A DNA stretch of 64,000 bases, taken from positions 1-64,000 of IMG/VR virus record IMGVR_UViG_3300009149_000022. One strand, written 5' to 3'. The notes under the pieces are model-generated. The model saw only the letters and a list, made by a program, of their open reading frames with translations. It was not told the DNA's origin and made no database searches. Positions within the stretch are counted from its first letter, which is position 1. The number at the start of each line of letters is the position of its first letter. The translations under genes were made by a program, and so were the position numbers. Origin of the DNA: a virus. Below, one piece after another: positions 1 to 64,000 of this stretch.

Positions 1-2
1 GA

Positions 3-190
3 ATCCAAGGAGCAACAGGTCCACAAGGAATACAGGGAATACAAGGTGCAACAGGATCAACAGGTCCACAAGGAATCCAAGGAGCAACAGGTCTACAAGG
101 AATCCAAGGAGCAACAGGACCACAAGGAATCCAAGGAGCAACAGGACCACAAGGAATCCAAGGAGCTACAGGATTACAAGGTGCTACAGG
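3..190 (+). repeat. Tandem collagen-coding DNA repeats, block 1
   Basis: Near-identical 9-nt-multiple units (for example ggaatccaaggagcaaca) repeat head to tail and encode GIQGAT/GPQ triplets. The array continues beyond the left window edge. Near-identity at DNA level implies recent expansion or recombination. Confidence 0.85.
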
Positions 191-2072
191 ACCTGGTGCA
201 GTAGGTACTAGTGAATATTACGAAACTGTATGGGCAGAAGAAAATGGTAACTTGAGTAATAACAGTAGAGAGTGGAGCTTCGGTAACGGTGCAGAGGGAG
301 ATGCTAATATAACTGCAATGTATCCAGCAGAAATAACTAAAGCGTTTATATCATCCGAAACTGCTGGTACTAGTGTAACAATTGATATACTAATAAATAA
401 TGTCTCAGCAGGAACTGCATCGTTTACTGGAGATGGGATATTTATATTTCCTTCTCCAATTACAGTATTAGAAGGTGATGAGATTGGATTTGAAACAAAT
501 ACAGTTGTTGGTATATATGCAGATTGTAGAGTAGGTATTGCGCTAATGCGAGAAGTAGAAGGTGTTAGAGGTGCTACAGGACCACAAGGAATTCAAGGTG
601 CTACAGGACTACAAGGTGCTACAGGACCACAAGGAATTCAAGGTGCTACAGGACTACAAGGTGCTACTGGACCACAAGGAATTCAAGGTGAACCGGGTGA
701 TAGGGTTCTTTTTTATAGAGCAATTTCATCATCTACCCAAAATTTGAATGTAAATGGTGTTCAACTATTCCCTTTTGGTATCGAAGAAATTAATGAAGAT
801 TCTTCTTTTTTTACCACAACAACAAATGGTGTAATTATAGAAAAAGATGCTTCTGCTGTTCTTAGGGTTGTTATTGTTGCCCAAGATATTTCAGGAACAA
901 ATTCAAGATTGCAAGTTTCTTGTAAATTTAGATTAGACGGGGTTGCAATTGGCACACAAGATTTTCAAATGTATTTAAGAGACGCAGGCAATAATTTAAT
1001 AAGTTCTATGAAAAACGATTTATATGTTCCAGCAATATCAGCTGGTTCAGAAATAACAGTAGAAGTAGAAAAAATAGCAGGGGCTTTAGGTGGTAATACT
1101 CAAGCAAGAATTGCAGATACTTTTCTTAGAATAGAACTTTATGATAAGGTAGTAGGAGATGTACCTAATATAATAGTTCCTACTAATGGTGAATTAATAG
1201 AGTTTGAAAATGGTATAAGTGGTAGTTATCAAGCATTTGCAGTAGATAACCCACTAACTTGGCAAATTTCACCTGGTGTTACTGGGGTATCTATAAATTC
1301 TGGTGGTTTGATTGAATATGACGGTACTAGTAACGTAAGTAGTAATACAGTAACATTATCAGCTATAAATGCATTAGGTCAAGATGATATAACTATTAAT
1401 ATTGATATTATATCAAACCCATTCGAATTAACTGGATATTCAGGACATTGGAGAGCACAAGATTTATCACTTTCAGATGGTCAATCTATATCATCTTTAG
1501 ATGATATTTCAGGTAATAGTAATAACCTTAGTAACAATGTTGTAGTTGAGCAACCAATTTATAGTGTTAATAATAACGGTACCAGTTCGATAACTTTTGA
1601 TGGTATTAATGATAATTTGTTCAATGATTCAATATTCATACCAAGTACCACACAATGTATGATTTTAGTTGCAAATACCACAGATAGTAATAATGTAATG
1701 TTTTCATTTGGTGATGGTAATAATAGAGGAACAATGTCAATAGATAATCAAAATGATTACAGAGGTAGTTTTAATGGTACTTTGAATAGTGGAAATGATA
1801 TAGCAGGAACTTTTAATGATGGTAATAATCATTTATTCGTTTTATATCATACCGGAACGACTATCTTTTTAAGAGCAGATGGAACATTAACTAATAATTA
1901 CTTACAGGCAACTTCCGGTATCAATATTACAAATTTCACACTAGGTTCTGCCGCAAATAGTACTGATTTTATGCAAGTAAATATAAAAGAAGCTGTTATA
2001 TATACAACGGTACCCTCATTGACCGAAATACAAACAATAGAAAATTTATTACTAACAAAGTATGGAATATAA
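3..2072 (+). CDS. Collagen-like tail fibre / receptor-binding protein, 5' partial
   Basis: The reading frame is open from the first bases of the window, so the true start lies upstream; the first in-frame start codon visible is a TTG at 252, which is internal. The N-terminal part and a second block near 571-694 consist of Gly-X-Y triplets of the type GATGPQGIQ, i.e. collagen-like trimerising repeats. Between and after them are beta-rich segments, and the last ~210 residues (about 1420-2072) look like a concanavalin/LamG-type sandwich domain (SGHWRAQDLS start, ITFDGINDN, FTLGSAAN), common at tips of phage fibres. Inferred role: distal tail or head fibre that contacts the host surface. The next gene overlaps its 3' end by 11 nt. 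The family assignment is by domain style, not by a named homologue. Confidence 0.8.
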   Translation: MQGATGPQGIQGIQGATGSTGPQGIQGATGLQGIQGATGPQGIQGATGPQGIQGATGLQGATGPGAVGTSEYYETVWAEENGNLSNNSREWSFGNGAEGDANITAMYPAEITKAFISSETAGTSVTIDILINNVSAGTASFTGDGIFIFPSPITVLEGDEIGFETNTVVGIYADCRVGIALMREVEGVRGATGPQGIQGATGLQGATGPQGIQGATGLQGATGPQGIQGEPGDRVLFYRAISSSTQNLNVNGVQLFPFGIEEINEDSSFFTTTTNGVIIEKDASAVLRVVIVAQDISGTNSRLQVSCKFRLDGVAIGTQDFQMYLRDAGNNLISSMKNDLYVPAISAGSEITVEVEKIAGALGGNTQARIADTFLRIELYDKVVGDVPNIIVPTNGELIEFENGISGSYQAFAVDNPLTWQISPGVTGVSINSGGLIEYDGTSNVSSNTVTLSAINALGQDDITINIDIISNPFELTGYSGHWRAQDLSLSDGQSISSLDDISGNSNNLSNNVVVEQPIYSVNNNGTSSITFDGINDNLFNDSIFIPSTTQCMILVANTTDSNNVMFSFGDGNNRGTMSIDNQNDYRGSFNGTLNSGNDIAGTFNDGNNHLFVLYHTGTTIFLRADGTLTNNYLQATSGINITNFTLGSAANSTDFMQVNIKEAVIYTTVPSLTEIQTIENLLLTKYGI
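571..694 (+). repeat. Tandem collagen-coding DNA repeats, block 2
   Basis: Three near-identical 36-nt units (ggtgctacaggaccacaa followed by ggaattcaa and a variant) encode GATGPQGIQ/GATGLQ triplets inside the same fibre gene, separated from block 1 by a globular domain of about 120 codons. Confidence 0.85.
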
Positions 2073-3024
2073 AAAATATCTAATTTTCGAAAACCTTGAA
2101 AACTGCCAAAATTATTTGTTTAATTTAAACAGCAATCTACACAATTTAGGTGTTATTGATATTAAAGACTCTTGGGATATACCTAGAAAAGTTGGTATAA
2201 ACACAAATACTTTTTCTAAAAGGTATTGGATATATTCACCTAAAGAAGAATATATTACACTAGGTGATAGGTCATTAGTTTCAGAAATGATAGATTCACC
2301 TATTCCTAGTGATTTAACTGAAAATATTTTCAAAATATACAATTTCGTGAATGGGGATGCTGATAATAGAATAGATAATTATTTTCGTGATCCTATTTCA
2401 TTAGAATATAAAAAAGATGTTAATATACGGTTCCCAACAGAAGAAATCTTTGATGTTTATGGTAATCTAATAACTATTAATTACTATGAATCTGTCAATA
2501 TTGACATAAACCCTTTGGGTATTAAAACAACAACATATATCAATAAAATTTTGACGGTTTCTGTAAATTACGTATACGGTGATGACGGTTATTTGAATTA
2601 TAGGGATATAACAAGAGAATGGTATTTACTAGATGATACAATTGGGTGTAGTATTACAAAGAGAAAATTTTATACTAATAATCAAGCCAAGAAAGCGGGT
2701 GAAAGAAGGAGAAAAAACATACAGAATATATTAGAGACAAAAGTAGGTACTGCACTTTTTTTAAAAAAAGGATCACCATTAGTTGGTGGCGATGGTACTT
2801 TTAATACGGTTGCAGAAGCAGATACTTATGGAAAACCTCTATTAAATGCACTATCTATATATTTTAATAAGTATATTACAAACAACGAACACGATTTACT
2901 ATTGAATGAAATATCTAATATTGACGAAACGACATACGACTGGGTATTAGAAATTGACCCATTTACAAATAAAACAATAAAACAATTATCATATGATATA
3001 ATTCAAGATTCTATATTATTGTAA
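2062..3024 (+). CDS. Conserved-looking protein of unknown function downstream of tail fibre
   Basis: 320 aa, starting inside the last codons of the fibre gene (11-nt overlap), so the two are probably translationally coupled. No family is recognised. The protein is Asn/Tyr/Ile-rich without membrane segments. It has a basic stretch near residue 210 (KKAGERRRKN) and a Gly-rich loop (SPLVGGDGTF) near 240. Tight coupling to a fibre gene suggests a fibre-associated or virion protein, or a fibre chaperone; this is inference from position only. A GATTAAATA motif follows its stop codon and probably belongs to the next gene. Confidence 0.75.
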   Translation: MEYKKYLIFENLENCQNYLFNLNSNLHNLGVIDIKDSWDIPRKVGINTNTFSKRYWIYSPKEEYITLGDRSLVSEMIDSPIPSDLTENIFKIYNFVNGDADNRIDNYFRDPISLEYKKDVNIRFPTEEIFDVYGNLITINYYESVNIDINPLGIKTTTYINKILTVSVNYVYGDDGYLNYRDITREWYLLDDTIGCSITKRKFYTNNQAKKAGERRRKNIQNILETKVGTALFLKKGSPLVGGDGTFNTVAEADTYGKPLLNALSIYFNKYITNNEHDLLLNEISNIDETTYDWVLEIDPFTNKTIKQLSYDIIQDSILL

Positions 3025-3026
3025 AC

Positions 3027-3035
3027 GATTAAATA
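3027..3035 (+). promoter_or_regulatory. Late-promoter-like motif GATTAAATA
   Basis: GATTAAATA lies 23 nt before the ATG of the acidic protein, right after the previous stop codon. The same 9-mer recurs before many virion genes in this window on both strands and resembles the T4 late promoter TATAAATA. Confidence 0.5.
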
Positions 3036-3058
3036 ACTTATAAAAAAATTAACTCAAC

Positions 3059-3673
3059 ATGAAAAAAATAACCGAAATTATAAACGAGGCTGAAAAGTCT
3101 AAAAAACAAAAAGAATATCAAGATTTTTTTGATAAAAAGTTGAAAAAATATGGTGTTGAATCCCCCGCTCAATTGTCTGACGAAGATAAGAAAAAGTTCT
3201 TTAACGAAGTAGACAAAGAATGGACGGGTGAAAAGGTAGACGAAAAAATAGTAGAAGATGATTTTGATTCCGAGGCAGACGAAGAATCTGAAATCCTGAA
3301 AGATGACGAAGATGACGAAGATGACGAAGATGACGAAGATGACGATGATGAAGAAGATGAAGAAGATGAAGAACATGACGATGATGAAGAAGATGAAGAT
3401 GACGAAGATGACGATGATGAAGAAGATGACGATGATGAAGAAGAAATTGATGAATCATTGAATGAGGCTGCATCTATGGATAATAAATCAGTAGATAATA
3501 TTGTTAGTGAACTTATAAAATTCAAAAACACACCAGGTGCCTTTGGTCAATTAGTAATGGATATTGTAGAAAGAATATACGACAAAAGTGATGACAAAGA
3601 ACTTACAGTGGCAGTAATTAACAACGCCGTTAAAAACTTATCACAAGTCAGTAAAGAACTTAACAAAAGGTAG
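3059..3673 (+). CDS. Hyper-acidic protein with capsid-targeting-like leader
   Basis: 204 aa. Residues 1-10 (MKKITEIINE) followed by Ala match the T4 capsid-targeting sequence pattern (MKTYQEFIAE then Ala), cut by the prohead protease after Glu10. A mixed-charge segment follows, then residues ~82-128 are almost pure Asp/Glu, encoded by a gatgacgaa-type repeat. A second possible gp21 site, LNE followed by Ala at E136, separates the acidic tract from a normal C-terminal domain (NIVSELIKFKNTPG onward). I infer a protein packaged in the prohead core whose acidic part may be scaffold-like or DNA-mimicking. No named homologue. A strong terminator follows. Confidence 0.8.
   Translation: MKKITEIINEAEKSKKQKEYQDFFDKKLKKYGVESPAQLSDEDKKKFFNEVDKEWTGEKVDEKIVEDDFDSEADEESEILKDDEDDEDDEDDEDDDDEEDEEDEEHDDDEEDEDDEDDDDEEDDDDEEEIDESLNEAASMDNKSVDNIVSELIKFKNTPGAFGQLVMDIVERIYDKSDDKELTVAVINNAVKNLSQVSKELNKR
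3302..3447 (+). repeat. Low-complexity Asp/Glu codon repeat
   Basis: Imperfect 9-nt repeats (gatgacgaa and gatgatgaa forms) encode an unbroken Asp/Glu tract. They create long spurious open frames (poly-Ser, His/Leu-rich) on the opposite strand. Confidence 0.85.
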
Positions 3674-3696
3674 TTCATATAAATAATGTACAACAC

Positions 3697-3729
3697 AAAA
3701 GGAATCTCAAAAAAAAGATTCCTTTTTTT
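3697..3729 (+). terminator. Rho-independent terminator
   Basis: Stem AAAGGAATC / GATTCCTTT with an A-rich loop and a T run, just after the acidic-protein gene and immediately before the next late-promoter-like motif. Confidence 0.85.
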
Positions 3730-3732
3730 GTT

Positions 3733-3741
3733 GATTAAATA
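3733..3741 (+). promoter_or_regulatory. Late-promoter-like motif GATTAAATA
   Basis: Directly follows a terminator and lies 19 nt before the ATG at 3761. The terminator, motif, gene order recurs throughout the window. Confidence 0.55.
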
Positions 3742-3760
3742 ATAAAACAGGTGAATGATT

Positions 3761-4732
3761 ATGAAACACTTATATGAAGGCGGCAAAGCAGTTTCAAATG
3801 TAATGCCAATAAAAGCAGAAGACACAATACCAACACTAAAAGACATAGATAAAAAAATATTAACTAGATTTTTAAAACTTAAAAATAAAGATTGGGCAGC
3901 ATTGGGTTCTACTGGTAAAAAACTACCGGGACAAACTAGTGGTGATATAGATATTGCTATTGATATTAATACTATTGCAAAAAATTATAAAATACCAATT
4001 GATGAGGTTGGTAAAAAAATATTTGATTTATTAGATGCTGCATATCCTAAATTAGATAAAGTTTTTATGAAGGGTTTAGGTATAATTTCAATAGCGTATC
4101 CAGTTAAAGGTAGTAGTGGAAATGTTCAAGTCGATTTAATGTTACAAGACAATATTGATTTTGCTAGATGGATGTTTCACTCACCGGATTTCACTAAACA
4201 AGAATCGGAATTTAAAGGTATTTATAGAACCGAATTATTAAAATCTATTGGTAATGCCGTAACAATTCCTGATATGACAGAATATTGGGAAGATGAATTC
4301 GAAGGTCAATATAAAGGAGAAATCAAGAAATTGGGTAGAATTATGTTAGACCCAAACAATGGTTACAAAAAACAAATAAAGTCGTTTGTAGGTAAAACAG
4401 GTAAACCGGTTAAGACGGGTAAAAGTGAATGGGAAGAATTTATAAGTAAAGACCCGGTAATGATTACAAAATCATTACTTGGTGTTGATGCATCTATAAA
4501 AGATACTAATTCATTCGAAACTGTTTGGAAAGCAATGCAACACAAAAATTTCCCTTGGAAAAAACATATTCCACAAATAGTTTCTTATTTTGTTGATATT
4601 CTAAGTAGAAAGGGGTTACCAATTCCAAGTCAATTAGGAATAAAAGAACAGAATGTAATATCTAAATCTAGTATGAAAAAATTCAAAGAAATCATAAAAT
4701 CAAAAAAATTCAAATCAAATGACATTAACTAA
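3761..4732 (+). CDS. Pol-beta-superfamily nucleotidyltransferase-like protein
   Basis: 323 aa from the ATG at 3761. That start is preferred over the in-frame ATG at 3755 because an AGGTG sequence (3749-3753) is 7 nt upstream of it but only 1 nt from the other. The central part carries the nucleotidyltransferase signature LGSTGKKLPGQTSGDIDIAID-like (Gly-Ser helix start, then D-x-D) near residues 47-67, and a later acidic strand (VQVDLML) that could supply the third carboxylate. This fold transfers NMP to nucleic acid, protein or small molecules; the substrate is unknown. It is first in a run with a ligase-like and a HIGH-type nucleotidyltransferase, so a joint role in RNA repair or nucleotide modification is plausible but unproven. 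Confidence 0.65.
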   Translation: MKHLYEGGKAVSNVMPIKAEDTIPTLKDIDKKILTRFLKLKNKDWAALGSTGKKLPGQTSGDIDIAIDINTIAKNYKIPIDEVGKKIFDLLDAAYPKLDKVFMKGLGIISIAYPVKGSSGNVQVDLMLQDNIDFARWMFHSPDFTKQESEFKGIYRTELLKSIGNAVTIPDMTEYWEDEFEGQYKGEIKKLGRIMLDPNNGYKKQIKSFVGKTGKPVKTGKSEWEEFISKDPVMITKSLLGVDASIKDTNSFETVWKAMQHKNFPWKKHIPQIVSYFVDILSRKGLPIPSQLGIKEQNVISKSSMKKFKEIIKSKKFKSNDIN

Positions 4733-4895
4733 AATAACTCTTATAAGTATATTGTTATTTCTAATAGGTATTGGTATACAAACATTAGAAGTAAATAATG
4801 TTGTAAATAACACATCTTTTTTGTATATTCCTTTATATATTATAAGTATTTTAACAGTTCCTTTGTATTCACTTTATCACAAAATAAAAAAATAA
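4719..4895 (+). CDS. Small membrane protein, 58 aa
   Basis: An ATG at 4719 opens a 58-codon frame overlapping the nucleotidyltransferase gene by 14 nt and ending 1 nt before the next ATG. It encodes two hydrophobic helices (ITLISILLFLIGIG, and LYIPLYIISILTVPL) separated by a polar Asn-rich turn, and ends in a basic tail (HKIKK). This is typical of a small two-span inner-membrane protein. It fills what would otherwise be a gap in a tightly packed operon. Function unknown. Confidence 0.6.
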   Translation: MTLTKITLISILLFLIGIGIQTLEVNNVVNNTSFLYIPLYIISILTVPLYSLYHKIKK

Positions 4896-4896
4896 A

Positions 4897-6099
4897 ATGG
4901 CAGGATTACAACACCTATTTGATATTTACAATAAACAAGGGAAAGAATTCATCACAGATTTATTTAGTAAAGAATTAGTCGTTTCTGAAAAACCCGATGC
5001 GTCAATTTTTTCTGTACAACAAAGGGAAGATGGTACTATCGACTTTTTCAAAAGAGATGATAGACAACCAATTTCTGCATTAGATAGAACGATAATATCA
5101 CTATACGAACCACCTATAGAATATTTCGAAAAGAAAATAGGCAATAAAAAACTACCACATAATCTTAGATTCGGTTTCGAATACTTTCAAAACACAAACC
5201 CCGTGGCCATTTCATATGATCGTTTACCTAAAAATGGACTAGTGTTAACACATATGAAAGAACTAGATAATAAAGGTAAAGTTAAAAAATTTATAGATGA
5301 TCCAAAAACACTAATCAAATGGTCCAAATATTTTGATGTCGAAGAACCTTTTATAATTTTTGATGGAAAACTCAGTGAACTTCAAAAACAACAATTAGAA
5401 GAGTTTTTAAAAACACCATTTGAAGAATTAGTTTCTAAATTTCAAACATCTTCTTTTACGAAATATATTATATCTATATTAAACCCCAAATTAAAGAAAA
5501 CCGCGTTAAACAATACAATAGATAAACCAATAGAAGGTTTAGTATTTAAGTTTAATGATGGTGAATATTTAGCAAAGGTTGTAGACCCCTTGTTTACACA
5601 AATGTCTAGAACCAAAGCAATGGAAAGAAAAGAAAACAATAGTAGTTCAGATGAGTTTGCGTTGGTTTTATACACTTTTATCAATTGGGTAGAAGAACAC
5701 GACATTTTTAAAAACATGATTGCTGATGGTAAAAACGAAGACGAAAAATACGTAGATTTGATGACAAGAACATCAAAAAAATTCATTGATGAAAATAAAA
5801 TCTTTTTAAAGGGATTAAACATAAAAAAACCAGATTTTGCAAAAGCACCAGAATTTGCATTAAATACTAAATTGATAAGGAGTCGAGATGTAATCGACTT
5901 TATTAAAAAAAATAAAGAATACGAAGAAGTTTTTAAAATTTTACTTTCTGGTTTCAAGAAAACTAGAAAGAGAAAAACCAACATGATTGATGATAACTTG
6001 AAAAATCAAATAAATGGTGTTGTTAATCAAATTAAAAACATCACATTAAAAACAAACGAAACATTCCTTTCTTTTAAAGATTGGAAAAAAATGCTATAA
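4897..6099 (+). CDS. Polynucleotide (RNA) ligase-like nucleotidyltransferase
   Basis: 400 aa. A lysine at 32 in the motif EKPDAS resembles ligase motif I (K-x-D-G), the site of AMP attachment. Further on, FEYF (~107), IEGLVFKF (~204, motif IV-like EGxVxK) and YLAKVVDP (~216, motif V-like K-x-x) occur in the order expected for the covalent nucleotidyltransferase superfamily of RNA/DNA ligases. The C-terminal ~180 residues are helical and unassigned. I infer an RNA ligase-like enzyme; the Ala in place of the motif-I Gly is unusual. It sits between a pol-beta-type and a HIGH-type nucleotidyltransferase. Confidence 0.55.
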   Translation: MAGLQHLFDIYNKQGKEFITDLFSKELVVSEKPDASIFSVQQREDGTIDFFKRDDRQPISALDRTIISLYEPPIEYFEKKIGNKKLPHNLRFGFEYFQNTNPVAISYDRLPKNGLVLTHMKELDNKGKVKKFIDDPKTLIKWSKYFDVEEPFIIFDGKLSELQKQQLEEFLKTPFEELVSKFQTSSFTKYIISILNPKLKKTALNNTIDKPIEGLVFKFNDGEYLAKVVDPLFTQMSRTKAMERKENNSSSDEFALVLYTFINWVEEHDIFKNMIADGKNEDEKYVDLMTRTSKKFIDENKIFLKGLNIKKPDFAKAPEFALNTKLIRSRDVIDFIKKNKEYEEVFKILLSGFKKTRKRKTNMIDDNLKNQINGVVNQIKNITLKTNETFLSFKDWKKML

Positions 6100-6120
6100 A
6101 CTAAAAATAATATATATATC

Positions 6121-6369
6121 ATGTCAGAAAATAAAAAAGAAATAAAAGAAAAAGAAGAAATTAAAGTAGTGGATGAAGTAATAATTGAAGAGTCTGTTGT
6201 AGAAAAAAACATAGAAAAGGTTTCTGAATCCAAAGAAAAAAAGTCAAAGAAGTCTAGTAACAAAAAAGAAATAGTTAACTTAACACACGATTTAGTAACA
6301 TATTCAGATGGTAGTACTGAAAAGATAACGACAAGAAAACAACATTCAGATTTAAGAAACAAAAGATAA
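6121..6369 (+). CDS. Small Lys/Glu-rich protein
   Basis: 82 aa with a highly charged N-terminal half (runs of KEIKEKEEIK) that is probably a helix or disordered. The C-terminal segment is more ordinary (NLTHDLVTYSDGSTEKITTRKQHSDLRNKR). It lies between the ligase-like gene and a terminator, so it is probably the last gene of that transcript. No family recognised. A structural or nucleic-acid-binding role is possible given the basic C-terminus. Confidence 0.65.
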   Translation: MSENKKEIKEKEEIKVVDEVIIEESVVEKNIEKVSESKEKKSKKSSNKKEIVNLTHDLVTYSDGSTEKITTRKQHSDLRNKR

Positions 6370-6385
6370 ATTAAAACTTTTAAGG

Positions 6386-6417
6386 AAAAGAGGAATTCAT
6401 AAATGTTCCTCTTTTTT
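6386..6417 (+). terminator. Rho-independent terminator
   Basis: Stem AAAAGAGGAA / TTCCTCTTTT followed by T residues, ending the operon that begins at 3761. Confidence 0.85.
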
Positions 6418-6422
6418 GTTTT

Positions 6423-6431
6423 TATTAAATA
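6423..6431 (+). promoter_or_regulatory. Late-promoter-like motif TATTAAATA
   Basis: Immediately follows the terminator and is 18 nt before the ATG at 6450, the same spacing class as other examples of this motif in the window. Confidence 0.5.
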
Positions 6432-6449
6432 AGAAAACATCTGAACACA

Positions 6450-8315
6450 ATGGCAAATGAAGATTTAACAAGAAAAGATATAATAAGTGAACTTAAAAAC
6501 ATGGAATCAGAAAACGATCAATCTAATTTAGAACCTATTAATGTAATAATAGGCAGATTTACACCATTTACTATTGGACATCTTAGTATGGCCAAAGAAT
6601 TGAAAAAGATCAACGACCTTGATTCGGTGTACATATATATAAGAAGTAAAAGTGGTAAAAACTCTAAATTCAGTGACCGATTAGTCACAAACTATATGAC
6701 AGATGTAGTTCAAAAACAAGATTTAGTAAGAGATGCTTGGTCAATGACAGCATCATTCATACCAATTATAATAAAAGAAACACAACGAAGGGGATATAAC
6801 CCCATTCTCATAGGTGCTGGTGAAGACAGAGCAAAATCATATGAAAATATGGCAAAAAGAATGAAAGATATACAAGTAGATCCAGAATTTAAAATACAAG
6901 AACTTAAAGGTAGGATAACGTCAGCGACCGAAGTTAGACAAGCTATAATGGATGATGACAAGAAAAAGTTTATGAAACTTACACCTAAAGAAATTCATCC
7001 ATACTATAAGCAATTACAAGACGAATTAGAAAAATTGAACACTATGATAGAATCAATAAGCGTCGTTGATATAATGGATGGAATAGACCTTACTGTTGAA
7101 GAAGTTGAAAGTATTTTAGAAAGTAATGATGAAGATTTCTTTTCGCATCCCATTATTGTAGAAAGTATTTTAGAACAAGAAATAGAAAATAAAAAAAATG
7201 AGATGAAATTAAACGAAAAAGAGGAAAGTGTGTTATTAGTAATGCCATCAACCTTGACCGATTTAAAAAACTTCAAAAAATGGTTAGATAATTCTGATTT
7301 CTATGCTGAAGACTACGGTGATTATTTTGTGTTTCAAGAAGAAAATATAGATTCTTTGGAAAAGACTATAGAAAAAGAATTATCTAAAAAGAAAATATCC
7401 GTTAGATATGAAATACAAGAAAGTTTTAAAGAAATTATAGAATCTGTTAAATTATCTAGTGATGCTAAGAAATTCATTAAAGCAATGCAAAAAATTAAAT
7501 TAGATAAAGATTTTGCAAAATCATGGATGCCGGGACACAAATATATTTACACTGATGGTACAAAATATTACTTTATTGATTCTGATGGTGACACTATGGA
7601 ATTGAAAAATACAGAAACTTTAAAACATTTGAAAAAGACTTTTGAAAATGTAAATGAAGATCTTTTCGAAAATCCTGAATTTTTACCTAAAAAGGTACAA
7701 GACCTTATTTATGATATGGGTGATGGTACATATGACTATAGGGATTTGAGAAAGTTACAAAAAAAGTTAGAAAAATTAGGATATACGTTTGATTATGGGT
7801 TAGATGCACAACCATATGATTTAAGAAAAATAGATGAAAACTTAGAAGATATAGATTTAGAAAAAATAGTAGAAATTACTAAATTGTCTATGTCCGTTGC
7901 ACACACAAGTGTTTTTGAAAAGGCTTTACAATTTAGAAAATGTGAAATAACATATGAGGATTTACAAGATAAAACAGAAACAAATGTTGTTTCCTTTTTG
8001 GCTAAATTTAACGAAAGTAAATTATTAGACTTTAAAAACTATATAACTGAAATGACGGTTAGTCCAGAATATGGTGCTAAAATTGATAATGCATTATTAC
8101 TATTAGTGAATAGTAATAAACCTATTGTTTGGGAAGATTTTAAATCTTATATGATTAGAACAGAATTCTTTAAGAAAGAATTTAAACCCTTTTTGATGAT
8201 GCAAGGATTATCTGATTATCAAATTGATAGATTTGTTGAAAACATACTTAGGGTTAAGTATCAACACTATACAAATTATTTCAAGGGTACAATCTCGTTG
8301 GAATATACAAAATAA
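6450..8315 (+). CDS. Multidomain protein with N-terminal nucleotidylyltransferase (NMNAT/cytidylyltransferase-like)
   Basis: 621 aa. Residues ~30-175 form a HIGH-family nucleotidylyltransferase: GRFTPFTIGHLSMAKEL carries the G-x-F-x-P-x-x-x-G-H signature, and ITSATEVRQAI fits the C-terminal (I/S)SxTxxR motif. Known members adenylate NMN or cytidylate small substrates. The remaining ~440 residues are unassigned; a segment near 265-330 may be an alpha/beta domain, and the C-terminus is helical. T4-like phages such as KVP40 are known to carry NMNAT-type enzymes for NAD salvage, so this is a reasonable guess for the N-terminal domain. The large C-terminal extension is unusual. Confidence 0.65.
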   Translation: MANEDLTRKDIISELKNMESENDQSNLEPINVIIGRFTPFTIGHLSMAKELKKINDLDSVYIYIRSKSGKNSKFSDRLVTNYMTDVVQKQDLVRDAWSMTASFIPIIIKETQRRGYNPILIGAGEDRAKSYENMAKRMKDIQVDPEFKIQELKGRITSATEVRQAIMDDDKKKFMKLTPKEIHPYYKQLQDELEKLNTMIESISVVDIMDGIDLTVEEVESILESNDEDFFSHPIIVESILEQEIENKKNEMKLNEKEESVLLVMPSTLTDLKNFKKWLDNSDFYAEDYGDYFVFQEENIDSLEKTIEKELSKKKISVRYEIQESFKEIIESVKLSSDAKKFIKAMQKIKLDKDFAKSWMPGHKYIYTDGTKYYFIDSDGDTMELKNTETLKHLKKTFENVNEDLFENPEFLPKKVQDLIYDMGDGTYDYRDLRKLQKKLEKLGYTFDYGLDAQPYDLRKIDENLEDIDLEKIVEITKLSMSVAHTSVFEKALQFRKCEITYEDLQDKTETNVVSFLAKFNESKLLDFKNYITEMTVSPEYGAKIDNALLLLVNSNKPIVWEDFKSYMIRTEFFKKEFKPFLMMQGLSDYQIDRFVENILRVKYQHYTNYFKGTISLEYTK

Positions 8316-8325
8316 ACAAAAAAAT

Positions 8326-8353
8326 AAAAGGGAATCAAAGGATTCCCTTTTTT
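8326..8353. terminator. Bidirectional terminator between convergent genes
   Basis: Perfect stem GGGAATC / GATTCCC flanked by A and T runs. It serves the + gene ending at 8315 and overlaps the stop codon of the minus-strand glycosyltransferase. Confidence 0.85.
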
Positions 8354-9176
8354 AATACCAAGGTTTACCACCTTTCTTTAATTTTTCTTTTAGTTCATCT
8401 GTAGGTCTACCCCAAGATTCATCATTTAACATTTCCCTAACAATTTCCCTAAATTCATCACCCGCACCATAAGTTACCTTATGTTTTTCTGATGATGTCA
8501 TATCAGCATCTTTAGTTGTTGTTCCTTCTAAATCATTATGGTGTTGAACAATAGATGTTCCTACGAATATGTGTGGTATTTTATTGTGTTGTAATGCAAC
8601 TGAATACCAATTGTCACAAAACCAAAATTTTATACGTTCTTCTAAACCACCTATTTTTTCTATTACGTTTCTGGATTGAAATAGACACCACCCTGCTATG
8701 TGTTGTCGTACACCGTATCCAACTATTATTTGACCTAGACGTTCTTTGTGCCAAGATTCAATTGGGTTTGCTGGTGATGCTGATACATACTCCCATCCTT
8801 TGGGGTCATGTTGTCTTTGTACGTGTATCAATGCCAATATTTCACTTGCCCAATGTTTATTGAAAACTAAATCATTATTACATAAACATGTCCATTTCGC
8901 ATTACCTACATTTAAACCTATGTTTAAGTATGTGTGATAACCAAATTCAACATCGGTACATATAGTTGTGATATTATGACCATTTGTGTCGATATGATTA
9001 TAAGAAGTTTCTTTGTCACTTTCTACAACTACTATGTTAAATTTTATCTTTTCCGAAGATTCACTATTACAAAGTGAATCTAAACATTTCAAAGTTTCTT
9101 TGTGTAGTTTTTCGTTTTTGGCCCAAGATATTATAACTATATCAATTTCAATGGGTTTTAAATAATTTATTGACAT
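8352..9176 (-). CDS. Family 2-like glycosyltransferase
   Basis: 274 aa from the ATG at 9176 (MSINYLKP). A longer frame from 9278 is rejected because it would run through the divergent promoter region and overlap the next gene. An N-terminal Rossmann-like segment (IDIVIISWAKNE, then VVVESDKE) is followed by CNNDLVFNKHW, where NND takes the place of the metal-binding DxD of GT2 enzymes. Later GGLEERIKFWFCDNWY resembles the acceptor-side (E/W)D region. Role: transfer of an activated sugar, possibly to phage DNA, virion proteins or the host surface; the target is unknown. It is a single minus-strand gene inside + operons. Confidence 0.7.
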   Translation of the reverse strand: MSINYLKPIEIDIVIISWAKNEKLHKETLKCLDSLCNSESSEKIKFNIVVVESDKETSYNHIDTNGHNITTICTDVEFGYHTYLNIGLNVGNAKWTCLCNNDLVFNKHWASEILALIHVQRQHDPKGWEYVSASPANPIESWHKERLGQIIVGYGVRQHIAGWCLFQSRNVIEKIGGLEERIKFWFCDNWYSVALQHNKIPHIFVGTSIVQHHNDLEGTTTKDADMTSSEKHKVTYGAGDEFREIVREMLNDESWGRPTDELKEKLKKGGKPWY

Positions 9177-9211
9177 TTTTGATGAGATTAAAATAAAGGA
9201 ATTGTCTTTGT

Positions 9212-9220
9212 TATTTAATA
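9212..9220 (-). promoter_or_regulatory. Late-promoter-like motif TATTAAATA (minus strand)
   Basis: Read on the minus strand, TATTAAATA lies 35 nt upstream of the glycosyltransferase ATG at 9176, back to back with the motif for the + polymerase operon. Confidence 0.4.
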
Positions 9221-9230
9221 GGTATAAATA
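9217..9230 (+). promoter_or_regulatory. Promoter-like motif AATAGGTATAA (replication class), overlapping TATAAATA
   Basis: AATAGGTATAA (9217-9227) is 15 nt before the ATG at 9243, and closely related AATAAGTATAA strings precede the genes at 17651, 55307 and 58659. The same bases include TATAAATA (9223-9230), the T4 late consensus, so its class is ambiguous. Confidence 0.45.
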
Positions 9231-9242
9231 ATCAATTATTTT

Positions 9243-9491
9243 ATGGACATAAGAATAAACAACATTCTTGACTTGCAATTAGTAAATGATGATGTGTCTA
9301 CGTTTGTCAATGTTTTTGGTGTCCTAAAGACAGCAATAGAAAAACAAGGTGAAAAGGTAGGGTTTAAGAAGAATGGAACAATTACTATTGAGTTATCAGA
9401 AGATCAATTAGAATTTGTTATGTCAGTATGTGAAAATATTGGTATAGTATCAGATGTTGATTCTAGTGACACAGAAGTAGATAAATTATGA
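9243..9491 (+). CDS. Small acidic protein at head of the DNA polymerase operon
   Basis: 82 aa, first gene of the replication operon, overlapping the polymerase gene by 4 nt (ATGA-type), so probably coupled to it. The sequence has a helix-rich middle (FVNVFGVLKTAIEKQGEKVGF) and an acidic C-terminus (DVDSSDTEVDKL). No family recognised. A regulatory or polymerase-associated role is only a guess from position. Confidence 0.65.
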   Translation: MDIRINNILDLQLVNDDVSTFVNVFGVLKTAIEKQGEKVGFKKNGTITIELSEDQLEFVMSVCENIGIVSDVDSSDTEVDKL

Positions 9492-10996
9492 TAATAGATA
9501 TTGAACAAAATAAGTATTCTAATACAGTAAAGATTTCTTACATAGATGCAGAAAGGAATAGACAAATCATAGATATTCCAAAAAGTGATTTTTGGAAATG
9601 GCAATATAATGAAGGAAATTATGTTGACAACACCTTTAAATCTTGGGATAATAGAAATGTTATTAGGGTATCATATAAAGATGATAGTCACATAGACAAG
9701 AAAAGTATTTGGGAATGGATTAATGTACACCCACAATATAAAGATATCATATATCAATTTAATTTACCCAAGATACTTTTTTGTGATATTGAAACCGATA
9801 TACACGATGGGTTTCCCGATCCAAATGTGGCAAAAGAAAAAATAACCGCAATTACAGTTTGTTGGAAAGATGATAACAACAAAATTCAAGTTCTTGTACT
9901 AGGAGAAAAAGAAGATTTCGATTATAAAAAACAGAAAGAAATGAACAATTTTATTGTTGATTATTTTTCTAAAGTAACAGATATGGATATCATAATGAAA
10001 TATTTACATATCCCGGACGAAAAAAAATTATTAGAATCGTTTGTGAAAATTTGCTCAAAATTTCATGTCTTAACAGGATGGAATTTCATAAATACTTTTC
10101 GAGCGAATTGGGCCAATGATAGTGGTTTTGACTGGCCATTCTTATCAAATAGAATGGACTTATTAAAGGTTGACTATAAACAAATATCACCAACAAATAA
10201 CGTATCTAGGAAAAAAGATATAGGTAAAGTACCTAGTCATTTTGCAATTGTTGATTATATGTATTATTTTGATGCATTTGATAGAAGTATTAAAGTAAAA
10301 GAATCTAAAGGTTTAGATTTTGTTTCTGGACAAGTGTTGGGTGTTAAGAAATTGAAATATGGTAACTATCCTGTTATGAATGGGGATGTACTAAAAGAAA
10401 TGTATCAAAATGATTATGATACATATTGTATATACAACGCTATTGATACTATTTTAGTGCTCTTAATACACGAAAAAAGACAACCATTTACTGCCATTTT
10501 AGCACAAGGAAATGCATCAGGTAATCATATAGACAAAGCAGATTCTGCTGTTAACGTTACTGAAGGTTTTATGTCAAAAGCATATATCCAAGATAATAAA
10601 GTATTGCCCCTTATAGATATATCAAAAAGAGAAAAAGAATCTTATGAAGGTGCATATGTAAAATCTCCAATAGCTGGGTTACACACCCTAACGTGTTGTT
10701 ATGATTTTAGTTCACTTTATCCTTCTATATCTAGATTCTTAGAATTGGGGTTTGAAAATTTTGATAAAAAGATTATAGGAGATTTAAAAAAATATTCAAA
10801 CTACAAAGAACAATCTGTAAAATTAGAAAGAACTAATAATGATGAAATAATAAGTGTTACTGGTTGTGTCTTTAAAAAGGGTCAATCTACTTTGAAAACA
10901 GTATATGATGATTTGTATGCTGACAGAAAGAAAAATCAATACCGATCTAAATTGTGTGCAAAAATATCACACGAAATAAAACAAAAACGTAAATAA
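9488..10996 (+). CDS. 43: Family B DNA polymerase, piece 1 (exonuclease, palm motif A)
   Basis: 502 aa. Contains the 3'-5' exonuclease motifs in order: FCDIETD (~99, Exo I), SGFDWPFLSNR (~214, Exo II) and YDTYCIYNAIDTI (~310, Exo III Y-x3-D). These are followed by palm motif A YDFSSLYPS (~403). The frame stops at KQKRK in the early fingers, just after the ADRKK segment. Motif B and motif C are missing here and are found in the ORFs at 11819 and 12639. Role: proofreading and part of the active site of the replicative T4 gp43-type polymerase. The break position resembles the split gene 43 (43A/43B) known from some Aeromonas T4-like phages. It must assemble with the other pieces to be active. 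Confidence 0.9.
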   Translation: MIIDIEQNKYSNTVKISYIDAERNRQIIDIPKSDFWKWQYNEGNYVDNTFKSWDNRNVIRVSYKDDSHIDKKSIWEWINVHPQYKDIIYQFNLPKILFCDIETDIHDGFPDPNVAKEKITAITVCWKDDNNKIQVLVLGEKEDFDYKKQKEMNNFIVDYFSKVTDMDIIMKYLHIPDEKKLLESFVKICSKFHVLTGWNFINTFRANWANDSGFDWPFLSNRMDLLKVDYKQISPTNNVSRKKDIGKVPSHFAIVDYMYYFDAFDRSIKVKESKGLDFVSGQVLGVKKLKYGNYPVMNGDVLKEMYQNDYDTYCIYNAIDTILVLLIHEKRQPFTAILAQGNASGNHIDKADSAVNVTEGFMSKAYIQDNKVLPLIDISKREKESYEGAYVKSPIAGLHTLTCCYDFSSLYPSISRFLELGFENFDKKIIGDLKKYSNYKEQSVKLERTNNDEIISVTGCVFKKGQSTLKTVYDDLYADRKKNQYRSKLCAKISHEIKQKRK

Positions 10997-11028
10997 ATAC
11001 ATTTAATAATAAACAAAACAGTAATTTA

Positions 11029-11817
11029 ATGAAAAAAGTAGTATTAAAAACAGTAGACCTAGTAAAGTTTAACAACTTTATTGATTCATTGATTCCACTT
11101 AATGAAACCGGAACTATTTATTTTAAAATAGATTCTAAATATATTAGTACAGATTCACATAATGATAGTGGTACTATCATTAAGAGTCTGAAATCTGAAA
11201 TTAGTCAAATATGTGGAGAATCAAACTTAGATAGTATTGATAAACCAATTAAACTTTGTTTCTATGATGGTAAAAAAGTAAAGAAAGCATTTTCCTTTTT
11301 GAGTGGTAATGAAATTACTTGTGAAATATCGTTTTCAGAACTAGAATCAACCGGTGAATATTTTGCAGAAACTGTTAAGATTTCTAGTCCTAAAATATCC
11401 ATCACATTAGATGCAGCAGACCCAGAATTATTCGAATTTGCAAATGTACCAGAAGATAAAATAGAAGAGGTTAAAAATGTTTCAAATGCTGATTGTAATT
11501 TTAGAATGAGTGCAAATGAAATTTTACAAGTTCAAAAATTCTTAGATTTTGATAAAAATGAAGAAGTTGAATTTAGAGTAAATGGACAAGTTACCGTTTG
11601 TTCAGAAGATGCTTATGATATTTCAATTTCAGATGATTTCGAAGGATTGCCTAATGGTGGTATGAATATCTATAAAATAGGTAAAGAACTATTTAAATTA
11701 GTAGATTCTAATTCATATGTTGTATATCCAGTATTAGATGAATGTAAAATAATTTTTAAAGCAGAAGATAATTCTACACAAGTAGTTATCACATTACATG
11801 AAGACATAGATTTATAA
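11029..11817 (+). CDS. 45: DNA polymerase sliding clamp-like protein (gp45-like)
   Basis: 262 aa. Two to three alternating beta-alpha-beta modules typical of processivity clamps are visible: KVVLKTVDLVKFNNFIDSLI at the start, FRMSANEILQVQKFLDFD (~165) as the second-domain helix, and CKIIFKAEDNSTQVVITLHE as the closing strands. The length is near that of T4 gp45 (228 aa). Position is striking: it sits between polymerase pieces 1 and 2, with 32 nt before it and 1 nt after it. The clamp tethers the polymerase and in T4 also activates late transcription. Sequence identity to T4 gp45 is low by eye, so the name rests on fold pattern and context. Confidence 0.6.
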   Translation: MKKVVLKTVDLVKFNNFIDSLIPLNETGTIYFKIDSKYISTDSHNDSGTIIKSLKSEISQICGESNLDSIDKPIKLCFYDGKKVKKAFSFLSGNEITCEISFSELESTGEYFAETVKISSPKISITLDAADPELFEFANVPEDKIEEVKNVSNADCNFRMSANEILQVQKFLDFDKNEEVEFRVNGQVTVCSEDAYDISISDDFEGLPNGGMNIYKIGKELFKLVDSNSYVVYPVLDECKIIFKAEDNSTQVVITLHEDIDL

Positions 11818-11818
11818 T

Positions 11819-12562
11819 ATGTCCATAAGCATTAAAAATATGAGCACAGAAGAACTAGAGAATTTCGATTGGGATTCTCTAGATGATTCTCAATTAGATA
11901 AAGTTCTTGTTCAGTTAGATGATGAAGCCAATATTAAGAAAACACTAGAGCAAAGTAACAAATTAGTTCTTAATTCAATATATGGCGCACTTGCGTCTAA
12001 ATACTTTTATTGGTATGATAAATCATTAGCTGAAACTATTACTATACAAGGTCAAGATGCTATTCGATATGCTGAAAAGGCATTAGATTCTTATTTTCAT
12101 AATGTTTTTCACAAAGATAAATTAGTTTTGACTAAACTAAAAGAATTGTGTCCAGATGTTAATATTGAACCACAACCGTGTGTGAAACCCACTGTGGTAT
12201 ATATTGATACGGATAGTGTCGATAAAGATACTATTGTTAGTACTAATAAAGGCAATATTAGAATAGAAGATTTATATAACGAATCTAACAATAGTGCTGG
12301 TAATACACAAAACGGTCACGAATCAGTAACAACCAATAAAACCGTATTAAATTGGTCAAAAGAAAAAGGACTATATCAAGCACCAGTGAAAAGAGTTATT
12401 AGACACAAAGTAACTAAAGCAAAGTGGAAACTTAAAACTAAATCAGGAAAGGAAGTAATCGTAACTAATGACCACTCTATGATTGTTTTTAGGAATGGTA
12501 TTAAAGTTCAAGTTAAACCATCAGAAATTAAAAAAACTGATAAAATATTATCAGTTTTGTAG
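11819..12562 (+). CDS. 43: Family B DNA polymerase, piece 2 (motif B, motif C start) fused to N-terminal split intein
   Basis: 247 aa. Residues 1-48 match the helical fingers of T4-type polymerases. Motif B follows as KLVLNSIYGALASKYFYWYD (48-67). Motif C then begins as VYIDTD (127-132). At S133 an intein begins: SVDKDTIVSTNKGNIRIEDL (block A), and TNDHSMIVFRNG (block B, T-x-x-H) near 212. The ORF ends after KILSVL with TAG. The start is 1 nt after the clamp stop, suggesting coupled translation. Mature joining to the next ORF would rebuild YIDTDSAYVTF exactly. Trans-splicing is inferred. Confidence 0.9.
   Translation: MSISIKNMSTEELENFDWDSLDDSQLDKVLVQLDDEANIKKTLEQSNKLVLNSIYGALASKYFYWYDKSLAETITIQGQDAIRYAEKALDSYFHNVFHKDKLVLTKLKELCPDVNIEPQPCVKPTVVYIDTDSVDKDTIVSTNKGNIRIEDLYNESNNSAGNTQNGHESVTTNKTVLNWSKEKGLYQAPVKRVIRHKVTKAKWKLKTKSGKEVIVTNDHSMIVFRNGIKVQVKPSEIKKTDKILSVL
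12215..12559 (+). mobile_element. Split intein, N-terminal half (IntN, 115 aa)
   Basis: Begins with Ser1 directly after YIDTD, the pol-c insertion site used by archaeal and viral family-B polymerase inteins. Block A and block B motifs are present; no LAGLIDADG endonuclease is encoded. It ends at a stop codon, so splicing must be in trans. Confidence 0.85.
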
Positions 12563-12638
12563 TTCATTATGGAAAGAATTAATATGGCATAATGGACAAA
12601 GAAAACAAATTCAATAGAACAAGTAGAAAAAATAGTAA

Positions 12639-12767
12639 ATGAAATACGAAATAGAAGAAATAGAATCAATTGAGTGTATAGGAGATTTCGAAGATGAATA
12701 TGTCTATGATATTGAAGTAGATGACGATACTCACACTTTCATTGCTAATGGTATATTAGTTCATAAT
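12639..12767 (+). mobile_element. Split intein, C-terminal half (IntC, 43 aa)
   Basis: 43 codons with block F and the terminal VHN followed by Ser. The half sizes (115 and 43) are close to natural split inteins of the DnaE type. The 76 nt between the halves encode nothing recognisable and may be the scar of a lost endonuclease. Confidence 0.85.
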
Positions 12768-13592
12768 AGTGCTTATGTTACTTTCGAAGAGGTTGCGGAA
12801 AAAATTAATTGGACGGGTTCTCCTACTGATCTTGTATTAACTATTAATGAAATTAGATTATCTGGTTATCTAAAAAAGGTATTTGATAAATACGCCGAAT
12901 CTTACAACACAGATAATTATTTAGATTTCGAATTAGAAACTATTAGTAAATCTGGTATATGGGTTAAGAAAAAGAAATACACACAAGATATTGTGTGGGC
13001 TGATGGTAAATTCTATGATAGTGGAACATATACAAAAACAACCGGTCTTGAAATTATTAGACTAACAACACCACCTTTTTGTAGACCTGAATTATCTAAA
13101 TTGGTTCAATGGATATTTGATAAAGGTAAAAACTTTACACAAAGAGATATAACCATTGAATTACTAAAACTAAAGAAACGATTTGCCATAGCAGGTATAG
13201 AAGACATTTCGATAACAACAGCAATTGGTGACTATGAAAAATATGTTATAGATGACAAAGACTCTTTAAATCTCAATGATGGTTGTGGTACACATATTAG
13301 AGGTGCTGCGATTTATAATATGTACATTAATAACAATTCATCATATGAAAATCAATACGAAAGGTTAAAAACGGGTGACAAGGTAAAATGGTATTATGCA
13401 AAATCACATAAATCAGATTATAACGTTTTTAGTTTTAAACGTGGTTCATTCCCTAAAGAATTTGCACCAGAAGTGGATATTGATTTGATGTTTGAAAAAA
13501 CTATCATAAATCCATTAAACAACATACTACAAGCAATACCAGGTATTAATAAACTATCTGGATCTTTAAAAATTAAAAATCGTTTATTTTAA
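12639..13592 (+). CDS. 43: C-terminal split intein fused to family B DNA polymerase, piece 3 (palm/thumb)
   Basis: 317 aa. Residues 1-43 are the intein C-half: YVYDIEVDDDTHTFIANG (block F) and ILVHN (block G, ends His-Asn). Ser44 is the +1 extein residue, starting SAYVTF of motif C. The rest is palm and thumb: SGIWVKKKKYT (~103) corresponds to the K-K-x-Y motif and TTGLEIIRLTTPPF to the conserved segment after it. The C-terminus SGSLKIKNRLF is the expected clamp-binding tail position. It starts 76 nt after piece 2 in another frame, with a stop codon just before its ATG, so it is a separate ORF. Confidence 0.9.
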   Translation: MKYEIEEIESIECIGDFEDEYVYDIEVDDDTHTFIANGILVHNSAYVTFEEVAEKINWTGSPTDLVLTINEIRLSGYLKKVFDKYAESYNTDNYLDFELETISKSGIWVKKKKYTQDIVWADGKFYDSGTYTKTTGLEIIRLTTPPFCRPELSKLVQWIFDKGKNFTQRDITIELLKLKKRFAIAGIEDISITTAIGDYEKYVIDDKDSLNLNDGCGTHIRGAAIYNMYINNNSSYENQYERLKTGDKVKWYYAKSHKSDYNVFSFKRGSFPKEFAPEVDIDLMFEKTIINPLNNILQAIPGINKLSGSLKIKNRLF

Positions 13593-13609
13593 AAAAATGA
13601 AATAATTAT

Positions 13610-14830
13610 ATGACAAAAGTAAGTAAAAAACACAGTTCTGTCGATGACATATTCAAAGAATTAGGAGAAGTTAACCCCTTTGGAACAAGTTCCTTTGGTA
13701 ATTCAGAAACCTATAAGAATGAAACATGGATAGATTCTGGTAATTGGATTTTAAATGCAGCCCTAAGTGGATCAATAAAAAAAGGGTTTCCAAGTACTAA
13801 ACAAACCAGTTTAGTAGGAGAATCTGGTAGTGGAAAAACATTCTTAACATTGAACGCTGTAAGAAATGCCCAACAAATGGGTTACACACCAATATATTAC
13901 GATACAGAAGGTGCTGTTGATCCACAAGCATGTATAAATTTTGGAATTGATTTAGATAATTTTAGACACGAACCAGTTTCCGAAATCGAAAAACTGAAAA
14001 CCATGTTTGCTATTTTTATCAAGAGTTTAACAGATTTAAAAATAAAAGGTAAAGAAATTCCAAAATTTATTTTGATTCTAGATTCTATTGGTATGGTTGC
14101 ATCATCTAAAGAAATCGAAGATGCGAGAACGGGTAATAGTGCTGCGGATATGACAAGAGCAAAACAAATACGATCTTTTTTTAGAATAATCACATCTGAT
14201 TTAAATTCATTGGGAATACCTATGTTATTCACAAATCACGTAGGTGTTAATATAGGAGGATATGGTGATCCTGTTGTACAAGGTGGTGGTAGTGGTGTGG
14301 TTTATTCACCAAGTATTACATTATTTTTATCTAAAGCTAAATTGAAAGATGATAAAGGTGATGATAAGAAACAAACTGGTGTTATAGTTACAGCAAAAAC
14401 CGGTAAAAATAGATTTGCACAACCAAAAACAATTAAATTCCCCATTTTCTTTGATAGACCGTTTAATAGATATATGGGTGTACAAGATTATTTGACTTGG
14501 GAAAATGTGGGTATTGCAAAGGGTAATATTTTAACAGAAAAAGAATATAGTAAACTCAAAGGTGCTGAATTAGAAAAAGTTAAATCATTCACACCATCTG
14601 GTAGTGAAGAAGTAATGTATTTTATGCCAAAAGAAACAGCTAGGAATTATGTTATTGAACATTTGGGTATTACGGTTGACGCACGAAACTTATTTACTGA
14701 TAAAGTAATGTTACCCTTAGAAGACCGATTCGATAAAGTTATTAGAAAAGATTTTGAGTTTAGTTCCCAAGAATCTGATAGTGAAATAGATGGTTTGATA
14801 GATGAATCTGATGAAGAAATCGAAGATTAA
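13610..14830 (+). CDS. uvsX: UvsX-like recombinase (RecA/RAD51 family)
   Basis: 406 aa. Walker A GESGSGKT at 70-77; the acidic YYDTEGAVD near 100 is the RecA-type glutamate region; Walker B KFILILDSIG (~155); DNA-binding loop region SGVVYSPSITLF (~230). The C-terminus is strongly acidic (SDSEIDGLIDESDEEIED), as in T4 UvsX. Role: ATP-dependent strand exchange in recombination-dependent replication together with the polymerase, helicase and gp46/47 encoded nearby. It follows polymerase piece 3 by 17 nt and is closed by a terminator. Confidence 0.9.
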   Translation: MTKVSKKHSSVDDIFKELGEVNPFGTSSFGNSETYKNETWIDSGNWILNAALSGSIKKGFPSTKQTSLVGESGSGKTFLTLNAVRNAQQMGYTPIYYDTEGAVDPQACINFGIDLDNFRHEPVSEIEKLKTMFAIFIKSLTDLKIKGKEIPKFILILDSIGMVASSKEIEDARTGNSAADMTRAKQIRSFFRIITSDLNSLGIPMLFTNHVGVNIGGYGDPVVQGGGSGVVYSPSITLFLSKAKLKDDKGDDKKQTGVIVTAKTGKNRFAQPKTIKFPIFFDRPFNRYMGVQDYLTWENVGIAKGNILTEKEYSKLKGAELEKVKSFTPSGSEEVMYFMPKETARNYVIEHLGITVDARNLFTDKVMLPLEDRFDKVIRKDFEFSSQESDSEIDGLIDESDEEIED

Positions 14831-14850
14831 AATTGTTAATACATAAATAC

Positions 14851-14883
14851 AAAACCGAATTATCTATGATTTTTCGGTTTTTT
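14851..14883 (+). terminator. Rho-independent terminator after uvsX
   Basis: Stem AAACCGAA / TTCGGTTT with a T run, ending the polymerase-uvsX transcript. Confidence 0.75.
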
Positions 14884-14888
14884 GTGTT

Positions 14889-14897
14889 CATTAAATA
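14889..14897 (+). promoter_or_regulatory. Late-promoter-like motif CATTAAATA
   Basis: One mismatch from GATTAAATA; lies between a terminator and the 14917 gene, 19 nt before its ATG. Confidence 0.4.
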
Positions 14898-14916
14898 TAT
14901 AAAATATGATAATCAC

Positions 14917-15120
14917 ATGAAAGGTTTATGCGACATACTAAAAGAATCAAAAGAATCCGATAAATTAGCTAATGGAATAAATAAAGCTATTGTGAAAATT
15001 GATGATAATATGAGTTATACTGATTTTGCACTTGCTGTTGCAAAGATTCTAAAAGATGAATATGGTGAACATAATTTCGAACCATTCACTAAAGTTCTAC
15101 ACAAAGAATTAGGAATGTGA
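14917..15120 (+). CDS. Small protein with capsid-targeting-like leader
   Basis: 67 aa from the ATG at 14917; an upstream TTG in frame would read through the terminator and is rejected. Residues 1-10 MKGLCDILKE followed by Ser match the T4-type capsid-targeting leader with a prohead-protease site after Glu10. The remainder (SKESDKLANGINKAIVKIDDN onward) would be a 57-residue mature peptide. It has its own promoter-like motif and is bracketed by terminators inside the replication block, i.e. a separate late transcript. Likely a small internal head protein; function unknown. Confidence 0.75.
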   Translation: MKGLCDILKESKESDKLANGINKAIVKIDDNMSYTDFALAVAKILKDEYGEHNFEPFTKVLHKELGM

Positions 15121-15145
15121 TTTCACATTGCTACATAAAATATAT

Positions 15146-15176
15146 AAAAGGACTAAAATTATTTAGTCCTTTTTTT
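15146..15176 (+). terminator. Rho-independent terminator
   Basis: Stem AAAGGACTAAA / TTTAGTCCTTT followed by T residues, ending the short 14917 transcript. Confidence 0.85.
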
Positions 15177-15202
15177 GTTGTAATATACAAATAAGATTGT
15201 AT

Positions 15203-16501
15203 ATGATAAACACAAGTGAATTTGAAAAGATTTTTTTACTTTTCGCATTAGAAAATCCGGTATATTTAGAACCCATAGAAAGATCATTTTTTTCTGTTCC
15301 TGAAATAGATTTACTTGCAATAATTTCTAAAAAATATTATAAGAAATTCAAAAAAGCACCATCAAAAGAAAACTTGTGGATGTTAATATCTACTGGTGAA
15401 TTAGAAGAAAAATGTCCTAAGATTTTTTTCGATGAAATATTTAAGAAAAACATTAGAGAATATGATATTGAATGGGTTGAACAAACGGCACAATCTTGGA
15501 TTAAATGGAAACACTTAGATTCTTCAATTGTAGATACTGTTGAATATATAAACACCGCAAAAGTTACACCAGAAAATGTTGGTGAAATTGTTGATAGTGT
15601 TAAGAATATGATTAATGGTAGAAACAATCTAACATTTGATGATGATCTGGGTACAGACTTTTTTGATGCAAAATCCCATAAAAGAAATGCAGAAGATTTA
15701 CTTAGTTCTAATTACGATTTCATAGATAAAAACTTAGGTGGTCATTCTAAAGGTACACTAAATGTGTATATTGCACCACCTAATACTGGTAAGTCATTAT
15801 TCCTTTGTCAAGATGCTGCTAATTATATTAAATCGGGAAAAAATGTTTTATACATTTCATTAGAAATGCAAGGACAAAAGGTACATAAACGAATAGGTTC
15901 TGATATTTTCAACATAAATATAAGTCAATACGACAAAAAAGCCGAAGATTTAGACTATATGCAACGTAAGATTACTGAATTCAAAGAAATGAATTTAGTA
16001 ACACCGGGTGCATTAACAGTTAGGAATTACGAAACTAGTAATGCAACAGCTGATGATATTGATAATTTTATTGGTAAAATACAAGATATAACTGGTATAA
16101 TATATGATGTTGTTTTGGTTGACTATATCAACATCATGAAAGATAAAAGAAATCCTAATTCTGAATCTACATATTTGAAAATTAAAAATATATCAGAGGA
16201 TTTAAGAGCAGTTGCACAAAGAAGACATGTTGTGATGATAAGTGCCACACAAACAAATAAAATGGGAATAGAATCGTCTAATTTAAATTTAAGCCATATT
16301 GCAGAGTCAGCTGGTCTTGCTGCAACTTGTGATACTATTATGGCTATTATACAAACAGCTGAAATGAATTTAGAAAATTTCTATTGGTTGAAACTCATAA
16401 AAGTTAGAGATGGATCAAAGGGTGCTAAATGTCGTATCAATATAGACTATGATTATATGAGACTTACTGAAACCAATACTGTTATGTTCGATTCGGAATA
16501 A
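15203..16501 (+). CDS. 41: Replicative DNA helicase (T4 gp41 / DnaB-like)
   Basis: 432 aa from the ATG at 15203 (a TTG two codons upstream is less likely). Walker A APPNTGKS at ~191-198 with a preceding linker; NVLYISLEMQG is the DnaB H1a-like motif; YDVVLVDYINIM is Walker B; MISATQTNK carries the sensor Gln; the C-terminal RINIDYDYM strand closes the RecA fold. Role: hexameric helicase at the phage fork. Its last ~23 codons are duplicated, with divergence, beyond the GIY-YIG gene that follows (17530-17604). The gene itself is complete. Confidence 0.9.
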   Translation: MINTSEFEKIFLLFALENPVYLEPIERSFFSVPEIDLLAIISKKYYKKFKKAPSKENLWMLISTGELEEKCPKIFFDEIFKKNIREYDIEWVEQTAQSWIKWKHLDSSIVDTVEYINTAKVTPENVGEIVDSVKNMINGRNNLTFDDDLGTDFFDAKSHKRNAEDLLSSNYDFIDKNLGGHSKGTLNVYIAPPNTGKSLFLCQDAANYIKSGKNVLYISLEMQGQKVHKRIGSDIFNINISQYDKKAEDLDYMQRKITEFKEMNLVTPGALTVRNYETSNATADDIDNFIGKIQDITGIIYDVVLVDYINIMKDKRNPNSESTYLKIKNISEDLRAVAQRRHVVMISATQTNKMGIESSNLNLSHIAESAGLAATCDTIMAIIQTAEMNLENFYWLKLIKVRDGSKGAKCRINIDYDYMRLTETNTVMFDSE

Positions 16502-16532
16502 ATTACTACTCTACTAAAGATAATGTAGTAAT
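16502..16532 (+). other. Hairpin after helicase gene
   Basis: Perfect 8-bp inverted repeat ATTACTAC / GTAGTAAT directly after the helicase stop, without a long T run. It could be a weak terminator, an RNA-stability hairpin or a trace of the mobile-element insertion. Confidence 0.35.
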
Positions 16533-16586
16533 TTATACCAGTTTGACGGCATTGGTAATGTATTAAAGTTTTTGGTTAAATAATAT

Positions 16587-17534
16587 ATGAAGATAACCGA
16601 AAATGATAATATACAATGGGAAAGAATGGGAATTTACATATTACTAAATGAAAACGGAAAGTGTTATATAGGTAGTACTAACAATATAAAAAATAGATAT
16701 TTTAGACATAAACACCTGTTGGTGAATGGTAAACACGGCAAGTATATACAAAGAGCATATAATAAAAAAACAGCTAAGTTTAATTTTGAAATATTGGAAT
16801 ATGTAGACGATGTTAAAGATTTAAGAAAAAGAGAGGCACACTATATAAAAGAATACCAATCTATGTACTATCAAAATGGATATAATATTTTTGATGTGGA
16901 TGATAATGGATATTTTTGCCATTCAGATGAAACTAAAAAGAAAATATCAGAAGCAAATAGAGGTAAAATACCATATATAGATATTTTTGGGGCACATGGT
17001 GTGACAACTAAAGATGATACAAGATGGGAAAGTGGCGAAATATATCACAATACTACAAATAAAGTTTCTTGTATAGATAGTAATGGAAATACTAAAGTGG
17101 TAACTATGGAAGAATTTGAATCATCAAAAGATTTGTTTGGTGTCAATAAAGGTAAAAGTACATACAAGGACAAGTATGGAAATACTACAATGACTACCAT
17201 AGATGACCCTAGAGTATTAAGTGGTGAGTTGGTTGGTATTACTAAAGGAATACCTTCATTGCATGCCAAGGTAATTACTGTTGATGGTATAACATATCGT
17301 TCGTTAGAAGATGCATATACAACACTAGGAATATCAAAACCAACTTTCCGTAAACTATTAAAGGATGTAAATAATATTATATCTACCGTTCCATTTCAAG
17401 TGTCATTGTCAAAATATTTAGACGAAAAAAATAAAAGACAAGTTATTATAGATGGTATTGTATATAAGAATATGACAGTTGCTGTGAAAGAATTAGGAAT
17501 AAGTAGGTATAAATTAAAAAAACATGAAAGCTAG
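16587..17534 (+). CDS. GIY-YIG homing endonuclease
   Basis: 315 aa. N-terminal GIY-YIG domain: GIYILLNENGKCYIGSTNN (~14-32), the catalytic Arg in KNRYFRHKHL, and Glu in KREAHYIKEYQ (~88). The rest contains repeated short DNA-binding modules (KKKISEANRGK is NUMOD3-like; LGISKPTFRKLL and ELGISRYKLKK are NUMOD1/HTH-like). It cleaves a specific DNA site to spread by homing. It lies immediately 3' of the helicase gene and is followed by a diverged copy of the helicase 3' end, consistent with insertion into or beside that gene. Confidence 0.85.
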   Translation: MKITENDNIQWERMGIYILLNENGKCYIGSTNNIKNRYFRHKHLLVNGKHGKYIQRAYNKKTAKFNFEILEYVDDVKDLRKREAHYIKEYQSMYYQNGYNIFDVDDNGYFCHSDETKKKISEANRGKIPYIDIFGAHGVTTKDDTRWESGEIYHNTTNKVSCIDSNGNTKVVTMEEFESSKDLFGVNKGKSTYKDKYGNTTMTTIDDPRVLSGELVGITKGIPSLHAKVITVDGITYRSLEDAYTTLGISKPTFRKLLKDVNNIISTVPFQVSLSKYLDEKNKRQVIIDGIVYKNMTVAVKELGISRYKLKKHES

Positions 17535-17604
17535 GATAAACATTGATTATGATTATATGAGATTACAAGAAACTAATACGATTATTTTTGATTCTGGTGA
17601 ATAA
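17530..17604 (+). pseudogene. Duplicated 3' end of the helicase gene
   Basis: Reads AR-INIDYDYMRL-QETNT-IIFDSGE and stop, against RINIDYDYMRL-TETNT-VMFDSE and stop at the true helicase end (16433-16501). Many synonymous differences show it is a diverged copy, not an assembly duplicate. It overlaps the GIY-YIG stop codon. An in-frame ATG at 17524 exists, but a 26-codon product is unlikely to be functional. Confidence 0.85.
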
Positions 17605-17629
17605 AATATTTACACAAAAAAACGCATTT

Positions 17630-17643
17630 AATAAGTATAAATA
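17630..17643 (+). promoter_or_regulatory. Promoter-like motif AATAAGTATAA (replication class)
   Basis: AATAAGTATAA (17630-17640) precedes the ATG at 17651 of the gp47/gp46 operon; identical strings occur before 55307 and 58659. It overlaps TATAAATA (17636-17643). Confidence 0.45.
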
Positions 17644-17650
17644 AGCATTT

Positions 17651-18127
17651 ATGGCAGAAGAGAAAAAAACAAATAAAGAAACGAATTATTATCTACAAGA
17701 AAGGTATTTGAGTGGTGAGATGAATACCGATAAGATTTCCTTTGAACCTGATACGAGTAGTAGGTTATATTTTGATAATTCACAAGAATCTGCGAATAAG
17801 ATGGTAGATTTAGAAGAATTAGAAAAATGTATTGTGTCCAATGAAACTATTAAAAAAATAATAGATGATATCCCACTAGAAAGGACAATTAATTTACCTA
17901 TTGAAAGTGTAAATAAGATATATTCATATTGTATGTTATTGTTAAAATCTAATGAGCGTTTGTCAAAACTTACTAAGATAGAAATGTTTTCCTTAATAAC
18001 AGATTATATAAATTTGAATGAAAAGGAAACAAAATACTTTTACAAAAACCTATCTATAAAATTCAAATCTGATTTATTAGACGAATTAAAAAAAGCAAAA
18101 CTATATAAAGATAATAAACTTTTTTAA
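17651..18127 (+). CDS. Unknown protein upstream of gp47
   Basis: 158 aa, hydrophilic and mostly helical, with no recognised motif. It starts the gp47-gp46 operon and ends 2 nt before the gp47 ATG, suggesting coupled expression. The N-terminus is charged and probably disordered (MAEEKKTNKETN). A role in recombination or replication is inferred only from the operon. Confidence 0.7.
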   Translation: MAEEKKTNKETNYYLQERYLSGEMNTDKISFEPDTSSRLYFDNSQESANKMVDLEELEKCIVSNETIKKIIDDIPLERTINLPIESVNKIYSYCMLLLKSNERLSKLTKIEMFSLITDYINLNEKETKYFYKNLSIKFKSDLLDELKKAKLYKDNKLF

Positions 18128-18129
18128 TT

Positions 18130-19182
18130 ATGAGTAAAGTATTCTGTCTTTCAGATACACATTTAGGTGCCAGATCGAATTCCACTGAATGGATGGATAT
18201 AATGGAACAAGCACATTTCGACTTTATTATTCCTACTATTAAAAATCATTTTAAACCTGGGGACATCATCATAAATTGTGGTGATGTATTTGATAATAGA
18301 ACATCAGTAAATGTTAAATCATTAGATTTAGGTATAAAGATTTATGAACAATTAGGTCAAATATGTCCTGTACACATTATTGCAGGTAACCACGATATTT
18401 ATTATAAATCAAACACGGATGTTACATCACTAGACATTTTAAAATATATACCCAATGTTCATATTCACAAAACGGTTTCTGTTTTAGAACATGACGGACA
18501 CAAGTTTTTAATGATGCCTTGGCGGAAAGATATAAAAGAAGAAGCAGAAACATTACAAGAATATCAAAAAGAATACAACTGCGAATATGCATTTATGCAT
18601 GGTACATTTTCATTAATAAAATACAATAAATATGTTGACATTCATGAAGAAGATGGTGCCAATCCTAAAAGTGCTGATGGATATAAAAGAGTTTATACTG
18701 GTCATATCCATTGGTCACAACAAAAAAGAAATATTAATGTGATAGGAACACCTTATCAAATAACTAGGGGGGATTCTAGTAACCCTAAAGGTATATTTTC
18801 ATTGGATTTAGAAACGGGTGAAGATACTTTTTATGAAAATCACATATCACCCAAGTTTATTCAATTTAAGATTGATAACATAGACAAAGAACAATTGATG
18901 GAAATTCACAAATTGAGTAATAACAACTTTGTTGATATTAACATTAAAGAAAAATTATTATCATCTAATTCCTCTAAATTGACCAAAGTATTTCATAAGA
19001 TAGGTGAACAAGCAAGGGTTTTGAATATTTTTCCAGTTGAACAAGACTATAGTGATGTAGACGAAAGTTTATCATCATTAGACGCAAAAGGCCTTATAAA
19101 CAAAGAAATTGATAAAAGATTTGAGGGTGAAGATAACAAGAAAGCAAGAAAAATATTTGAAGATTTATTTAAAACGATATAA
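18130..19182 (+). CDS. 47: Recombination endonuclease subunit gp47 (SbcD/Mre11-like)
   Basis: 350 aa. Metallophosphoesterase motifs in order: SDTHLG (8-13), NCGDVFDNRT (~50), IAGNHDIYY (~89), FMHGTFSL (~155) and YTGHIHWSQ (~185), coordinating the two metal ions. Role: nuclease partner of gp46 in processing DNA ends for recombination-dependent replication. The C-terminal ~130 residues are the variable capping and gp46-binding part. A 21-codon ORF and the gp46 gene follow. Confidence 0.92.
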   Translation: MSKVFCLSDTHLGARSNSTEWMDIMEQAHFDFIIPTIKNHFKPGDIIINCGDVFDNRTSVNVKSLDLGIKIYEQLGQICPVHIIAGNHDIYYKSNTDVTSLDILKYIPNVHIHKTVSVLEHDGHKFLMMPWRKDIKEEAETLQEYQKEYNCEYAFMHGTFSLIKYNKYVDIHEEDGANPKSADGYKRVYTGHIHWSQQKRNINVIGTPYQITRGDSSNPKGIFSLDLETGEDTFYENHISPKFIQFKIDNIDKEQLMEIHKLSNNNFVDINIKEKLLSSNSSKLTKVFHKIGEQARVLNIFPVEQDYSDVDESLSSLDAKGLINKEIDKRFEGEDNKKARKIFEDLFKTI

Positions 19183-19185
19183 ATT

Positions 19186-19251
19186 ATGCAAGAAGTAATA
19201 GAGTTAGTTAATAAGTTTTTCTCAGATAGGGATGAAGTTCAAAAACAATAG
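19186..19251 (+). CDS. Possible 21-aa peptide between gp47 and gp46
   Basis: An ATG-initiated 22-codon frame (MQEVIELVNKFFSDRDEV...) exactly fills the 75-nt gap between genes 47 and 46. It may be a translated spacer or coupling peptide. The support is only tight spacing and sensible composition. Confidence 0.3.
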   Translation: MQEVIELVNKFFSDRDEVQKQ

Positions 19252-19257
19252 AAGAGA

Positions 19258-20916
19258 ATGAAGTTAATTAAGTTAGAATATAGAAACTTTAATTCATACG
19301 GTAATAAGGTTACTACAATTGACTTCACTGACAAAGGTAGTATGATTATGCTTATCGGTCAATCTGGACATGGTAAATCTTCTGTAAGAGAAGTTGTGTC
19401 TTATTTGATTTATGGTAAAGTACAAGATAAAAAACTAGGAGATTTACCCAATAGAGTTAATAAATCACTTTGGGGTAAAATAACTTTAAGTGCAAAGGGT
19501 TCAATTATTACAATTGAAAGAGGTATTAGTCCAAAAGTATTAGAAGTTACAATTGATGGTCAAATTCAAGATGTTGCTGGGAATAGTAATATTCAAGGTA
19601 TCATTGAAAATGATTATATGAAAATCCCACAATCCACGTTTGATAATGTTATTTCGATTTCGGTTGATAAGTTCAAATCCTTTTTGACAATGAAACCATC
19701 TGACAAACGAAAGATATTAGATCAAATTTTCGGTATTTTGTTTTTCAATAAGATTCACGATTCTTTAAAAGATCAAGTAAAGGAATTCAGTTCAGATATA
19801 AAAAATTTAGATGGTCAAGTTAGGGTTTTGTTAGAAAACAAAAAGTCAATAGTCGAAAAGATAGAAAAAATAGATAAAGAAAAATCTAAAGACATTACGA
19901 ACAAATTAGAAGAAGTTGTTTCACAAGTTAATTTATTAAACGAACACTTGATTGAATTAAATGAAAAATCAAAAACGGTTTCAGAAAAATCAAACACAGT
20001 ATTTGAAAAAATGAATACCTTAAACAAAACTAAAACTGATTATGGATATAAGATCAAAGATTGTAATCACAAATTAGAAATTTATAATAATGATTCTTGT
20101 CCAACGTGCGGTTCTGATTTAACTGATGATATTCATAAAAAGTTCCAAGAAAAGGTTAAGGAAGATAAAGAAATGTTTGAATCTAAATTACTTGAAACAG
20201 GAACAGCAATTACTAAACTAAAAGAAGTCACCGTAAAAATTGATAATAAAAAAAGAGAACTTAACGATTCTATTTATGACATTAGATTAAATTTAGATAA
20301 ATTAAAATCTACACAAGAATCTTTGTCAAAACCAAAAGAAGAAAAAAGTGAATTCGATTCGGTTTTACAAAATACTATTAATAAGATAGACAGTATTCTT
20401 TTAGACATTGAAAAAAATAAAAAGAACGAATATCTATATACAGAACTCAGTAAAATTTTTGGGGAAGATGGTGTGAAGTTACAAATAATGAAAAACTTCT
20501 TACCCAGTTTTAATAAATCTATAAACGAAATAAGCAAAAAATTACATTTTCCATACAAAATAGAAATAGATGAAAAATTTAACAGTAAATTATTATCTAT
20601 TGGGGAAGAAATAACAGCTAAAACGTTAAGTACTGGAGAAAGAAAAAAAGCAGATTTCGCTGTGTTAATTTCTTTAATTCATATTATGAAAAGAAATTAT
20701 CCTAATATAAATCTTTTGTTTTTGGATGAAATTCTTGCTAGTATTGATTCGTATGGTGTGTATGAGATGTTAAGTCTAATCCGCACGGTTGTTGATGAAT
20801 TAGATTTAACGGTATTTATCGTAAATCATTCGGAATTGCCCAAGGAAATGTTTGATTTTATATATTCTGTTAATAAGGTTGCAGGGTTTAGTGAATTGGA
20901 GATAAATCCTTGTTAA
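19258..20916 (+). CDS. 46: Recombination endonuclease subunit gp46 (SbcC/Rad50-like)
   Basis: 552 aa. Walker A GQSGHGKSS (~34-42); long coiled coil with a central zinc hook CPTCGSD (~281); ABC signature LSTGERKKADF (~460); Walker B LLFLDEILA (~485). This is the full SMC/Rad50-type arrangement and the size of T4 gp46. Role: ATPase that with gp47 resects and tethers DNA ends. Encoded downstream of gp47 in the same operon. Confidence 0.93.
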   Translation: MKLIKLEYRNFNSYGNKVTTIDFTDKGSMIMLIGQSGHGKSSVREVVSYLIYGKVQDKKLGDLPNRVNKSLWGKITLSAKGSIITIERGISPKVLEVTIDGQIQDVAGNSNIQGIIENDYMKIPQSTFDNVISISVDKFKSFLTMKPSDKRKILDQIFGILFFNKIHDSLKDQVKEFSSDIKNLDGQVRVLLENKKSIVEKIEKIDKEKSKDITNKLEEVVSQVNLLNEHLIELNEKSKTVSEKSNTVFEKMNTLNKTKTDYGYKIKDCNHKLEIYNNDSCPTCGSDLTDDIHKKFQEKVKEDKEMFESKLLETGTAITKLKEVTVKIDNKKRELNDSIYDIRLNLDKLKSTQESLSKPKEEKSEFDSVLQNTINKIDSILLDIEKNKKNEYLYTELSKIFGEDGVKLQIMKNFLPSFNKSINEISKKLHFPYKIEIDEKFNSKLLSIGEEITAKTLSTGERKKADFAVLISLIHIMKRNYPNINLLFLDEILASIDSYGVYEMLSLIRTVVDELDLTVFIVNHSELPKEMFDFIYSVNKVAGFSELEINPC

Positions 20917-20927
20917 TTAAATAGGAT

Positions 20928-21728
20928 ATGGAAAAATATAACAATTATCAAAATAAAGATAATGTTTTGTTTAGAAACATCATTGTGGGTACTTTATCAG
21001 CATTGGATGACAGAATATTTTGGGATAACGTAGTTGACAATGAAAAAACTAAGGTAGAAGTACCTGCATATTTTACTATTGCTGGTTCTGAAAGATTTTT
21101 AAGTGATATTTTCCTAAATTCTGATGAACTAAAGAACGAAGGTAAAGCAACAGGTTTGTATAATAAATTTCCAAGGGCTGTGATGAACTTAACGGGAATC
21201 ACCTTACAAGAAGAATATTTAACAAATAAATTCAAAAGGGCTAATTTTATAAAACAAGATTCCGATAATGAGGTTAGAGAATACAATGCTGAATTTATGG
21301 AAGCACCTTTTAAAATGGATTTTGAAATAGTTATACACGTTGATTCTATTGTTGATATATTCAAGTGCATAAATAGTATATTCACTAATCTTTATAAAAA
21401 TGTTTATTATTATGTAGATGTGTTTAGTGTGAAAGTACCTTGTTATTTTGCCATACCACCAGATATAAATAAAGAAAGATTAGTGAATTTTGGGTTATCT
21501 GACAAAAAAGAAATTCAAATAACGTTTCCAATAGAAGTGCAAGCAAGTTATCCAATATTTAAAGAAGATACTGAGATTTTTGCGGGTAATCGAATGAATG
21601 ATGTATTATATAATATGTATATAGTATCTGAAAAAACAGATGAAACCGATTCAATTGGTAGAAACATAACAGTAGAAAAAGATATATGGCCAACAGGTAA
21701 TAATGAATCGAATTTCTACAACGATTAA
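20928..21728 (+). CDS. 15: Tail sheath stabiliser / tail completion protein, gp15-like
   Basis: 266 aa. The pattern APFKMDFEIVIHVDSIVDIFKCINSIF (~123-149) and the later ITFPIEVQASYPIF resemble the T4 gp15 core (N-terminal strand, FK-x-x-x-E-x-x-I helix, and strand before YP), and SERFL near residue 45 fits the gp15 N-terminal part. gp15 forms the hexameric ring that caps the tail and binds the neck. The match is by pattern, without alignment. It follows gp46 by 11 nt but opens the virion-gene block. Confidence 0.6.
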   Translation: MEKYNNYQNKDNVLFRNIIVGTLSALDDRIFWDNVVDNEKTKVEVPAYFTIAGSERFLSDIFLNSDELKNEGKATGLYNKFPRAVMNLTGITLQEEYLTNKFKRANFIKQDSDNEVREYNAEFMEAPFKMDFEIVIHVDSIVDIFKCINSIFTNLYKNVYYYVDVFSVKVPCYFAIPPDINKERLVNFGLSDKKEIQITFPIEVQASYPIFKEDTEIFAGNRMNDVLYNMYIVSEKTDETDSIGRNITVEKDIWPTGNNESNFYND

Positions 21729-21739
21729 ATATATAAATA
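21723..21739 (+). promoter_or_regulatory. Tandem late-promoter-like motifs GATTAAATA and TATAAATA
   Basis: GATTAAATA (21723-21731, overlapping the gp15 stop codon) and TATAAATA (21732-21739) lie 22-30 nt before the ATG at 21762. Confidence 0.5.
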
Positions 21740-21761
21740 AGAAAAAATAAAAGACAATAAA

Positions 21762-23141
21762 ATGAGAATTAATGTTATAGAAAAATTCGGACTATATGAA
21801 AAATTAAGTGATTTATCTAAGGGTCTTAACGAACACGAAGAATCTCAAAATATTTGCAACAAGGCTATTCATGATTTGAAAAGTGAGTTCACTGACAATA
21901 AATTTAATTTATATCTTGAACAATTGAAACAATATGATTGGATTACAGAAATAGAAAACTTTATTGAAGATGTTAAAACATTTTTAAATGAAAATAAATA
22001 TGGTGTGCAACTAGAAAGAGTTATGAACAAATTATCTGGTATAAGTGCATATGCACCAATAGTAGAATCAATCAAAGAAATCGTTGCATTAGATGAGTCT
22101 GAAATAAAGTCAAAGATATCTTCTTTGAGTAAATTCAAATTCGAACCTAATATTAAAAAGTTAGTAGAGGGGTATGAACAATTGGAATTCAATGTTCAAA
22201 AAACACAAAAAGCTGAAATTACAAGCGCACCAATAACACCTGTTATGCAATTAGAAGAAGGATTTGTATTTGCATCTAAAAGTGGTAATTATGTCGTATC
22301 GAATGACATTACTAAAGTTGAAAAATATGATGGTAAATTAACTAATGAATTTACAAAAGCAAAAGCTGCCTTGAACATATTCAAATATAAAGGAGATAAT
22401 ACTTTTGAAGCTAAATTGAACAAAGCCACTATCACTTTGACTACTAGTGATGAGGGAAACAAAATGACAGTGAACGAAAGTGAAATTGAAAATAAAACAC
22501 AATTGACTAAGTTATTGAAAAATGCTGGTTTGGTAAATTATACCGATACTAACACAAGATCACTAATTGAATTTATGTATGAAAAGGCAAATGAATTTGT
22601 AGAAGTTGATTTTGTTAAATCAATAGAAACCATCAACGAAAAACTAGAAGTGTTTAAGATGTCAAACAACGAAGTTTCTGTTGCAAAATATGATAAGAAA
22701 ACAAGAGGGTTTGTTTTAGAATCTTTGGATCTAGAAGACATTGAAGACCTTTCTGAATCTTTGAAAAAAAGTTATGATTTAGATTTCAATAATGTTTTAG
22801 AAGGTTTACATATCAATGTTGAATCTTTAGAATTTAAATCACTAGTAGAAAGTATAGATACATCTAAGGTTATTGATATGACTAAAACAGATGAAATCTA
22901 TTCTAAAATAGAAGAAGCAAATTCTAAATATAACGAATTGAATGTTGAAAACAGAAAAAATGTTGAAAACGAATTCATTAAATTACAAGAAAAAGAAAGT
23001 ATATTAAAAGCTGATGAGGTTTTGTTCTTAATAGAAACTAAAAAGGCTTTGATAGATAAATTAGACGAAAGTGAAGAATTATCTAAATCAATAGAAATGT
23101 TGAATGATGAGTTAGTAACTTTTGTAACTGAAAAAGTTTAA
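21762..23141 (+). CDS. Large helical protein of unknown function
   Basis: 459 aa, predominantly alpha-helical and charged with repeated Glu/Lys-rich stretches. A beta-type segment around residues 165-230 (GFVFASKSGNYVVSNDITKVEKYDG, then ATITLTTSDEG) stands out. It has no membrane segment and no recognised family. It has its own late-type promoter motif and terminator, between the tail completion gene and the sigma factor, so it is probably a virion or assembly protein. Its size and helicity would suit an internal head or core protein, which is speculative. Confidence 0.75.
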   Translation: MRINVIEKFGLYEKLSDLSKGLNEHEESQNICNKAIHDLKSEFTDNKFNLYLEQLKQYDWITEIENFIEDVKTFLNENKYGVQLERVMNKLSGISAYAPIVESIKEIVALDESEIKSKISSLSKFKFEPNIKKLVEGYEQLEFNVQKTQKAEITSAPITPVMQLEEGFVFASKSGNYVVSNDITKVEKYDGKLTNEFTKAKAALNIFKYKGDNTFEAKLNKATITLTTSDEGNKMTVNESEIENKTQLTKLLKNAGLVNYTDTNTRSLIEFMYEKANEFVEVDFVKSIETINEKLEVFKMSNNEVSVAKYDKKTRGFVLESLDLEDIEDLSESLKKSYDLDFNNVLEGLHINVESLEFKSLVESIDTSKVIDMTKTDEIYSKIEEANSKYNELNVENRKNVENEFIKLQEKESILKADEVLFLIETKKALIDKLDESEELSKSIEMLNDELVTFVTEKV

Positions 23142-23160
23142 CAATTTAAACAATAATAAC

Positions 23161-23190
23161 AAAAGGGAACAATTCAGTTCCCTTTTTTTT
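23161..23190 (+). terminator. Rho-independent terminator
   Basis: Stem AAAAGGGAAC / GTTCCCTTTT with a long T run. Confidence 0.9.
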
Positions 23191-23205
23191 AACCCCTTAA
23201 AATTC

Positions 23206-23955
23206 ATGGCAAAATCAAGAAATTACCTTAATAAAAAAGACCTTTTAGAAGAAATTTACAAATCAAGGGCACAAGATAAATTAACAAAAGAGTGTTTAGA
23301 TATGTTGATGTTACTTGCACAAAGGACAATCAAAAAACTTTACTATAAATGTGAAGATGATAAGCAACACGCATTATCCGAAGCATATTATGACATTTCT
23401 AATAATTGGAGAAAATTCAATCCAGATTTTGCTCGTTTCCATGGATATGCAAATTTAGAACCGGGGGATGAAATTAGAGTTTATCCAGAAAAGGGTTCCG
23501 ATAGGACTGCATTTGCTGTTGTTGTTGAAAATTACCCAATAGAGGATTTAATTACAAAAACAGAAAATGAATTGAAATCAATAGGTATGAAATTAGTTAA
23601 TACTGTATATGATGAAAAAGAAAAGGTGTTATTTGTAAATAGAAAACCTACAAAAGAAGAGATTTTGGAAAATGATTTACCAAAGGATTCTATATTAACA
23701 TATTCTATAGATGCTTCTGAATTTAATAGAATTAAATTAGAATATATCATAAAGAAAAACCAAACTGATATTGATATTTTTGATAAAGAAGATATAATCA
23801 TAAAAGACCCAAACCCATTTTCATTTTTTACATCAACTTCTATAAATGGTTTTGCCAAAGGGTGGAAAAAACTTTATCCCAACAAATCAAAGGGTATTTT
23901 ACTCAGCATTGATTCAGGATTTAGTACAGATGGTGATGGTATGCATTCAATATAA
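23206..23955 (+). CDS. 55: Late-transcription sigma factor, gp55-like
   Basis: 249 aa. The N-terminus NYLNKKDLLEEIYKSR and the region around AEAYYDISNNWRKFNPD-like (~62-80) correspond to the T4 gp55 start and its sigma region 2; near the C-terminus, NPFSFFTSTSINGFAKGWKKL matches the gp55 helix that contacts the promoter (NPHAYITQACFNAF in T4). Between these two parts is an insertion of ~120 residues absent from T4 gp55 (185 aa). gp55 directs host RNA polymerase to TATAAATA late promoters with the clamp; here GATTAAATA-like sites are candidate targets. Assigned by pattern, without alignment. Confidence 0.65.
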   Translation: MAKSRNYLNKKDLLEEIYKSRAQDKLTKECLDMLMLLAQRTIKKLYYKCEDDKQHALSEAYYDISNNWRKFNPDFARFHGYANLEPGDEIRVYPEKGSDRTAFAVVVENYPIEDLITKTENELKSIGMKLVNTVYDEKEKVLFVNRKPTKEEILENDLPKDSILTYSIDASEFNRIKLEYIIKKNQTDIDIFDKEDIIIKDPNPFSFFTSTSINGFAKGWKKLYPNKSKGILLSIDSGFSTDGDGMHSI

Positions 23956-23971
23956 TTTTCTAATACATAGT

Positions 23972-24001
23972 AACCCTATCAAATTTTGATAGGGTTTTTT
24001 G
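23972..24001 (+). terminator. Rho-independent terminator
   Basis: Stem ACCCTATCAAA / TTTTGATAGGGT with a T run, directly after the sigma gene. Confidence 0.9.
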
Positions 24002-24016
24002 CTATTAAATACCTAT

Positions 24017-24496
24017 ATGAGCATAAAGAACTTAAAACCAACAAAAAATGCTAGAACTAAACAGGGGTATTTTTCTATTTCTGAATCTGTTAAATATGTA
24101 GGTGCTGTAAAAAAAGTAATTTATAGATCATCATGGGAATATAGATTTTGTACTTTTTGTGAAAGAAGTCCAACAGTAAAACAATGGGCATCTGAATCTG
24201 TTTGTATAAAATATCATTGTCCTATAGAAAACCGAATTAAAAACTACTATCCGGATTTTTTAGTTAAATTAACCAACGGTCAAACTTGGTTAGTAGAAGT
24301 AAAACCAGAACAAGAATACAAAAACCCACCACATAAACCAAAAAGAAAAACTAAAAAGTCTTTGTCAAATTATGAATATTTGATGAAAAATTATTTAGTA
24401 AATAATTCAAAGTTCAAATCGGCAATTGCATTTTGTAATTCCAAAGGGTGGACTTTTTTCGTTGCTGATGAAAAATGGTTTAGACAAAAAAGATGA
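24017..24496 (+). CDS. 4: Head completion protein gp4-like (nuclease fold)
   Basis: 159 aa from the ATG at 24017; an upstream in-frame TTG lies in the terminator tail and is rejected. Motifs IYRSSWEYRFCTFCE (~37), NYYPDFLVKL (~78) and WLVEVKPEQEY (~92) are the signature of the T4 gp4 family, which has a PD-(D/E)xK-type endonuclease core. gp4 completes DNA-filled heads before tail joining. It overlaps the next gene by 4 nt. Confidence 0.85.
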   Translation: MSIKNLKPTKNARTKQGYFSISESVKYVGAVKKVIYRSSWEYRFCTFCERSPTVKQWASESVCIKYHCPIENRIKNYYPDFLVKLTNGQTWLVEVKPEQEYKNPPHKPKRKTKKSLSNYEYLMKNYLVNNSKFKSAIAFCNSKGWTFFVADEKWFRQKR

Positions 24497-25101
24497 TTCT
24501 CAAAGAAATTCAAGAAATCAAAAGAAAAAAGGGATTGCAGATAGCAGAAGATGAAGCATATTCTTGGTTTAAAAAGGCAAAAAAGAATCCTATGGACCCA
24601 ACTGTGGTTTTTTGTGAAAATCAACTAATGCAAGTTGGTAAACTAAATCAATTTAGTTATAACCCAAAATTAAAAGATACTTTAGATTACTATGATAAGA
24701 GACCACTAGTTTTAAGTTTAGGTGTTATTCACAGAAAAAAAAGAAGATATGAACTTGGATTAAATTTAAATTTTATCCCCGCACCATATAAATGGTTCAT
24801 ATTGGACAAAATACAATCTACATACAGTGGTTTCTTTTTAAGACAAAGAGATGGTAGATCACCCAATAATGCATTAAAACAACCACAAATAATGTATAGG
24901 TATCAAGTAGTAAAAGCACTATTGGCTCAACATGGATTTGAATTTGCAATTAGAACATATATACCAAGTCGAAAATCTAGAGTTTATTGTATAAACTATA
25001 ACAATTGGGTTGATGCTGCATTTTTATCTATTGAAAAGTTCGAAGGTATAACATATAACGAAATGATACAGGAATTTAGAAAATCTAGACTTTCTAGGTA
25101 A
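24493..25101 (+). CDS. Conserved T4-like virion-type protein, function unassigned
   Basis: 202 aa, coupled to gp4 by a 4-nt overlap. The segment GKLNQFSYNPKL, then YYDKRPLVLSLG and LGLNLNFIPAPY, resembles a protein seen repeatedly in marine T4-like phages between head completion and portal genes, for which I know no firm function. Many aromatic and basic residues; no catalytic motif visible. Probably structural (neck or head vertex). Confidence 0.7.
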   Translation: MILKEIQEIKRKKGLQIAEDEAYSWFKKAKKNPMDPTVVFCENQLMQVGKLNQFSYNPKLKDTLDYYDKRPLVLSLGVIHRKKRRYELGLNLNFIPAPYKWFILDKIQSTYSGFFLRQRDGRSPNNALKQPQIMYRYQVVKALLAQHGFEFAIRTYIPSRKSRVYCINYNNWVDAAFLSIEKFEGITYNEMIQEFRKSRLSR

Positions 25102-25195
25102 TTAAATATATTAAACTAATGGGGTCGTTTACATACCATCCACTAAAGATGAATGGGTTTACACTACCTTTTATAAATCAATAAAGAAAACAATT

Positions 25196-26812
25196 ATGGC
25201 ATCTATATTTAATAGAACGGGAGTTAATAGTAACAATTCCGATGTTAATAACAAATCATTTAGAAACACAGCACTTAGAAAATTATCAGGTAGGGGATAT
25301 GATTTCAAAGATTCAGTTATTACAAATTCCGAAGCCATAGGTAGTATCGAAAACAAAATAGGATGGGAAGAAAACAATAATTTATTGAGGTATGGATATG
25401 ATTCTAATAATATGGATCAGTTATATGATTTTTCGTATTCTGATGTATATTCTAAAAAGAATATACCATTCTTTGACCAAAACTACCCATCAAAAATAAA
25501 ACAATTAAGGACATATGCACTACAAGATGAAATAGAAATGATCCTTGACACACTTACGGACGAAATAGTGGTTTATAATACCGATAGATATTTTGCTAAT
25601 ATAGAATGGGAAAGTGACCCGAACATGAAAGAAGAGTTTTCTGCTATTATCAAAGATAGTTTAAATGAAAACTTTAAGAAGATATATAATCTATTTGGTT
25701 TTAAGAACGAAAATTCAGCATGGGATTTTGTCAAAAAATTTTTAGTTGATGGGTATTTATCTTACGAAATTATATGGGACAGCAAAAAAATAAATATAAT
25801 AGGATTTAAAGAATTAGATCCAATATCACTAACTCCAAAAATATATGAAGACGGTACTAGAGGATGGGTACAATATCCATTAGATCAAGTCAAAAAAAGA
25901 GAGTTATCGGATGCACAAGTTATATTTCTAGCTTTTTCCGCAATTAATGGAGAAAATAGAGTTTCTTATACCGAAAGACTAATACGATCTTTTAACATAT
26001 TAAGAATAATGGAACAAACTAGAATTATTTGGGCTGTTGTTAATAGTTCATATAAAACAAAATTTGTTATACCCGTTGGTGGTAAATCAAAAACTATGGC
26101 AAAACAAACCCTTGGTTCTTTGATGCAGTCATACAGAGAAAATGTCAATTTCGATAACGAATCGGGAGAGTTAAAGATAAATGGTAAATCTATGATGCCA
26201 TTTTCAAAAGAATATTGGATACCTGAAGGTGACCAAGGAACACCAACAATAGAAAATATCGGAAACGACGGTCCAGATATGTCAGATACTGAATCTTTAA
26301 AGTATTTTGTTGATAAATTAATACAAGTATCCAAGATTCCAAGAAATAGATTTGTTAAAGAAGAAAGTCCAACTTGGGAATCATCTCCGGAAGGCTATAC
26401 AAGAGAAGAAATATATTTTGGTCGATTTATAGATAGATTAAGGGGTAAAATACAAGAAGTTGTATTGAAACCAACCATTTTACAAACAAAGAGAGACATT
26501 AAAGAATTGGCGGAAGATCCAATGTTTGATTCAAAGGTAAATTTATCTTGGGTCAAATATGATGTATTTGAAAAATTAAAAGAAACTGAATTACTACAAA
26601 GAGAATTAGATTTAATTAGTTCGGCTAAAGATTCTCTAATTGATTATGATGCAGATGGTAGTGAAATTAGATTCTTTAGTTCTGAGTTTTTGGTTAGGAA
26701 ATATCTAACATCACTAACAGAAAGTGATTTAAAACTCAATAGAAAATTGAAAGAACAAGAAGACAAAAATATAGAAAATTCATTAGACACTGATGACGAA
26801 ACTGACTTTTAG
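25196..26812 (+). CDS. 20: Portal vertex protein gp20
   Basis: 538 aa, close to T4 gp20 (524 aa). Characteristic segments: LRTYALQDEIEMILDTLTDEIVV (~105), DGYLSYEIIWD (~182), the stem region, and the highly conserved DKLIQVSKIPRNRFVKE (~376). The dodecameric portal initiates prohead assembly and forms the DNA channel. It is followed by the protease-scaffold and capsid genes in the usual T4 order 20-21-22-23. Confidence 0.92.
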   Translation: MASIFNRTGVNSNNSDVNNKSFRNTALRKLSGRGYDFKDSVITNSEAIGSIENKIGWEENNNLLRYGYDSNNMDQLYDFSYSDVYSKKNIPFFDQNYPSKIKQLRTYALQDEIEMILDTLTDEIVVYNTDRYFANIEWESDPNMKEEFSAIIKDSLNENFKKIYNLFGFKNENSAWDFVKKFLVDGYLSYEIIWDSKKINIIGFKELDPISLTPKIYEDGTRGWVQYPLDQVKKRELSDAQVIFLAFSAINGENRVSYTERLIRSFNILRIMEQTRIIWAVVNSSYKTKFVIPVGGKSKTMAKQTLGSLMQSYRENVNFDNESGELKINGKSMMPFSKEYWIPEGDQGTPTIENIGNDGPDMSDTESLKYFVDKLIQVSKIPRNRFVKEESPTWESSPEGYTREEIYFGRFIDRLRGKIQEVVLKPTILQTKRDIKELAEDPMFDSKVNLSWVKYDVFEKLKETELLQRELDLISSAKDSLIDYDADGSEIRFFSSEFLVRKYLTSLTESDLKLNRKLKEQEDKNIENSLDTDDETDF

Positions 26813-26832
26813 ATAAGTGGTGATTATAAAAA

Positions 26833-26841
26833 GATTAAATA
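26833..26841 (+). promoter_or_regulatory. Late-promoter-like motif GATTAAATA
   Basis: 30 nt before the ATG of the protease-scaffold fusion. Confidence 0.5.
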
Positions 26842-26871
26842 ATATAAATTGTAGAAAAATTAATTCGTAAA

Positions 26872-28794
26872 ATGAAAGATTTATTATTAATAGAAAAATC
26901 CAAATTTTCTGTGAAATCAACAAGTGATTCGGATAAATACACCCTAGAAGGTGTATTTACAGAATTTGATTCAGAAAACCGAAATGGTAGGGTATACACA
27001 AAAAAAGAATTTCAACCACACTTTGATGCACTGAAAAGGGTAGTAGAAGATGGTACTTGTGTTGGGGAACTAGATCACCCAAAACAATTCGAAACTACAC
27101 TCAGAAACGTTTCTCACAAAATAGAAGATATTTGGATGGACGAACAAAACAACCGTGTTATGGGTAGAATAAAACTTTTAGATACGGATGCTGGTAAGCA
27201 AGCAAAAGCACTAATAGATGCTGGAATACCTTTACACATTTCATCAAGAGCCGCTGGTACAGTAACAGAAAACAAAAGTGTTAAAATCCACAAACTATTT
27301 ACATATGACTTAGTTGACACACCGGGTTTTGAAAATGCTCGTTTGAAAAGTAGTGTTAATGAATCGTTTGGATTCTTAAATGAAAGCACCGAACTTGATA
27401 GATTTAGTGATTTTGCTATATATGAAGTTCAAAAACAAATTAAGCAAGATATGAACGAATTAAATAATAAAAATAAAGAAATTGAAAAAATGGATTATAT
27501 CAAGGAAAGTGAATTCAACGCATATACCGATTTCACCAAAGAAGCAATCGAAAGTGTTAAAACGGAAATCAAAGAACTACAAGAAGTGCAAGAAAGTATC
27601 ATCGAACAAAATGATAGTATTGTTGATGAATATAGTAATGCTGATTTCAAAGGAAGGTTAGATACTGTTGATGAAAAATTGACTAGTATTGAAAATAAAA
27701 TTAAAACACTAGAAGAAAGTAAAGATTCTGGTAAAGAATTAACTTCTAGTGACGAAACCGTAGAATATCACGTTGGTGATAAATTCGAAGGGAAAGTGAT
27801 TAGAGCGGTTGAAAAAACTGATGATGGTAAAACAACATTATATTTCGAAAGTGATGATGATGCAATGATTCTAGAAAACAAAATAGAAGAATCATCTTTG
27901 GCAAAACCAGACACTTTACAAGTTGGACAACAATATAAAGACAAAGGAACAATCACATCTATTGAAGTTCAAGATGATGGTGGTACTAAAGTATATATAG
28001 ATTCTATGGATGAACCTATTATTTTACCATCACCATCAAAGGTTGATAATATCATAGATGATAAAACTTTACAAGAAAAGTTAGATAACATGGAAACGAA
28101 ATATGCAGATTTAGAAGCAAAATTCGAAGCTATGATTAAATGGTCTAATCACACAACAGATACAGTTAGTGCATTAGAAAAGTGGTCAGATCACGCTACT
28201 GATACTATTTCAGTGGTTGAAAATTGGTCAGATCATGTTACTGAAACCGTAACAGGTATAGAAAATTGGTCAGATCATGTTACTGAAACCGTAACAGGTA
28301 TAGAAAATTGGTCAGATCATGTTACTGAAACCGTAAGTATGTTAGAATCGGTTGACAATAAAAAAGAAAACGATACCACTAAAATCAACGAAAATAAAAT
28401 CAACGATTTTAAAGCGAGTATATATAATAAACTAGAGAGTATTTTAGAAGATAAGGAGCAAAAGTCTGATAACAACGAATCTCTAAATGAGTCTAAACAA
28501 AAATCAGCAGAAAAAAGTGAAGCACCTTTGTGGATGCAAATGATTCCTGCAAAATACAAGGAAACTTGGGAAAGTTTAGACGAAGTTGAACAAATAAGAA
28601 TCACTAATCGAGCGAATCTTTTTGAGTTCAAAACACAATCTGCAATCAAAGAATTTTGGAACAATGAATTGACAAAAGAAAATTTGATTAAAGAGGAAAA
28701 ATCACAACCGGAATTGAGTGTTGAAGAAAAACAAGCACATCTCAACGAAAAAAGAATGAAAGCTGTTAACGGATATAAGAACCTTTTCGGGTAA
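26872..28794 (+). CDS. 21: Prohead core protease fused to scaffold (gp21-gp22-like fusion)
   Basis: 640 aa. Residues 1-165 are the T4 gp21 (S80-type) protease: VFTEFDSENRNGRVY (~28), GELDHP with the catalytic His (~69) and LHISSRAAG with the catalytic Ser (~124), then VDTPGFENARL. Residues ~175-640 are a long charged coiled coil like the gp22 scaffold, including five 14-residue repeats. A gp21 consensus site FLNE followed by Ser (E171) lies at the junction, and another, SLNE followed by Ser, at E540. Thus one polypeptide probably delivers protease and core and is then self-processed. T4 makes these as separate genes. Confidence 0.85.
   Translation: MKDLLLIEKSKFSVKSTSDSDKYTLEGVFTEFDSENRNGRVYTKKEFQPHFDALKRVVEDGTCVGELDHPKQFETTLRNVSHKIEDIWMDEQNNRVMGRIKLLDTDAGKQAKALIDAGIPLHISSRAAGTVTENKSVKIHKLFTYDLVDTPGFENARLKSSVNESFGFLNESTELDRFSDFAIYEVQKQIKQDMNELNNKNKEIEKMDYIKESEFNAYTDFTKEAIESVKTEIKELQEVQESIIEQNDSIVDEYSNADFKGRLDTVDEKLTSIENKIKTLEESKDSGKELTSSDETVEYHVGDKFEGKVIRAVEKTDDGKTTLYFESDDDAMILENKIEESSLAKPDTLQVGQQYKDKGTITSIEVQDDGGTKVYIDSMDEPIILPSPSKVDNIIDDKTLQEKLDNMETKYADLEAKFEAMIKWSNHTTDTVSALEKWSDHATDTISVVENWSDHVTETVTGIENWSDHVTETVTGIENWSDHVTETVSMLESVDNKKENDTTKINENKINDFKASIYNKLESILEDKEQKSDNNESLNESKQKSAEKSEAPLWMQMIPAKYKETWESLDEVEQIRITNRANLFEFKTQSAIKEFWNNELTKENLIKEEKSQPELSVEEKQAHLNEKRMKAVNGYKNLFG
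28138..28347 (+). repeat. Five 42-nt (14-codon) tandem repeats in the scaffold domain
   Basis: Units start at 28138, 28180, 28222, 28264 and 28306 and encode variants of NWSDHVTETVTGIE (two heptads each). Units 3 and 4 are identical at DNA level, implying recent duplication. Confidence 0.9.
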
Positions 28795-28803
28795 GATTAA
28801 ATA
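28795..28803 (+). promoter_or_regulatory. Late-promoter-like motif GATTAAATA before the capsid gene
   Basis: 20 nt before the ATG of the major capsid gene, the most highly expressed gene expected in the window; among the best-placed examples of the motif. Confidence 0.6.
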
Positions 28804-28823
28804 AAGAAAAATAAGTTGTTAAA

Positions 28824-30488
28824 ATGAACAAAAATCAATTATTAGAAAACTGGTCACCAGTAATCGAACAAACAATTGGCACAAACGTAGACGCTTCTAA
28901 AAAACATTTAGTAGCGACCGTGTGTCAGTTACAAGAAAACTACGAAGCTAGATTGGCTTCTGGTGGTTTAAATGAAAATAACGCATATGCAACATTAGGT
29001 TCTGTGAACGGCATGGGTGGTGTGCAATTACCATCTACAACTGGAAACGGTTGGTCAACTGGTGCTGATGGATCGGGTGATGTACCTTATTCACTATTAC
29101 CATTGGCTATTCAAGTAGCGGCACAAACAATTGGTTTGGAATTAGTTCCAACTATTCCAATGAATGCACCAGTAGGTATGTTGTCTTATATGGATTTCGT
29201 ATACGCGGGTGGTAAAAATGGTTATGCACCACTAAACGATATTTATGCAGCCGGTACTGATGGAAAGTCTCCAAACTCTCCTATTTACATCAAAGCTGAA
29301 TTAGATGCGTATACATTAGCTACTAAAGGAGCAACTGCTTCTATCGGTGGTGAAGCTGTTACTATACTTGGACAATCTAGAATAGATGGTTATTCAATCA
29401 TTAAATTACCTAGAGAACTTTCAGGTTCTAACACGATGGCATCTTTGATTCCATCTACAACTACGGGTGCTGCACCAGTAACTATTACTTTTGCTGGTGG
29501 TACAGCAGGTATCATATCTAAAGCTGAACTAGTAAAAGCATTGGAAGATCACGTTATTGATTTTTCAACAAACCAAGGAGCTGATACATTCAACCAAGTA
29601 GATAAAATGTCAAGACTACAAGGAGAAACTACTCCAGCTAACGTAGGAAACTTGCAATTATTTTCTAAAGCTGTTGAAGCTAAGACTGTTCAAGCTGCGG
29701 CTGCGGTAACAAGAGAACAGTTGATGGACTTGAAACAATTTGGTATAGATGCAGTTGCACAAGCAAACCAATTCTTAGCAAATGAAATGACGCAAGTTAT
29801 CAACAAAGACGTCTTGGGTGAAATATTTGCACTAGGTTTGACTAACCATAAGAATATCGAAGCTGTAAGTGGAAGAAATTATCACTTGATCTTAGATAGT
29901 ACTGCAACTACTTACACAGTAGGTACTACACCAGCAACAACTGGTAACTTCTGGGAATATTTCGGTGCCGGTACTGTTATTAATGGTATTGATGCAGCTA
30001 ACTTAGGTGCTGAAAACTTAGGAACAAGACAAAGACGATTAATGTCTAGAATGCTTATGACCTCAAACATTATCTCAGTAAGAGGTAGAAGAGGACCAGC
30101 CACATTTGCAGTTTGTTCTGCGGGTACGGCTAGTGGATTCCAAGATTGTGCAGGATTCGTTCCTTACCCAATCGCAAACACCATCAATCAAGTACCGGGT
30201 GCTTTATACCCACTAGGAACTTTAGTTGGAATTGCAATCTACGTTGACCCTAACATGTCATTCGAAGATGGTAGAATCGCAGTAGGTAGAAAAGGTGATG
30301 GTAACACACCTGGTCTAGTATTCATGCCTTACGTTATGGCTGATACTGTTGAAACAATTGCAGAAGGTACTATGGCACCTAAACTTCAAATGAAGTCTAG
30401 ATATGCACTAGTTCACGCTGGACACCACCCAGAAACAATGTATCTTACATTGGGTGTTGATAATATTGTTGACCAAGTTTGGGCTTAA
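28824..30488 (+). CDS. 23: Major capsid protein gp23
   Basis: 554 aa (T4 gp23 is 521). An N-terminal propeptide (MNKNQLLENWSPVIE) ends at a prohead-protease site GLNE followed by Asn (E51), analogous to T4 cleavage at E65. The mature region starts NNAYATLGSVNGMGG and contains LVPTIPMNAPVGMLSYMDFVYAGG (~110), the conserved gp23 segment, and VTREQLMDLKQFG-like helices. Base composition is visibly richer in GC than neighbours, as often seen for highly expressed capsid genes. Forms the hexameric head lattice. A strong terminator follows. Confidence 0.95.
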   Translation: MNKNQLLENWSPVIEQTIGTNVDASKKHLVATVCQLQENYEARLASGGLNENNAYATLGSVNGMGGVQLPSTTGNGWSTGADGSGDVPYSLLPLAIQVAAQTIGLELVPTIPMNAPVGMLSYMDFVYAGGKNGYAPLNDIYAAGTDGKSPNSPIYIKAELDAYTLATKGATASIGGEAVTILGQSRIDGYSIIKLPRELSGSNTMASLIPSTTTGAAPVTITFAGGTAGIISKAELVKALEDHVIDFSTNQGADTFNQVDKMSRLQGETTPANVGNLQLFSKAVEAKTVQAAAAVTREQLMDLKQFGIDAVAQANQFLANEMTQVINKDVLGEIFALGLTNHKNIEAVSGRNYHLILDSTATTYTVGTTPATTGNFWEYFGAGTVINGIDAANLGAENLGTRQRRLMSRMLMTSNIISVRGRRGPATFAVCSAGTASGFQDCAGFVPYPIANTINQVPGALYPLGTLVGIAIYVDPNMSFEDGRIAVGRKGDGNTPGLVFMPYVMADTVETIAEGTMAPKLQMKSRYALVHAGHHPETMYLTLGVDNIVDQVWA

Positions 30489-30508
30489 TTTCAAATTATC
30501 AATAAACA

Positions 30509-30539
30509 AAAAAGGGAATCATTTATGGTTCCCTTTTTT
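30509..30539 (+). terminator. Rho-independent terminator after the capsid gene
   Basis: Stem AAAGGGAATC / GGTTCCCTTT (one G-T pair) with a T run. Confidence 0.9.
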
Positions 30540-30541
30540 AT

Positions 30542-30550
30542 TATTAAATA
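30542..30550 (+). promoter_or_regulatory. Late-promoter-like motif TATTAAATA
   Basis: Follows the capsid terminator, 20 nt before the ATG at 30571. Confidence 0.5.
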
Positions 30551-30570
30551 TTAAAAAAAACATCTATGTC

Positions 30571-31542
30571 ATGTCCGATGAAAATATACTAAACGAAGAA
30601 GATTTAAGATTTTTAAAAGCTTATTTAGACACCGAAGAAAAAATTAAACAATTTTTAATAACTTATATGTATATATTATCCCCTGGTATGGCCGATGGTA
30701 TCACAGAATCACAAATCATCGAAAGAACAATACTAGAAAGTGATTTAATTAATGAAAATTTAATAGGAGACGTTTTTACATTTATAAAGGGTAAAAATGC
30801 AATAAGTAAATATTATAAGGGATTAGATTCTGCCGCAAAAAACTATATATCAGCAGCTAAACAAATAGATAATTTAGATAGAGATAAAAGAGGTGATAAG
30901 AGAAAATCAGAATTGGATAAATACGAATCTACCGTTAAAAAATTAGAAGATGTAAAGAAAAACATTGATAAATTAAAAAAGGATTCTAAAATACTATCAA
31001 AATATGATTCTTATTCAAATAACAAATATAAAATAAAATTATTTCTAACTGGTAGAAAAGCTGGTGTTTCCTTATCTAAATTAAAAGGATATGAGGATGA
31101 TATAGATGCAATTAAACAAAATCAAACCACACTAAAACAAGATATTGAACAAGCTGAAAAGGAAGCAAAAGAGGCAGAAGAAAATCAAAAACCTAAAGAA
31201 ACGCCCGACACAAATTCACCTGACGATACCGAAAAAACTATAGATACAAAAAAGGAAAATATACAAAAAGAGTTAGATAAACTAAAAGAAAAGAAAAACA
31301 AAATAAAGAAAAACACCATTATTTTAAAAAACAAACTTAAAAATGGTGAATCATTAACAGATGAAGATAGAAGTAAACAAATTGATTATGCAAATAGTAT
31401 TTCAAAAATAGAAGATCAAATTGTAAAATTAGAAAAAAATTTAAAAGAAAATTCAACACTATCGTTGTCTTTTTTCATGGATTTACACACACTTAACGAA
31501 GATATTACATGCTTAGAAAATTCAATAGGAGAAAATCTATAA
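30571..31542 (+). CDS. Coiled-coil protein of unknown function
   Basis: 323 aa from the ATG at 30571; the frame is open further up through the terminator, but that part is not plausible. Residues ~85-290 are Lys/Glu-rich coiled coil (KKLEDVKKNIDKLKKDSK, then QNQTTLKQDIEQAEKEAKE) with a Pro/Asp/Thr-rich break (PKETPDTNSPDDTEKT). No named family. Position after the capsid gene and its own late-type promoter suggest a virion or assembly protein. The 3' end overlaps the next gene by 34 nt. Confidence 0.7.
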   Translation: MSDENILNEEDLRFLKAYLDTEEKIKQFLITYMYILSPGMADGITESQIIERTILESDLINENLIGDVFTFIKGKNAISKYYKGLDSAAKNYISAAKQIDNLDRDKRGDKRKSELDKYESTVKKLEDVKKNIDKLKKDSKILSKYDSYSNNKYKIKLFLTGRKAGVSLSKLKGYEDDIDAIKQNQTTLKQDIEQAEKEAKEAEENQKPKETPDTNSPDDTEKTIDTKKENIQKELDKLKEKKNKIKKNTIILKNKLKNGESLTDEDRSKQIDYANSISKIEDQIVKLEKNLKENSTLSLSFFMDLHTLNEDITCLENSIGENL

Positions 31543-32150
31543 GAAAAAATTTTAACACAGATATAATCTATAAGGGTTTACTTTTAGATAAGGCAAATCA
31601 ACAAGAAAAAAAAGTACTTACAACTAGTAAAATTGCACAAAAGTGGTTTGATGATGATTTGTTTTGTAACATACTAATCCAAAAGGATAAGTTTTTTATG
31701 AATAAGTTAACGGGTCACCAAACAAAAAGATTATTTCCTTTTTATCCTAGTTTTATACCACTAATAGATTCGAAAACAATTCTATCTAAAGAAGAATATT
31801 ATTGGACAGCAAATACTATTGAATATCCTTGTATACGATGTAACAATCCAACCATTTCGTTTTTGGGGGATTTTAAATTAAAAAATGTTTTGTGTGGTAA
31901 TTGCATAGAGGACCACTATATTAATAAAATGGGACGTTTCGATAAACACATGCACAATCACGAATATTCTAAATATCAACAAAATTTTTATATTATCAAC
32001 AAAGAACATCAAAGTATGATATTCAATAAACTCATTAAAAGAGAAAGATCACTATATATCAACGATAAGACAATTTTGAAATCTGTAAAAAGAGTATACA
32101 CAAACAAATTGAATCACATAGAAAAAATATTTAATTCTTTACTAGGTTAA
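31509..32150 (+). CDS. Zinc-finger-like protein of unknown function
   Basis: 213 aa. Contains two CxxC pairs (CIRCNN ~111 and CGNC ~133) spaced like a zinc ribbon, in a basic context; the C-terminus is rich in Lys and Arg. It may bind nucleic acid. No family name is justified. It overlaps the previous gene by 34 nt and, tail to tail, the minus-strand gene by 20 nt. Confidence 0.65.
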   Translation: MLRKFNRRKSIRKNFNTDIIYKGLLLDKANQQEKKVLTTSKIAQKWFDDDLFCNILIQKDKFFMNKLTGHQTKRLFPFYPSFIPLIDSKTILSKEEYYWTANTIEYPCIRCNNPTISFLGDFKLKNVLCGNCIEDHYINKMGRFDKHMHNHEYSKYQQNFYIINKEHQSMIFNKLIKRERSLYINDKTILKSVKRVYTNKLNHIEKIFNSLLG

Positions 32151-32799
32151 ATTTTATCAAATAAGGTAAAATTATACCCAACGGATTCAATGCTATGCTC
32201 GTTTTTATTTCTATTACATTATTTTCTTCATCATATACAAAGGGTGTTTCACTATAGAACGAACCGTTATATTTAACCTTTCCATTTTTTGATATTGTAT
32301 AATGTTCGATTATAGAACAATTACACATTTCTATATAAACATGTAACTTTTTTCTTTTATCCAGTATTCGTTTTCTGACAACAGAAATATTATTCTTTAA
32401 AAATGTTATAGTTGATTTTATTTCCAGATATTTCTTTTTCAATTGTAACACACTACGTGTTGCAATTTCATCTATTTCAGCTAGTTCTAGTGAAGTTCCG
32501 GGTAATTCATAAATATAATTAAACAATTTTTCACTTTTCTTATCTTTATTAATAATTTCATAACTAGCAATAAAAGATTCTAAGTCTCTATATCTTTTTT
32601 CCAATGTTTCAAACTCTTGAAACAAAAACCCTTTATCAATGTTTTGCTCAACTCTTTGTAAATATGCCATTAGTTTCCAATGTTTGTGTTCGACATCTAT
32701 AGGTTCTTCTACAAACCACGTGTTAGGGAATTCGTTTGGAACATAGTTCTTATCTTCGATTATAATTTTATCGGTTCCTATAAAATATTCTGTATTCAT
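32131..32799 (-). CDS. Unknown minus-strand protein with coiled coil
   Basis: 222 aa on the minus strand, divergent from the clamp-loader gene (45 nt between the starts) and converging with the zinc-finger-like gene. The middle is a coiled coil (LEKRYRDLESFIASYEIINK, then LQLKKKYLEIKSTITFLKN); the last ~60 residues look like a small beta domain (HYTISKNGKVKYNGSFYS). No family recognised. Coding is supported by length, composition and lack of a competing + frame. Confidence 0.7.
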   Translation of the reverse strand: MNTEYFIGTDKIIIEDKNYVPNEFPNTWFVEEPIDVEHKHWKLMAYLQRVEQNIDKGFLFQEFETLEKRYRDLESFIASYEIINKDKKSEKLFNYIYELPGTSLELAEIDEIATRSVLQLKKKYLEIKSTITFLKNNISVVRKRILDKRKKLHVYIEMCNCSIIEHYTISKNGKVKYNGSFYSETPFVYDEENNVIEIKTSIALNPLGIILPYLIKFNLVKN

Positions 32800-32808
32800 A
32801 TTGTCTTT

Positions 32809-32819
32809 AATTAGTATAA
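32809..32819 (+). promoter_or_regulatory. Promoter-like motif AATTAGTATAA (replication class)
   Basis: One mismatch from AATAAGTATAA; 24 nt before the clamp-loader ATG in the short divergent gap. Confidence 0.4.
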
Positions 32820-32843
32820 AACATTGTTACTAATTTATTTAAT

Positions 32844-33797
32844 ATGAGTTTAAAAAACAACATTTGGGTCGAAAAATATAGACCACAAACATTAGAAGAA
32901 TTAATTATACCCGAACGTGTTTATAATAAATTCAAAGGTGGTAAATTGAACAACCATGTTTTGTTATATGGTAGTCCCGGATTGGGTAAAACTAGTTTAG
33001 GTAAAATCATAGCAAAAGATATGGTGAGTTTAGAAATAAATTGTTCACTTGATACTAGTGTAGACAATGTAAGGAATAAAATAACAGATTTTTGTTCTAA
33101 TATTTCTATTTTAAATGGTAAGAGAGGTCAAAAAGTAGTTTTGTTAGATGAGTTTGATGGTGTTTCTGAACAATATCTAAAAGCTATGAGGGGTGTGATA
33201 GAAAAATTTGCATCGACAACCAGATTTATAGCAACTTGTAATTATATTCAAAAGATACCTGATAACGTACAATCAAGATTTGATTGTATAAATTTCGATT
33301 TTCCGAAAGAGGAAGAAAGAGATTTAATGAAAAAATACTTGATTAGGTTTAACACAATATGCAAAGCTGAAGGAATTACAATTGAGCCCAAGGTCATGGG
33401 TAAAATTATAAAAAAACACTTTCCAGATCTTAGAAGTACTATAACATTTTTACAAGGAATGTACGAAGAAGGTAAATCTGAAATCAAAGAAGAAGATTTA
33501 TCGACATTCACGGGTGAAAATAAAGAATTGTTTGATAAGTTGTCGAATGCTAACGAAAAGTTTATCGACATTTATGTTTACGCATTTAAAAATCATGTCA
33601 ATAATGAAGACAATGTGTTTAATTCATTGGGTAAAGAATTTATAGATTACCTAATGAAAAAAGAAATAGATTCTAATAAAATAGGTAATGTTATTGTCGA
33701 TGTTGCTGATTATACATATAAATCTAATTTCGTTATAGATAAGTTCGTAACACTTTCTGCTTGTTTACAAAAAATTAAAAAAACACTAAATGAATAA
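32844..33797 (+). CDS. 44: Clamp loader large subunit gp44 (RFC-like AAA+ ATPase)
   Basis: 317 aa (T4 gp44 is 319). N-terminal WVEKYRPQTLEELI is the RFC box; Walker A GSPGLGKT at 43-50; Walker B VVLLDEFDG (~100); sensor and arginine finger region with ATCNYIQKIPDNVQSRF. Opens and loads the sliding clamp with ATP hydrolysis. The 3' end overlaps the RNase H gene by 8 nt. Confidence 0.93.
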   Translation: MSLKNNIWVEKYRPQTLEELIIPERVYNKFKGGKLNNHVLLYGSPGLGKTSLGKIIAKDMVSLEINCSLDTSVDNVRNKITDFCSNISILNGKRGQKVVLLDEFDGVSEQYLKAMRGVIEKFASTTRFIATCNYIQKIPDNVQSRFDCINFDFPKEEERDLMKKYLIRFNTICKAEGITIEPKVMGKIIKKHFPDLRSTITFLQGMYEEGKSEIKEEDLSTFTGENKELFDKLSNANEKFIDIYVYAFKNHVNNEDNVFNSLGKEFIDYLMKKEIDSNKIGNVIVDVADYTYKSNFVIDKFVTLSACLQKIKKTLNE

Positions 33798-34983
33798 ATT
33801 TACACTAATAGTCGATGGTAACTATTTATTATATTCTACTTTGAGTGTGATTCAGCTATTTTCGCCCAAAAACACTATGTTTTTGAAAGACAATGATGAA
33901 GAAATCATAAGAAAAGATACAAACGTGTTGTTAGAAAAACTCACACAAGTATATTCTAAAGACATTAGAAGTATTAGTCCCATATTAGAAAATGTTGTGA
34001 TTACTGTTGATGATTCCAATTCTTGGCGAAAAGATTTACACTTAACGAAAAATTATAAGGGTATAAAAAAACATTTACACTATAAGGGTAACCGACACAA
34101 GGACGAAAGTTTAAATTGGAATATTATTTTCGAAGTATTCAATTCATTTTTAAAAGGTGTTGCCCTATCATCTAATGTTCACTTTAAATCTATTCCCGGA
34201 TGTGAAGCTGATGATTTAATATTTGGGTATGCAAATTATTTAAGTGCGATGGGTAAAAGTTCTATAATTTATTCTGGTGATGGTGACTTAAAACAATGTG
34301 TGGGATTTAATAAAAGTAAAAATGCGTTTATAGTTCAATATCAAAAACAAATTAAGAAAATGTGGATTGATAGAGAAACCGCTTTATACTTAAAAGAAAA
34401 CCAAAAATCATACTTAGTTGATTGCATTCGTTCCGTCGTTGCTAATACATCATCTAAACTTAGTGTTGTGAACCCATTTGAGGTCGTTCTGGGCAAAGTT
34501 TTAGGTGGTGATGTATCAGACAACATTTTTCCAATTATCGTTGAATCTAGACAATATAAACCAACCGCAAAAAAAGCAGGTGAATGGTTCGAAACTGGTG
34601 TGACTAATACAATTATTAATAATATACAAAAAGAAATTGAATTTTCAAAATATAACGTAGAAGATTTATTTCGCTCGGATTTCAAAAAAAAGTTAGCAAG
34701 TTCTACATTGCGAAATTTCAAAACACAAAATCGCTATTCGGTTGATGATATTGAAAACAACGTAGATGTTAATACAACATTAGTATTATTACATAAAGAT
34801 ACTATACCTAGTTATTTGTATTCTGAAATAATAGATTGGTGCGAAAAGGTTTTTGAAAAAAAGAATTGTGATTTAAAAACCCAATTTGATTATAAGAAAT
34901 TATTACAATCTATATCACTATATGATAAAAAGTTACATGACAATTCATCAAGTGCAAGTATTTTTAAAGAATTAGGTATATGA
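33790..34983 (+). CDS. rnh: RNase H / 5' nuclease (T4 Rnh, FEN1-like)
   Basis: 397 aa (T4 Rnh is 305). Acidic metal-binding residues appear in order: LIVDGNYLLY (D9), VVITVDDSNSW (~76), GCEADDLIFGYA (~138) and YSGDGDLKQC (~160), followed by a helix-hairpin-helix region (LGGDVSDNIFP, ~238). Removes RNA primers from lagging-strand fragments. The C-terminal ~90 residues are longer than in T4. Overlaps the clamp loader and the next gene, so all three are coupled. Confidence 0.85.
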   Translation: MNKFTLIVDGNYLLYSTLSVIQLFSPKNTMFLKDNDEEIIRKDTNVLLEKLTQVYSKDIRSISPILENVVITVDDSNSWRKDLHLTKNYKGIKKHLHYKGNRHKDESLNWNIIFEVFNSFLKGVALSSNVHFKSIPGCEADDLIFGYANYLSAMGKSSIIYSGDGDLKQCVGFNKSKNAFIVQYQKQIKKMWIDRETALYLKENQKSYLVDCIRSVVANTSSKLSVVNPFEVVLGKVLGGDVSDNIFPIIVESRQYKPTAKKAGEWFETGVTNTIINNIQKEIEFSKYNVEDLFRSDFKKKLASSTLRNFKTQNRYSVDDIENNVDVNTTLVLLHKDTIPSYLYSEIIDWCEKVFEKKNCDLKTQFDYKKLLQSISLYDKKLHDNSSSASIFKELGI

Positions 34984-35420
34984 TAATTAAAACACCATTC
35001 GATATAATGAATCATTTGGGTAAATCATCATATAATGAAATATCCAACATAGATAAAAAAAGACATTCTTTTATTATTAATAGAATGATGTCCAGGACAT
35101 TACCCGATGTTGCTATTGACATGTCTCACATGAAAATGATACCAGAAACAGTTGTTGATTTTTGGCATTGTGCTTTTATGGATATGTCAAGAACACCAAG
35201 GGGTATGAAAATATTATCACACATACGATCTGCTTTTAGAATTAGTATGGCTGGTGCAAAGAAAAAAGTTTCTAAAAAAATAGATTCAGATTTATCAAAA
35301 AAATACATGCAAATTAGTAAAATAGGACAAAAAGAATTTGGTGTTTTGTCACATTATTACGAAAAGGAATTGATTAAATATCTAAAGAAACTATCTTATA
35401 TGATAGAAACTACTAAATAA
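34980..35420 (+). CDS. 62: Probable clamp loader small subunit, gp62-like
   Basis: 146 aa. The N-terminus TPFDIMNHLGKS and the segment SFIINRMMSRTLPDVAIDMSHM resemble the FIINR-type pattern I know from gp62 proteins of marine T4-like phages; the following FWHCAFMDMSRTPRGMK would be the second helix pair. gp62 completes the gp44/62 clamp loader, and its gene normally neighbours gene 44. The call relies on pattern plus operon (clamp loader, RNase H, this gene). Confidence 0.5.
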   Translation: MIIKTPFDIMNHLGKSSYNEISNIDKKRHSFIINRMMSRTLPDVAIDMSHMKMIPETVVDFWHCAFMDMSRTPRGMKILSHIRSAFRISMAGAKKKVSKKIDSDLSKKYMQISKIGQKEFGVLSHYYEKELIKYLKKLSYMIETTK

Positions 35421-35422
35421 AT

Positions 35423-36202
35423 ATGAACATTAAAGAAAAATTTTGGGTGGGAACTTTCATATCACTATGGGTTCTCGTAAGTACTGTGAGTACATTTCAC
35501 AGTGTGGAATTCTTTGGATTATCAAATAATTTATTTCTTTCTTGGTGTATAGCAATCGGTTTTGAAATTGGTGCAATGGCATCACTAGGGGGGTTGTTAA
35601 TTGACAAGGGAAATAAAACAATCGTTTGGATGTTGTTCATTATACTAACAGCTTTTCAAATTCATGGTAATATGTATTGGGCATGGTCACATGCTGGTGA
35701 TATATCTGAATGGTCTAAGTTATTCGATTTAGTTGAAGAAGACCCAAATTTTACAAAAAGAGTATTTGCATTTATAAGTGGTGGGATATTACCCCTAATT
35801 TCATTGGGGTTTATTAAATCATTAATGGATTATATGAAACCTAAAGATGAGGTTGTAAAAGACAAAAATGATACACAAGAAGAAAAAACGGTTGAAAATA
35901 CGATAGAAGATATCGAAGAAAATAAAAACGAATTACAAGAAGATGATTCTTTAGTTAACTTAGAAACCGAAATTGATATTCCCGAAAACACCCCAGTTGA
36001 AAATGATAATTTTGAAAAGTGGTCAACAAGTGAATCAGAAGACCTGATGCCCGATGAACTTTTCGAATTAGGTAAACAAGAACCTGAACCTATTGACTAT
36101 AATCCATTACCACGTGTGTTAAATAAGGAGATAGACCCTACTAAGTTAGGTGACATTATTGATAATGCAGAAAATACTGTAAATTCAATAGGTGAAAAAT
36201 AA
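35423..36202 (+). CDS. Integral membrane protein with acidic cytoplasmic tail
   Basis: 259 aa. About four hydrophobic helices in residues 8-135 (FISLWVLVSTVSTF, then ISWCIAIGFEIGAMASLGGLL-like, IVWMLFIILTAFQI, and FISGGILPLISLGFI). A ~115-residue acidic, Pro-containing hydrophilic tail follows. No family recognised. Residues around the second and third helices (Glu within a membrane helix, FEIGAMAS) hint at a channel or transporter-like fold. Function and target membrane (host inner membrane presumed) are unknown. Confidence 0.7.
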   Translation: MNIKEKFWVGTFISLWVLVSTVSTFHSVEFFGLSNNLFLSWCIAIGFEIGAMASLGGLLIDKGNKTIVWMLFIILTAFQIHGNMYWAWSHAGDISEWSKLFDLVEEDPNFTKRVFAFISGGILPLISLGFIKSLMDYMKPKDEVVKDKNDTQEEKTVENTIEDIEENKNELQEDDSLVNLETEIDIPENTPVENDNFEKWSTSESEDLMPDELFELGKQEPEPIDYNPLPRVLNKEIDPTKLGDIIDNAENTVNSIGEK

Positions 36203-36212
36203 TTAACTATAA

Positions 36213-37277
36213 ATGTCAAGTACTACTAAATGTGTAATAAGAATAGATGAAAATGGCCCAAGAGTAGAATCTAATGGTAATGTAATCGCAAGTGATTTAA
36301 AATTAACACTAAAGGATTACACACCAGATGTTACAAATTGGACCACTTGGAATGGTACATTAAATATGGGTGATGAAATCAATATCACAACACCTTATAG
36401 TTTTATTGCTGTTCGTGCAAGAAATTTAGGTACTAGTATTGGCAGTACTATAAATACATCAAACGGATCTATTGATTTAACCAGTGCATGTTTACCAGCA
36501 AACAACTCACTAGCTAGTAATTGTGGGTGTAATTCAACAGGTGATTCCACCAGTGATGTCCTACTAGATTTTGAAATGAGTCAATACACAACATACGAAC
36601 TAGATAATAAAACCATATATTCAGATAATGCATATGTTTTTGATTGTTCACATGGTACAACAGCTTCTGGTGTAACAGGGTGGACAGGATGTGTGTGTTC
36701 AGATACTATAGATTGTGGTGCAACAGGTGCAACGGGTGCAACAGGTTCTGTTGGAATAACTGGTGCTATAGGTGGTACTTGTATCATAGGGGCAACGTCT
36801 TCGGCAAAAGGTGTATACGATTATGTTTTTACTGGAATCCTTAAAGATAACAATATAGTAATCAAATCTAGTGATGCCGAATCCGATTATAAGTGTAAGT
36901 TAGATTATTATGCTTATGGTAAAGTAGACAATGAATACATTTTGTTTATTTTTGATGATACACATGGTAAGTGGGTAATAGTCAAATTAGATCAAAAAAT
37001 AAGTGATATAGTAGAAAATAAAATCTCTTTTAATATCATTGAATTAATAGAGTGGTCTGAAAGTAATTACACTTATAAAAATAGTAATATAACAATGCCT
37101 AGTAGTATAGGTTATACTGGCACTAATACTTATGTTGGTTCTATTTCAGAACTAGACAGTAATATGCCAGTTATATTCAAGTTGAATAGTTTATTTATAA
37201 TGGAATCAAAAACCTTTACTGGTAAAATATCCACTAAGGTAAATAACCTAGATGTCAACATAATGTTAGCAGTTTAA
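36213..37277 (+). CDS. Fibre-like virion protein with short collagen segment
   Basis: 354 aa. A beta-rich N-terminal domain (TKCVIRIDENGPRVESNGN) is followed by a Ser/Asn/Cys-rich stretch and a short collagen-like insert (GATGATGATGSVGITGAIGG at ~168-190). The C-terminal ~160 residues are a second beta domain. At least eight cysteines between ~93 and 190 are unusual for this genome. This layout suits a short appendage on the head or tail; the similarity to the tail fibre at the left edge is only in the Gly-X-Y segment. Confidence 0.65.
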   Translation: MSSTTKCVIRIDENGPRVESNGNVIASDLKLTLKDYTPDVTNWTTWNGTLNMGDEINITTPYSFIAVRARNLGTSIGSTINTSNGSIDLTSACLPANNSLASNCGCNSTGDSTSDVLLDFEMSQYTTYELDNKTIYSDNAYVFDCSHGTTASGVTGWTGCVCSDTIDCGATGATGATGSVGITGAIGGTCIIGATSSAKGVYDYVFTGILKDNNIVIKSSDAESDYKCKLDYYAYGKVDNEYILFIFDDTHGKWVIVKLDQKISDIVENKISFNIIELIEWSESNYTYKNSNITMPSSIGYTGTNTYVGSISELDSNMPVIFKLNSLFIMESKTFTGKISTKVNNLDVNIMLAV

Positions 37278-37294
37278 TTTAAATATATATAAAA

Positions 37295-37537
37295 ATGGAA
37301 AACAAACAAAACCAAAAACACAAAGTTACTAATATAAACGAAGCGGTTTCGATATTAAGACAAGCTGCCGAACTTGGTAGACAACGAGGTATATTCGAAT
37401 GGGGAGATTTAGATTTAATCAAACAATCTATGGATCTTTTAGATGAAGCCGCTGAAAATGCACAAAAAAATCAATCTACACCCAAAGTAGATAACGAAAC
37501 AAACGAAGTTGTATTAGAACCCACTAAACAACAATAG
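37295..37537 (+). CDS. Small helical protein
   Basis: 80 aa. Central amphipathic helix (NEAVSILRQAAELGRQRGIF, then EWGDLDLIKQSMDLLDEAA) and a Gln/Thr-rich tail. The IFEWGDLDLI segment recalls small proteins seen next to phage structural genes, but no function can be named. The stop codon is followed directly by the glycosyltransferase ATG. Confidence 0.65.
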   Translation: MENKQNQKHKVTNINEAVSILRQAAELGRQRGIFEWGDLDLIKQSMDLLDEAAENAQKNQSTPKVDNETNEVVLEPTKQQ

Positions 37538-38746
37538 ATGAATTCTAAAATAGTATTAACTATGATAGTAAAGAATGAGGAGCACGTTATAGAACGCGCC
37601 CTCAATTCTTGTTATAATATGATAGATTCCTATTGTATAGTAGACACAGGTTCTACCGATAACACTAAAGAAGTTATTAAAAATTTCTTTGATTCTAAAG
37701 GGATAAACGGTAAAATTGTTGATTTTGAATTCACTAATTTTGAGGATTGTAGAAACAAAAGTATAGAACACGCAAAGAATTTGGGCGACTATGGGTTTTG
37801 GATAGACGCAGATGAACAATTAGTTTTAGATAAAACTTTTACTAAAGAATCGTTCAAATTATTTACAAAGAAATACAATTTCCCGGATCAACTTGCGGTA
37901 ATGTGTCACTATGGTAATGTAAAATACCATAGATCACAATTTTACAAATTCGATACAAACTGGTATTGGTATGGTCCAGTACACGAGGTTTTAAAATGTG
38001 ACAAAAAAACAACTTCCATAGAGTTTCCTTTTGGACATGTTCAAATATCATCAGATGGTAATTCTTGGAAAACAGATGATTTATCAAAAAAATATCAAGA
38101 CCATGCTGAAATACTATTAAAGTATCAAGAAGATAACGATTGGGAAGACCCAAGATGGACATTTTATTTGGCACAGTCATATAAAGATGCTGCAAATATC
38201 AGACTTTCAAACGACCCATCCGACGAATTGGGCATAACACTAGCAAAAAAAGGAATACAATATTTTACCGAAAGAACAAAAACGAATACTGGGTTTTATC
38301 AAGAAATTTATTATTCACAATTGATGATTGCCAGACTAAATTATCACATATCTAGCGACGAGGTGATTATGAAACATTTGATGAAATGTGAAGAAATGAA
38401 TTTAGATAATAGGGTTGAACACATTTTTAATTTGTGTTCGTTTTTACAAACATCTAATTTACACAAAAATGCTTTGTTTTATTTGAAACAAGGGTTGAAA
38501 TATTTAAAAGATGGGTGTAAAAGTACACTATTTGTAGAATCTTTTGTGTATGAATGGGCACTGTATGACATGTATGCAATTTCCTTGTTTTATACTAATA
38601 AAATAGAAGAATCGTTAAAATATTTCAAATATGCACTTAAAAAAGCCGAAAATGGAAACGCATCAAATATTGACATTGAAAGAGTTAGAAATAATGTTAA
38701 ATCCGCTGAGAATGCGATTAGGCAATACAATAGTAAAACTAAATAA
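37538..38746 (+). CDS. Family 2 glycosyltransferase with C-terminal TPR-like region
   Basis: 402 aa. N-terminal GT2 domain of the SunS/WaaE type: KIVLTMIVKNEEHVIERAL (4-22), IVDTGSTDNT (~35) for nucleotide-sugar binding, GFWIDADEQLVL (~86) with the DxD-type metal site, and WYWYGPVHEVL (~146). From ~185 on, helical repeats (DPRWTFYLAQSYKDA, then NALFYLKQGLKYLKDG, and ISLFYTNKIEESLKYFKYAL) look like TPR units. Probably glycosylates a protein or carbohydrate acceptor; the neighbouring fibre-like protein is a candidate target. The 3' end overlaps the next gene. Confidence 0.8.
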   Translation: MNSKIVLTMIVKNEEHVIERALNSCYNMIDSYCIVDTGSTDNTKEVIKNFFDSKGINGKIVDFEFTNFEDCRNKSIEHAKNLGDYGFWIDADEQLVLDKTFTKESFKLFTKKYNFPDQLAVMCHYGNVKYHRSQFYKFDTNWYWYGPVHEVLKCDKKTTSIEFPFGHVQISSDGNSWKTDDLSKKYQDHAEILLKYQEDNDWEDPRWTFYLAQSYKDAANIRLSNDPSDELGITLAKKGIQYFTERTKTNTGFYQEIYYSQLMIARLNYHISSDEVIMKHLMKCEEMNLDNRVEHIFNLCSFLQTSNLHKNALFYLKQGLKYLKDGCKSTLFVESFVYEWALYDMYAISLFYTNKIEESLKYFKYALKKAENGNASNIDIERVRNNVKSAENAIRQYNSKTK

Positions 38747-38948
38747 AGAATATGAATCCAATAAGGAAATAATATTTACTTTTGGTGATAACAAACTTCT
38801 TTTATACAAAACACCATATAGTCCTATATATTACAAAAATGGTAATATAGATGATTTGTGTGTAAAAATTAACGATTTCAGAAAGGTGTTAAATAAACTA
38901 ACATTTAGTGAAAATAGTATATATATGACATTTCATAATGGAAACTAA
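38712..38948 (+). CDS. Small protein of unknown function
   Basis: 78 aa from the ATG at 38712. An upstream in-frame ATG at 38631 is possible but would overlap the glycosyltransferase by over 100 nt. Composition is beta-rich (KEIIFTFGDNKLLLYKTPYS). Overlaps neighbours on both sides (35 and 11 nt). No family recognised. Confidence 0.6.
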   Translation: MRLGNTIVKLNKEYESNKEIIFTFGDNKLLLYKTPYSPIYYKNGNIDDLCVKINDFRKVLNKLTFSENSIYMTFHNGN

Positions 38949-39288
38949 AAAAATCACATATTTCGATACTACAAAAAAATTACTACAAAATTTAGAAAAT
39001 TGTACTAACAAGGATATTGATGTTTCATTTATAAAAGATGCACTAAAAACAATTATAAATATAATGCAAACACAAAACTCATTTATCGAATACTTAGTTG
39101 AATTAGACGATAACATGGAATTAGTTTCTGACGATTCCCAAATAATAAAAGGTATGATTTGTTTTATAAGAGGTCGAAAGAAATTTGGTAAAATAGTAGA
39201 CATAGATGAAGAATCTGGAATATATACACTTAAAGTTTTGGATACTGACGAAAAACTAAGAGTGACTAAAAAACACTTTAATATTTAG
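38938..39288 (+). CDS. Small protein of unknown function
   Basis: 116 aa. N-terminal helical part (TKKLLQNLENCTNKDIDVS) and a C-terminal beta-strand module (IRGRKKFGKIVDIDEESGIYTLKVLDTDEKLRVTKKHF) that resembles an SH3/KOW-like barrel by strand pattern only. Overlaps the previous gene by 11 nt. Confidence 0.65.
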   Translation: METKKITYFDTTKKLLQNLENCTNKDIDVSFIKDALKTIINIMQTQNSFIEYLVELDDNMELVSDDSQIIKGMICFIRGRKKFGKIVDIDEESGIYTLKVLDTDEKLRVTKKHFNI

Positions 39289-39296
39289 ATTAAATA
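39288..39296 (+). promoter_or_regulatory. Late-promoter-like motif GATTAAATA
   Basis: 20 nt before the ATG of the gp26-like baseplate gene. Confidence 0.5.
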
Positions 39297-39316
39297 AAAC
39301 ACACAAAATTTATAAT

Positions 39317-40339
39317 ATGGATAACAACAACAAAGATTTGTCACCACAAGAAAAAGCATTACGTGGAATAGACAACGAACCCAATACAACATCAGAAGAA
39401 AAAAAAGGTCTTAGTGACTTAGAAAATGCAATCAATACTGACCCCGAAGAAAAGGTAAAATCTTTAGGTAAAGTAGAAAGATACGATTATGCAAAAGACT
39501 CTACCGAACAAACAGAATTAAAACATGGATTCTTTTCTGTTGATGTTTCTGAATTCCCTTCTAAAGGTAGGTTCTACGCAAGAGGAACTAAAGTAAGAAT
39601 AAAAGCAGCAACAGTTAAAGACATTAGAACATTTTCAGCATTGGACGAAGATAATCCTTATGAAGTAGATGATGCATTAGTAGAATTATTAAGTAATTGT
39701 GTAAAAGTATCATTCCCAGATAAAGTAGGTTCTTGGAAAGATATACTAGAAGAAGATAGAGTAAGTCTTATATTGAGCATAAGAGAACTTACCTTTGCTG
39801 AGGGTGAAAATAAAATAGCATTTAAAGTTAAATGTGAATCGTGTGGAACCGAAAACGATATGGAAATTATAAATCAAAATTTTCAAAAAAGAGAACTAAA
39901 CGAAAAAATAGCAAAGTATTATTCAGAAGATGATAAACAATTTAACATCAAAACAAAAACATATGGTACTATAAACATAAAACCACCGACTATTGGTATT
40001 ATGAGAGTAGTAAACAAATACATACGAAGTTTACAAGAAAATAAAGAAAATATAAAGGAATACTTACCATTCTTAAAAACAGTACCATATATGATTGAAG
40101 AATGGAGAGGGTTATCTGTTGAAAATATGAGCAATTACCGAATGGAATTTCTTAGGTGGAATACTGACAAATTCTTAACATATAGTAAACTAGTAGAATT
40201 GGCACAAATATCCGTTAAAGAAAAATTAATGAAACCTTGTACAAAATGTGGAGATCCAATAGAAGCAGATGTTGAACTTCCTACAGGAATAAAAGGATTA
40301 TTCATTGAAGATGGTATATTAGATGATGAGTTGATGTAA
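39317..40339 (+). CDS. 26: Baseplate hub-type protein, gp26-like
   Basis: 340 aa. FSVDVSEFPSKGRFYARGTKVRIKAATVKD-type sequence (~74-103), where LPSKG/FPSKG-x-FY is the hallmark of the T4 baseplate protein family containing gp26; FSALDEDNPYEVDDALVELL follows. The central and C-terminal parts carry CESCG (~175) and CTKCG (~310), which could together bind one zinc. gp26 participates in baseplate hub assembly. The N-terminal ~70 residues are acidic and probably disordered. A terminator follows. Confidence 0.75.
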   Translation: MDNNNKDLSPQEKALRGIDNEPNTTSEEKKGLSDLENAINTDPEEKVKSLGKVERYDYAKDSTEQTELKHGFFSVDVSEFPSKGRFYARGTKVRIKAATVKDIRTFSALDEDNPYEVDDALVELLSNCVKVSFPDKVGSWKDILEEDRVSLILSIRELTFAEGENKIAFKVKCESCGTENDMEIINQNFQKRELNEKIAKYYSEDDKQFNIKTKTYGTINIKPPTIGIMRVVNKYIRSLQENKENIKEYLPFLKTVPYMIEEWRGLSVENMSNYRMEFLRWNTDKFLTYSKLVELAQISVKEKLMKPCTKCGDPIEADVELPTGIKGLFIEDGILDDELM

Positions 40340-40355
40340 CATCTAATAATAACAC

Positions 40356-40389
40356 AAAGGACAACCAAAAACTGGTTGTCCTTTTTTTT
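40356..40389 (+). terminator. Rho-independent terminator
   Basis: Strong stem AAAGGACAACC / GGTTGTCCTTT with eight T residues. Confidence 0.92.
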
Positions 40390-40398
40390 GATTAAATA
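40390..40398 (+). promoter_or_regulatory. Late-promoter-like motif GATTAAATA
   Basis: Abuts the terminator T run, 29 nt before the ATG at 40428. A (TA)n tract at 40412-40428 fills the leader. Confidence 0.5.
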
Positions 40399-40427
40399 AA
40401 AAAACTAAATAATATATATATATATAT

Positions 40428-40757
40428 ATGAAAGCATTAAACGAATTTTTGAACGAATCACAAAAACCAGAAAAATATTGGGACAATATTTTTAAAAAGG
40501 CAATAAACAAATTTTCTTATTGGGAAAAATCAGACGAAAAGGCTGACATCGTAAATAGCATTAGACAAGCATATAATGAATTAGAACTTGATGTTCTTAA
40601 AGGTGAAAAGGGTTATGTTGAAATGATTGACAACAAAAAATATTGGGACCAACCAAAAGAATATACTAAATTTGCAACAGACATTTGGAATAAACTCAAA
40701 GGTAATATATGGGCAAAACAAAACGCACTTGAAGATTACTTAGATTGGTTAAAATGA
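40428..40757 (+). CDS. Protein with capsid-targeting-like leader
   Basis: 109 aa. Residues 1-10 MKALNEFLNE followed by Ser closely match the T4 leader MKTYQEFIAE, predicted to be cut after Glu10. The remainder (SQKPEKYWDNIFKKAINKF onward) is Trp/Tyr/Lys-rich and helical. It forms a single-gene transcript with its own late-type motif and terminator, as expected for an abundant internal head protein. No named homologue; possibly injected with the DNA. Confidence 0.75.
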   Translation: MKALNEFLNESQKPEKYWDNIFKKAINKFSYWEKSDEKADIVNSIRQAYNELELDVLKGEKGYVEMIDNKKYWDQPKEYTKFATDIWNKLKGNIWAKQNALEDYLDWLK

Positions 40758-40779
40758 ACTAACATTGCTACTAAATATG

Positions 40780-40807
40780 AAGACTATCCACAAAGATAGT
40801 CTTTTTT
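40780..40807 (+). terminator. Rho-independent terminator
   Basis: Stem AAGACTATC / GATAGTCTT with a T run. Confidence 0.88.
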
Positions 40808-40813
40808 GTTTCA

Positions 40814-40822
40814 GATTAAATA
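40814..40822 (+). promoter_or_regulatory. Late-promoter-like motif GATTAAATA
   Basis: 22 nt before the ATG at 40845, right after the terminator. Confidence 0.5.
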
Positions 40823-40844
40823 TAATACTAATACTAGTATATAA

Positions 40845-41180
40845 ATGGCAACACCAATAGTAAGACTAAGATTGAAAGATATACTGAAATCCTTTCAAAT
40901 AGATTTAAGAAATTTTTATAAAAATAGGGTATATGTTCAACATCATTTACACATACAACCATCTGAAATAGATACATTGTGTTACTATGAATATCAATGG
41001 ATGGTAAAAGACCTTGTTGATATGTTAAAAGAACAAAATGGCGATAAAACGGGTAGTCAAGATAGTGCAAATGAACAAATGGAAAAAATGAAATCCAACG
41101 CAAGTAAATATACTAAATCATATAGCGGTAATAATTTACCAAAGTTAGGAAACTTTAAAATGCCCAATATGAAGTTTTAA
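40845..41180 (+). CDS. Small protein upstream of the tape-measure-like gene
   Basis: 111 aa. Helical N-terminal part (RLRLKDILKSFQIDLRNFY, then HIQPSEIDTLCYYEYQWMVKDLVDML) and a flexible Gly/Ser/Lys-rich tail (GNNLPKLGNFKMPNMKF). It lies between the gp26-like gene and the tape-measure-like gene, the place where tail phages often encode tape-measure chaperones (T4 gp51/gp26 region). A chaperone role is an inference from position. Confidence 0.65.
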   Translation: MATPIVRLRLKDILKSFQIDLRNFYKNRVYVQHHLHIQPSEIDTLCYYEYQWMVKDLVDMLKEQNGDKTGSQDSANEQMEKMKSNASKYTKSYSGNNLPKLGNFKMPNMKF

Positions 41181-41194
41181 AATAGTTAATTTAA

Positions 41195-41368
41195 ATGGGT
41201 GAAAACTTAGTTGCAGGCATACTAAAAAATATAGAAAGATTGGCAAATGTTAATATCCAACAAAACGTTGCTATTCTTACTAGTATAAAGAAAACCAATC
41301 TTATCTTATCAAGAGAAATAGGTAAAGAGCTACAAAAACAGACAAAATTATTACAATCAATTGCATAA
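41195..41368 (+). CDS. N-terminal segment of tape-measure-like gene, ends at in-frame TAA
   Basis: 57 aa (MGENLVAGILKNIERL onward), a helical segment ending GCA-TAA. The same frame stays open from 41369 to 44002 and joins the large hydrophobic protein; the 69 codons between this TAA and the next ATG (41576) read as sensible helical protein (DKSISSLFQKGGAKNIYSL) and contain no ATG, GTG or TTG start. The whole would be a 936-codon gene. Either the TAA is read through, it is a real mutation or sequencing error, or this is an independent small protein. Confidence 0.55.
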   Translation: MGENLVAGILKNIERLANVNIQQNVAILTSIKKTNLILSREIGKELQKQTKLLQSIA

Positions 41369-41575
41369 GCGCTCACTAAAGGTACTTTTGCAAAAATAAC
41401 ACTTTTTGAAAAGGGTGATAAAAGTATATCTTCACTTTTTCAAAAAGGCGGTGCAAAAAACATATATTCACTTGCATCTTCAATAGATAAATTAACGGGT
41501 TCGCTAACAAAATTTAAGGATACTATTAATGAAATAGACGAAAAGAAATTTAAACTTTTTGCATCTCTTTTAGAT

Positions 41576-44002
41576 ATGGGGAAAAAGATTTTAATGTTTG
41601 CCACTATGACAGCATTGGCAGCACCACTTTTGGCTATTGGTTTGATTATAACAATTCCTTTATTATATATGTGGGTCAAATTTTTCAATTGGGTAGGTAA
41701 CACATCAAAAGAAATAAACAAAGGTGCTAAAATGTTATTGTATATGGCACTAGCAACTGGTATTGTAACACTAACTGTTATAATGTCAGCATACGCATTA
41801 GGTGATCCTGCAAAAACCTTTATGGCATTCTTATTAGTTGCTGGTTCAATGTTAATTTTATCTGGTGCATATTATCTAATGTCACTGGTTAGTAAACCAC
41901 TATCGACAGGTATAAAAACAATGCTATTCATGGCACTCACTACCGCAATCTTGGTTGCTATTATTATTGGTGCATCTTATTTGTTAGGTAGTCCGGGAAA
42001 AACTTTTGCGGCATTTTTATTAATGGCGGGTTCTTTGTTAGTTCTATCAGGTGCTTTTTTTATTATTGGAATGTTTAAGGGTAATGTGATTTCAGGTTCA
42101 ATTGCACTATTAATAGGTTCAGTAGCACTAATAGCTATTGGTTTTGCAATCAAAATTTTTATGGACATAAACCCCACTTGGGGAACACTGTTATTAGTAG
42201 ATGCTGCAATAATTGGTTTGGCAGTTGCTATGTCTTTTGCGGGTGGTAGTTTTGCATTAATATCATTAGGTGCTATTGGTATTATTATCTCTTCTGTTAG
42301 TGTTATGATATTGTCTAAGGCACTCGAAACGTGGATGGGCGCAAATGTGACTTGGGAAGGTATTGGTATGTTAGGAGCTGCTATAGTAGGTCTAGGTGTT
42401 GCTATGGCTGGTTGGGGATTGGGTGCAATACTTATTATCCCCGGTGCCGCTGCTATGGTTATAGCAGCCACTGGTATGTTCATTTTTACAAAAAGTTTAG
42501 TTAATTTTAAAGAGGCTAAGTGGAAAGATGGTGACACAGATACTATGTTATATTCAATGGATACTATTTTAAGAGGATTTGTTGATATATTTGATGATTT
42601 GAGTTATTCCGATATTGCAAAAGCTTTGGCTGGCACACTATTATTGGGTGAACTAGGAAATTCTATGTCTCAATTTGCACAAGGTGTTGCTGCTATGGCA
42701 AAACTACAAGCACCTGAATATGCAGTAAAAGATGGTAAGTTAGTCTTAGTGGGTACAAAAGCACTAGATCCAGATTTTGCACAAAAAGTAGGTCAAAATA
42801 TACAAGTAATATTAGATGCTGTCATAGATCCGTTGGCAAAACTGGGTGCCAATGAGGGATTCTTTTTTGCCGGCCCCGTTGGTAATGGTATTAAATTGTT
42901 AGGTAAGTTAGGGAACAGTTTATCTAATTTTGCTAGAGGTGTTGCGGCAATGGCAAAATTACAAGTACCTACATATAAAGTTAATGATAAAGGTGATCTG
43001 GTATTAGAAAGTGTTGAACCACTAAGTCCCGATTTCGCACAAAAAATGGGACAAAACATCAAAATGATGGTTGAACCACTAACTGGTTCCAATGGTATAT
43101 TAGCACAATTAGGAGCACAAGAAGGTGTTATTTTTAATGGTCCCATCGGAAATGGTATAAACCTACTCGCAAAATTAGGAAATAGTTTATCTGGTTTTGC
43201 GGAGGGTGTCCAAGCGTGGGCCAATCTAACTATTCCAATATATGGAACTAATGAAAAGGGTGAGGTTATAGTAAAAGAATTAAAACCCCTAGACAAAGAC
43301 TTTGCAACGAAAGTAGGTACAAACATAGATATGATTGTTGACGCTTTAATAAACCCAATTAAAAAACTTGGAAAACAAGATGGTGGGTGGTTGTTTAGTT
43401 CAGAATTTGAAGATGGTATTGCAATATTAGGTAGAATAGGAGAACCACTTAATAATTTGGCACAAGCTGCAAAAACACTAAGCGATATTAATATAAAACC
43501 ACTCCAATTACAAAAAACAGTTAGTGGTATTATAGGTTCTTTTGTGAGTGCATTATCTAAAGATGCACTAAAAGACCTTAATGAAAAACAAGGTAAAAAA
43601 GTTCTCGATGGTTTTAATTATTTTGCAAATGCTGTTGAAAAAATGAAAGGTGGTGAAACAGAAAAAGTAGGTGCAATGTTCGTTTCGATGAAAGATTCTA
43701 TAAATGACATGGATCTAAAGAAACTAAACAAATTAACAGCACTTGCACAAAATCTTAGCAACTTCGCAAAACATATGAAAGGTTCTTTTGGAGAACTAGA
43801 AGGTGTATTAGAAAGATTAGTAGATGTTGTTAAAGAAATGAACGGTATCCAAATATCGGCGGCAAATACAAACAAACCACAAACAAAAATGGGAGATGTT
43901 AAAGTTGACTTATTACCACTAATACAAGAACTAGATGAAATTAAATCAGTACTATTGTCTGGCATAGAAGTAGAAGTAAAAGAAAACACACTTTCAAGAT
44001 AA
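41576..44002 (+). CDS. Tape-measure-like large hydrophobic tail protein
   Basis: 808 aa from the first ATG, but the coding frame extends up to 41369 and, past a TAA, to 41195. The N-terminal ~320 residues contain about ten hydrophobic helices (MFATMTALAAPLLAIGLIITI, and similar), as in tape-measure proteins that form a pore in the host membrane. From L360 four copies of a ~87-residue module follow (starting at L360, L445, L534 and I621), with LGNSLSxFAxGV, then PxFxxKxGxNI and xGPxGNGI. The C-terminus is helical. Role: sets tail length and aids DNA entry; named by analogy, since T4 gp29 is not clearly similar. Confidence 0.65.
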   Translation: MGKKILMFATMTALAAPLLAIGLIITIPLLYMWVKFFNWVGNTSKEINKGAKMLLYMALATGIVTLTVIMSAYALGDPAKTFMAFLLVAGSMLILSGAYYLMSLVSKPLSTGIKTMLFMALTTAILVAIIIGASYLLGSPGKTFAAFLLMAGSLLVLSGAFFIIGMFKGNVISGSIALLIGSVALIAIGFAIKIFMDINPTWGTLLLVDAAIIGLAVAMSFAGGSFALISLGAIGIIISSVSVMILSKALETWMGANVTWEGIGMLGAAIVGLGVAMAGWGLGAILIIPGAAAMVIAATGMFIFTKSLVNFKEAKWKDGDTDTMLYSMDTILRGFVDIFDDLSYSDIAKALAGTLLLGELGNSMSQFAQGVAAMAKLQAPEYAVKDGKLVLVGTKALDPDFAQKVGQNIQVILDAVIDPLAKLGANEGFFFAGPVGNGIKLLGKLGNSLSNFARGVAAMAKLQVPTYKVNDKGDLVLESVEPLSPDFAQKMGQNIKMMVEPLTGSNGILAQLGAQEGVIFNGPIGNGINLLAKLGNSLSGFAEGVQAWANLTIPIYGTNEKGEVIVKELKPLDKDFATKVGTNIDMIVDALINPIKKLGKQDGGWLFSSEFEDGIAILGRIGEPLNNLAQAAKTLSDINIKPLQLQKTVSGIIGSFVSALSKDALKDLNEKQGKKVLDGFNYFANAVEKMKGGETEKVGAMFVSMKDSINDMDLKKLNKLTALAQNLSNFAKHMKGSFGELEGVLERLVDVVKEMNGIQISAANTNKPQTKMGDVKVDLLPLIQELDEIKSVLLSGIEVEVKENTLSR
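42653..43513 (+). repeat. Four diverged ~87-codon repeats in the tape-measure-like gene
   Basis: Modules start at 42653, 42908, 43175 and 43436 (spacing 85, 89 and 87 codons). Conserved cores are LGNSxSxFAxGVxA, then DFAxKxGxNI, and GPxGNGIxLL. The fourth copy is the most diverged. Confidence 0.8.
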
Positions 44003-44030
44003 TTTTAATGACAATAGTTCAATATAATTA

Positions 44031-44039
44031 GATTAAATA
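44031..44039 (+). promoter_or_regulatory. Late-promoter-like motif GATTAAATA
   Basis: 21 nt before the phoH ATG. Confidence 0.45.
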
Positions 44040-44060
44040 TACTAGAACAATTTAATCGTT

Positions 44061-44855
44061 ATGAAAACTAAAAATTTAAGTTCAACTGATATAGATGATT
44101 TATCAGAGTTCATGGAATCTAAACTAAAACCAAAATACATTATGGAAAAAGAAGGGAGTGTTAAACAATTTAAAACTGATATTTCAGTTTCAAAATTTAA
44201 ATGTAAAACTAAAAACCAATCAGAAATAGTAAAATCAATAACAGACAAAAACACAACAATAACAATAGTACATGGAAAACCCGGCACCGGTAAAACGTTT
44301 TCAGCAATACAAGGAGCACTAAAAGAATTTAAAACAGGTTCTTATAATAAACTATATCTATGTAAATCAGTAAAAACCATTGATAATAAATCAGAAGATA
44401 TTGGTTTTTTAAAAGGAACATTAGAAGAAAAAGTAGCACCGTTTTTGTTTTCGTTTGATTTTAATTTTAAACAAATAATATCACCCATTGTATATGATGC
44501 AGCAAGACAAAATGAAATAATAGAATTTCTACCACTTGCATATATAAGAGGAATTGGTTTGAATAATTGTGTTATCATACTAGACGAAGCTCAAAATATA
44601 AATAATGCAATATTAAGAACCGTGCTGTCTAGAATTGGTCAAAACTGTAAGCTAATTATACTAGGCGATACACAACAAAAAGATAGTTCTACTGGTCACT
44701 CATCCGGTCTAGATTTTTTAATCAAACATTTTCAAGATATAAAAGGATTTAGTGTTATTGAAATGACTAAAGAAGATCAAAGTAGAGCAGACATCATAAA
44801 TGAAATAGAAGATAGGTATGATGAACTAGAAAGTAAAGGTACTAAAGTAGCATAA
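44061..44855 (+). CDS. phoH: PhoH-like ATPase
   Basis: 264 aa. Walker A GKPGTGKTF (~75-83); Walker B CVIILDEAQNIN (~170), the PhoH signature; IRGIGLNNC before it, and the sensor region IILGDTQQKDSS (~202). PhoH-like P-loop proteins are common in T4-like phages; the family includes putative RNA helicase/nuclease-associated ATPases of uncertain role. It has its own late-type motif and is closed by a shared bidirectional terminator. Confidence 0.88.
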   Translation: MKTKNLSSTDIDDLSEFMESKLKPKYIMEKEGSVKQFKTDISVSKFKCKTKNQSEIVKSITDKNTTITIVHGKPGTGKTFSAIQGALKEFKTGSYNKLYLCKSVKTIDNKSEDIGFLKGTLEEKVAPFLFSFDFNFKQIISPIVYDAARQNEIIEFLPLAYIRGIGLNNCVIILDEAQNINNAILRTVLSRIGQNCKLIILGDTQQKDSSTGHSSGLDFLIKHFQDIKGFSVIEMTKEDQSRADIINEIEDRYDELESKGTKVA

Positions 44856-44860
44856 AGACA

Positions 44861-44892
44861 AAAAAAGGGAACTAATTTTAGTTCCCTTTTTT
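44861..44892. terminator. Bidirectional terminator between phoH and the minus-strand endonuclease
   Basis: Stem AGGGAACTAA / TTAGTTCCCT with A and T runs on both sides; overlaps the stop codon of the minus-strand gene. Confidence 0.9.
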
Positions 44893-46671
44893 GTTATTCA
44901 ACTCATATATTTCGTTACCACAATCATAGATGCGATAATACCCCCTACTGTGCATAATTTGAACTTCTGTCATTGTATTTGGAAATCCTTGTTCTACTAG
45001 TTTTTGTTTTCTGAATTTGAACCTATTGAATTTAGAATTTCGATATGCCCAATAGTAACCAACAACAGTTTCACCCACAAAATTAAATCCATTTTTTACA
45101 TAAACATTACCATTTGAAATATCCCCATTAGCATAGCTCATTAATTTTTCAAATTCATAGGTTTTTAAAAAATGTGATAATAATTTACTAAACCCACCCA
45201 TCACAACACAATTCAATTTACTACAAAATCTAAGTAATTCTATTTCATTTTTTTTGTTTCTACTTTTACCAAAAGTAACTAAAGTCACTAAACAATTATT
45301 GTGATATAACCCCAATCTAATAGATGAATTACAATATCCCTGAAGGTGATTTTCTATTAGAAAATCTTTACTTTCTTTGTGTGACACTATTCTTATTTCA
45401 CAACACCTTGCACCTATCTTTTTCTTAGTCACCCCTAATTTATTTGATATTAGACTTTTGACTATATCTTGACGTTCTCGCCAATCATCTTCCCATATAT
45501 TTATAAGCAATATGTTATTTTCTTTACAAAGTTTTTTCTTATCTTTATGGTATGTTTTCGATGGTTTATTGAATTCCCCATGCCAATATAGTCCATTAAA
45601 TTCTATACCAATTCGCAAATCTGGTAGATAAATATCTATAGTTTTTCTACTGTTTGGAATTGGTGTGTTTTCTAGAATATTTCCATCATATACTTTTTTT
45701 ACATATTCCGTTAACTCTTTTTCTAGATTCGAAACCCCCGATTTTTCAACAATTTCAAAATATTCAGAATTACAATTTGGACATATACAAACATCACTAT
45801 TAACTAAGTTGTTTGTTGTTGTCCTATACGATGACCAATCACCTAAACAATTTCCACAAGAAAAAGAAACCTTTTCGGACGAATATTTAGTAATTTTAAT
45901 CTTCCATTTGCATAGTTTTTCATTCCAGTTATCTAAAACTATTTTGCGTTTAATTTTTAAATAATTTTTTGGGTTTGGGTATACACTAGTACCATACTTT
46001 TCTGTATTTGTAGATATTCGTTTATTATTTATGTCTTTTTTTTCCTTTTGTGTTTTTTTAGACCACGATTTTTTTATTTTTTCTTTTATTTCTGGTAGTT
46101 GCGTTTTTGATTTTACTCCATACTTTTCTATGTTTGTTTGTGTGTTGCGCATACATACGTCTTTCCATTCTTTAGAGTTGTAGTATATCTTTTTCAATTG
46201 TCTTGCTTCAACAGTATTGGCGGGATTCTCAATCCCATATCTTTCTAATGAAGTATTTTTTCGTTTATCTGATATTTTCTTTAATTCTTCTTCTGATTTT
46301 GATCCCCAAGTGTTTTTAATTTTTTCAACATAGGATGTGTTCTTGTATCTGCTCTTATTATCACAAGATCGTGAACAAAAAGAGTTTACTTTAGAAATTG
46401 TTATTTTACCAGACTTTTTAATTTTATAAGATGCGCTTATTTTCTTCCCACATTCTAAACACTTTGGTTGTTCTAAAATGTCATGTTGCCAATAATAAAA
46501 AATAGTTTTAAAGTTTAGCTCACTTTCTCTTATATCTAATTCGTGTTTACTAGTCCAAATCCATTCTAAAAATGGTTCTAAAAACCCCTTTTTTTCAAAT
46601 GTCTTGTAATCCTTCTTGTTTAATGACGAATCTATTAGTTGGAATTTTTTCTTAAAATCTATATACTTCAT
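44878..46671 (-). CDS. Vsr-like (EDxHD-type) homing endonuclease with zinc fingers
   Basis: 597 aa. N-terminal CLECGKK with FCSRSCDN forms a zinc finger; several repeats of the form K/RYG-(I/V/T) (RYGIENPANT, KYGVKSKTQL, KYGTSVYPN) look like modular DNA-binding units; a second finger is CGNC with CPNC. The catalytic domain (~330-420) has LEKELTEYVKKVY, DIYLPDLRIGIEFNGLYWH and LINIWEDDW, the pattern of Vsr-related homing nucleases such as I-Bth0305I. A final ~150-residue domain (GYCNSSIRLGLYHNN) may be acetyltransferase-like or DNA binding. It lies between phoH and the tail tube gene, antisense to phoH. Confidence 0.75.
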   Translation of the reverse strand: MKYIDFKKKFQLIDSSLNKKDYKTFEKKGFLEPFLEWIWTSKHELDIRESELNFKTIFYYWQHDILEQPKCLECGKKISASYKIKKSGKITISKVNSFCSRSCDNKSRYKNTSYVEKIKNTWGSKSEEELKKISDKRKNTSLERYGIENPANTVEARQLKKIYYNSKEWKDVCMRNTQTNIEKYGVKSKTQLPEIKEKIKKSWSKKTQKEKKDINNKRISTNTEKYGTSVYPNPKNYLKIKRKIVLDNWNEKLCKWKIKITKYSSEKVSFSCGNCLGDWSSYRTTTNNLVNSDVCICPNCNSEYFEIVEKSGVSNLEKELTEYVKKVYDGNILENTPIPNSRKTIDIYLPDLRIGIEFNGLYWHGEFNKPSKTYHKDKKKLCKENNILLINIWEDDWRERQDIVKSLISNKLGVTKKKIGARCCEIRIVSHKESKDFLIENHLQGYCNSSIRLGLYHNNCLVTLVTFGKSRNKKNEIELLRFCSKLNCVVMGGFSKLLSHFLKTYEFEKLMSYANGDISNGNVYVKNGFNFVGETVVGYYWAYRNSKFNRFKFRKQKLVEQGFPNTMTEVQIMHSRGYYRIYDCGNEIYELNNKKGN

Positions 46672-46714
46672 GTGTATATTAAATAGAGTTTTTTGTTATA
46701 TTATTTATATAAAC

Positions 46715-46748
46715 AAAAAAAGAACAGTTGGTTTCAACTGTTCTTTTC
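46715..46748 (-). terminator. Terminator after the tail tube gene (minus strand)
   Basis: Inverted repeat AAGAACAGTTG / CAACTGTTCTT. Read on the minus strand it ends in a T run, 3' of the tail tube gene. Confidence 0.85.
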
Positions 46749-46770
46749 TATTCATTAAAAGTTATATCTA

Positions 46771-47325
46771 TTATACTTGTTGCTCAGTGAAATAATCTGA
46801 TCTAAACGTAACTTCCAATTCTAAAGGTTCGCCACTAGAATAATCTAATGCCAATTCAGGAATATCTCCATTTATGAAACAATCGTGAAACGTTCTTTGC
46901 CAGTGAATATCACCAACTCTATTAAACATAGTTACTATAATTTTTGCGTCTGAATAATCTTTTTTAAGTCCCATATCACCAGTTAGTGGATTATATCCTA
47001 TTCTCTTCCAATCTCTTAAAGTTTTGTATACATACATCTCATTATCATCATTTAGATTAAGAGAAAAATTAATCGCTAAATCAACAACAGTATTAGTAGG
47101 AGTTGTACTAAGGTATGATCTTTTAGCTGTTTTGAATTCTTGTTCAACAGCTTCTTGACCAAGTTCAGTGGTTAAACCACCTATTGTTCTAACATGTTCT
47201 AATAGTAACTCACCACCACCAACACCAGGTGGTGGTAATATCGTCACCTCGAACAAATTTCCCGCGACAAATTCCCATTTGTTAACGGATGCCTTTGAAT
47301 TTTTGTAGTGTGGTAAACTGGCCAT
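46771..47325 (-). CDS. 19: Tail tube protein gp19
   Basis: 184 aa (T4 gp19 is 163). N-terminus KWEFVAGNLFEVTILPP; the long central loop TPTNTVVDLAINFSLN; LRDWKRIGYNPLTGDMGLKKDY (~123), where the W-x-R-x-x-Y-(N/D)-P-x-T-G motif is diagnostic for T4-like tube proteins; C-terminal LDYSSGEPLELEVTFRSDYF. Forms the hexameric inner tube. Downstream of the sheath gene on the same strand, as in T4 (18 then 19). Confidence 0.92.
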   Translation of the reverse strand: MASLPHYKNSKASVNKWEFVAGNLFEVTILPPPGVGGGELLLEHVRTIGGLTTELGQEAVEQEFKTAKRSYLSTTPTNTVVDLAINFSLNLNDDNEMYVYKTLRDWKRIGYNPLTGDMGLKKDYSDAKIIVTMFNRVGDIHWQRTFHDCFINGDIPELALDYSSGEPLELEVTFRSDYFTEQQV

Positions 47326-47364
47326 AGTATTTTATATTATTTTTATATTGTTTATTTCTTATCT

Positions 47365-47373
47365 TATTTAATC
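47365..47373 (-). promoter_or_regulatory. Late-promoter-like motif GATTAAATA (minus strand)
   Basis: Read on the minus strand, 39 nt before the tail tube ATG. A second GATTAAATA on the same strand lies at 47393-47401. Confidence 0.5.
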
Positions 47374-47404
47374 AATCAAGATTTCCTTTCTTTATTTAAT
47401 CAAT

Positions 47405-47434
47405 AAAAAAGGCAACCATTAGTGGTTGCCTTTT
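47405..47434 (-). terminator. Terminator after the tail sheath gene (minus strand)
   Basis: Inverted repeat AAGGCAACCA / TGGTTGCCTT; the minus-strand transcript ends in a T run. Separates sheath and tube transcripts. Confidence 0.88.
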
Positions 47435-47457
47435 AAAATTTATATTATAGGTTTTAA

Positions 47458-50400
47458 TTATGCTACTGTAAATTCACCAGCTGCGATTGCACCTGTTCTA
47501 AGAATAGTAACTCTTTGAACGAGTTTCCCAAGTCCTCTCACAGGCTCGACTGCTATATCAATGATACCAAAGTCATTATCAATAACTTCTGGAGTGTTAT
47601 TGACAGTATTCATGACCGTAGTGAAATCTACTAATCCCCCGTCATTCAAGATTTGCGATAAGAAACCATCAACCAATGTTTTAATTTCTAATCTTGTTTG
47701 TACGGTATTAAATTCCCACCTGTAGTTTTTCAATATTTGCTCAACAGTTTCTTGAATATATATCAACAATTCCCTAACATGAATACTAGATAGTGCTGAT
47801 TTTATATTTTGTTGTGCAGTTTGATTAGCATTGATTACGTTTCCGAATCCTCTACTTGGAACAGTCACATTCAATCCAAATGGTTCAACAGCATCTAAAC
47901 TGTTTCTATCATATATGTATTCAACACCCACTATGTTGTTTCCAGATAGAACACCCCGTCTAGGTCCTGCAATTATAGAATATGGTTGATCTGATCTATA
48001 CTTAGCCATAAAGTTATTTGAAACATATGCAGCCGGTGGTACTAGTTTAGTACTTGGACCTTCTCTCAATACTAAGTAAGGGTGATAAAATCCACAATAG
48101 TTAGAACCTTGGTTTAGTGAGGGTAATGAAAACGTATTACTAGGGTTGAAATCTTGATTTCCTCCCGTTGCAACATACCTTGGGTCATAATCACTTCTAC
48201 TATTAAATTTAAATAGTGGATTTGTGGAATCGTCTAGTTGTTTAACCGAAGGTGCGTTCAATATCGCAAATGCAAACTTTCTATCTTTACATAGTGAAGA
48301 CAATACATTTTTACTACTAGGTTCTATTAACCCATCAAACGTATCTACTATATATCTAAAGATAATAGCTTCTTTATCTGCTAATGTGCTATATAAACCA
48401 GTGTTTGTTAACACATTCATTATTTCGTTTTGTCTCAACGCTGTTCCATTAGGTATTTGCGCCTCTCGCATTGTGAATCCATCAAGACCTTGAACATTAT
48501 AATTAGTAACAAAGTTTTGAACTGATTTGTATCTTTCCACTTCATCATTAGACGTGCCAAAAAATACCGGATCAATTGTTTTAACGGTCACAACTTGTGT
48601 ATCTGTATTTTCTTTAACAGATTCTACTCTTGTGAATCGAGATTCCCCTGTTCTAGGATCAAATTTAGTTTTAGTTGCACCATCATCAAAACTTCTAACT
48701 AAGAAATCTGTTGGTTTGATGTCACCTAGACTATAAATACTAGTTGCACCTACACTATAACTGAATTCGTAATCATTAATCTTGTTTACAGTAAATGTTT
48801 GATTGATTGCACCAGCTAGTGATTTGATATTCATAACAATACTATTTGCCGCTGTATCTACGGGTGTTAGTGTGTAATATGTTATTTGATGTGACAGTTT
48901 ATCTGTACTCAATAGTCCATCTAATCCATCCCCAGTAGAACCATCTGCAACTTTAGAAATGATACTAAATTCTTCATAAGAACCACCGGTTACTTGTACA
49001 GTATCCCCACTAGACAACACACCACTCAAATAATCTTCACCAGATTCAGATGTTTGTGTAAATACATACGATCCAGAATCTAATGTTTGAATGGCAATTT
49101 CGTTATATTCATTTACTGTTTTATCAGTACTAGTACTAATACTAGAACCATCAATAAACAATGTTTCTGTTCCCGCATCATTAGTTGGGTATATTTGAAT
49201 ACTAATTTTATCAGTTCCCAAGGACACATCTTTAACTAGAGCCAAAGTTGTGGTTCCCGCAGTTGAACCCGTTGCACCTACAATAGATGAACAAGCAACA
49301 AAACTAGTATTTTCGATAACATTTATCGCCCACACACTCCATGCTGTATTATCAGCAAATAAACTAGTACCGCCAGGGGCATTTGTATCGGTCGATGTTG
49401 GACTATAAACTGTTATAGTATCATATTTTCCAGTACCACCGTATGCGTTTGTGTCTGTTATTGACAGTTGTGCATTTGCAGCACCACTATAAGATGTTGC
49501 ACCATAATTATCAATTGTGTTTGCTGTGAATGATAATTCTTGTGAATCATAATCTTCTGCTGTATATGATAAGTTTTCTTTAATAGTTCCTAAGTAAGAT
49601 AAATAATCAATTTTACTTAACGTAGGCGAACCTTCAATTGTTCCACCTAATAGATCAATTGTAGAACCACTTAAAAATGTATTACCATCAAATAAGTCTT
49701 CGTCTATTGCGCAATATAAACCAGTAAATGCGGTTTCTAAATTAACTAAGTCTTGAATGAATAAATCATTACCATCCGCGTCTTGGAAATTCGGTATTAA
49801 AACACCCGTATATTCTCCTAGTGAGACAACATTGGGGTTTTCTAATAAGGCAACTAACCCATCCCTTGAATTACCATTAGAATCTGTAAAAGTTTTCTTG
49901 ATACCGTTTGTATCAAAGTAATCTCCTAATAGTGGATCTACCGATAGTTTTTCAAAATCAGTATAATCACCTTTAATGATATTAACCCTCACACAATAAT
50001 CATTGATGTAATCTGATCCATCCATAAACTCGGGAACGTCAGCCTCACCATACCAATCATCTGCTGTGATGTTTAATCCCTGTATTCTATCATGTGTTAC
50101 AATAACAGATAGGGTTGTTCTACCAACATTTACAAAATTTAACAAAGATTTTGTAAACCCTTCTTGGTTGTTTATGTTTCTTAGTGTTTTTTCAGTATCT
50201 AAACGCCAAAACTTACTAGTGTTGAAGTTTCCAGAAATTGGTGCGAAACCAGTTCTTTGATTTTTTTCTTTTGCCGATGTTGAAAAACTAATAAATTCAG
50301 TTTTGTCTAAATCATTGTCTAAATTTAACAAATTTAAAGCTATAATTGGAGAGTCTAACAACATTTCTTGCGCACTTAGGTGAAAATAAGAACCTTTCTT

Positions 50401-50607
50401 TTCTAATTGCTTGTCTCTTTTACCATATACGTTTTCAAAAAACGCATAATCTTGACAAAAGACGGGTGTGTTAAATGGTCCAACTTTACTGAAACCTATA
50501 ATCATTCTTATAGTTGCAGTAGAAGTAGTCACAATTTGTGACCTGTCAAATTCGAAGGTATAAATACCACTCGAACGTATATTGGATAAATAAACTGGTA
50601 GTGCCAT
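47458..50607 (-). CDS. 18: Tail sheath protein gp18, very large
   Basis: 1049 aa against 659 in T4. The N-terminus (SSGIYTFEFDRSQI, then TATIRMIIGFSKVGPFNTPVF) and the C-terminal sheath core (VNAPSVKQL-like, YVSNNFMAKYRSDQP, PSRGFGNVINANQTAQ, VRELLIYIQETVEQILKNYRWEFN) match contractile-sheath domains. The additional ~350 residues lie mostly in the middle (~320-620), are Thr/Ser/Gly-rich and beta-type, and probably form surface domains on the sheath exterior. It is the only gene between two late-type motifs on the minus strand. Confidence 0.92.
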   Translation of the reverse strand: MALPVYLSNIRSSGIYTFEFDRSQIVTTSTATIRMIIGFSKVGPFNTPVFCQDYAFFENVYGKRDKQLEKKGSYFHLSAQEMLLDSPIIALNLLNLDNDLDKTEFISFSTSAKEKNQRTGFAPISGNFNTSKFWRLDTEKTLRNINNQEGFTKSLLNFVNVGRTTLSVIVTHDRIQGLNITADDWYGEADVPEFMDGSDYINDYCVRVNIIKGDYTDFEKLSVDPLLGDYFDTNGIKKTFTDSNGNSRDGLVALLENPNVVSLGEYTGVLIPNFQDADGNDLFIQDLVNLETAFTGLYCAIDEDLFDGNTFLSGSTIDLLGGTIEGSPTLSKIDYLSYLGTIKENLSYTAEDYDSQELSFTANTIDNYGATSYSGAANAQLSITDTNAYGGTGKYDTITVYSPTSTDTNAPGGTSLFADNTAWSVWAINVIENTSFVACSSIVGATGSTAGTTTLALVKDVSLGTDKISIQIYPTNDAGTETLFIDGSSISTSTDKTVNEYNEIAIQTLDSGSYVFTQTSESGEDYLSGVLSSGDTVQVTGGSYEEFSIISKVADGSTGDGLDGLLSTDKLSHQITYYTLTPVDTAANSIVMNIKSLAGAINQTFTVNKINDYEFSYSVGATSIYSLGDIKPTDFLVRSFDDGATKTKFDPRTGESRFTRVESVKENTDTQVVTVKTIDPVFFGTSNDEVERYKSVQNFVTNYNVQGLDGFTMREAQIPNGTALRQNEIMNVLTNTGLYSTLADKEAIIFRYIVDTFDGLIEPSSKNVLSSLCKDRKFAFAILNAPSVKQLDDSTNPLFKFNSRSDYDPRYVATGGNQDFNPSNTFSLPSLNQGSNYCGFYHPYLVLREGPSTKLVPPAAYVSNNFMAKYRSDQPYSIIAGPRRGVLSGNNIVGVEYIYDRNSLDAVEPFGLNVTVPSRGFGNVINANQTAQQNIKSALSSIHVRELLIYIQETVEQILKNYRWEFNTVQTRLEIKTLVDGFLSQILNDGGLVDFTTVMNTVNNTPEVIDNDFGIIDIAVEPVRGLGKLVQRVTILRTGAIAAGEFTVA

Positions 50608-50628
50608 ATTTTTTATATTATTTTACCT

Positions 50629-50637
50629 TATTTAATC
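50629..50637 (-). promoter_or_regulatory. Late-promoter-like motif GATTAAATA (minus strand)
   Basis: 21 nt before the sheath ATG on the minus strand, the same spacing as before the capsid gene on the + strand. Confidence 0.6.
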
Positions 50638-50962
50638 AATCAAACCTAAACTAATTTAGATATTTTTTTAATTAGTATTACTTCTATTGTATAGAGACTT
50701 ACAATCGGTGAGTGTTTTTCTTTTTTTATCACATCCATTACTAAAAAAATAATAAAAGATTTGTTTAATTGATTTTCTTTTTGTATATTAGTATGAGTAT
50801 TATCATAACTTTTAAACACTATAAATATGTAGAAAATATATAAACAAAATAAAATATATTCACGTAAAAATGCATTTAATAAATAACGAAAAACTTGAAA
50901 ATAAATACATTTATAAGGTTGAATATAACAGGGTATTAATCTAATCAAATTAAACACTAAAT
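50638..50962. other. Noncoding divergent region, about 325 bp
   Basis: The longest gene-free stretch of the window, between the sheath gene (minus) and the ECF-like sigma gene (plus). Very AT-rich with several short inverted repeats and no convincing ORF. No AATAAGTATAA or GATTAAATA motif is seen on the + strand here, so the sigma gene may use a different, perhaps host-type early promoter. The long leader could also hold an RNA element; nothing more specific is visible. Confidence 0.5.
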
Positions 50963-51559
50963 ATGCAAAAAGTTAACATAAGAGCGCTAGGAATAGAATT
51001 TAAAAAAACAAAATCAGAAAAAACATTTAAAAAATTATTCGAATCTTGTAAACCCGGAACCATAAATTTCTATAAGAAATATAACAATACTATAGATGTA
51101 CTAGAAGATTGCTACAACGAAACACTTATTTCTATTTGGAATGATATTGACAAAATAGATGTTGAAAAGTATAGTATAAGTACTATGATCTATTTGAAAA
51201 TGAAACAAAATCTAATTAGACACTATAAAAGTGTAGGGGGGCAATTCAATCATTACGATATTGATGACCCAGTAGTGAGTAACATGGTGGTTAACGACGA
51301 CAAAACCGAAATGACATATGATTTACAAGAAAATTATATTAAAGATGAAAGTGTTAAAACTCTTTGGGAAGATATAAAAACTGTGTTAAATAATGACACA
51401 TCATATAATATATTATATGATAAATATGCAAATAATATGAAAACTAAAGAAATTGCTGATAAGTATGCCACAAAACAACAAAATGTTTTAAATAGAATTT
51501 TTAACGCAAAGAAAAAAATAGAATCAAATGAAGATATATATTATGAATTTATCAAATAA
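50963..51559 (+). CDS. ECF-type sigma-70-like factor
   Basis: 198 aa. Residues ~20-90 look like sigma region 2: FKKLFESCKPGTINFYKKY, then LEDCYNETLISIWNDID (helix 2.1-2.2) and SISTMIYLKMKQNLIRHYK (2.3-2.4). Residues ~140-190 look like region 4: NILYDKYANNMKTKEIADKYATKQQNVLNRIFNAKKKI, a helix-turn-helix. This is the two-domain ECF layout, distinct from the gp55-like protein at 23206. It probably redirects host RNA polymerase to a phage promoter class. It starts the 51-54 kb operon after a long noncoding leader. Confidence 0.65.
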   Translation: MQKVNIRALGIEFKKTKSEKTFKKLFESCKPGTINFYKKYNNTIDVLEDCYNETLISIWNDIDKIDVEKYSISTMIYLKMKQNLIRHYKSVGGQFNHYDIDDPVVSNMVVNDDKTEMTYDLQENYIKDESVKTLWEDIKTVLNNDTSYNILYDKYANNMKTKEIADKYATKQQNVLNRIFNAKKKIESNEDIYYEFIK

Positions 51560-52043
51560 GATTTTAAATTTTATTTTTCATCTAGATTTTTGGAAAGACT
51601 ATAAATTGTATAGAAAAAGTAAAAGTGTACTATATACATTCTTCAAAGAAGAAGATAGTGATTTACAAAAAGCTTTTATTGCAAACTTCGATTATCCCGA
51701 TGATATGACATCATCTCCCGTTAGATTTGAAAATAATTCTGGAGATGTTTATTACACTATAAATTTCAAATCAAAAGAACTATTTGAAAATTCCGGTACA
51801 AAAGAAAAGGCATTATCGAACAGTCTTGTTATATTAGATAAGTATCTACCGTTGGGTATTACACAACATATAGAACCACAAGCACCTATTCACATACCAA
51901 ATACCTTTACAATTTTGTGTTCATTGAAATTGATTTCAGAAATCAATATACAAAGTGTAATATTAAATTTTACTATTTGTTTATTAAAAGTTTCTGTGAT
52001 AATTTCGTTTTTTGCTGGTCTTGTAAAATATTTATTGTTTTAG
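51543..52043 (+). CDS. Protein with C-terminal membrane segment
   Basis: 166 aa from the ATG at 51543 (an ATG at 51528 is also in frame, with a larger overlap on the sigma gene). The N-terminal part has basic and aromatic residues (DFWKDYKLYRKSKSVLYTFF). Toward the C-terminus there are hydrophobic stretches (ILNFTICLLKVSVIISFFAGLVKYLLF) consistent with one or two membrane helices. No family recognised. Confidence 0.6.
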   Translation: MNLSNKILNFIFHLDFWKDYKLYRKSKSVLYTFFKEEDSDLQKAFIANFDYPDDMTSSPVRFENNSGDVYYTINFKSKELFENSGTKEKALSNSLVILDKYLPLGITQHIEPQAPIHIPNTFTILCSLKLISEINIQSVILNFTICLLKVSVIISFFAGLVKYLLF

Positions 52044-52060
52044 TTCACTTTAACATTAAA

Positions 52061-52069
52061 GATTAAATA
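52061..52069 (+). promoter_or_regulatory. GATTAAATA motif
   Basis: Only 6 nt before the ATG at 52076, so a transcript from it would be nearly leaderless; it may be a chance match. Confidence 0.25.
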
Positions 52070-52075
52070 AAAATT

Positions 52076-52357
52076 ATGAATAACTACGAAAATAACTACG
52101 AATACAAAAGAATATGTGAAAAATATCCTATGTTGTCTAGGGTTATAAGAAACTCACTTATGAGTCAAGTGACTAATTCTAGTCACAAAGTATCAGACAA
52201 AAAGGAAGTATTGAGAGCCCTGAAAAAGTTCAAGAAAAAGAAAAGATTGAAAGTAATGGAATCGTTCTTTCTGATAGAATCAGAAACAAAAGAATTCACC
52301 GACATTATACCAAACATTATTAAATTTTTCGAAACAATCAAAAACGTAAAAAAATAA
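52076..52357 (+). CDS. Small basic protein
   Basis: 93 aa, with a strongly basic helix in the middle (LRALKKFKKKKRLKVMESFF) and an N-terminus rich in Asn/Tyr/Glu. Its TAA overlaps the next ATG (TAATG), implying coupled translation. It could bind nucleic acid or RNA polymerase; no family recognised. Confidence 0.65.
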   Translation: MNNYENNYEYKRICEKYPMLSRVIRNSLMSQVTNSSHKVSDKKEVLRALKKFKKKKRLKVMESFFLIESETKEFTDIIPNIIKFFETIKNVKK

Positions 52358-52866
52358 TGACAAAAGAAATACACATAAATCCTATTAACGAAGAAGATTT
52401 AGACGACAAAAGAAATGTAATATGCGAAAATTGTTTTATTGAAGTAGACATAGCTTTAAAAAGTTATGGGGTTTCTTTTGGGGAAGATTCTACTTACGAT
52501 GATATTTCACTATTACATTCAACAATTGCGTATGCATTAAGTAATCACAAAATCAAACACAACCTATCAAACGTTAACATTGAAAAGTTTGAAATACCAA
52601 ATTCACCATTTAAAACAAAGAAAGGTGAACCAACAGATAAGTTGTATCAAATGCAGGAATCTGACATTTTACACTTTATTACTAATATGATAATAAATTC
52701 TAAAGCTGGGTTTGTCGAACTCAGTAAAAGTGGATATTTTGAAGGGTTGAATGAAGATATAATGATTGAAAAAACAGGACTGTTATTTCAACTAGGTAGT
52801 ATGTTCGATAGGTGTATACTTTCCATGAATAATAAATATAGTAAATTAATTTTAAATATAAAATAG
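52357..52866 (+). CDS. Unknown protein
   Basis: 169 aa, coupled to the previous gene. It has three cysteines, two in ICENCFIE near residue 25. Helical in the C-terminal half (LHFITNMIINSKAGFVELSK, then TGLLFQLGSMFDRCIL). No recognisable motif; position in the sigma/lysis operon gives no firm clue. Confidence 0.65.
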   Translation: MTKEIHINPINEEDLDDKRNVICENCFIEVDIALKSYGVSFGEDSTYDDISLLHSTIAYALSNHKIKHNLSNVNIEKFEIPNSPFKTKKGEPTDKLYQMQESDILHFITNMIINSKAGFVELSKSGYFEGLNEDIMIEKTGLLFQLGSMFDRCILSMNNKYSKLILNIK

Positions 52867-52873
52867 AAAACCG

Positions 52874-53386
52874 ATGACAAAAGTTAAAGAATTAAAACCA
52901 ACGAAAAAAGTACAAAGAGTATTGGGTGCTGATATTGAAACAGCAACTTACGAGCAATTAAGTGAAACTTTCGATAAAGTCAGGAGCGAATTTGAATCTA
53001 AGAAATACGAATTATCACTATCACAAGAATCTATTAGTCTACTATTGATGGACATCTTACCAAATGTAGAATGGGTAGGTCAACAAGCATGGGACATTGC
53101 AGAAGCACAAAAAACAGTTACAGATCTAAAACCCGACAAAGTATTACCGGTTACAAAGGAATCTGTTAGAGCGTTATTTCAATTTGTCGCAACAAATAAA
53201 TATAAAGGTACAGATAATGTTTATCAAGTATCTAAATTATTAACGACATTGGCCGAAATTATCCAAAATCAAATAGGTGTGGATGAACAAGTGTTTAGAG
53301 ATGCTGGATTTGAATTACAGGCTGCTGAAATGGGTATTACACCAGAAAGGGCTATGGAAGATGCTATTGCCGCACAAGAAAAATAA
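52874..53386 (+). CDS. Unknown helical protein
   Basis: 170 aa, soluble, helical, with Ala/Glu-rich C-terminus (FELQAAEMGITPERAMEDAIAAQEK). Conserved-looking central part (SLLLMDILPNVEWVGQQAWDIAEA). No membrane segment or catalytic motif. Base usage is less AT-biased than neighbours, which may indicate higher expression. Confidence 0.65.
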   Translation: MTKVKELKPTKKVQRVLGADIETATYEQLSETFDKVRSEFESKKYELSLSQESISLLLMDILPNVEWVGQQAWDIAEAQKTVTDLKPDKVLPVTKESVRALFQFVATNKYKGTDNVYQVSKLLTTLAEIIQNQIGVDEQVFRDAGFELQAAEMGITPERAMEDAIAAQEK

Positions 53387-53396
53387 AATGTAAATT

Positions 53397-53735
53397 ATGA
53401 AAAAATTACAAGATAAGTTACCCTTGATATCATTAGTTGTTTTGTGTTGCACGTTTTTGTATACGTGCAACACAAATAGAAATGTTAATAAACAAATCAA
53501 GAAAAATATAAATTTAGTAAGTACTATAGATTCTTTAAAGACTGAAATACAATCACTATCAGATAGTACAATGTCAACAACTGAATTTCAAACAAGACTA
53601 GAACTAGAAGGTTATAAAATATCAGCAAGGAATCTATATTATAACAATGCAATTGTTAGAACTAAAGAACGACCAGATGATATTATGCACAAATATAATC
53701 AAGAAATAGATAAATTAACAAAAAAATTAAAATAA
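53397..53735 (+). CDS. Membrane-anchored coiled-coil protein, possible spanin/Rz-like
   Basis: 112 aa. An N-terminal hydrophobic segment (LPLISLVVLCCTFLYTCNT) is followed by a periplasmic-type coiled coil (NLVSTIDSLKTEIQSLSDS, then IMHKYNQEIDKLTKKLK). Cysteines within or just after the helix could allow lipidation, but a clear lipobox is not seen. It ends 1 nt before the amidase gene, the classical place for an i-spanin. An alternative is a virion accessory protein. Confidence 0.5.
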   Translation: MKKLQDKLPLISLVVLCCTFLYTCNTNRNVNKQIKKNINLVSTIDSLKTEIQSLSDSTMSTTEFQTRLELEGYKISARNLYYNNAIVRTKERPDDIMHKYNQEIDKLTKKLK

Positions 53736-53736
53736 T

Positions 53737-54405
53737 ATGTCAAAATTAACATTTCTTCTCGATCCCGGACACGGTGGTTTAGTTGACGGTAAATACACAA
53801 CTGCACCTAATTTCGATAAGAATAATAAATCTACTTGGAAAAAAAGCTGGTATCACCCAGAAGAAGATTTGGTTTTTTTTGAAGGGGTCTTTAATAGACA
53901 GGTTATTAACCTTATTAAAAACATAATGTCTTCTAGGGGTATGGAATATTATGACGTGACTACTGGCACAGATGAAGTTAGTGAATATGATATCCCACTT
54001 CCTGACAGGGTAAACAACGCTAATAGTTTCTATGCCGATAATAAAGATTGTGTGTATTTTTCTATGCATAGTAACGCAAGTGGTGTTGGTAAAGCACACG
54101 GTATAGAAATATTCACATCCGTAGGACAAACCACTAGTGACAAATATGCCACAATAGTATTTGATTCTATTGTAGATTTTTTCCCAAATGAAAAATATAG
54201 AATGGATAAGTGGTCAGATGGTGATGTTGATAAAGAAGCTAACTATTATGTTTTGAAAAATACAAAAATGCCAGCCATGTTATTAGAAATGTGGTTTTTC
54301 GATAATCTAATAGATTGTAAAAAAATGATTGATGTTGTACTTCAACATCAAGTAGCCAAAGCTATTGTTAATGGTTTCGAAAACATTCAAAAAATTGCTA
54401 AATAA
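53737..54405 (+). CDS. N-acetylmuramoyl-L-alanine amidase (endolysin)
   Basis: 222 aa, Amidase_3 fold. Zinc ligands: FLLDPGHGG (His ~12), the Glu in VFFEGVFNRQ (~49) and YFSMHSNAS (His ~111). The catalytic Glu is in MLLEMWFFDN (~189). It cleaves the bond between MurNAc and the stem peptide. No signal peptide, so it needs a holin or another route; none is identified with confidence, though small membrane proteins occur nearby. Confidence 0.88.
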   Translation: MSKLTFLLDPGHGGLVDGKYTTAPNFDKNNKSTWKKSWYHPEEDLVFFEGVFNRQVINLIKNIMSSRGMEYYDVTTGTDEVSEYDIPLPDRVNNANSFYADNKDCVYFSMHSNASGVGKAHGIEIFTSVGQTTSDKYATIVFDSIVDFFPNEKYRMDKWSDGDVDKEANYYVLKNTKMPAMLLEMWFFDNLIDCKKMIDVVLQHQVAKAIVNGFENIQKIAK

Positions 54406-54592
54406 ACGTAAAAATCATTTTCGGTATACAAAAGAAAAGGAAACTTTTAAAATAGTTAGTAGAGTTCGTGACATGGGAGATAATCCTTATATTATTAAAT
54501 TTAGATATACTAATAATACAGAATTTTTCCTAATGTATTCTGATTTTAAAGAGCAAATAAACATTGGTAAGATAGTGTTTGCTGAATATTAA
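54371..54592 (+). CDS. Small protein of unknown function
   Basis: 73 aa from the ATG at 54371 inside the amidase 3' end (35-nt overlap). The basic N-terminus (TFKKLLNKRKNHFRYTK) overlaps amidase codons; the rest (TFKIVSRVRDMGDNPYIIKFRYTNN) is beta-rich. A later start within the frame cannot be excluded. Confidence 0.5.
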   Translation: MVSKTFKKLLNKRKNHFRYTKEKETFKIVSRVRDMGDNPYIIKFRYTNNTEFFLMYSDFKEQINIGKIVFAEY

Positions 54593-54595
54593 ATA
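54587..54595 (+). promoter_or_regulatory. Late-promoter-like motif TATTAAATA
   Basis: Overlaps the stop codon of the preceding gene, 36 nt before the ATG at 54632. Confidence 0.35.
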
Positions 54596-54631
54596 TTAAT
54601 ATGATAGTGTTATACAACAAAAGTGACGAAT

Positions 54632-54946
54632 ATGAGATTAGATGAAGTCTTATTTAGAATAGAAAAAGAAGCAGAGGATTCAATAACAAAAAACAAAGTA
54701 AGAATCAATAGGTTTGTTAGTAAATATAAAACCGCTAGACAATGTTTTTATACCGATGACGAAAACGATGAACTATACGATTTCCTTTTTGATATATCGA
54801 ATGAATATGACATACCAGAAGAAGATGTATATTTTATGTTTGTGATGTCTAAATACACACAAGAAGGTGATATATCGAAAACATTCGAAAATGATTTTGC
54901 CTTACAAATAACCCTAAGTGAAACAACTAAAAAGAAAGAACAATGA
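54632..54946 (+). CDS. Acidic protein of unknown function
   Basis: 104 aa from the ATG at 54632 (an in-frame GTG three codons earlier is less likely). Acidic and helical (DDENDELYDFLFDISNEYDIPEEDVYFMF). Overlaps the next gene by 4 nt. No family recognised. Confidence 0.65.
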   Translation: MRLDEVLFRIEKEAEDSITKNKVRINRFVSKYKTARQCFYTDDENDELYDFLFDISNEYDIPEEDVYFMFVMSKYTQEGDISKTFENDFALQITLSETTKKKEQ

Positions 54947-55206
54947 TTAATACTTGGAATGTAGTAGAAAGAAACAATTCAAAAATTGTCTGGAAAGACA
55001 TAAACGAAACAAAGTTCGATGAAATTAAGTATATCGAAAAAACAACAGGTACTGAACCATTTTATTGTACCAACACAAAATCCGTTGTGTTTGTTACATC
55101 CTCACCAGATGTTAATATTATCAAAGGAAATGATTATTCTGAATTAGAAATGATTTCTAGGTATTTAACAACAGAAAATAAACTATATGATTTATTAAAA
55201 TCATAA
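54943..55206 (+). CDS. Small protein of unknown function
   Basis: 87 aa, coupled by ATGA overlap to the previous gene and followed by a terminator. Mixed alpha/beta composition (NTWNVVERNNSKIVWKDI). No motif recognised. Confidence 0.65.
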   Translation: MINTWNVVERNNSKIVWKDINETKFDEIKYIEKTTGTEPFYCTNTKSVVFVTSSPDVNIIKGNDYSELEMISRYLTTENKLYDLLKS

Positions 55207-55211
55207 TTACT

Positions 55212-55242
55212 AAGAGCAACTATTAAAGTTGCTCTTTTTTTG
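55212..55242 (+). terminator. Rho-independent terminator
   Basis: Stem AAGAGCAACT / AGTTGCTCTT with a T run, ending the sigma-lysis operon. Confidence 0.9.
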
Positions 55243-55279
55243 TCCCGAATTTAAAATAAATTTGTGACAAAATCACTTC

Positions 55280-55290
55280 AATAAGTATAA
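55280..55290 (+). promoter_or_regulatory. Promoter-like motif AATAAGTATAA (replication class)
   Basis: Exact AATAAGTATAA, 16 nt before the exonuclease ATG; the copy before clpP has the identical sequence and identical spacing. Confidence 0.55.
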
Positions 55291-55306
55291 GAACAAACAC
55301 AATATT

Positions 55307-56113
55307 ATGAAATCAGAAGTAAGAAACATATTAGTAGAATTACACAAAATCACTAATGCACCATTGACCTTTTTCGATATAGAATCCACAGGTATAGATA
55401 AAATAACCGATGATATTATACAACTATATGTTTGTAAATATGATGGTATAGAATTTATAGAAAGTAGTTCATATTATAACAGTAATGTACCCGTCAGAGA
55501 AGAAGCACTCGAAAAGCATGGTATAACAAACGAATCTCTAATTGGATACCCATACTTTAGTGAAATAGCAAAGGAAATATACGACAAATATTTTTCTAAG
55601 GGCACCATATTGTGTGGATATTGTTCAAATCAATTTGATATTCCTTTCATAATAGAAAAGTTTTTACAAGCAAAAATTCCAAATGCTATTAACATCTTAC
55701 AAAATAGAAGGATAGATGTGTATGAAATTTATAAACAACTGTATCCAAATACACTAGAAGGTGTGTATTCAAGAATAGTAGGTGGTCCCATGGGAGATGC
55801 ACACGATGCCAAAAATGATGTTGTTGCAACCGTTGAAATATTACACAAATTAATACAGTCTAAGGGAGAATATGAATTAATAACAACGTCTGACACCATT
55901 GATACGGATAAGTTTTTTAAACGAGTAGATAATCAATTGTTATTTGCCAAAGGAAAACACAAAGACGAAAACATATTACAAATGGATACTAAAGAATCAT
56001 TAGGTTTCTTAAAGTGGATGACTAGAACACATTCTATTTCTATTCATAGTAGAACAGTTGCAAATAAATTGATTGAAAAGATAGAATCCTCTATTTTGAC
56101 CAACGCGGATTAA
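55307..56113 (+). CDS. DnaQ-like 3'-5' exonuclease with C-terminal extra domain
   Basis: 268 aa. DEDD exonuclease motifs: FFDIESTGID (D/E, ~23), GYCSNQFDIPFI (Exo II region, ~104), and HDAKNDVVATVEI (~167, DEDDh type with His). The C-terminal ~70 residues (LLFAKGKHKDENILQMD, then GFLKWMTR) match the small DUF3820-type module often fused to phage exonucleases. Role: 3'-5' trimming of DNA or RNA in replication, repair or nucleotide recycling. First gene of the metabolic operon. Confidence 0.82.
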   Translation: MKSEVRNILVELHKITNAPLTFFDIESTGIDKITDDIIQLYVCKYDGIEFIESSSYYNSNVPVREEALEKHGITNESLIGYPYFSEIAKEIYDKYFSKGTILCGYCSNQFDIPFIIEKFLQAKIPNAINILQNRRIDVYEIYKQLYPNTLEGVYSRIVGGPMGDAHDAKNDVVATVEILHKLIQSKGEYELITTSDTIDTDKFFKRVDNQLLFAKGKHKDENILQMDTKESLGFLKWMTRTHSISIHSRTVANKLIEKIESSILTNAD

Positions 56114-56114
56114 T

Positions 56115-56453
56115 ATGATATATTTGTATTATTTCATTTTTATGATAACTACTAGTATAGTTATATGGTTTCAAACCGTTGCCCCTATAAAATTTTCACA
56201 CTTTTTACATAAATATTCATTTGTCGTATATTTAATTGGATTTTTAGGTAGTATACTTTACGTAGAAGCCTCTAAAATAGGTGCAACGGTTTTTCCCAAT
56301 GCTTGGTCCCTTCGGTTCGTTGCATTTAGTATAAACACCATTTTCTTTGCAATACTAACACATTTTTTCATAGGTGCTGACTTTACTCCTAAAACTTTAA
56401 TATGTTTTGGACTAAGTGTTGCAATAATATTAATTCAATGTTTTTGGGATTAA
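56115..56453 (+). CDS. Four-helix membrane protein
   Basis: 112 aa with four hydrophobic helices (YYFIFMITTSIVIWF; YSFVVYLIGFLGSILYV; SLRFVAFSINTIFFAILTHFF; LICFGLSVAIILIQCF), the size and topology of small multidrug-resistance/DMT-type half transporters. Begins 1 nt after the exonuclease stop. Could be transport-related or holin-like; neither is demonstrated. Confidence 0.65.
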   Translation: MIYLYYFIFMITTSIVIWFQTVAPIKFSHFLHKYSFVVYLIGFLGSILYVEASKIGATVFPNAWSLRFVAFSINTIFFAILTHFFIGADFTPKTLICFGLSVAIILIQCFWD

Positions 56454-56456
56454 ATA
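56448..56456 (+). promoter_or_regulatory. Late-promoter-like motif GATTAAATA
   Basis: Overlaps the stop of the membrane protein gene, 19 nt before the ATG at 56476. Confidence 0.4.
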
Positions 56457-56475
56457 TCAAAACTAACAATTATTT

Positions 56476-58350
56476 ATGAAAGGATTAAACGAATTCAAAA
56501 AGGTTGAATTAACAACCGATCAACAGGAACTAAATGAAAAACTTATTACCTTTGGTGGTAAAGCATATCCTAAATTTGGAAATGTTGTTTTATTAGCGGG
56601 CGGTGCCGGCTGTCATATAAAAGGAACAGAAGTTTTAATGTATGATGGTTCACACAAAAAAGTAGAAGATATTGTAGTAGGTGATTTACTTATGGGAACA
56701 GATAGTACAAAAAGAACTGTTAACGAATTACATTATGGTATTGATAAAATGGTTTCTGTAGAATCTAAAGTTGGAAATTATATTTCTAACTTTAGTCACA
56801 TACACACTTTTGTAGCTAGTTTTGATAAATGTGGTTATAAAAAAGACCAAGTTTATGATATGACATTAGAAGAATATACTAAACTAAATGATTCGACCAA
56901 AAAGTCATTAAAAATTTTTAGAAATGAAGAAATAGAATTCGAAAAAGATTCATATTCTTTGAACATTGACCCTTGGATAGTAGGATTTTGGTTAGGTGAT
57001 GGTACTAGAAAAACCCCTAGTTTTACAATAGAAAATAATTCTCAAATTATAAATTATATAAAGGATAATTATGAAGGTAAAGGGTATATATTTAACACAG
57101 AACATAAACAAGTTAAACCCAACTGCAAAACATATTCTTTAATAACCGAATCTAAAAACAATCCTTTTAGAGATTATGTAATAGAAAAGTGTGAAATTAA
57201 TTCAGAAAAAAGAATTCCAAAAGAACTTTTATTATCATCAATAGTTAATAGAAAAAAAGTTTTAGCGGGATTGATAGATTCGGATGGTTATTATGGTGGT
57301 GGTGTATATGAAATTTGTACTAAATGGGAATCATTAAAAAATGATATAGAATTTTTATGTGGGTCATTGGGTTATAAAACAAATACAACAATAAAGAAAG
57401 TTAATTATAATGGAGAAATTAAAGAATATCAAAGAATAACTATTTCTGGAAATTTTAAAAATTTACCAATAGTTTTAGATTATAAAAAATCACATCAAAA
57501 TAAAAACAAAAATCCAAATAGAGGATCATTCAAAATATGTATTTTAGATGAAATGGAATATTATGGTTTTTCAATTAAAGAAAACGATAAACATTTTATT
57601 TTGAAAAACTGGATTGTTCAACATAATTCAGGGAAAGGTTTTATTAAAGATAACTTACTAGGTATCGAAGGTCAAGTTTACGATGTTGATGAAGTTAAGC
57701 AACTTGCACTTAAATCTGATAAGATTAAGAAAATGGCACAAGAAGCAACAGGTAAAGATATATCTACTTTTGATTTAAAGAATCCAGATGATGTTGGTAC
57801 GCTTCATACTATTCTTGATGAAACACTTAATGTTATTGATAAAAGAAAATTATCAAGATATGCTGGTATTTTAATGGCACCGGCAGATAGAAAACCAAAT
57901 CTTATTTTTGATGTTACACTAAAGAACTTGAATAAGTTAAGAAGCATTTCAGCAGATATTAAAGAATTAGGATATGAAGGTGTTAATACTCACTTAGTTT
58001 GGGTTATTAATTCATATAATGTTGCGATGGCACAAAACAAAGAAAGAAGTAGACAAGTACCAGAAGAAATTTTAATGGACACACATAGAGGAGCAGCACA
58101 AACAGCTAAAGATATTCTTGATATGGGTAAAGACATTAAAAAATACTTAGATGGTGATATTTGGTATGCATTCAACAAAAGGGGTGTAGATTCTATAATT
58201 GCTAAATCTAACAAAGGGGGTTCTTACATTAAAGATGCTAATTACATTAAAGTAAAAGAAGCCGGAAAACCTATTAATAACAAAAAAGTTACCGATGAAG
58301 TAGTTAAAAAAATTGCTGGTTATGTACCACCAAGTAACTATTGGGGATAA
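56476..58350 (+). CDS. P-loop kinase (zeta-toxin-like) interrupted by an intein
   Basis: 624 aa precursor; 285 aa after splicing. The extein has a P-loop split exactly inside Walker A: LLAGGAG before and SGKGF after the intein, giving GGAGSGKGF. The C-terminal extein has VWVINSYNVAMAQNKERSRQVPEEI, a LID-like Arg-rich segment typical of zeta-toxin/polynucleotide-kinase-type phosphotransferases, and THRGAAQTAKDI. The substrate is unknown. The N-terminus (MKGLNEFKKVE) resembles the capsid-targeting leaders elsewhere but lacks Glu10. It lies in the nucleic-acid metabolism operon. Confidence 0.75.
   Translation: MKGLNEFKKVELTTDQQELNEKLITFGGKAYPKFGNVVLLAGGAGCHIKGTEVLMYDGSHKKVEDIVVGDLLMGTDSTKRTVNELHYGIDKMVSVESKVGNYISNFSHIHTFVASFDKCGYKKDQVYDMTLEEYTKLNDSTKKSLKIFRNEEIEFEKDSYSLNIDPWIVGFWLGDGTRKTPSFTIENNSQIINYIKDNYEGKGYIFNTEHKQVKPNCKTYSLITESKNNPFRDYVIEKCEINSEKRIPKELLLSSIVNRKKVLAGLIDSDGYYGGGVYEICTKWESLKNDIEFLCGSLGYKTNTTIKKVNYNGEIKEYQRITISGNFKNLPIVLDYKKSHQNKNKNPNRGSFKICILDEMEYYGFSIKENDKHFILKNWIVQHNSGKGFIKDNLLGIEGQVYDVDEVKQLALKSDKIKKMAQEATGKDISTFDLKNPDDVGTLHTILDETLNVIDKRKLSRYAGILMAPADRKPNLIFDVTLKNLNKLRSISADIKELGYEGVNTHLVWVINSYNVAMAQNKERSRQVPEEILMDTHRGAAQTAKDILDMGKDIKKYLDGDIWYAFNKRGVDSIIAKSNKGGSYIKDANYIKVKEAGKPINNKKVTDEVVKKIAGYVPPSNYWG
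56611..57627 (+). mobile_element. Full-length intein with LAGLIDADG endonuclease (339 aa)
   Basis: Begins with Cys1 (CHIKGTEVLMYDGS, block A) and ends VQHN (block G) followed by Ser+1. Block B is NFSHIHTF. The two LAGLIDADG motifs are PWIVGFWLGDG and VLAGLIDSDGYY, both with acidic residues present, so the endonuclease may be active. Inserted in the conserved P-loop, a classic intein site. Confidence 0.93.
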
Positions 58351-58369
58351 TCATAATAATAAGAATTAC

Positions 58370-58401
58370 AAAGGGAACTAATATTTTAGTTCCCTTTTTT
58401 T
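58370..58401 (+). terminator. Rho-independent terminator
   Basis: Stem AAAGGGAACTAA / TTAGTTCCCTTT with a T run. Confidence 0.9.
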
Positions 58402-58470
58402 GTATAAACAAAAGGTTATGTATATAGTAAAAAGTATAAATAAAATATTATGCATAATTTCGACATTTCA

Positions 58471-58479
58471 TATTAAATA
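58471..58479 (+). promoter_or_regulatory. Late-promoter-like motif TATTAAATA
   Basis: 16 nt before the zinc-ribbon ATG at 58496; an AAGTATAAATAA string lies further upstream (about 58432). Confidence 0.45.
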
Positions 58480-58495
58480 AATAAAACTATATAAT

Positions 58496-58606
58496 ATGAA
58501 TTATTGTAATAATTGTGGGAGTGTTGAAATAAGAAATACTTATGATAATTTAGAAAAAGAATGTGTTGATTGTGCAAACACATGGAAAAAAGGAAAAGAG
58601 AACTAA
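58496..58606 (+). CDS. Zinc-ribbon micro-protein, 36 aa
   Basis: MNYCNNCGSVEIRNTY..., with CxxC near residues 4-7 and a second CVDC near 23-26: a minimal zinc ribbon. It has its own promoter-like motif and a dedicated terminator that begins in its last codons, which argues that it is a real single-gene transcript. Such ribbons often bind nucleic acid or RNA polymerase; the role here is unknown. Confidence 0.65.
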   Translation: MNYCNNCGSVEIRNTYDNLEKECVDCANTWKKGKEN

Positions 58607-58626
58607 AATATTGGTTCTCTTTTTTT
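58594..58626 (+). terminator. Rho-independent terminator
   Basis: Stem AAAGAGAAC / GGTTCTCTTT (one G-T pair) with a T run, overlapping the stop of the micro-protein. Confidence 0.88.
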
Positions 58627-58631
58627 GTTTT

Positions 58632-58642
58632 AATAAGTATAA
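58632..58642 (+). promoter_or_regulatory. Promoter-like motif AATAAGTATAA (replication class)
   Basis: Exact match to the motif before the exonuclease gene, and like it 16 nt before the ATG (58659). Confidence 0.55.
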
Positions 58643-58658
58643 GATTTAAAATTTTATT

Positions 58659-59225
58659 ATGGCAAAAGATGGATTACCATTACCCTTAGACAGGGTTATT
58701 TTATTCAACAAACAAGTTGACCAAAAAACAATTGGTGAAGTAACACAAAGAATATTAGATATTAATTCTGATGATGAATACTTAAAAGATTTGTATAAAT
58801 TACACGGGTTAAAGTATAAACCACAACCTATCGAAATATTTATAGATTCTTATGGTGGATATGTTTACCAAATAATGGGATTAGTTTCAATTGTTCAAAA
58901 CTCAAAAACACCTGTTCATACGATTTGTACTGGTGCTGCTATGAGTTGTGGATTTGTTTTATTAATCGTTGGTCATAAAAGATTTGGATATGAATTAGCA
59001 ACACCAATGTATCACCAAGTTAGTGCTGGTATGTGGGGAACAATTAAATCAATGGAAGAAGATGTTTCTGAAACAAAAAGACTTCAAAAGGTTCTTGAAA
59101 AGTTGACTTTAGAAAATACTAAGATAACTAAAAAGAAATTGAAGAAAATTTATAAAACTAAAAAAGATTGGTTCATGACAACAGATGATGCATTAGAATT
59201 TGGTGTTATTGATGAAAAAATATAG
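58659..59225 (+). CDS. clpP: ClpP-like serine protease
   Basis: 188 aa. IEIFIDSYGGYVYQIMGLVSI (58-78) matches the ClpP oxyanion strand (I-N-S-P-G-G), with SYGG in place of SPGG. The catalytic Ser is S96 in GAAMSCG, His H119 in PMYHQVS, and the likely Asp D170 in KKDWF; spacing agrees with E. coli ClpP (111/136/185). It would form a compartmental peptidase with the host's or a phage ATPase. It overlaps nothing and ends 2 nt before the thymidylate synthase ATG. Confidence 0.88.
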   Translation: MAKDGLPLPLDRVILFNKQVDQKTIGEVTQRILDINSDDEYLKDLYKLHGLKYKPQPIEIFIDSYGGYVYQIMGLVSIVQNSKTPVHTICTGAAMSCGFVLLIVGHKRFGYELATPMYHQVSAGMWGTIKSMEEDVSETKRLQKVLEKLTLENTKITKKKLKKIYKTKKDWFMTTDDALEFGVIDEKI

Positions 59226-59227
59226 AT

Positions 59228-60877
59228 ATGATTAAAGCAGATAAATATTATATTCAAAATCTAAAGGAAATACTTTTTCAAAATAACATAGATGAAAACC
59301 CAAGACCATCATACAAAGATGGAACTAAAGCACATACTAAGTTTATTACACAAGTTTTTGAAAAGTATGATATATCAAAAGGTGAATTTCCAATAACAAC
59401 ATTAAGAAATACTGCAATTAAAACAGGTATTAAAGAAATGCTGGTTATCTACCAAGAACAATCAAATAAGTTGGTTGATTTTGAAACTGCTAAATGTGGT
59501 TGGTGGTCGGAATGGATGAACGAAGATGGTGATCTAGGTAGAGCATATTCACATAATATGGAATCACACCGACCTAATGAGATGCAAAAAACTATTGTTA
59601 AGGTTAAACCCAGAATAGTTGATGAAAAATATTCAGAGATGCTGAATATAATGGATATTAACGATACTTCTCTGGTTGCAAATCCGATAAAAATATTTGA
59701 AAATTATCAATTAATTCGTGAAGATAAGAAATCTAGGAAATATGTGTTGCAAAATATATCAACAGGGGAAATACAAGTAATAACGCATAAAACATATAAA
59801 AAGTTGTTAGATGGTGACCCTTCTTTTCTAATAAGAAAAAGTCCATTCTTGTATTGTAGGAATAATGAAGGTGTTGGTTATTTAGGAAATTATAAAACAA
59901 TTAATGGTTATAGTGATGCAACATTAAAATTACTCAGGGATAAATGGGTAAACATGTTAAGAAGATGTTATTCTGATAAATATGAATCACATAACGATGT
60001 TTTTGTACACCAAGACTGGCATAGTTTTGAAAACTTTCTGAGAGATGTTAGAATGCTACCACAATATCATTTAGCAAAAGAAAATAATTTCGATGGGTGG
60101 GATTTAGATAAAGATTACTATGGTAGTAATTGTTATAGTAAAGATACTTGTGTTTTTCTTTGCCATAAGGATAATGTTTTATATGCTAGTTGTTATCCAA
60201 TTAAGGTAACTAAACCTAATGGTAATATTGAACATACAATAAATATTAGAGGTTTTTGTGCTGAACATAATTTATCTAAAACTTGTTTATTGAAGGTTAT
60301 TAATGGTAAACAATCGCACCACAAAGGTTATAAATTTGAAAAGATTATAGATACTGAAAATCTGTATAGATATGAACTTTCTAATAACCAATTAACCTCA
60401 TTATTAGATGGTTTAGAAAATAATCCATTTGGACGTAGACACATTATGTCATTTTGGAATTGGTCTAATATTGATAAGAAGGAACTTGTTGAGTGTGCGT
60501 TTGAAAGTTTATGGACACCTCGAAAAGTTGATGGTGTGATGTATTTAGATATGACATTAACACAGAGAAGTCAAGATGCTATTATGGCAACATATATCAA
60601 TAAAACCCAATATGTTGCATTGCAAATGATGGTTTGTAAACATTTAGGTTTTGAGGTTGGTGTGTTTTCACACATGATTCAAAACTATCATATTTATGAT
60701 AGACATGTAAATGCTTGTAATGAATTACTTGCAAGAAAACCTTTGAATTTTCAACCTTCGATGAAATTAAATGTTCCAAACAAAACAAACTTCTATGAAA
60801 TAAAGATACAAGATTTTGAAATTATCACATCTAAAAACATCAAGAAAATAGAATCAGAATTAGAGATTGCTATTTAG
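59228..60877 (+). CDS. Thymidylate synthase with in-frame inserted HNH/NUMOD-like domain
   Basis: 549 aa against ~265-315 usual. Synthase N-part 1-~130: EFPITTLRNTAIKTGIKEML (53-72) and WWSEWMNEDGDLGRAY. Synthase C-part ~380-530: NNPFGRRHIM, the catalytic Cys at 423 (ECAFESLW), TQRSQDA (~446) and HIYDRHV (~488). Between them, ~135-375 carry a mobile DNA-binding/HNH-like module: EGVGYLGNYKT, LRDKWVNMLRRCYS, WDLDKDYYGSNCYSKDTCVF and a NUMOD-type helix-turn-helix (GFCAEHNLSKTCLLKVINGK). The frame is continuous with no intein splice signals. Makes dTMP from dUMP if the insertion is tolerated or removed. Confidence 0.82.
   Translation: MIKADKYYIQNLKEILFQNNIDENPRPSYKDGTKAHTKFITQVFEKYDISKGEFPITTLRNTAIKTGIKEMLVIYQEQSNKLVDFETAKCGWWSEWMNEDGDLGRAYSHNMESHRPNEMQKTIVKVKPRIVDEKYSEMLNIMDINDTSLVANPIKIFENYQLIREDKKSRKYVLQNISTGEIQVITHKTYKKLLDGDPSFLIRKSPFLYCRNNEGVGYLGNYKTINGYSDATLKLLRDKWVNMLRRCYSDKYESHNDVFVHQDWHSFENFLRDVRMLPQYHLAKENNFDGWDLDKDYYGSNCYSKDTCVFLCHKDNVLYASCYPIKVTKPNGNIEHTINIRGFCAEHNLSKTCLLKVINGKQSHHKGYKFEKIIDTENLYRYELSNNQLTSLLDGLENNPFGRRHIMSFWNWSNIDKKELVECAFESLWTPRKVDGVMYLDMTLTQRSQDAIMATYINKTQYVALQMMVCKHLGFEVGVFSHMIQNYHIYDRHVNACNELLARKPLNFQPSMKLNVPNKTNFYEIKIQDFEIITSKNIKKIESELEIAI
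59630..60352 (+). mobile_element. Inserted HNH/NUMOD-like domain within thymidylate synthase (approximate limits)
   Basis: About 240 codons interrupting the synthase between GDLGRAYSHN and the YELSNNQLTSLLDGL region. The domain pattern resembles free-standing phage HNH-type mobile proteins that end in a NUMOD/IENR helix-turn-helix. Limits are estimated from where synthase similarity stops and resumes. Confidence 0.6.
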
Positions 60878-60910
60878 TTGATTACATATACTAAAAGGTA
60901 ATCCTAAATT

Positions 60911-61048
60911 ATGGTCGGTATTTATAGAATAAGAAATATAATTTCAAAAAAGTCATATTATGGTTCTTCTAAGGATATAGAAAAACGATTCAAAAGACAT
61001 AGGATTATTAGTAAAAATAAAAAATATGAAAATTACAAATACGAATGA
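60911..61048 (+). pseudogene. Truncated GIY-YIG endonuclease relic
   Basis: 45 codons: GIYRIRN (GIY), SYYGSSKDI (YYG) and KRFKRH with the catalytic-type Arg and His, then the frame runs out into a stop. Lacks the Glu and all DNA-binding modules, so it cannot be active. It is fused out of frame to the thymidylate-synthase relic at about 61040. Confidence 0.8.
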
Positions 61049-61292
61049 AATGATTGCTCAGCAAACTAATATGGTTGCTGGAGAATTAATCGGAAACTTA
61101 GGAGATACGCACTTGTACTCAAATCATATCGAGTATGTAGAAAAACAATTAACAAGAACTTCAGTTGAAACTTGTAAGCCTAAGTTAGTTCTAAATAAAG
61201 CTAAAGATATTTTTAGCTATAAGTTTGAAGACTTTAAAATAGAAGGTTACACTGCTCACCCAAATTGGAAAGGAGTATCAATTGGAATATAA
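61026..61292 (+). pseudogene. C-terminal relic of a second thymidylate synthase
   Basis: 88 codons. Similarity begins at MIAQQTNMVAGELIGNLGDTHLYSNH, equal to the E. coli ThyA segment ending GGDTHLYSNH. It continues through PKLVLNKAKDIFSYKFEDFKIEGYTAHPNWKG to the C-terminus. The catalytic Cys and the entire N-terminal two thirds are missing. It is of the E. coli/T4 Td type, different from the intact synthase upstream (HIYDRH type). The next gene overlaps it, which may preserve the tail sequence. Confidence 0.85.
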
Positions 61293-61686
61293 CCCTTATT
61301 ATATTGAACCGCTAGATAAAGAAAAGCTGGCAAGCTTAGATATAAATCTAAATGAAAAACTAGAATTCAAAGAACGCGTATTAAATGTCATAGAACAAAT
61401 AGAGAATAAGCACTTTATTATAATCGAAACACATGCTAAACCAACAGGTGAATATGGTTTTTTGCATTCTTGTCACATTTTATTAAATTACAATTTTTAT
61501 GGTATGTTAGTTTTCTCAAATGAGGGTTATGAAAGAGATGACTCAAAATTAGAATGTGTTATACCCGCAGATTATCATTATAGTAGAAGTCAACAACTTG
61601 TTAGAGGTATACACAAAGCAATTGAAATAATACCCGAAATAAATGAAAAACTTAACATTATAAATGAAAAACTTAACAAATCATAG
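61282..61686 (+). CDS. Unknown protein with TTG start and strong Shine-Dalgarno
   Basis: 134 aa. TTG start at 61282, supported by AAAGGAG 7 nt upstream (61268-61274), one of the few clear Shine-Dalgarno sequences in the window; it lies in the end of the synthase relic. Mixed alpha/beta protein (KHFIIIETHAKPTGEYGFLHSCHILLNY) with a helical C-terminus. No family recognised. Confidence 0.55.
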   Translation: MEYNPYYIEPLDKEKLASLDINLNEKLEFKERVLNVIEQIENKHFIIIETHAKPTGEYGFLHSCHILLNYNFYGMLVFSNEGYERDDSKLECVIPADYHYSRSQQLVRGIHKAIEIIPEINEKLNIINEKLNKS

Positions 61687-61987
61687 AAAAGAAAAAAGAT
61701 TTCAAGAATGTAATTGGATAGAAAAGTTATGGAGGTACCGTTGGTACCTTGCACTTCCTTTTATGTATATTTGGAATAAATTCTATATGGGACCGATTCC
61801 TGGACACAAATGGGATGAAGAAAAACAAGAACACGTAGAAGTTCCACCATTATACCCAGATGGTAAATTAGTTTGGAAAATAACTTTGGGTCTAGTTCAA
61901 ACAAAAATGCATTGGTACTATACATCAGAAGAAGTGTTTGAGCGATTACACGACAAGTTAAATAAGAAAACTAAATTAATTAAATGA
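61664..61987 (+). CDS. Small Trp/Tyr-rich protein
   Basis: 107 aa with an unusually aromatic segment (WIEKLWRYRWYLALPFMYIWNKFYMG) that could be a membrane-associated helix, then PIPGHKWDEEKQEHVEVPPLYPDGKLVWKI. Overlaps the previous gene by 23 nt and the next by 4 nt. No family recognised. Confidence 0.65.
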   Translation: MKNLTNHRKEKRFQECNWIEKLWRYRWYLALPFMYIWNKFYMGPIPGHKWDEEKQEHVEVPPLYPDGKLVWKITLGLVQTKMHWYYTSEEVFERLHDKLNKKTKLIK

Positions 61988-62961
61988 AAGATTACAGACA
62001 TTTCTTATTCGAAGCAAAAGATTACAAGGTAACTTGGTTGAAAAAAGAACCTGTTAAATCATCAGTAGAAAGTAAAAAACTGAAAGAATTGATTGAAACA
62101 GGAACTAATGAACTGTATAACATTATACACATTACAGATAAAAAAATTCCTACTATTGATAAGGATGCACCTATATTAGTTTATTTTGGTACAGACAAAG
62201 ATGGTATTAAACTTTTAGAAGACCAAGGAATAAGTCAAGATGATGTTTATAATCGTACAGAAGAGGCAGCGAAAAGTATGAAAAAAGATGATTGGCATAA
62301 CATTTTAGGTGATGCTGATTGGATACCGAAAACCGTAATAGATTCTAAAAAAATTGATGAATTAGAATTTCCTATCATTGCAAAACCAAGTGAAGGACAT
62401 TCAGGAATAGGAATAATGAAATTTGACACTATCGAAGATTGTCAAAAAGAACTTGACAAAGAAGATTGTGACCTTGATACATTTAGTGAAGTGATTAAAG
62501 ACATTGATACTGAATTTAGATTTGTATTCGTTAAAGACAAATTGTTTTTAGTACACGAAAGAATTCCAATAGAAGAAATTAACAAAACTATTGACACAAA
62601 GAAACCTGATGAATCATTAGGATTCTTATATGTTGAGCAAGACCTTGAAAAAGAAGAATATGACATTTCTGAAATAGTAAAAGAATTTAGAGATAAAATA
62701 AATCTTGATTTCTATGCATTAGATGTAATGAGAGATAATAAAGGTAAGTATTGGGTAATCGAATCCAACAGTGCTATTGGTATGGGTGGTAATACTATGG
62801 CGAGAGCATATGAAGCAATATACAAAGATTATTATGGAACATCTGTACCTAGTGAAAAAACGGAAATAGTGGAAAAAATATGTTCCGAATATTACAAAGA
62901 GATAAATAAAATGTACCCCAAAGAGGTTTCAAAATCTAAAAATCCTAAAATTTACAATTAA
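61984..62961 (+). CDS. ATP-grasp-type ligase-like protein with capsid-targeting-like leader
   Basis: 325 aa. Residues 1-10 MKDYRHFLFE followed by Ala fit the T4-type capsid-targeting leader with cleavage after Glu10. The rest resembles an ATP-grasp fold: FPIIAKPSEGHSGIGIMKF (~129) is the Lys and Gly-rich loop, FRFVFVKDKLFLVHER (~178) the second strand pair, and FYALDVMRDNKGKYWVIESNSAIGMG (~241) the Mg-binding D/E/N cluster. ATP-grasp enzymes ligate carboxylates to amines or thiols; the substrate is unknown. If the leader works, the enzyme would be packaged and possibly injected. Confidence 0.7.
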   Translation: MKDYRHFLFEAKDYKVTWLKKEPVKSSVESKKLKELIETGTNELYNIIHITDKKIPTIDKDAPILVYFGTDKDGIKLLEDQGISQDDVYNRTEEAAKSMKKDDWHNILGDADWIPKTVIDSKKIDELEFPIIAKPSEGHSGIGIMKFDTIEDCQKELDKEDCDLDTFSEVIKDIDTEFRFVFVKDKLFLVHERIPIEEINKTIDTKKPDESLGFLYVEQDLEKEEYDISEIVKEFRDKINLDFYALDVMRDNKGKYWVIESNSAIGMGGNTMARAYEAIYKDYYGTSVPSEKTEIVEKICSEYYKEINKMYPKEVSKSKNPKIYN

Positions 62962-63017
62962 TTTAAAATAAAACTTGTATTATTGTCCTTTAATTATTAA
63001 ATTGGTGAAATATTATT

Positions 63018-63287
63018 ATGAAATACACAGTAGACACTAAACTGAAAAAGATTGAATTAGAAATAGAAAATCCCGTGGATTCTAAAACTCTGATACAAAA
63101 TTTAGAAAAAATAGAAGAACTTTTTCCTGAATATGAAATTATTTCGGTTAATCAAAATACTCGCGAAAATGGTATACCATGGGTAAACCCATTAAATATT
63201 GGTGAACCGAAATGGCCCATTTTCCCTTACGATGGATCTTCTGGAAACCCATATACAATTACTTGTAACAACACAAATCAAACTTAA
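63018..63287 (+). CDS. Small protein of unknown function
   Basis: 89 aa. Alpha/beta N-terminal half (KYTVDTKLKKIELEIENPVDSKTLIQNLEKIEEL) and a Pro/Asn-rich tail (WVNPLNIGEPKWPIFPYDGSSGNPYTIT). GGTGAAA before the ATG gives a weak ribosome-binding site. No family recognised. Confidence 0.65.
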   Translation: MKYTVDTKLKKIELEIENPVDSKTLIQNLEKIEELFPEYEIISVNQNTRENGIPWVNPLNIGEPKWPIFPYDGSSGNPYTITCNNTNQT

Positions 63288-63294
63288 TAATAAT

Positions 63295-63486
63295 ATGTTA
63301 GAAAGAGAAATAGTAGATAATTTGAACGAAAAATATAAAGGAAAATTTATATTTGAAATAACAGATGTCGAACAAGAAATTGTGGGGTTTGTTGATGATA
63401 AGACGTTTAAAAATATAATTGCTGTCATAGAACCCACAGAAAGTGAGATGAATAGACTTATCCAACACATCGAAAAATACACTTAG
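63295..63486 (+). CDS. Small protein of unknown function
   Basis: 63 aa from the ATG at 63295, 7 nt after the previous stop. A longer frame upstream would run inside the previous gene and is rejected. Sequence MLEREIVDNLNEKYKG with acidic/alpha-beta character. No family recognised. Confidence 0.6.
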   Translation: MLEREIVDNLNEKYKGKFIFEITDVEQEIVGFVDDKTFKNIIAVIEPTESEMNRLIQHIEKYT

Positions 63487-63521
63487 TATATATTATTATT
63501 GTTTCACTTAATAACAATTAA

Positions 63522-64000
63522 ATGAATAGATTAATAGAATTGATGTTAATAGTATATTCGTGTACTTTTGCTAATAACATTGAATTAAATGAAAAAAATC
63601 CTGTTAATTTCACTACACCAAAAAATATCAACGTAGATACTTTGATATGTGAAAAATCTAATTTTCATGAAAAAAAATCATTTAACGAATTTTTAGAAAA
63701 ATTGGCATTTAGAGAATCCAGTGGTAATTGGAAAGCCATTAATAGATTTGGTTATATGGGAAAATATCAAATGGGTAAATTAGCATTGCGGGATATTGGT
63801 ATGGATTCCATAACACCCATCAAATTTAGAAAAGATTCTTCTATATTTTCAGAAAAACTACAGGATGTTGCAATTAAAAAATACATTAGAAAAAATAGAA
63901 AATATCTAAAAGATTGTATTGAACGTTATAGAAACACTACGATTAATGGAATATTTATAACAGAAAGTAGTATTTTAGGTGCAGCACATCTAGTAGGACA
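63522..64000 (+). CDS. Secreted lytic-transglycosylase/lysozyme-like protein, 3' partial
   Basis: At least 159 codons, open to the window edge. A hydrophobic N-terminus (LIELMLIVYSCTFA) resembles a signal peptide or lipoprotein signal. The FLEKLAFRESSGNW segment contains the catalytic-type Glu of SLT/goose-lysozyme folds (E-S-x-G), and GYMGKYQMGKLALRDIG matches the following G-Y-x-G-x-x-Q motif. The final visible residues (ILGAAHLVGQ) fit the third conserved motif. Role: peptidoglycan cleavage during lysis or entry. The 3' end is outside the window. Confidence 0.75.
   Translation, partial: MNRLIELMLIVYSCTFANNIELNEKNPVNFTTPKNINVDTLICEKSNFHEKKSFNEFLEKLAFRESSGNWKAINRFGYMGKYQMGKLALRDIGMDSITPIKFRKDSSIFSEKLQDVAIKKYIRKNRKYLKDCIERYRNTTINGIFITESSILGAAHLVG

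What the first reader, a model, noticed from the sequence alone, without database searches (positions are those of the whole stretch)
11819..13592. Replicative DNA polymerase rebuilt by a natural split intein at the YxDTDS catalytic motif
ORF 11819 ends with YIDTD followed by a Ser-initiated intein N-half with blocks A and B and a stop; ORF 12639 begins with a 43-aa intein C-half ending VHN followed by SAYVTF of motif C. Removing both halves rebuilds YIDTDSAYVTF exactly. The halves are in different frames, separated by 76 nt with stops, so cis-splicing is impossible and trans-splicing is required. The catalytic aspartates are physically divided, making phage replication dependent on the split intein.
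Basis: partly seen in the sequence, partly recalled or inferred. Interest (0 to 1): 0.93.

Follow-up and report, generated by a model that had tools for sequence, protein, structure and literature searches.

The report
Phage DNA polymerase with split intein
A virus of bacteria makes the second half of its DNA-copying enzyme as two separate proteins that carry the halves of a self-splicing protein element and are almost certainly stitched together after they are made; this is real but belongs to an already described kind, and its main value is that close relatives show the same spot empty, uncut, split with a nuclease gene in the gap, and split without one.

Summary
ORF 11819-12562 ends YIDTD|SVDKD... 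(115-aa intein N-half); ORF 12639-13592 starts with a 43-aa C-half ending VHN|SAYVTF. The halves are in different frames and the 76-nt gap has a stop in every frame. It is not a sequencing error: two related contigs have the same split with other gaps (77, 210 nt), and five ~84%-identical relatives have the empty site in one ORF. All splicing residues are kept and both halves are under purifying selection, so protein trans-splicing is by far the best explanation. It is not new: Aeromonas phage Aes123 (tested in vitro), Tenacibaculum phage PTm1, Campylobacter phage CP21 and Pseudomonas phage MIJ3 have a split intein at this site, usually with an endonuclease gene in the gap. One claim fails: the intein does not divide the catalytic aspartates; both motif-C Asp lie before it. 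Motif A is on a third gene (9488-10996), set apart by a clamp gene and rejoined by no intein. My survey adds an allelic series at one bond: about 60 empty, 6 clear cis, 23 split with a long (nuclease-size) gap, 4 split with a short gap (window included), interleaved on trees, with one clear recent lateral transfer.

The parts
9488..10996 (+). gp43A: N-terminal part of the family B polymerase (exonuclease region, motif A DFSSLYPS), 502 aa; no intein at its end
   Evidence: Pfam DNA_pol_B profile positions 19-134; PHROG 2062 positions 8-494 of 502, E 1.3e-54
11029..11817 (+). probable sliding clamp (gp45-like), 262 aa, lying between gp43A and gp43B
   Evidence: no Pfam or PHROG match; low-confidence model (pLDDT 53.5) whose 50 listed PDB matches are all clamp-type proteins, best E 1.6e-6
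11819..12214 (+). gp43B, first extein piece (motif B NKLVLNSIYG, motif C up to YIDTD), 132 aa
   Evidence: Pfam DNA_pol_B positions 155-247; 72% identical to the same part of the empty allele L006
12215..12562 (+). intein N-half, 115 aa, Ser1 to Leu115, then stop
   Evidence: NCBIfam TIGR01445 E 7e-10; Ser1, H64, T84, D86, H87 invariant; dN/dS 0.14 against L004
12563..12638 (+). 76-nt spacer with stops in all three frames; possibly the scar of a lost endonuclease gene
   Evidence: marginal nuclease-profile match E 0.017, partly explained by overlap with IntC
12639..12767 (+). intein C-half, 43 aa, ending ...VYDIEVDDDTHTFIANGILVHN
   Evidence: NCBIfam TIGR01443 E 5.6e-10; H42, N43, Ser+1 invariant; dN/dS 0.06 against L004
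12768..13592 (+). gp43B, second extein piece (Ser+1, SAYVTF, rest of palm and thumb), 274 aa and stop
   Evidence: Pfam DNA_pol_B positions 245-453; 84% identical to L006

Best explanation
The second half (gp43B) of a T4-like family B replicative polymerase is encoded by two genes, each bearing one half of a canonical, serine-type (Ser1, Ser+1) split intein placed exactly between the last Asp of motif C (YIDTD) and the following Ser. The two translated halves bind, fold into one intein horseshoe and splice in trans (acyl shift at Ser1, transfer to Ser+1, Asn cyclisation), leaving a seamless YIDTDSAYVTF. The joined gp43B then pairs without a covalent link with gp43A, as known for Aeromonas phage 25. 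The element descends from a mobile 'fractured gene' unit (split intein plus VSR-type homing endonuclease); here the endonuclease is absent, leaving a 76-nt spacer. Shown: anatomy, exact junctions, residue conservation, selection, fold of a cis relative, empty/cis/split alleles in relatives. Inferred: splicing in infected cells, dependence of replication on it, and past loss of a nuclease from this particular gap.
For: Intein domains and polymerase on both ORFs. Junction equals the natural empty allele of ~84%-identical relatives. Same split in L004 and L005 with other gaps. All splicing residues invariant. dN/dS 0.14 (IntN) and 0.06 (IntC), like the polymerase pieces. Contiguous relative L011 folds with pLDDT 93.8 and matches the fused Aes123 PolB1 split intein crystal structure, TM 0.86. 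Homologous Aes123 PolB1 intein trans-splices in vitro (PMC11923092). Many relatives with a long ORF, in several cases nuclease-like, in the gap.
Against: No protein-level data for this phage. The contig is an uncultured fragment, so an intact polymerase elsewhere cannot be excluded. The wild-type Aes123 intein splices only partially as purified protein (about 30%, PMC11923092). ORF 12639 has no Shine-Dalgarno core, but neither has any of 55 ORFs of 120 aa or more in the window.
Confidence: 0.93

Rival explanations
1. Assembly or sequencing error: the true gene is one ORF with a cis-splicing mini-intein, broken by an indel.
For: A cis mini-intein exists at this site in L011 and other relatives.
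Against: L004 and L005 from other samples have the same split with gaps of 77 and 210 nt and different frame offsets; the gap has stops in all three frames; over 20 relatives have gaps of about 1-2 kb.
Confidence: 0.02
2. The pieces are joined before or during translation: programmed frameshift, ribosomal bypass, or an RNA intron in the gap.
For: T4 gene 60 shows that T4-like phages can use bypass (own knowledge); Aes508 has a group I intron elsewhere in gp43B.
Against: Frame offset is not conserved (1, 2, 0 in window, L004, L005); gap lengths run from 76 nt to about 2 kb; no Rfam family matches anywhere in the window; joining the reading frames would still need an intein to remove 158 residues.
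Confidence: 0.01
3. Decayed element: the halves no longer splice, and the polymerase works as three separate chains with intein tails, or is dead and replaced by another polymerase.
For: gp43A and gp43B already work as separate chains in phage 25 (PMC2988022); the record is a fragment, so another polymerase could exist.
Against: Purifying selection on both intein halves and on all polymerase pieces; all splicing residues kept; tails at motif C would lie in the active site (inference).
Confidence: 0.04

Closest known systems
Aes123 PolB1 split intein (Aeromonas phage Aes123, JN377899; PMC11923092; PDB 9hth)
   Same: Same bond in motif C (YIDTD|S), Ser1 and Ser+1, polymerase in three pieces (gp43A, gp43B1+IntN, gp43B2+IntC), same fold and split point
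   Different: Has a putative VSR endonuclease gene in a 984-nt gap; no clamp gene between gp43A and gp43B1; IntN 31% and IntC 58% identical over the aligned parts
Tenacibaculum phage PTm1/PTm5 'intein-containing split DNA polymerase precursor' (AP019524)
   Same: Same site; separate 43A; IntN 56% and IntC 72% identical
   Different: VSR endonuclease gene in a 1,034-nt gap; exteins only 26-32% identical
CP21 PolB1 (Campylobacter phage) and MIJ3/PA5oct (Pseudomonas jumbo phages) split PolB inteins
   Same: Same motif-C site, Ser1, split in two ORFs
   Different: Endonuclease-type ORF in the gap; more distant sequence
'Fractured genes' arrangement (Dassa et al. 2009, known to me and cited in PMC6892783; paper not held)
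   Same: Split intein halves on separate ORFs inside an essential phage DNA gene
   Different: No intact endonuclease gene between the halves in the window
gp43A/gp43B split polymerase of Aeromonas phage 25 (Petrov 2010, reviewed in PMC2988022)
   Same: Family B polymerase in two chains with no intein at that break
   Different: There the spacer is a seg gene or, in 44RR, an untranslated sequence; here a probable clamp gene

Membership tests
Canonical naturally split intein (serine-type) | Nucleophile at position 1 (block A) | tested here: met
   Ser1 invariant in 12 aligned relatives
Canonical naturally split intein (serine-type) | Block B TxxH | tested here: met
   T84-N-D86-H87, T, D and H invariant
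Canonical naturally split intein (serine-type) | C-terminal Asn, penultimate His, nucleophile at +1 | tested here: met
   H42, N43, Ser+1 invariant
Canonical naturally split intein (serine-type) | Split at the endonuclease-domain position, giving about 100-130 and 35-50 aa halves | tested here: met
   115 and 43 aa; break aligns to a loop of the L011 model; size rule from PMC13014065
Canonical naturally split intein (serine-type) | Horseshoe intein fold | tested here: met
   Tested on the contiguous relative L011, with window halves in the alignment; PDB best match 9hth, TM 0.86
Canonical naturally split intein (serine-type) | Protein trans-splicing activity | not testable with these tools
   Needs co-expression; shown in vitro only for the homologue Aes123
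Aes123/CP21 PolB1 group | Same insertion bond in family B polymerase motif C | tested here: met
   YxDTD|S ... HN|S in window, Aes123, PTm1 and others
Aes123/CP21 PolB1 group | Cysteine-less | tested here: not met
   IntN has no Cys; IntC has one, non-catalytic (ECIGDF). CP21 and the other new ones also have one Cys at a non-conserved position
'Fractured gene' unit | Free-standing homing endonuclease gene between the halves | tested here: not met
   76-nt gap only; 23 relatives have gaps over 900 nt, most with a long ORF; debris in L088 and, weaker, L005
T4-type split gp43 (43A/43B) | Exonuclease and motif A on one gene, motifs B and C on another, without an intein between | tested here: met

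The most novel reading that the evidence does not exclude
The split state of this polymerase intein is short-lived and reversible: mobile split inteins with an endonuclease invade the motif-C bond, lose the endonuclease (as in the window), and are then either re-fused into cis mini-inteins or precisely lost, so that one site in one group of phages shows the whole cycle.
Probability: 0.45. Interest if true: 0.6.

Novelty: new member of a known kind. Interest (0 to 1): 0.42.

Why it matters
As a single case it extends a known family: a phage replication enzyme that must be assembled by protein trans-splicing. Its value is comparative. Around this locus lie empty, cis, split-plus-nuclease and bare-split alleles of one bond, some in close relatives, so the question of how split inteins arise, persist without an endonuclease, and disappear can be tested directly. 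The bare-split pairs (115 + 43 aa, Ser/Ser, no Cys in the N-half) are also candidates for protein ligation tools.

Tried and rejected
Sequencing error, frameshift or bypass, and intron readings were tested and rejected. A search for relatives of the L005 gap ORF found only itself. A scan of viral contigs with the intein alignment failed, no stretch being conserved enough. The clamp model is of low confidence and is used only together with its consistent fold matches; a profile search of PDB sequences gave nothing useful for it. The likeness between the window's gap tail (VNEIRNRRN) and the end of the L030 nuclease (INDIRNRRN) was not taken as proof, because those codons overlap the conserved IntC start in another frame. 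The 'fractured genes' paper is not in the library. The extein tree is a quick one with long branches, so only counts of change are used. Five loci whose match began inside the domain (L020, L021, L109, L121, L122) were left unclassified.

Full report
WHAT IS THERE. The window is part of a 73,726-base virus record, about 26-36% G+C. ORF 11819-12562 (247 aa) carries polymerase motif B (NKLVLNSIYG) and motif C up to YIDTD, then a 115-aa intein N-half beginning SVDKDTIV, and a stop. After 76 nt with stops in all frames, ORF 12639-13592 (317 aa) begins with a 43-aa intein C-half ending GILVHN and continues SAYVTF into the rest of the polymerase. Pfam and NCBIfam match polymerase and intein on both ORFs.

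THREE POLYMERASE GENES. Upstream, ORF 9488-10996 (502 aa) holds the exonuclease region and motif A (DFSSLYPS); PHROG 2062, a 502-position polymerase family, matches it nearly full length. Between it and ORF 11819 lies ORF 11029-11817, probably the sliding clamp: its model is poor (pLDDT 53.5), yet all 50 listed fold matches are clamp-type proteins. Neither edge of this first break looks like an intein, and the break is present in intein-free relatives. It corresponds to the known gp43A/gp43B break; in Aeromonas phage 25 the two chains co-purify and polymerise (reviewed in PMC2988022). So motif-A and motif-C carboxylates are on different genes because of the 43A/43B break, not because of the intein: both Asp of YIDTD precede Ser1. 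That the metal ligands are the motif-A Asp and an Asp of motif C is established knowledge of family B polymerases, not tested here.

NOT AN ERROR. A scan of IMG/VR with the C-terminal ORF gave nine loci. L004 and L005 (86-87% identical) have the same split with gaps of 77 and 210 nt; the offset from IntN to IntC start is 1, 2 and 0 modulo 3 in window, L004 and L005. L006-L010 (83-84%) have no intein: one 406-aa ORF reading Y(I/M)DTDSAYVTF. L011 (70%) has one 563-aa ORF with a cis mini-intein at the same bond. Excision of the window's halves gives exactly the natural empty junction.

WORKING ORDER. Ser1, the RHKV histidine (H64), T84-x-D86-H87, and H42-N43-Ser+1 are invariant across relatives including Aes123, CP21 and PTm1. 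Nei-Gojobori dN/dS between window and L004 is 0.14 for IntN and 0.06 for IntC, against 0.07-0.14 for the polymerase pieces, with dS 0.77-0.87 in the intein: both halves are held by selection. AlphaFold2 on the contiguous L011 intein with 21 further rows gives pLDDT 93.8; the best PDB match is the fused Aes123 PolB1 split intein (9hth, TM 0.86, E 1.1e-13). The window's break falls in a loop of that fold, the usual endonuclease insertion point. None of 55 ORFs of 120 aa or more in the window has a Shine-Dalgarno core, and their upstream bases are 52% A, so the lack of one before ORF 12639 is no argument against its translation; a Bacteroidota host would fit (inference).

KNOWN KIND. Aeromonas phage Aes123 has gp43A, gp43B1 with N-intein, a putative VSR endonuclease and gp43B2 with C-intein, annotated so in GenBank; Aes508 adds a group I intron. 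The Aes123 intein trans-splices in vitro (PMC11923092); CP21 is listed as a further case (PMC12707363). PTm1 is annotated 'intein-containing split DNA polymerase precursor'. MIJ3 was described in 2019 (PMC6892783). All sit at the same motif-C site.

SURVEY OF THE SITE. Further scans and annotated or unannotated phage records were classified by script. After removal of identical sequences: about 60 empty; 23 split with gaps over 900 nt; 4 split with short gaps (window 76, L004 77, L088 187, L005 210); 6 clear cis alleles (L011, L031, L034, L081, CC_R7, and SCTP-2 added by hand), plus L022, called cis by the script on a weak match. PA5oct (split, endonuclease-annotated ORF in the gap) was seen but did not enter the script's table. 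Most long gaps hold an ORF over 200 aa. Of ten such ORFs scanned, three have weak MTES_1575/DUF559-type nuclease matches, two a treble-clef zinc finger, and five nothing informative; for those, 'endonuclease' rests on position, shared motifs and annotation.

TREES. On the intein tree cis, split with long gap and bare split are interleaved: cis needs 6 changes, at least 4 forced by well-supported branches; supported sister pairs are L030 (split) with L031 (cis), CP21 (split) with CC_R7 (cis), and L081 (cis) with L088 (bare split). On the extein tree the empty label needs 14 changes among 90 rows, 13 forced by starred branches. L030 (split) and L131 (empty) share about 89% DNA identity on both sides of a clean insertion. 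The counts are unrooted: they show repeated change, not its direction.

LATERAL TRANSFER AND NUCLEASE LOSS. L004 and L005 are 95% and 99% identical over IntN and IntC (third codon positions 89% and 100%) but 76-79% over the polymerase (third positions 59-65%); in 60-column windows identity is 0.88-1.00 inside the halves and falls to about 0.7-0.75 a short way outside. That is recent transfer of the element almost alone. Nuclease debris is clear in the L088 gap (profile E 8.5e-7, and 3.4e-7 on an inverted piece) and weaker in L005 (3.5e-4), in a very small search space; the window's gap is marginal (0.017), and its best part overlaps IntC in another frame. I infer, with moderate confidence only, that the window's gap is a scar of nuclease loss.

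VERDICT. It is a new member of a known kind. The added interest is the natural series of alleles at one bond of one enzyme, which I could assemble but not polarise.

Noticed in passing
L004 5487-7676, L005 8972-10791, L011 8943-11110: In these relatives the neighbouring UvsX recombinase is cut at its Walker A motif (GESG|CLPKEE... stop, about 30 aa; then ...SHN|SGKTF on another ORF): looks like an atypically split, Cys1 intein with a short N-half. L011 has a long Vsr-like ORF (9321-10589) in the gap. The window's UvsX (13610-14830) is intact.
   Followed up: partly
L004 8806-10762, L005 about 11187-14109: The gp41 helicase of these relatives is also split by an intein (SATQTNR|CLSLDTK... and ...LTHN|SGFES), gp41-1-like; L005 has a long ORF in the gap. 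So L004 and L005 have polymerase, UvsX and helicase all split by inteins in one replication cluster; the window's helicase (15197-16501) is intein-free.
   Followed up: partly
L004 about 3507-3735 against L005: A block between the clamp and gp43B genes is nearly identical in L004 and L005 while surroundings are about 75%: another recently exchanged piece, absent from the window where gp43B follows the clamp directly.
   Followed up: no
window 16587-17534: Free-standing GIY-YIG homing endonuclease (with I-TevI DNA-binding, NUMOD3 and NUMOD1 motifs) just after the gp41 gene.
   Followed up: no
L013, L014 (Prevotella Lak megaphages): Split intein at the same polymerase site, gaps 1,977 and 1,448 nt, C-half ending ILAHN|S; the records carry no annotation in the collection.
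   Followed up: partly
whole window: No Shine-Dalgarno core before any of 55 ATG ORFs of 120 aa or more; upstream bases 52% A, as in phages of hosts that do not use Shine-Dalgarno initiation.
   Followed up: partly

Follow-up and report, generated by a model that had tools for sequence, protein, structure and literature searches.

A predicted nested gene for an S77 prohead protease and its scaffold in a T4-related virus

In a T4-related virus, a single reading frame (26872 to 28794; 640 aa) was found to join an S77 prohead protease to a long scaffold-like tail. This frame quite likely represents a nested gene, from which a full-length protease-scaffold protein that cleaves itself at head maturation and a free scaffold starting at M207 would both be made. 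The stretch of DNA analyzed, referred to as the window, is a 64-kb part of a virus record of 73.7 kb in IMG/VR, and the gene described here, its parts and its two neighbors are all located on the + strand. Taken more broadly, it is likely that a clade of T4-superfamily Bacteroidota phages, huge phages included, uses one such nested gene, in which an A-rich inner start without a Shine-Dalgarno sequence sets the protease:scaffold ratio. This arrangement would be apparently convergent with those of lambda and the herpesviruses, and the separate genes of Sphingomonas phage PAU would be a later reversion.

The frame is uninterrupted over its whole length. The gene of the portal protein gp20 (25196 to 26812; Pfam Portal_T4, 1e-57) ends 60 bases upstream of it, and the gene of the major capsid protein of the gp23 family (28824 to 30488; Pfam Gp23, 8e-30) begins 30 bases downstream. 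No gene for gp22, gp67 or gp68 could be found between the portal and capsid genes of the window, and the Rfam search gave no match anywhere in the window.

The protease part was determined to comprise residues 1-164 (26872 to 27363), using an alignment of the distant family (A1) and the match to the T4 gp21 structure. The Pfam family Peptidase_S77 matched residues 22-136 (3.4e-13) with 50 bits, compared to a curated cut-off of 27, and the head maturation protease family phrog_207 matched residues 11-254 (3.4e-44). The T4 gp21 structure 5JBL was the sole solved structure identified, with an E-value of 2.5e-6 for the single sequence and 2e-17 for a profile of 15 sequences. The catalytic residues H69 (GELDHP) and S124 (HISSRAAG) are invariant in an alignment of 15 homologues. 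The original prediction of a gp21-type protease with its His and Ser in these two motifs is thereby confirmed. As judged from its sequence, the enzyme is an S77 member by each feature that can be tested, namely the cut-off, the catalytic His and Ser and the position between gp20 and gp23.

The tail of the protein is acidic by composition and coiled. The scaffold part, whose predicted free form ranges from M207 to residue 640 (27490 to 28794; 434 aa), was recognized by composition and length and by long helices (approximately residues 175-283 and 397-494) in a low-confidence AlphaFold2 model; this full-length model, built from 9 sequences, is poor (pLDDT 50) and its fold supports no claim. Within the coil, repeats of about 14 aa (WSDHVTETVTGIEN; 28141 to 28338) were identified in the sequence and in alignment A2, with a copy number that differs among the relatives. 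A conserved helical domain is located at the C-terminus (residues 551-605; 28522 to 28686) and is a candidate for the capsid- or portal-binding end. An HMM detected it both in the fused relatives and in an ORF that is separate in PAU, and an AlphaFold2 model from 51 sequences reached a pLDDT of about 88. Foldseek found no meaningful PDB match for the domain. The top viral Foldseek matches, which are weak, include other prohead scaffold-protease proteins. A match to phrog_5754 at the C-terminus was set aside, since it is weak and without function.

The coiled coil had been described as gp22-like, which holds for its position and character but not for its sequence. The C-terminal domain matched neither the gp22 protein of a T4-like Aeromonas phage nor the protein in the gp22 slot of RaK2, and tblastn with the free scaffold alone found nothing in named phages, so that the scaffold homology is visible by profile only. 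The tail probably works like gp22, but is not classed as gp22 because no sequence or profile homology to the gp22 proteins compared was found.

This lack of homology would also fit a tail that is a long propeptide by which the protease is targeted, with the scaffold supplied by a separate, unrecognized gene. A C-terminal region of the SPN3US protease is self-cleaved off and was inferred to target the enzyme (PMC5694885), and other coiled or acidic candidates are present in the head region of the window, e.g. at 21762 to 23141. Such a propeptide is highly improbable here, since the tail has a length of about 350-630 aa with a conserved terminal domain and occupies the gp22 slot between gp21 and gp23, from which gp22, gp67 and gp68 genes are absent. 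Moreover, the C-terminal domain has no second copy in the 73.7-kb record, and in PAU the same domain comes after a separate coiled ORF and beside the capsid gene.

For the analysis of the fusion in related viruses, IMG/VR was scanned with the protease alignment, and at least 591 relatives were recovered, 80 of them being retained; the divergence within alignment A1 was too great for its use as a search query. All complete relatives (65/65) are fused and bear the C-terminal domain, and the capsid gene is nearly always found close downstream. Fused homologues were also identified in uncultured huge phages (462-735 kb), in Lak phages, in PTm1 and pT24, in MA9V-2 (1207 aa) and in the Flavobacterium phage MaF61 (1404 aa). 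SP-15 and LIS04, which do not belong to the window's clade, have fused homologues as well. Stand-alone proteases of about 200-230 aa were found in RaK2, XacN1, Atu_ph07, RHph_N34 and an Aeromonas T4-like phage. An assembly artefact or a lost stop codon was ruled out as the cause of the fusion, which occurs in independent contigs and isolates. The single frame and the fusion in every complete IMG/VR relative examined bear out the claim that protease and scaffold are joined in one polypeptide. The hosts of this large T4-related virus group seem to be Bacteroidota.

The T4 protease gp21 cuts after L/I-X-E and possesses an N-terminal site of its own, LIE-9 (PMC9026906). A motif scan of the window protein revealed LLIE8, VNE164/S, FLNE171/S, INE507/N and SLNE540/S, and GLNE51/N was found in the capsid protein; all of these cleavage sites are predicted. 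In the tail, 3 sites of the type [LIVM]NE[SA] were counted compared to 0.13 in shuffles, and 8 of the type [LIVM]xE[SAG] compared to 2.3 (P 0.0005). Most fused relatives show a similar excess. The putative N-terminal self-cleavage site LLIE8/K (26893 to 26895) is the counterpart of LIE-9 in T4 gp21, and a site of the type L[IVL][IVL]E was found in 76 of the 78 fused proteins.

At the junction, the motif [LIVMF]xE[SANG] is located 9-11 residues past PGF in 76/78 unique fused proteins. In the window it corresponds to the predicted site VNE164/S165 (27361 to 27366), and E164 is nearly invariant in the 15-sequence alignment, stand-alone proteases included. The conservation of this site could stem from folding instead of cleavage. 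The junction cut had previously been placed at FLNE171/S172 (27382 to 27387). A site is indeed present there, but the best conserved one lies 7 residues earlier, and E171 was replaced by E164 as the main junction site: the LNE at E171 is kept in close relatives only, mostly as LNE/N, and is absent from the relatives L024 and L030. Two further predicted sites are located in the scaffold. INE507/N (28390 to 28395) is found as KINE[NS] in most close relatives, and SLNE540/S (28489 to 28494) as LNES in all close relatives except L030. The predicted maturation site of the capsid protein is GLNE51/N (28974 to 28979), whose E51 does not vary among 10 capsid proteins (30-82% identity between that of the window and the remaining ones) despite a variable N-terminus. 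Both E540 and capsid E51 were found exactly where the original prediction had put them, and its reading of a polyprotein of protease and scaffold that probably cleaves itself at the junction agrees well with the fusion and with the conserved junction and capsid sites.

The junction was further analyzed for an internal start in an alignment of 78 unique fused genes. A Met was found just ahead of the conserved scaffold start ([FY][VI][TSK]...Y[ST]), and the linker preceding it varies in length and sequence. An ATG is located 3-8 codons ahead of the scaffold start in 75 of the 78 genes, whereas 11.5 were expected from the Met frequency. Counted by linker cluster, it is present in 21/23, whereas the number of Mets in each linker would predict 4.3. 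In the window, this ATG is the predicted internal start M207 (27490 to 27492). The three exceptions are L024, which has GTG, L047, which has ATA, and the poorly aligned L094; ATA was found at this place in L030 as well as in L047. The residue following the conserved Met is E, N, D, S or T only, and the distance between the Met and the helix ranges between 3 and 8 residues. An alternative internal ATG, M194 (27451 to 27453), has the best context in the window gene, but it is not conserved in the family and is absent in L027-L032.

Translation initiation in the Bacteroidota was described to be driven by A at positions −3, −6, −12 and −13 and by a lack of structure; Flavobacterium has no Shine-Dalgarno sites, and A at −3 and low structure act as positive signals (PMC6847099). 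In the window, a Shine-Dalgarno-like motif was found for 1 of 68 genes. A search for such a motif at the internal start was thus uninformative, and a start-context model built from the phage's own gene starts was applied within the frame of the ORF instead. Among the ATGs in the window, M194 and M207 reach the 97th and 90th percentile, respectively, and the context in L027-L032 is middling (55th-83rd percentile). In MaF61, the inner Met230 stands first in the context ranking. The context score is +1.20 at the scaffold-start Mets and −3.69 at 765 other in-gene Mets (P 2e-30, with related genes taken as independent). The folding energy is −3.4 compared to −7.5 kcal/mol at other in-gene Mets (P 1e-27, kinship ignored). 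Both values show a peak around the Met, where they approach those of true gene starts, which are +2.7 and −3.0. An A at −3 was found for 81% of the scaffold-start Mets and for 31% of 782 controls.

Since Lys and Asn abound in the linker, the A-rich context and the low structure are partly compositional, and the upstream codons were therefore recoded synonymously. The observed codons were more start-like, with a mean P of 0.33 compared to 0.465 at control Mets (P 2e-5). This effect is local, covering about 3 codons on each side of the Met; it is significant yet modest, and its P values overstate independence, the 78 genes being related. The context score 1-3 codons upstream of the Met equals that at the Met itself. 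The depletion of nearby AUGs is only mild (1.17), whereas real gene starts show a value of 0.27 and the controls 1.77.

A conserved Met at which no initiation takes place may also have a structural or targeting function, or may be left over from an ancestral scaffold gene that was once separate. The split scaffold gp155 of PAU starts with M-SKN-NLT, which resembles the internal site and makes a separate-gene ancestry conceivable; the profile match of this region is not significant. We consider a mere residue or relic very unlikely, as the distance to the helix varies, the next residue is restricted to the five mentioned, GTG replaces ATG in L024 and the codon choice is biased toward an A-rich context. 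Survival of a relic in 21 of 23 divergent linkers would hardly be expected, and the protease tree makes PAU look like a late split from fused ancestors.

The original prediction further held that the fusion fixes the protease:scaffold ratio at 1:1 and named an internal ribosome start as the finding that would overturn it. Such a start is now strongly indicated by comparative sequence, and the fixed ratio is probably wrong in view of the ATG in 75/78 genes, its gene-start-like context and the low structure around it. The single ORF would fit a production of the 640-aa protein alone, and P2 gpO does work as one protease-scaffold protein in a 1:1 ratio (PMC7552001). In addition, PTm1, pT24, MA9V-2 and L030/L047 are fused without a good internal start, so that a 1:1 ratio may still apply to those. 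For the window gene it appears unlikely, because a start codon at the scaffold N-terminus is kept inside a variable linker. Moreover, T4 heads contain about 580 gp22 compared to 55-100 gp21 (PMC9958956, PMC5694885), and given this large surplus, an excess of free scaffold is to be expected here too.

The fusion, the protease homology, the conserved sites and the conserved inner start codon with its gene-start context are regarded as established at the level of sequence comparison. For the use of the internal start, the product ratio, the cleavage, its timing and the targeting role, we infer the following course. Two products would arise from the one frame, the S77 prohead protease with the scaffold as its C-terminal domain (residues 1-640) and the free scaffold. 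The scaffold end, which both products share, would bring the protease into the core during assembly. Translation from the second start, ATG 27490 (M207), would yield the 434-aa free scaffold, probably in excess, which would form most of the core. Once the prohead is complete, the protease would cut itself at LLIE8/K and VNE164/S, with E171 as a backup, and cleave the scaffold after [LIV]xE motifs, E507 and E540 among them. It would also trim the capsid protein at E51, and the fragments would exit and DNA would enter.

Compared to T4 gp21/gp22, the window has a homologous protease with catalytic residues at the same places, L/I-X-E sites including an N-terminal LIE site, the same position between gp20 and gp23 and a capsid N-terminal site. 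In T4, however, the protease, the scaffold and gp67/68 are encoded by separate genes, whereas the window has one frame and a scaffold that is not homologous by sequence.

Protease-scaffold fusions are already known for P2, lambda, Mu and the herpesviruses. In lambda, an in-frame internal start additionally yields the scaffold Nu3 on its own; the lambda protease is of another family (S49, ClpP-like), and the lambda host uses Shine-Dalgarno starts. The window gene shares the protease-scaffold fusion with lambda gpC/gpNu3, and through its predicted internal start it would share the separately made scaffold as well. For lambda and P2, protease and scaffold were described to be encoded in one gene (PMC8508860), and Nu3 overlaps C according to Shaw and Murialdo (1980), as cited in PMC8508860. 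In P2 gpO, residues 1-141 form the protease and residues 195-284 the scaffold, with self-cleavage (PMC7552001). The gpO protein differs from that of the window in its protease sequence and in its size of 284 aa. To our knowledge, no nested scaffold is known for gpO.

In the herpesviruses, the short form comes from a nested gene that has a transcript to itself, unlike the internal translation presumed for the window gene. In UL26/UL26.5 (UL80/UL80.5), a protease-linker-scaffold protein and a shorter scaffold share the same C-terminus with self-cleavage in between, and the fusion was described as a convenient route for the protease into the procapsid (PMC7920273). The window arrangement, as one protease-scaffold frame with a predicted internal start, would work like lambda C/Nu3 and UL26/UL26.5. 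A search of largely open-access literature found no paper describing a nested start in T4-type proteases, or an S77 protease fused to or nested with its scaffold. The autocleavage of gp21 has been called a major gap (PMC9026906). If the nested gene is confirmed, a scaffold molecule would carry the protease in as its N-terminal domain, and the frequency of initiation at a single inner codon would determine the protease dose. An annotation rule would follow for a widespread group, huge phages included, for which databases list a 'protease' but no scaffold.

Fused genes with an inner start, fused genes without one and the split genes of PAU provide a natural contrast. The Tenacibaculum phages PTm1 and pT24 have a homologous fused S77-scaffold protein with the same C-terminal domain, and their proteins are already named 'prohead core scaffolding protein and protease' in GenBank. 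They differ from the window in a more remote protease and in lacking an internal ATG at the junction. PAU gp151/gp155 share the homologous protease and the C-terminal scaffold domain, but protease and scaffold are encoded by separate genes with small genes between them. Separate genes 21 and 22 had been proposed as a check among the relatives; the complete IMG/VR relatives are all fused, and within the clade PAU alone is split. In the protease-domain tree, the clade of the window (support 99/97) consists of 28 fused rows with PAU nested inside, and PAU appears to have split late, from ancestors with the fused gene. Its C-terminal scaffold domain is located in a separate ORF adjoining the capsid gene (hhalign 96.5%, 7e-10). 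This ORF comes after the coiled gp155 and nine consecutive A's, a run that looks like a frameshift or a sequencing slip.

In several small proteins of the record, a likely protease site comes after an N-terminus that resembles the T4 capsid targeting sequence. Such proteins are encoded at 3059-3673, 37295-37537 and 40428-40757 of the window, and beyond it at record positions 64118, 64793, 65325 and 65523 (G000; L046). Examples are MKALNEFLNE↓SQK, MKKITEIINE↓AEK, MKSLSEYEKSINE↓K and MKNIKEYNKLLNE↓K (arrows denote predicted cuts). Of 45 cases, 16 had the motif [LIVM]NE within 25 residues of the N-terminus, compared to an expected 8% (P = 2e-7). These proteins may be packaged into the head and injected. 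In addition, a 459-aa protein (21762-23141), whose N-terminus reads MRINVIEKFGLYEKLSDLSKGLNE↓H and which has more LNE/VNE sites, is a candidate for a second core protein.

The pattern of targeting plus cleavage recurs in Sphingomonas phage PAU (L006), in which protease and scaffold are split. Several small PAU genes with MKTLTQLYEA-like starts are located at about 5180-8230, and two of them, gp153 and gp154, carry a predicted LNE↓A cut. A run of nine A residues separates gp155 from the next ORF (gp155 end, 8931-9080), which lacks an ATG and bears the conserved C-terminal domain of the scaffold. This run is a candidate frameshift or sequencing slip.

For contigs L041-L045, one of which is 413 kb in size, the portal is 40-46% identical to that of the window. 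No S77 protease was found in their examined portal flanks, including those of the 413-kb contig; these contigs may have dispersed head genes, like Lak.

The scaffold coil of the 640-aa fusion protein includes a pair of small beta modules that resemble each other, namely VEYHVGDKFEGKVIRAVEKTDDGKTTLYFESDD and LQVGQQYKDKGTITSIEVQDDGGTKVYIDS. The block containing them (residues 301-390; 27772-28040) is missing as a whole from the fused relatives L027-L029, L030 and L032. The coil also contains 14-aa repeats, WSDHVTETV(T/S)GIEN (28141-28338), whose copy number varies between relatives and which possibly serve as a ruler in the scaffold. Analogous repeats, YSEYIAENLDKNIA, occur in the LR7565xx phages. 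The fusions of phages MA9V-2 (L019) and MaF61 (L016) are very long, with 1207 aa and 12 [LIVM]NE[SA] motif sites, and 1404 aa and 7 sites, respectively.

Follow-up and report, generated by a model that had tools for sequence, protein, structure and literature searches.

The window analysed here, a stretch of 64,000 nucleotides from a virus record of 73,726 bases (IMGVR_UViG_3300009149_000022), contains at 59228-60877 a thymidylate synthase (ThyA) that holds, in frame, an insert of homing-endonuclease type. The gene is one uninterrupted frame of 549 codons (549 aa), and the Pfam profile of ThyA (PF00303, 4.1e-54) matches it in two pieces that flank the insert. Because phrog_2081 is matched (8.8e-32) between these two pieces, the split cannot be put down to chance. 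The limits of the insert were set by alignment with ThyAs that lack it (L006-L024, L030-L032 and E. coli ThyA) and by a table of boundaries, and they place it between the YGxxWR motif (YSHN.. in this protein) and the helix that starts with (D/N)Q. The features are as follows.

59228..59560, + strand: ThyA part 1, residues 1-111, through YSHN, the equivalent of YGxxW (first PF00303 piece; alignment with empty homologues)
59561..60385, + strand: whole insert, residues ~112-386, 275 aa, in frame at both ends, at site 2 (alignment with empty ThyAs; boundary table)
59582..59632, + strand: N-terminal extension of the insert, residues 119-135, with strand IVKV and motif vVkVkPRI (insert alignment; DSSP strand 123-126)
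59633..59872, + strand: beta-rich N-terminal domain of the insert, residues 136-215 (alignments, DSSP)
59903..60187, + strand: HNH-like nuclease core, residues ~226-320 (phrog_2081 8.8e-32, phrog_953 2.8e-18; core alignment)
60104..60151, + strand: signature LDKDYYGSNCYSKDTC, residues 293-308 (core alignment)
60239..60340, + strand: NUMOD DNA-binding domain of the I-HmuI type, residues 338-371 (PF22083, I-HmuI_NUMOD-like, 8.1e-5, below the curated Pfam cut-off; family profile against I-HmuI, 1u3e, 4.5e-5)
60359..60385, + strand: C-terminal extension with strand LYRY (residues 379-382) and the near-invariant Arg381 (boundary table; DSSP strand 379-382)
60386..60877, + strand: ThyA part 2, residues 387-549, with RR403-404, catalytic Cys423, QRS 446-448, D450, N458 and HIY 488-490 (second PF00303 piece; invariant columns)

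Both the fold and the catalytic residues (Cys, Arg, Ser, Asp, Asn and His-x-Tyr) make the host protein a ThyA. Cys423, R447-S448, D450, N458, H488 and Y490 are invariant across 41 aligned ThyAs with and without insert, as are R403/R404, E70 and Y107, this protein included, and we predict that the enzyme makes dTMP with the insert in place. An earlier note on this DNA had described an unbroken frame with Cys423 and QRS intact, exactly as we find them, and an insertion of ~240 codons at residues 130-380; the insertion is real, but comparison with empty homologues widens it to the limits given above. The note was also right to read nuclease and DNA-binding sequence in it, namely the HNH-like core and the NUMOD, and missed the beta-rich N-terminal domain.

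The insert shows homology to known homing endonucleases through phrog_2081 (HNH endonuclease), whose match spans residues 226-379, through phrog_953, and through the NUMOD of I-HmuI when the family profile is used. A PDB sequence search with the insert of this ORF alone returned nothing significant, only the family profile reaching I-HmuI, and no Pfam profile matches the nuclease core itself. Foldseek matches include annotated homing endonucleases of the Bacillus phages Grass and Moonbeam. The beta-rich domain resembles the N-terminal part of free-standing relatives (y.V......V.F..TG+) and is absent from L005 and from inserts at the other insertion site (site 1, see below). Where the ThyA insert carries LDKDYYGSNCYSKDTC, free-standing relatives read LDKDI..GNKVYSPETC, and compared with them the ThyA-resident inserts have extra extensions at both ends, which bear the terminal strands. 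The N-terminal extension, with its hydrophobic strand (vVkV..), is common to inserts at both sites, and Arg occupies the position of Arg381 in 24/24 inserts, again at both sites. All of the family motifs are found in the insert described here. Judged by these matches, the insert is a homing-endonuclease module of the PHROG 2081/953 kind, made of an HNH-like core and an I-HmuI-type NUMOD, and it presumably cleaves DNA.

The surroundings are rich in fragments and mobile elements. The gene is closely followed by a truncated GIY-YIG endonuclease, of which an N-terminal piece is left (60911-61046; PF01541, 2.5e-7), and by a 3' piece, 88 aa long, of a second thyA of canonical type (61026-61292; PF00303, 1.2e-20), and the fragments at 60911-61292 are the remains of an earlier thyA. 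Similar neighbours are found in the relative L025 (4001-4204), where thyA is internally deleted and ~34 N-terminal and ~37 C-terminal codons are left in frame. Elsewhere in the window, a family B DNA polymerase (PolB) is spread over three ORFs at 9488-13592 with a break at YIDTDS; ORF 11029-11817 sits between its first two pieces, and intein halves (PF14890 in both) occupy the end of ORF 11819-12562 (N-terminal half) and the start of ORF 12639-13592 (C-terminal half), so that this break may be a split intein. An intein with Hint and LAGLIDADG-like domains interrupts the P-loop of a phrog_5268 protein at 56476-58350 (GGAG|CHIKG...VQHN|SGKGF). A homing-type GIY-YIG nuclease with NUMOD1/NUMOD3 (16587-17534) and a phrog_3339 homing endonuclease (44878-46671, - strand) are also present.

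The in-frame ThyA insert is not unique to IMGVR_UViG_3300009149_000022. Using the nuclease core as query, without any ThyA sequence, we found 22 viral loci in IMG/VR (a few of them near-copies), 21/22 of them within a ThyA frame and the remaining one free-standing, and two loci among 84,980 prokaryote genomes, both (2/2) inside ThyA. Relatives detected by tblastn come from Bacillus phage 015DV002, Enterococcus phages vB_EfaM_A2 and 163, Klebsiella phages KP13-7 and phiKp_21, and Tenacibaculum phages PTm1 and PTm5. At every ThyA-resident locus the nuclease is joined in frame to the ThyA sequence on either side, and the same architecture recurs on independent contigs, while most close ThyA relatives of the protein described here carry no insert. 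Two insertion sites are used, both of them surface loops of ThyA whose sequence length varies naturally: site 2 is the one occupied in ORF 59228-60877, and site 1 lies between IWDxW and GDLGPVYG, which we take to be the place of the extra ~50 residues of Lactobacillus casei ThyA. In the part of the literature covered by our search, we recognised no report of an in-frame nuclease in ThyA.

Some family members carry further interruptions. In L138 and L140 ThyA is broken a second time downstream, near the QRS motif; in these two and in L102 the ThyA frame stops directly after QR(S), and in L140 the 3' part of ThyA is a separate ORF a few hundred bases on. An intron at QRS is likely in all three, in L138 and L140 alongside the in-frame HNH insert upstream. 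L200 and L203 offer another case of nuclease and enzyme joined in frame, since their ORF from 1423 combines a phrog_2081-like HNH module with an NrdG-like radical SAM protein (PF13353, 8e-48).

Structure prediction, which the earlier note had proposed as a way to see whether the insert loops out of the synthase fold, gave such a picture. The AlphaFold2 model of the 549-aa chain, built with a 41-row alignment, reaches a pLDDT of 90.5 and a pTM of 0.88, residues 116-119 being the sole stretch under pLDDT 50, and it superposes on B. subtilis ThyA 1b02 with Z 35.7 and rmsd 1.8 over 274/279 residues (VIA-align, residues 1..549). The model of a site-1 member, L134 (pLDDT 90.4, pTM 0.76), aligns to E. 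coli and M. tuberculosis ThyA with Z ~40. The best 50 structure matches of the full models are all ThyA entries, so the absence of nuclease folds among them is uninformative. In both models DSSP assigns a short strand to each end of the insert (123-126 and 379-382 in ORF 59228-60877, 93-96 and 282-285 in L134). The ThyA fold is thus predicted to be intact, with the insert protruding from it as a surface loop, and the two terminal strands probably pair into a stalk.

Several observations speak for a mobile lineage, namely its patchy distribution, the occurrence of almost the same insert in ThyAs that have diverged, and its recent acquisition by 015DV002. In a ThyA tree computed without the insert columns, carriers and empty ThyAs are intermixed and the state of the insert changes 15 times, at least eight of these changes being forced by well-supported branches. 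In a tree of the cores, which is built on few columns and on groups gathered with different queries, 26 ThyA-resident cores fall on one side of a branch and 79 free-standing ones on the other (SH-aLRT 87). The inserts of L135 and L137 are 91% identical in nucleotides (dN/dS 0.11), whereas their ThyAs are only 69-70% identical. The clearest comparison sets Bacillus phage 015DV002 against 015DV004, each of which comes from Death Valley soil. Around thyA their DNA agrees at 98-100%, apart from the insert and a tract of ~150 nt downstream of it at 63-65% identity. In 60-nt bins, identity is 95-100% leftward from the junction near the gene, and past the insert it is 63%, 65% and 90% before returning to 98-100%; an empty control pair, 015DV004 and 000TH008, stays at 95-98% in the same bins. 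By this computation, 015DV002 shows what appears to be a recent gain of the insert with a co-conversion-like tract of the flanks at an empty allele, the mark of homing. A candidate tract in Enterococcus phage A2 was dropped, since similar variation is seen there in an empty control pair and the tract is therefore no evidence; in Klebsiella phage KP13-7 the tract next to the insert was compared without a control pair. ORF 59228-60877 has no close empty relative, the best being about 58% identical. The earlier note was right to see a mobile HNH/NUMOD-type domain.

The insert can also decay in place. In L005 the N-terminal domain and the NUMOD are gone but the frame is kept, and the td gene of Krischvirus (RB49-like) phages (Phi1, JSE and many isolates) retains a degenerate remnant of ~130 aa. 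A comparison of two Krischviruses puts dN/dS at 0.26 for the remnant, as against 0.06 and 0.02 for its ThyA flanks. Selection thus holds ThyA in frame with or without an intact nuclease, which speaks against a need to remove the insert.

How such an insert is tolerated could have answers other than simple retention. The Pfam library that finds intein domains elsewhere on the same stretch (at 56476-58350 and in PolB) gave no Hint, Hom_end_hint or Intein_splicing match in ORF 59228-60877, and among 24 inserts neither junction conserves the residues of an intein (Cys/Ser/Ala first, Asn/Gln last, Cys/Ser/Thr next); a recognisable intein was ruled out on these two grounds. The earlier note, which had seen neither intron nor recognisable intein, is upheld here, but its suggestion of an unrecognised protein-splicing class, in which the insert would remove itself by new chemistry, seems to us very improbable. 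The in-frame, endonuclease-bearing, homing-like lifestyle resembles that of inteins, and the conserved terminal strands and the Arg near the C-terminal end could be taken in its favour, but no conserved nucleophile or Asn marks the junctions, both sites are naturally variable loops from which the models require no removal, and shrunken remnants persist in ThyAs under strong purifying selection. A self-splicing intron with an ORF that by chance runs on into both exons is scarcely credible, less so even than hidden splicing. In Bastillevirinae, group I introns of DNA polymerases do encode related PHROG 2081 nucleases (PMC11878797), and introns are known to target thyA (T4 td; PJN02), but no group I or II ribozyme core was matched in Rfam, whether at the gathering threshold or with E allowed up to 5, a null at both thresholds on which the intron was ruled out; moreover, almost the entire insert is conserved as protein-coding sequence, and all distinct members keep the frame at both ends, something that an intron would not call for. 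We infer that the insert is not excised in vivo. A hidden nuclease of the ShiLan type (see below) was rejected as well, the longest other frame within the insert being 56 codons and the HNH-like core lying in the ThyA frame. Nor is separate synthesis of the nuclease from an internal start supported: across all inserts checked, no start before the core is common to the family, many having no ATG ahead of it and only five a GTG with a weak ribosome-binding-like word.

Two further readings concern the fate of the gene. The insert could be a domesticated domain, of homing-endonuclease origin and now an immobile, fixed part of ThyA that serves in DNA binding, regulation or stability. Among ORF 59228-60877, L004 and L005, the HNH-like core (60-67% identity) and the N-terminal extension (61-74%) match ThyA itself (50-62%) in conservation, so a role beyond homing is possible, and Krischvirus phages do retain their remnant. 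In the same three, the N-terminal domain and the NUMOD have diverged or been lost. We nevertheless consider domestication unlikely, given the marks of a mobile lineage described above and the fact that most close ThyA relatives do without the insert. That the gene is dying, or an assembly artefact, with a broken thyA in a decaying locus, could be suspected from the fragments of a second thyA and of a GIY-YIG nuclease downstream and from the internal deletion in L025. This is as improbable as hidden splicing, for the frame and all catalytic residues are intact, independent contigs share the architecture, and dN/dS against L004 and L005 is about 0.2 in ThyA and core alike (with dS near saturation).

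Our computations yield an open frame, an intact predicted ThyA fold with its residues, a scattered nuclease lineage restricted to ThyA, a recent gain and decay in frame. The explanation that we favour, and hold to be highly probable, is that of a non-splicing, in-frame homing element that is kept in the mature ThyA. A phage homing-endonuclease module of the free-standing or intron-encoded type would have become a resident of phage thyA, occupying in frame either of two length-variable surface loops, and would be translated together with the enzyme and remain in it. The strands of the end extensions probably pair as a stalk that brings the ends of the insert close, so that the ThyA fold would close beneath it and stay active with the nuclease looped out. 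The element would spread by homing, with the nuclease cutting or nicking an empty thyA and repair copying in the insert and some flanking DNA; once the nuclease is lost, the remnant would be trimmed in frame, as may have happened in L005 and Krischvirus td. Among the three readings offered by the earlier note, which is partly supported as a whole, a tolerated surface-loop insertion fits the structure prediction and the empty-site comparisons best, and a bifunctional protein, synthase and endonuclease, would be compatible with it.

To our knowledge, homing endonucleases are usually thought to survive within genes only through removal, as in introns and inteins, or through gene splitting. The family points to a third way, in which the insert is tolerated by looping out on a built-in stalk, and makes it testable how a selfish nuclease persists inside an important enzyme. 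It may also account for the td insert of RB49-like phages, and it provides a natural guide to points of whole-domain insertion in ThyA. We lean, with less assurance than for retention itself, towards regarding it as a distinct class of splicing-free homing element, with its own two-strand stalk, placed in frame in variable loops, never removed, and active as an endonuclease while joined to a working enzyme; it would be one lineage specialised on thyA, using two loops in unrelated phages.

Known systems share parts of this arrangement. The ShiLan element of actinophage DNA methylases, whose HNH endonuclease is out of frame with its own start (PMC11855218, PMC9957025), is likewise a stop-free insertion in a host frame with no signs of intein or intron, a patchy homing-like spread and a looped-out prediction. 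In the ThyA inserts, which reside in another host gene, the nuclease is in frame, is part of the enzyme and has no family-wide start, and their terminal strand extensions are not described for ShiLan. A lone LAGLIDADG insertion in the same methylase family, reported to be vertically inherited (PMC9957025, PMC11855218), is also an endonuclease domain with no detectable splicing domain, but it is confined to one methylase family, whereas the ThyA inserts are of HNH/NUMOD type, scattered and found at two sites. I-HmuI (PDB 1u3e) shares the NUMOD DNA-binding domain, but it is intron-encoded and the nuclease core of the ThyA inserts is unmatched by sequence. The T4 td intron with I-TevI (PMC2988022) has thyA as its target, and the Bastillevirinae group I introns with PHROG 2081 HNH nucleases (PMC11878797) share the phrog_2081 family and the I-HmuI NUMOD; the ThyA inserts differ from both in having no ribozyme and in their insertion points. 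Finally, mobE in nrdA of Aeromonas phage Aeh1 is a homing endonuclease in a gene of nucleotide metabolism without a splicing element, and it splits nrdA into separate genes while the enzyme is still active (PMC2988022), whereas the ThyA insert keeps the frame and yields one polypeptide.
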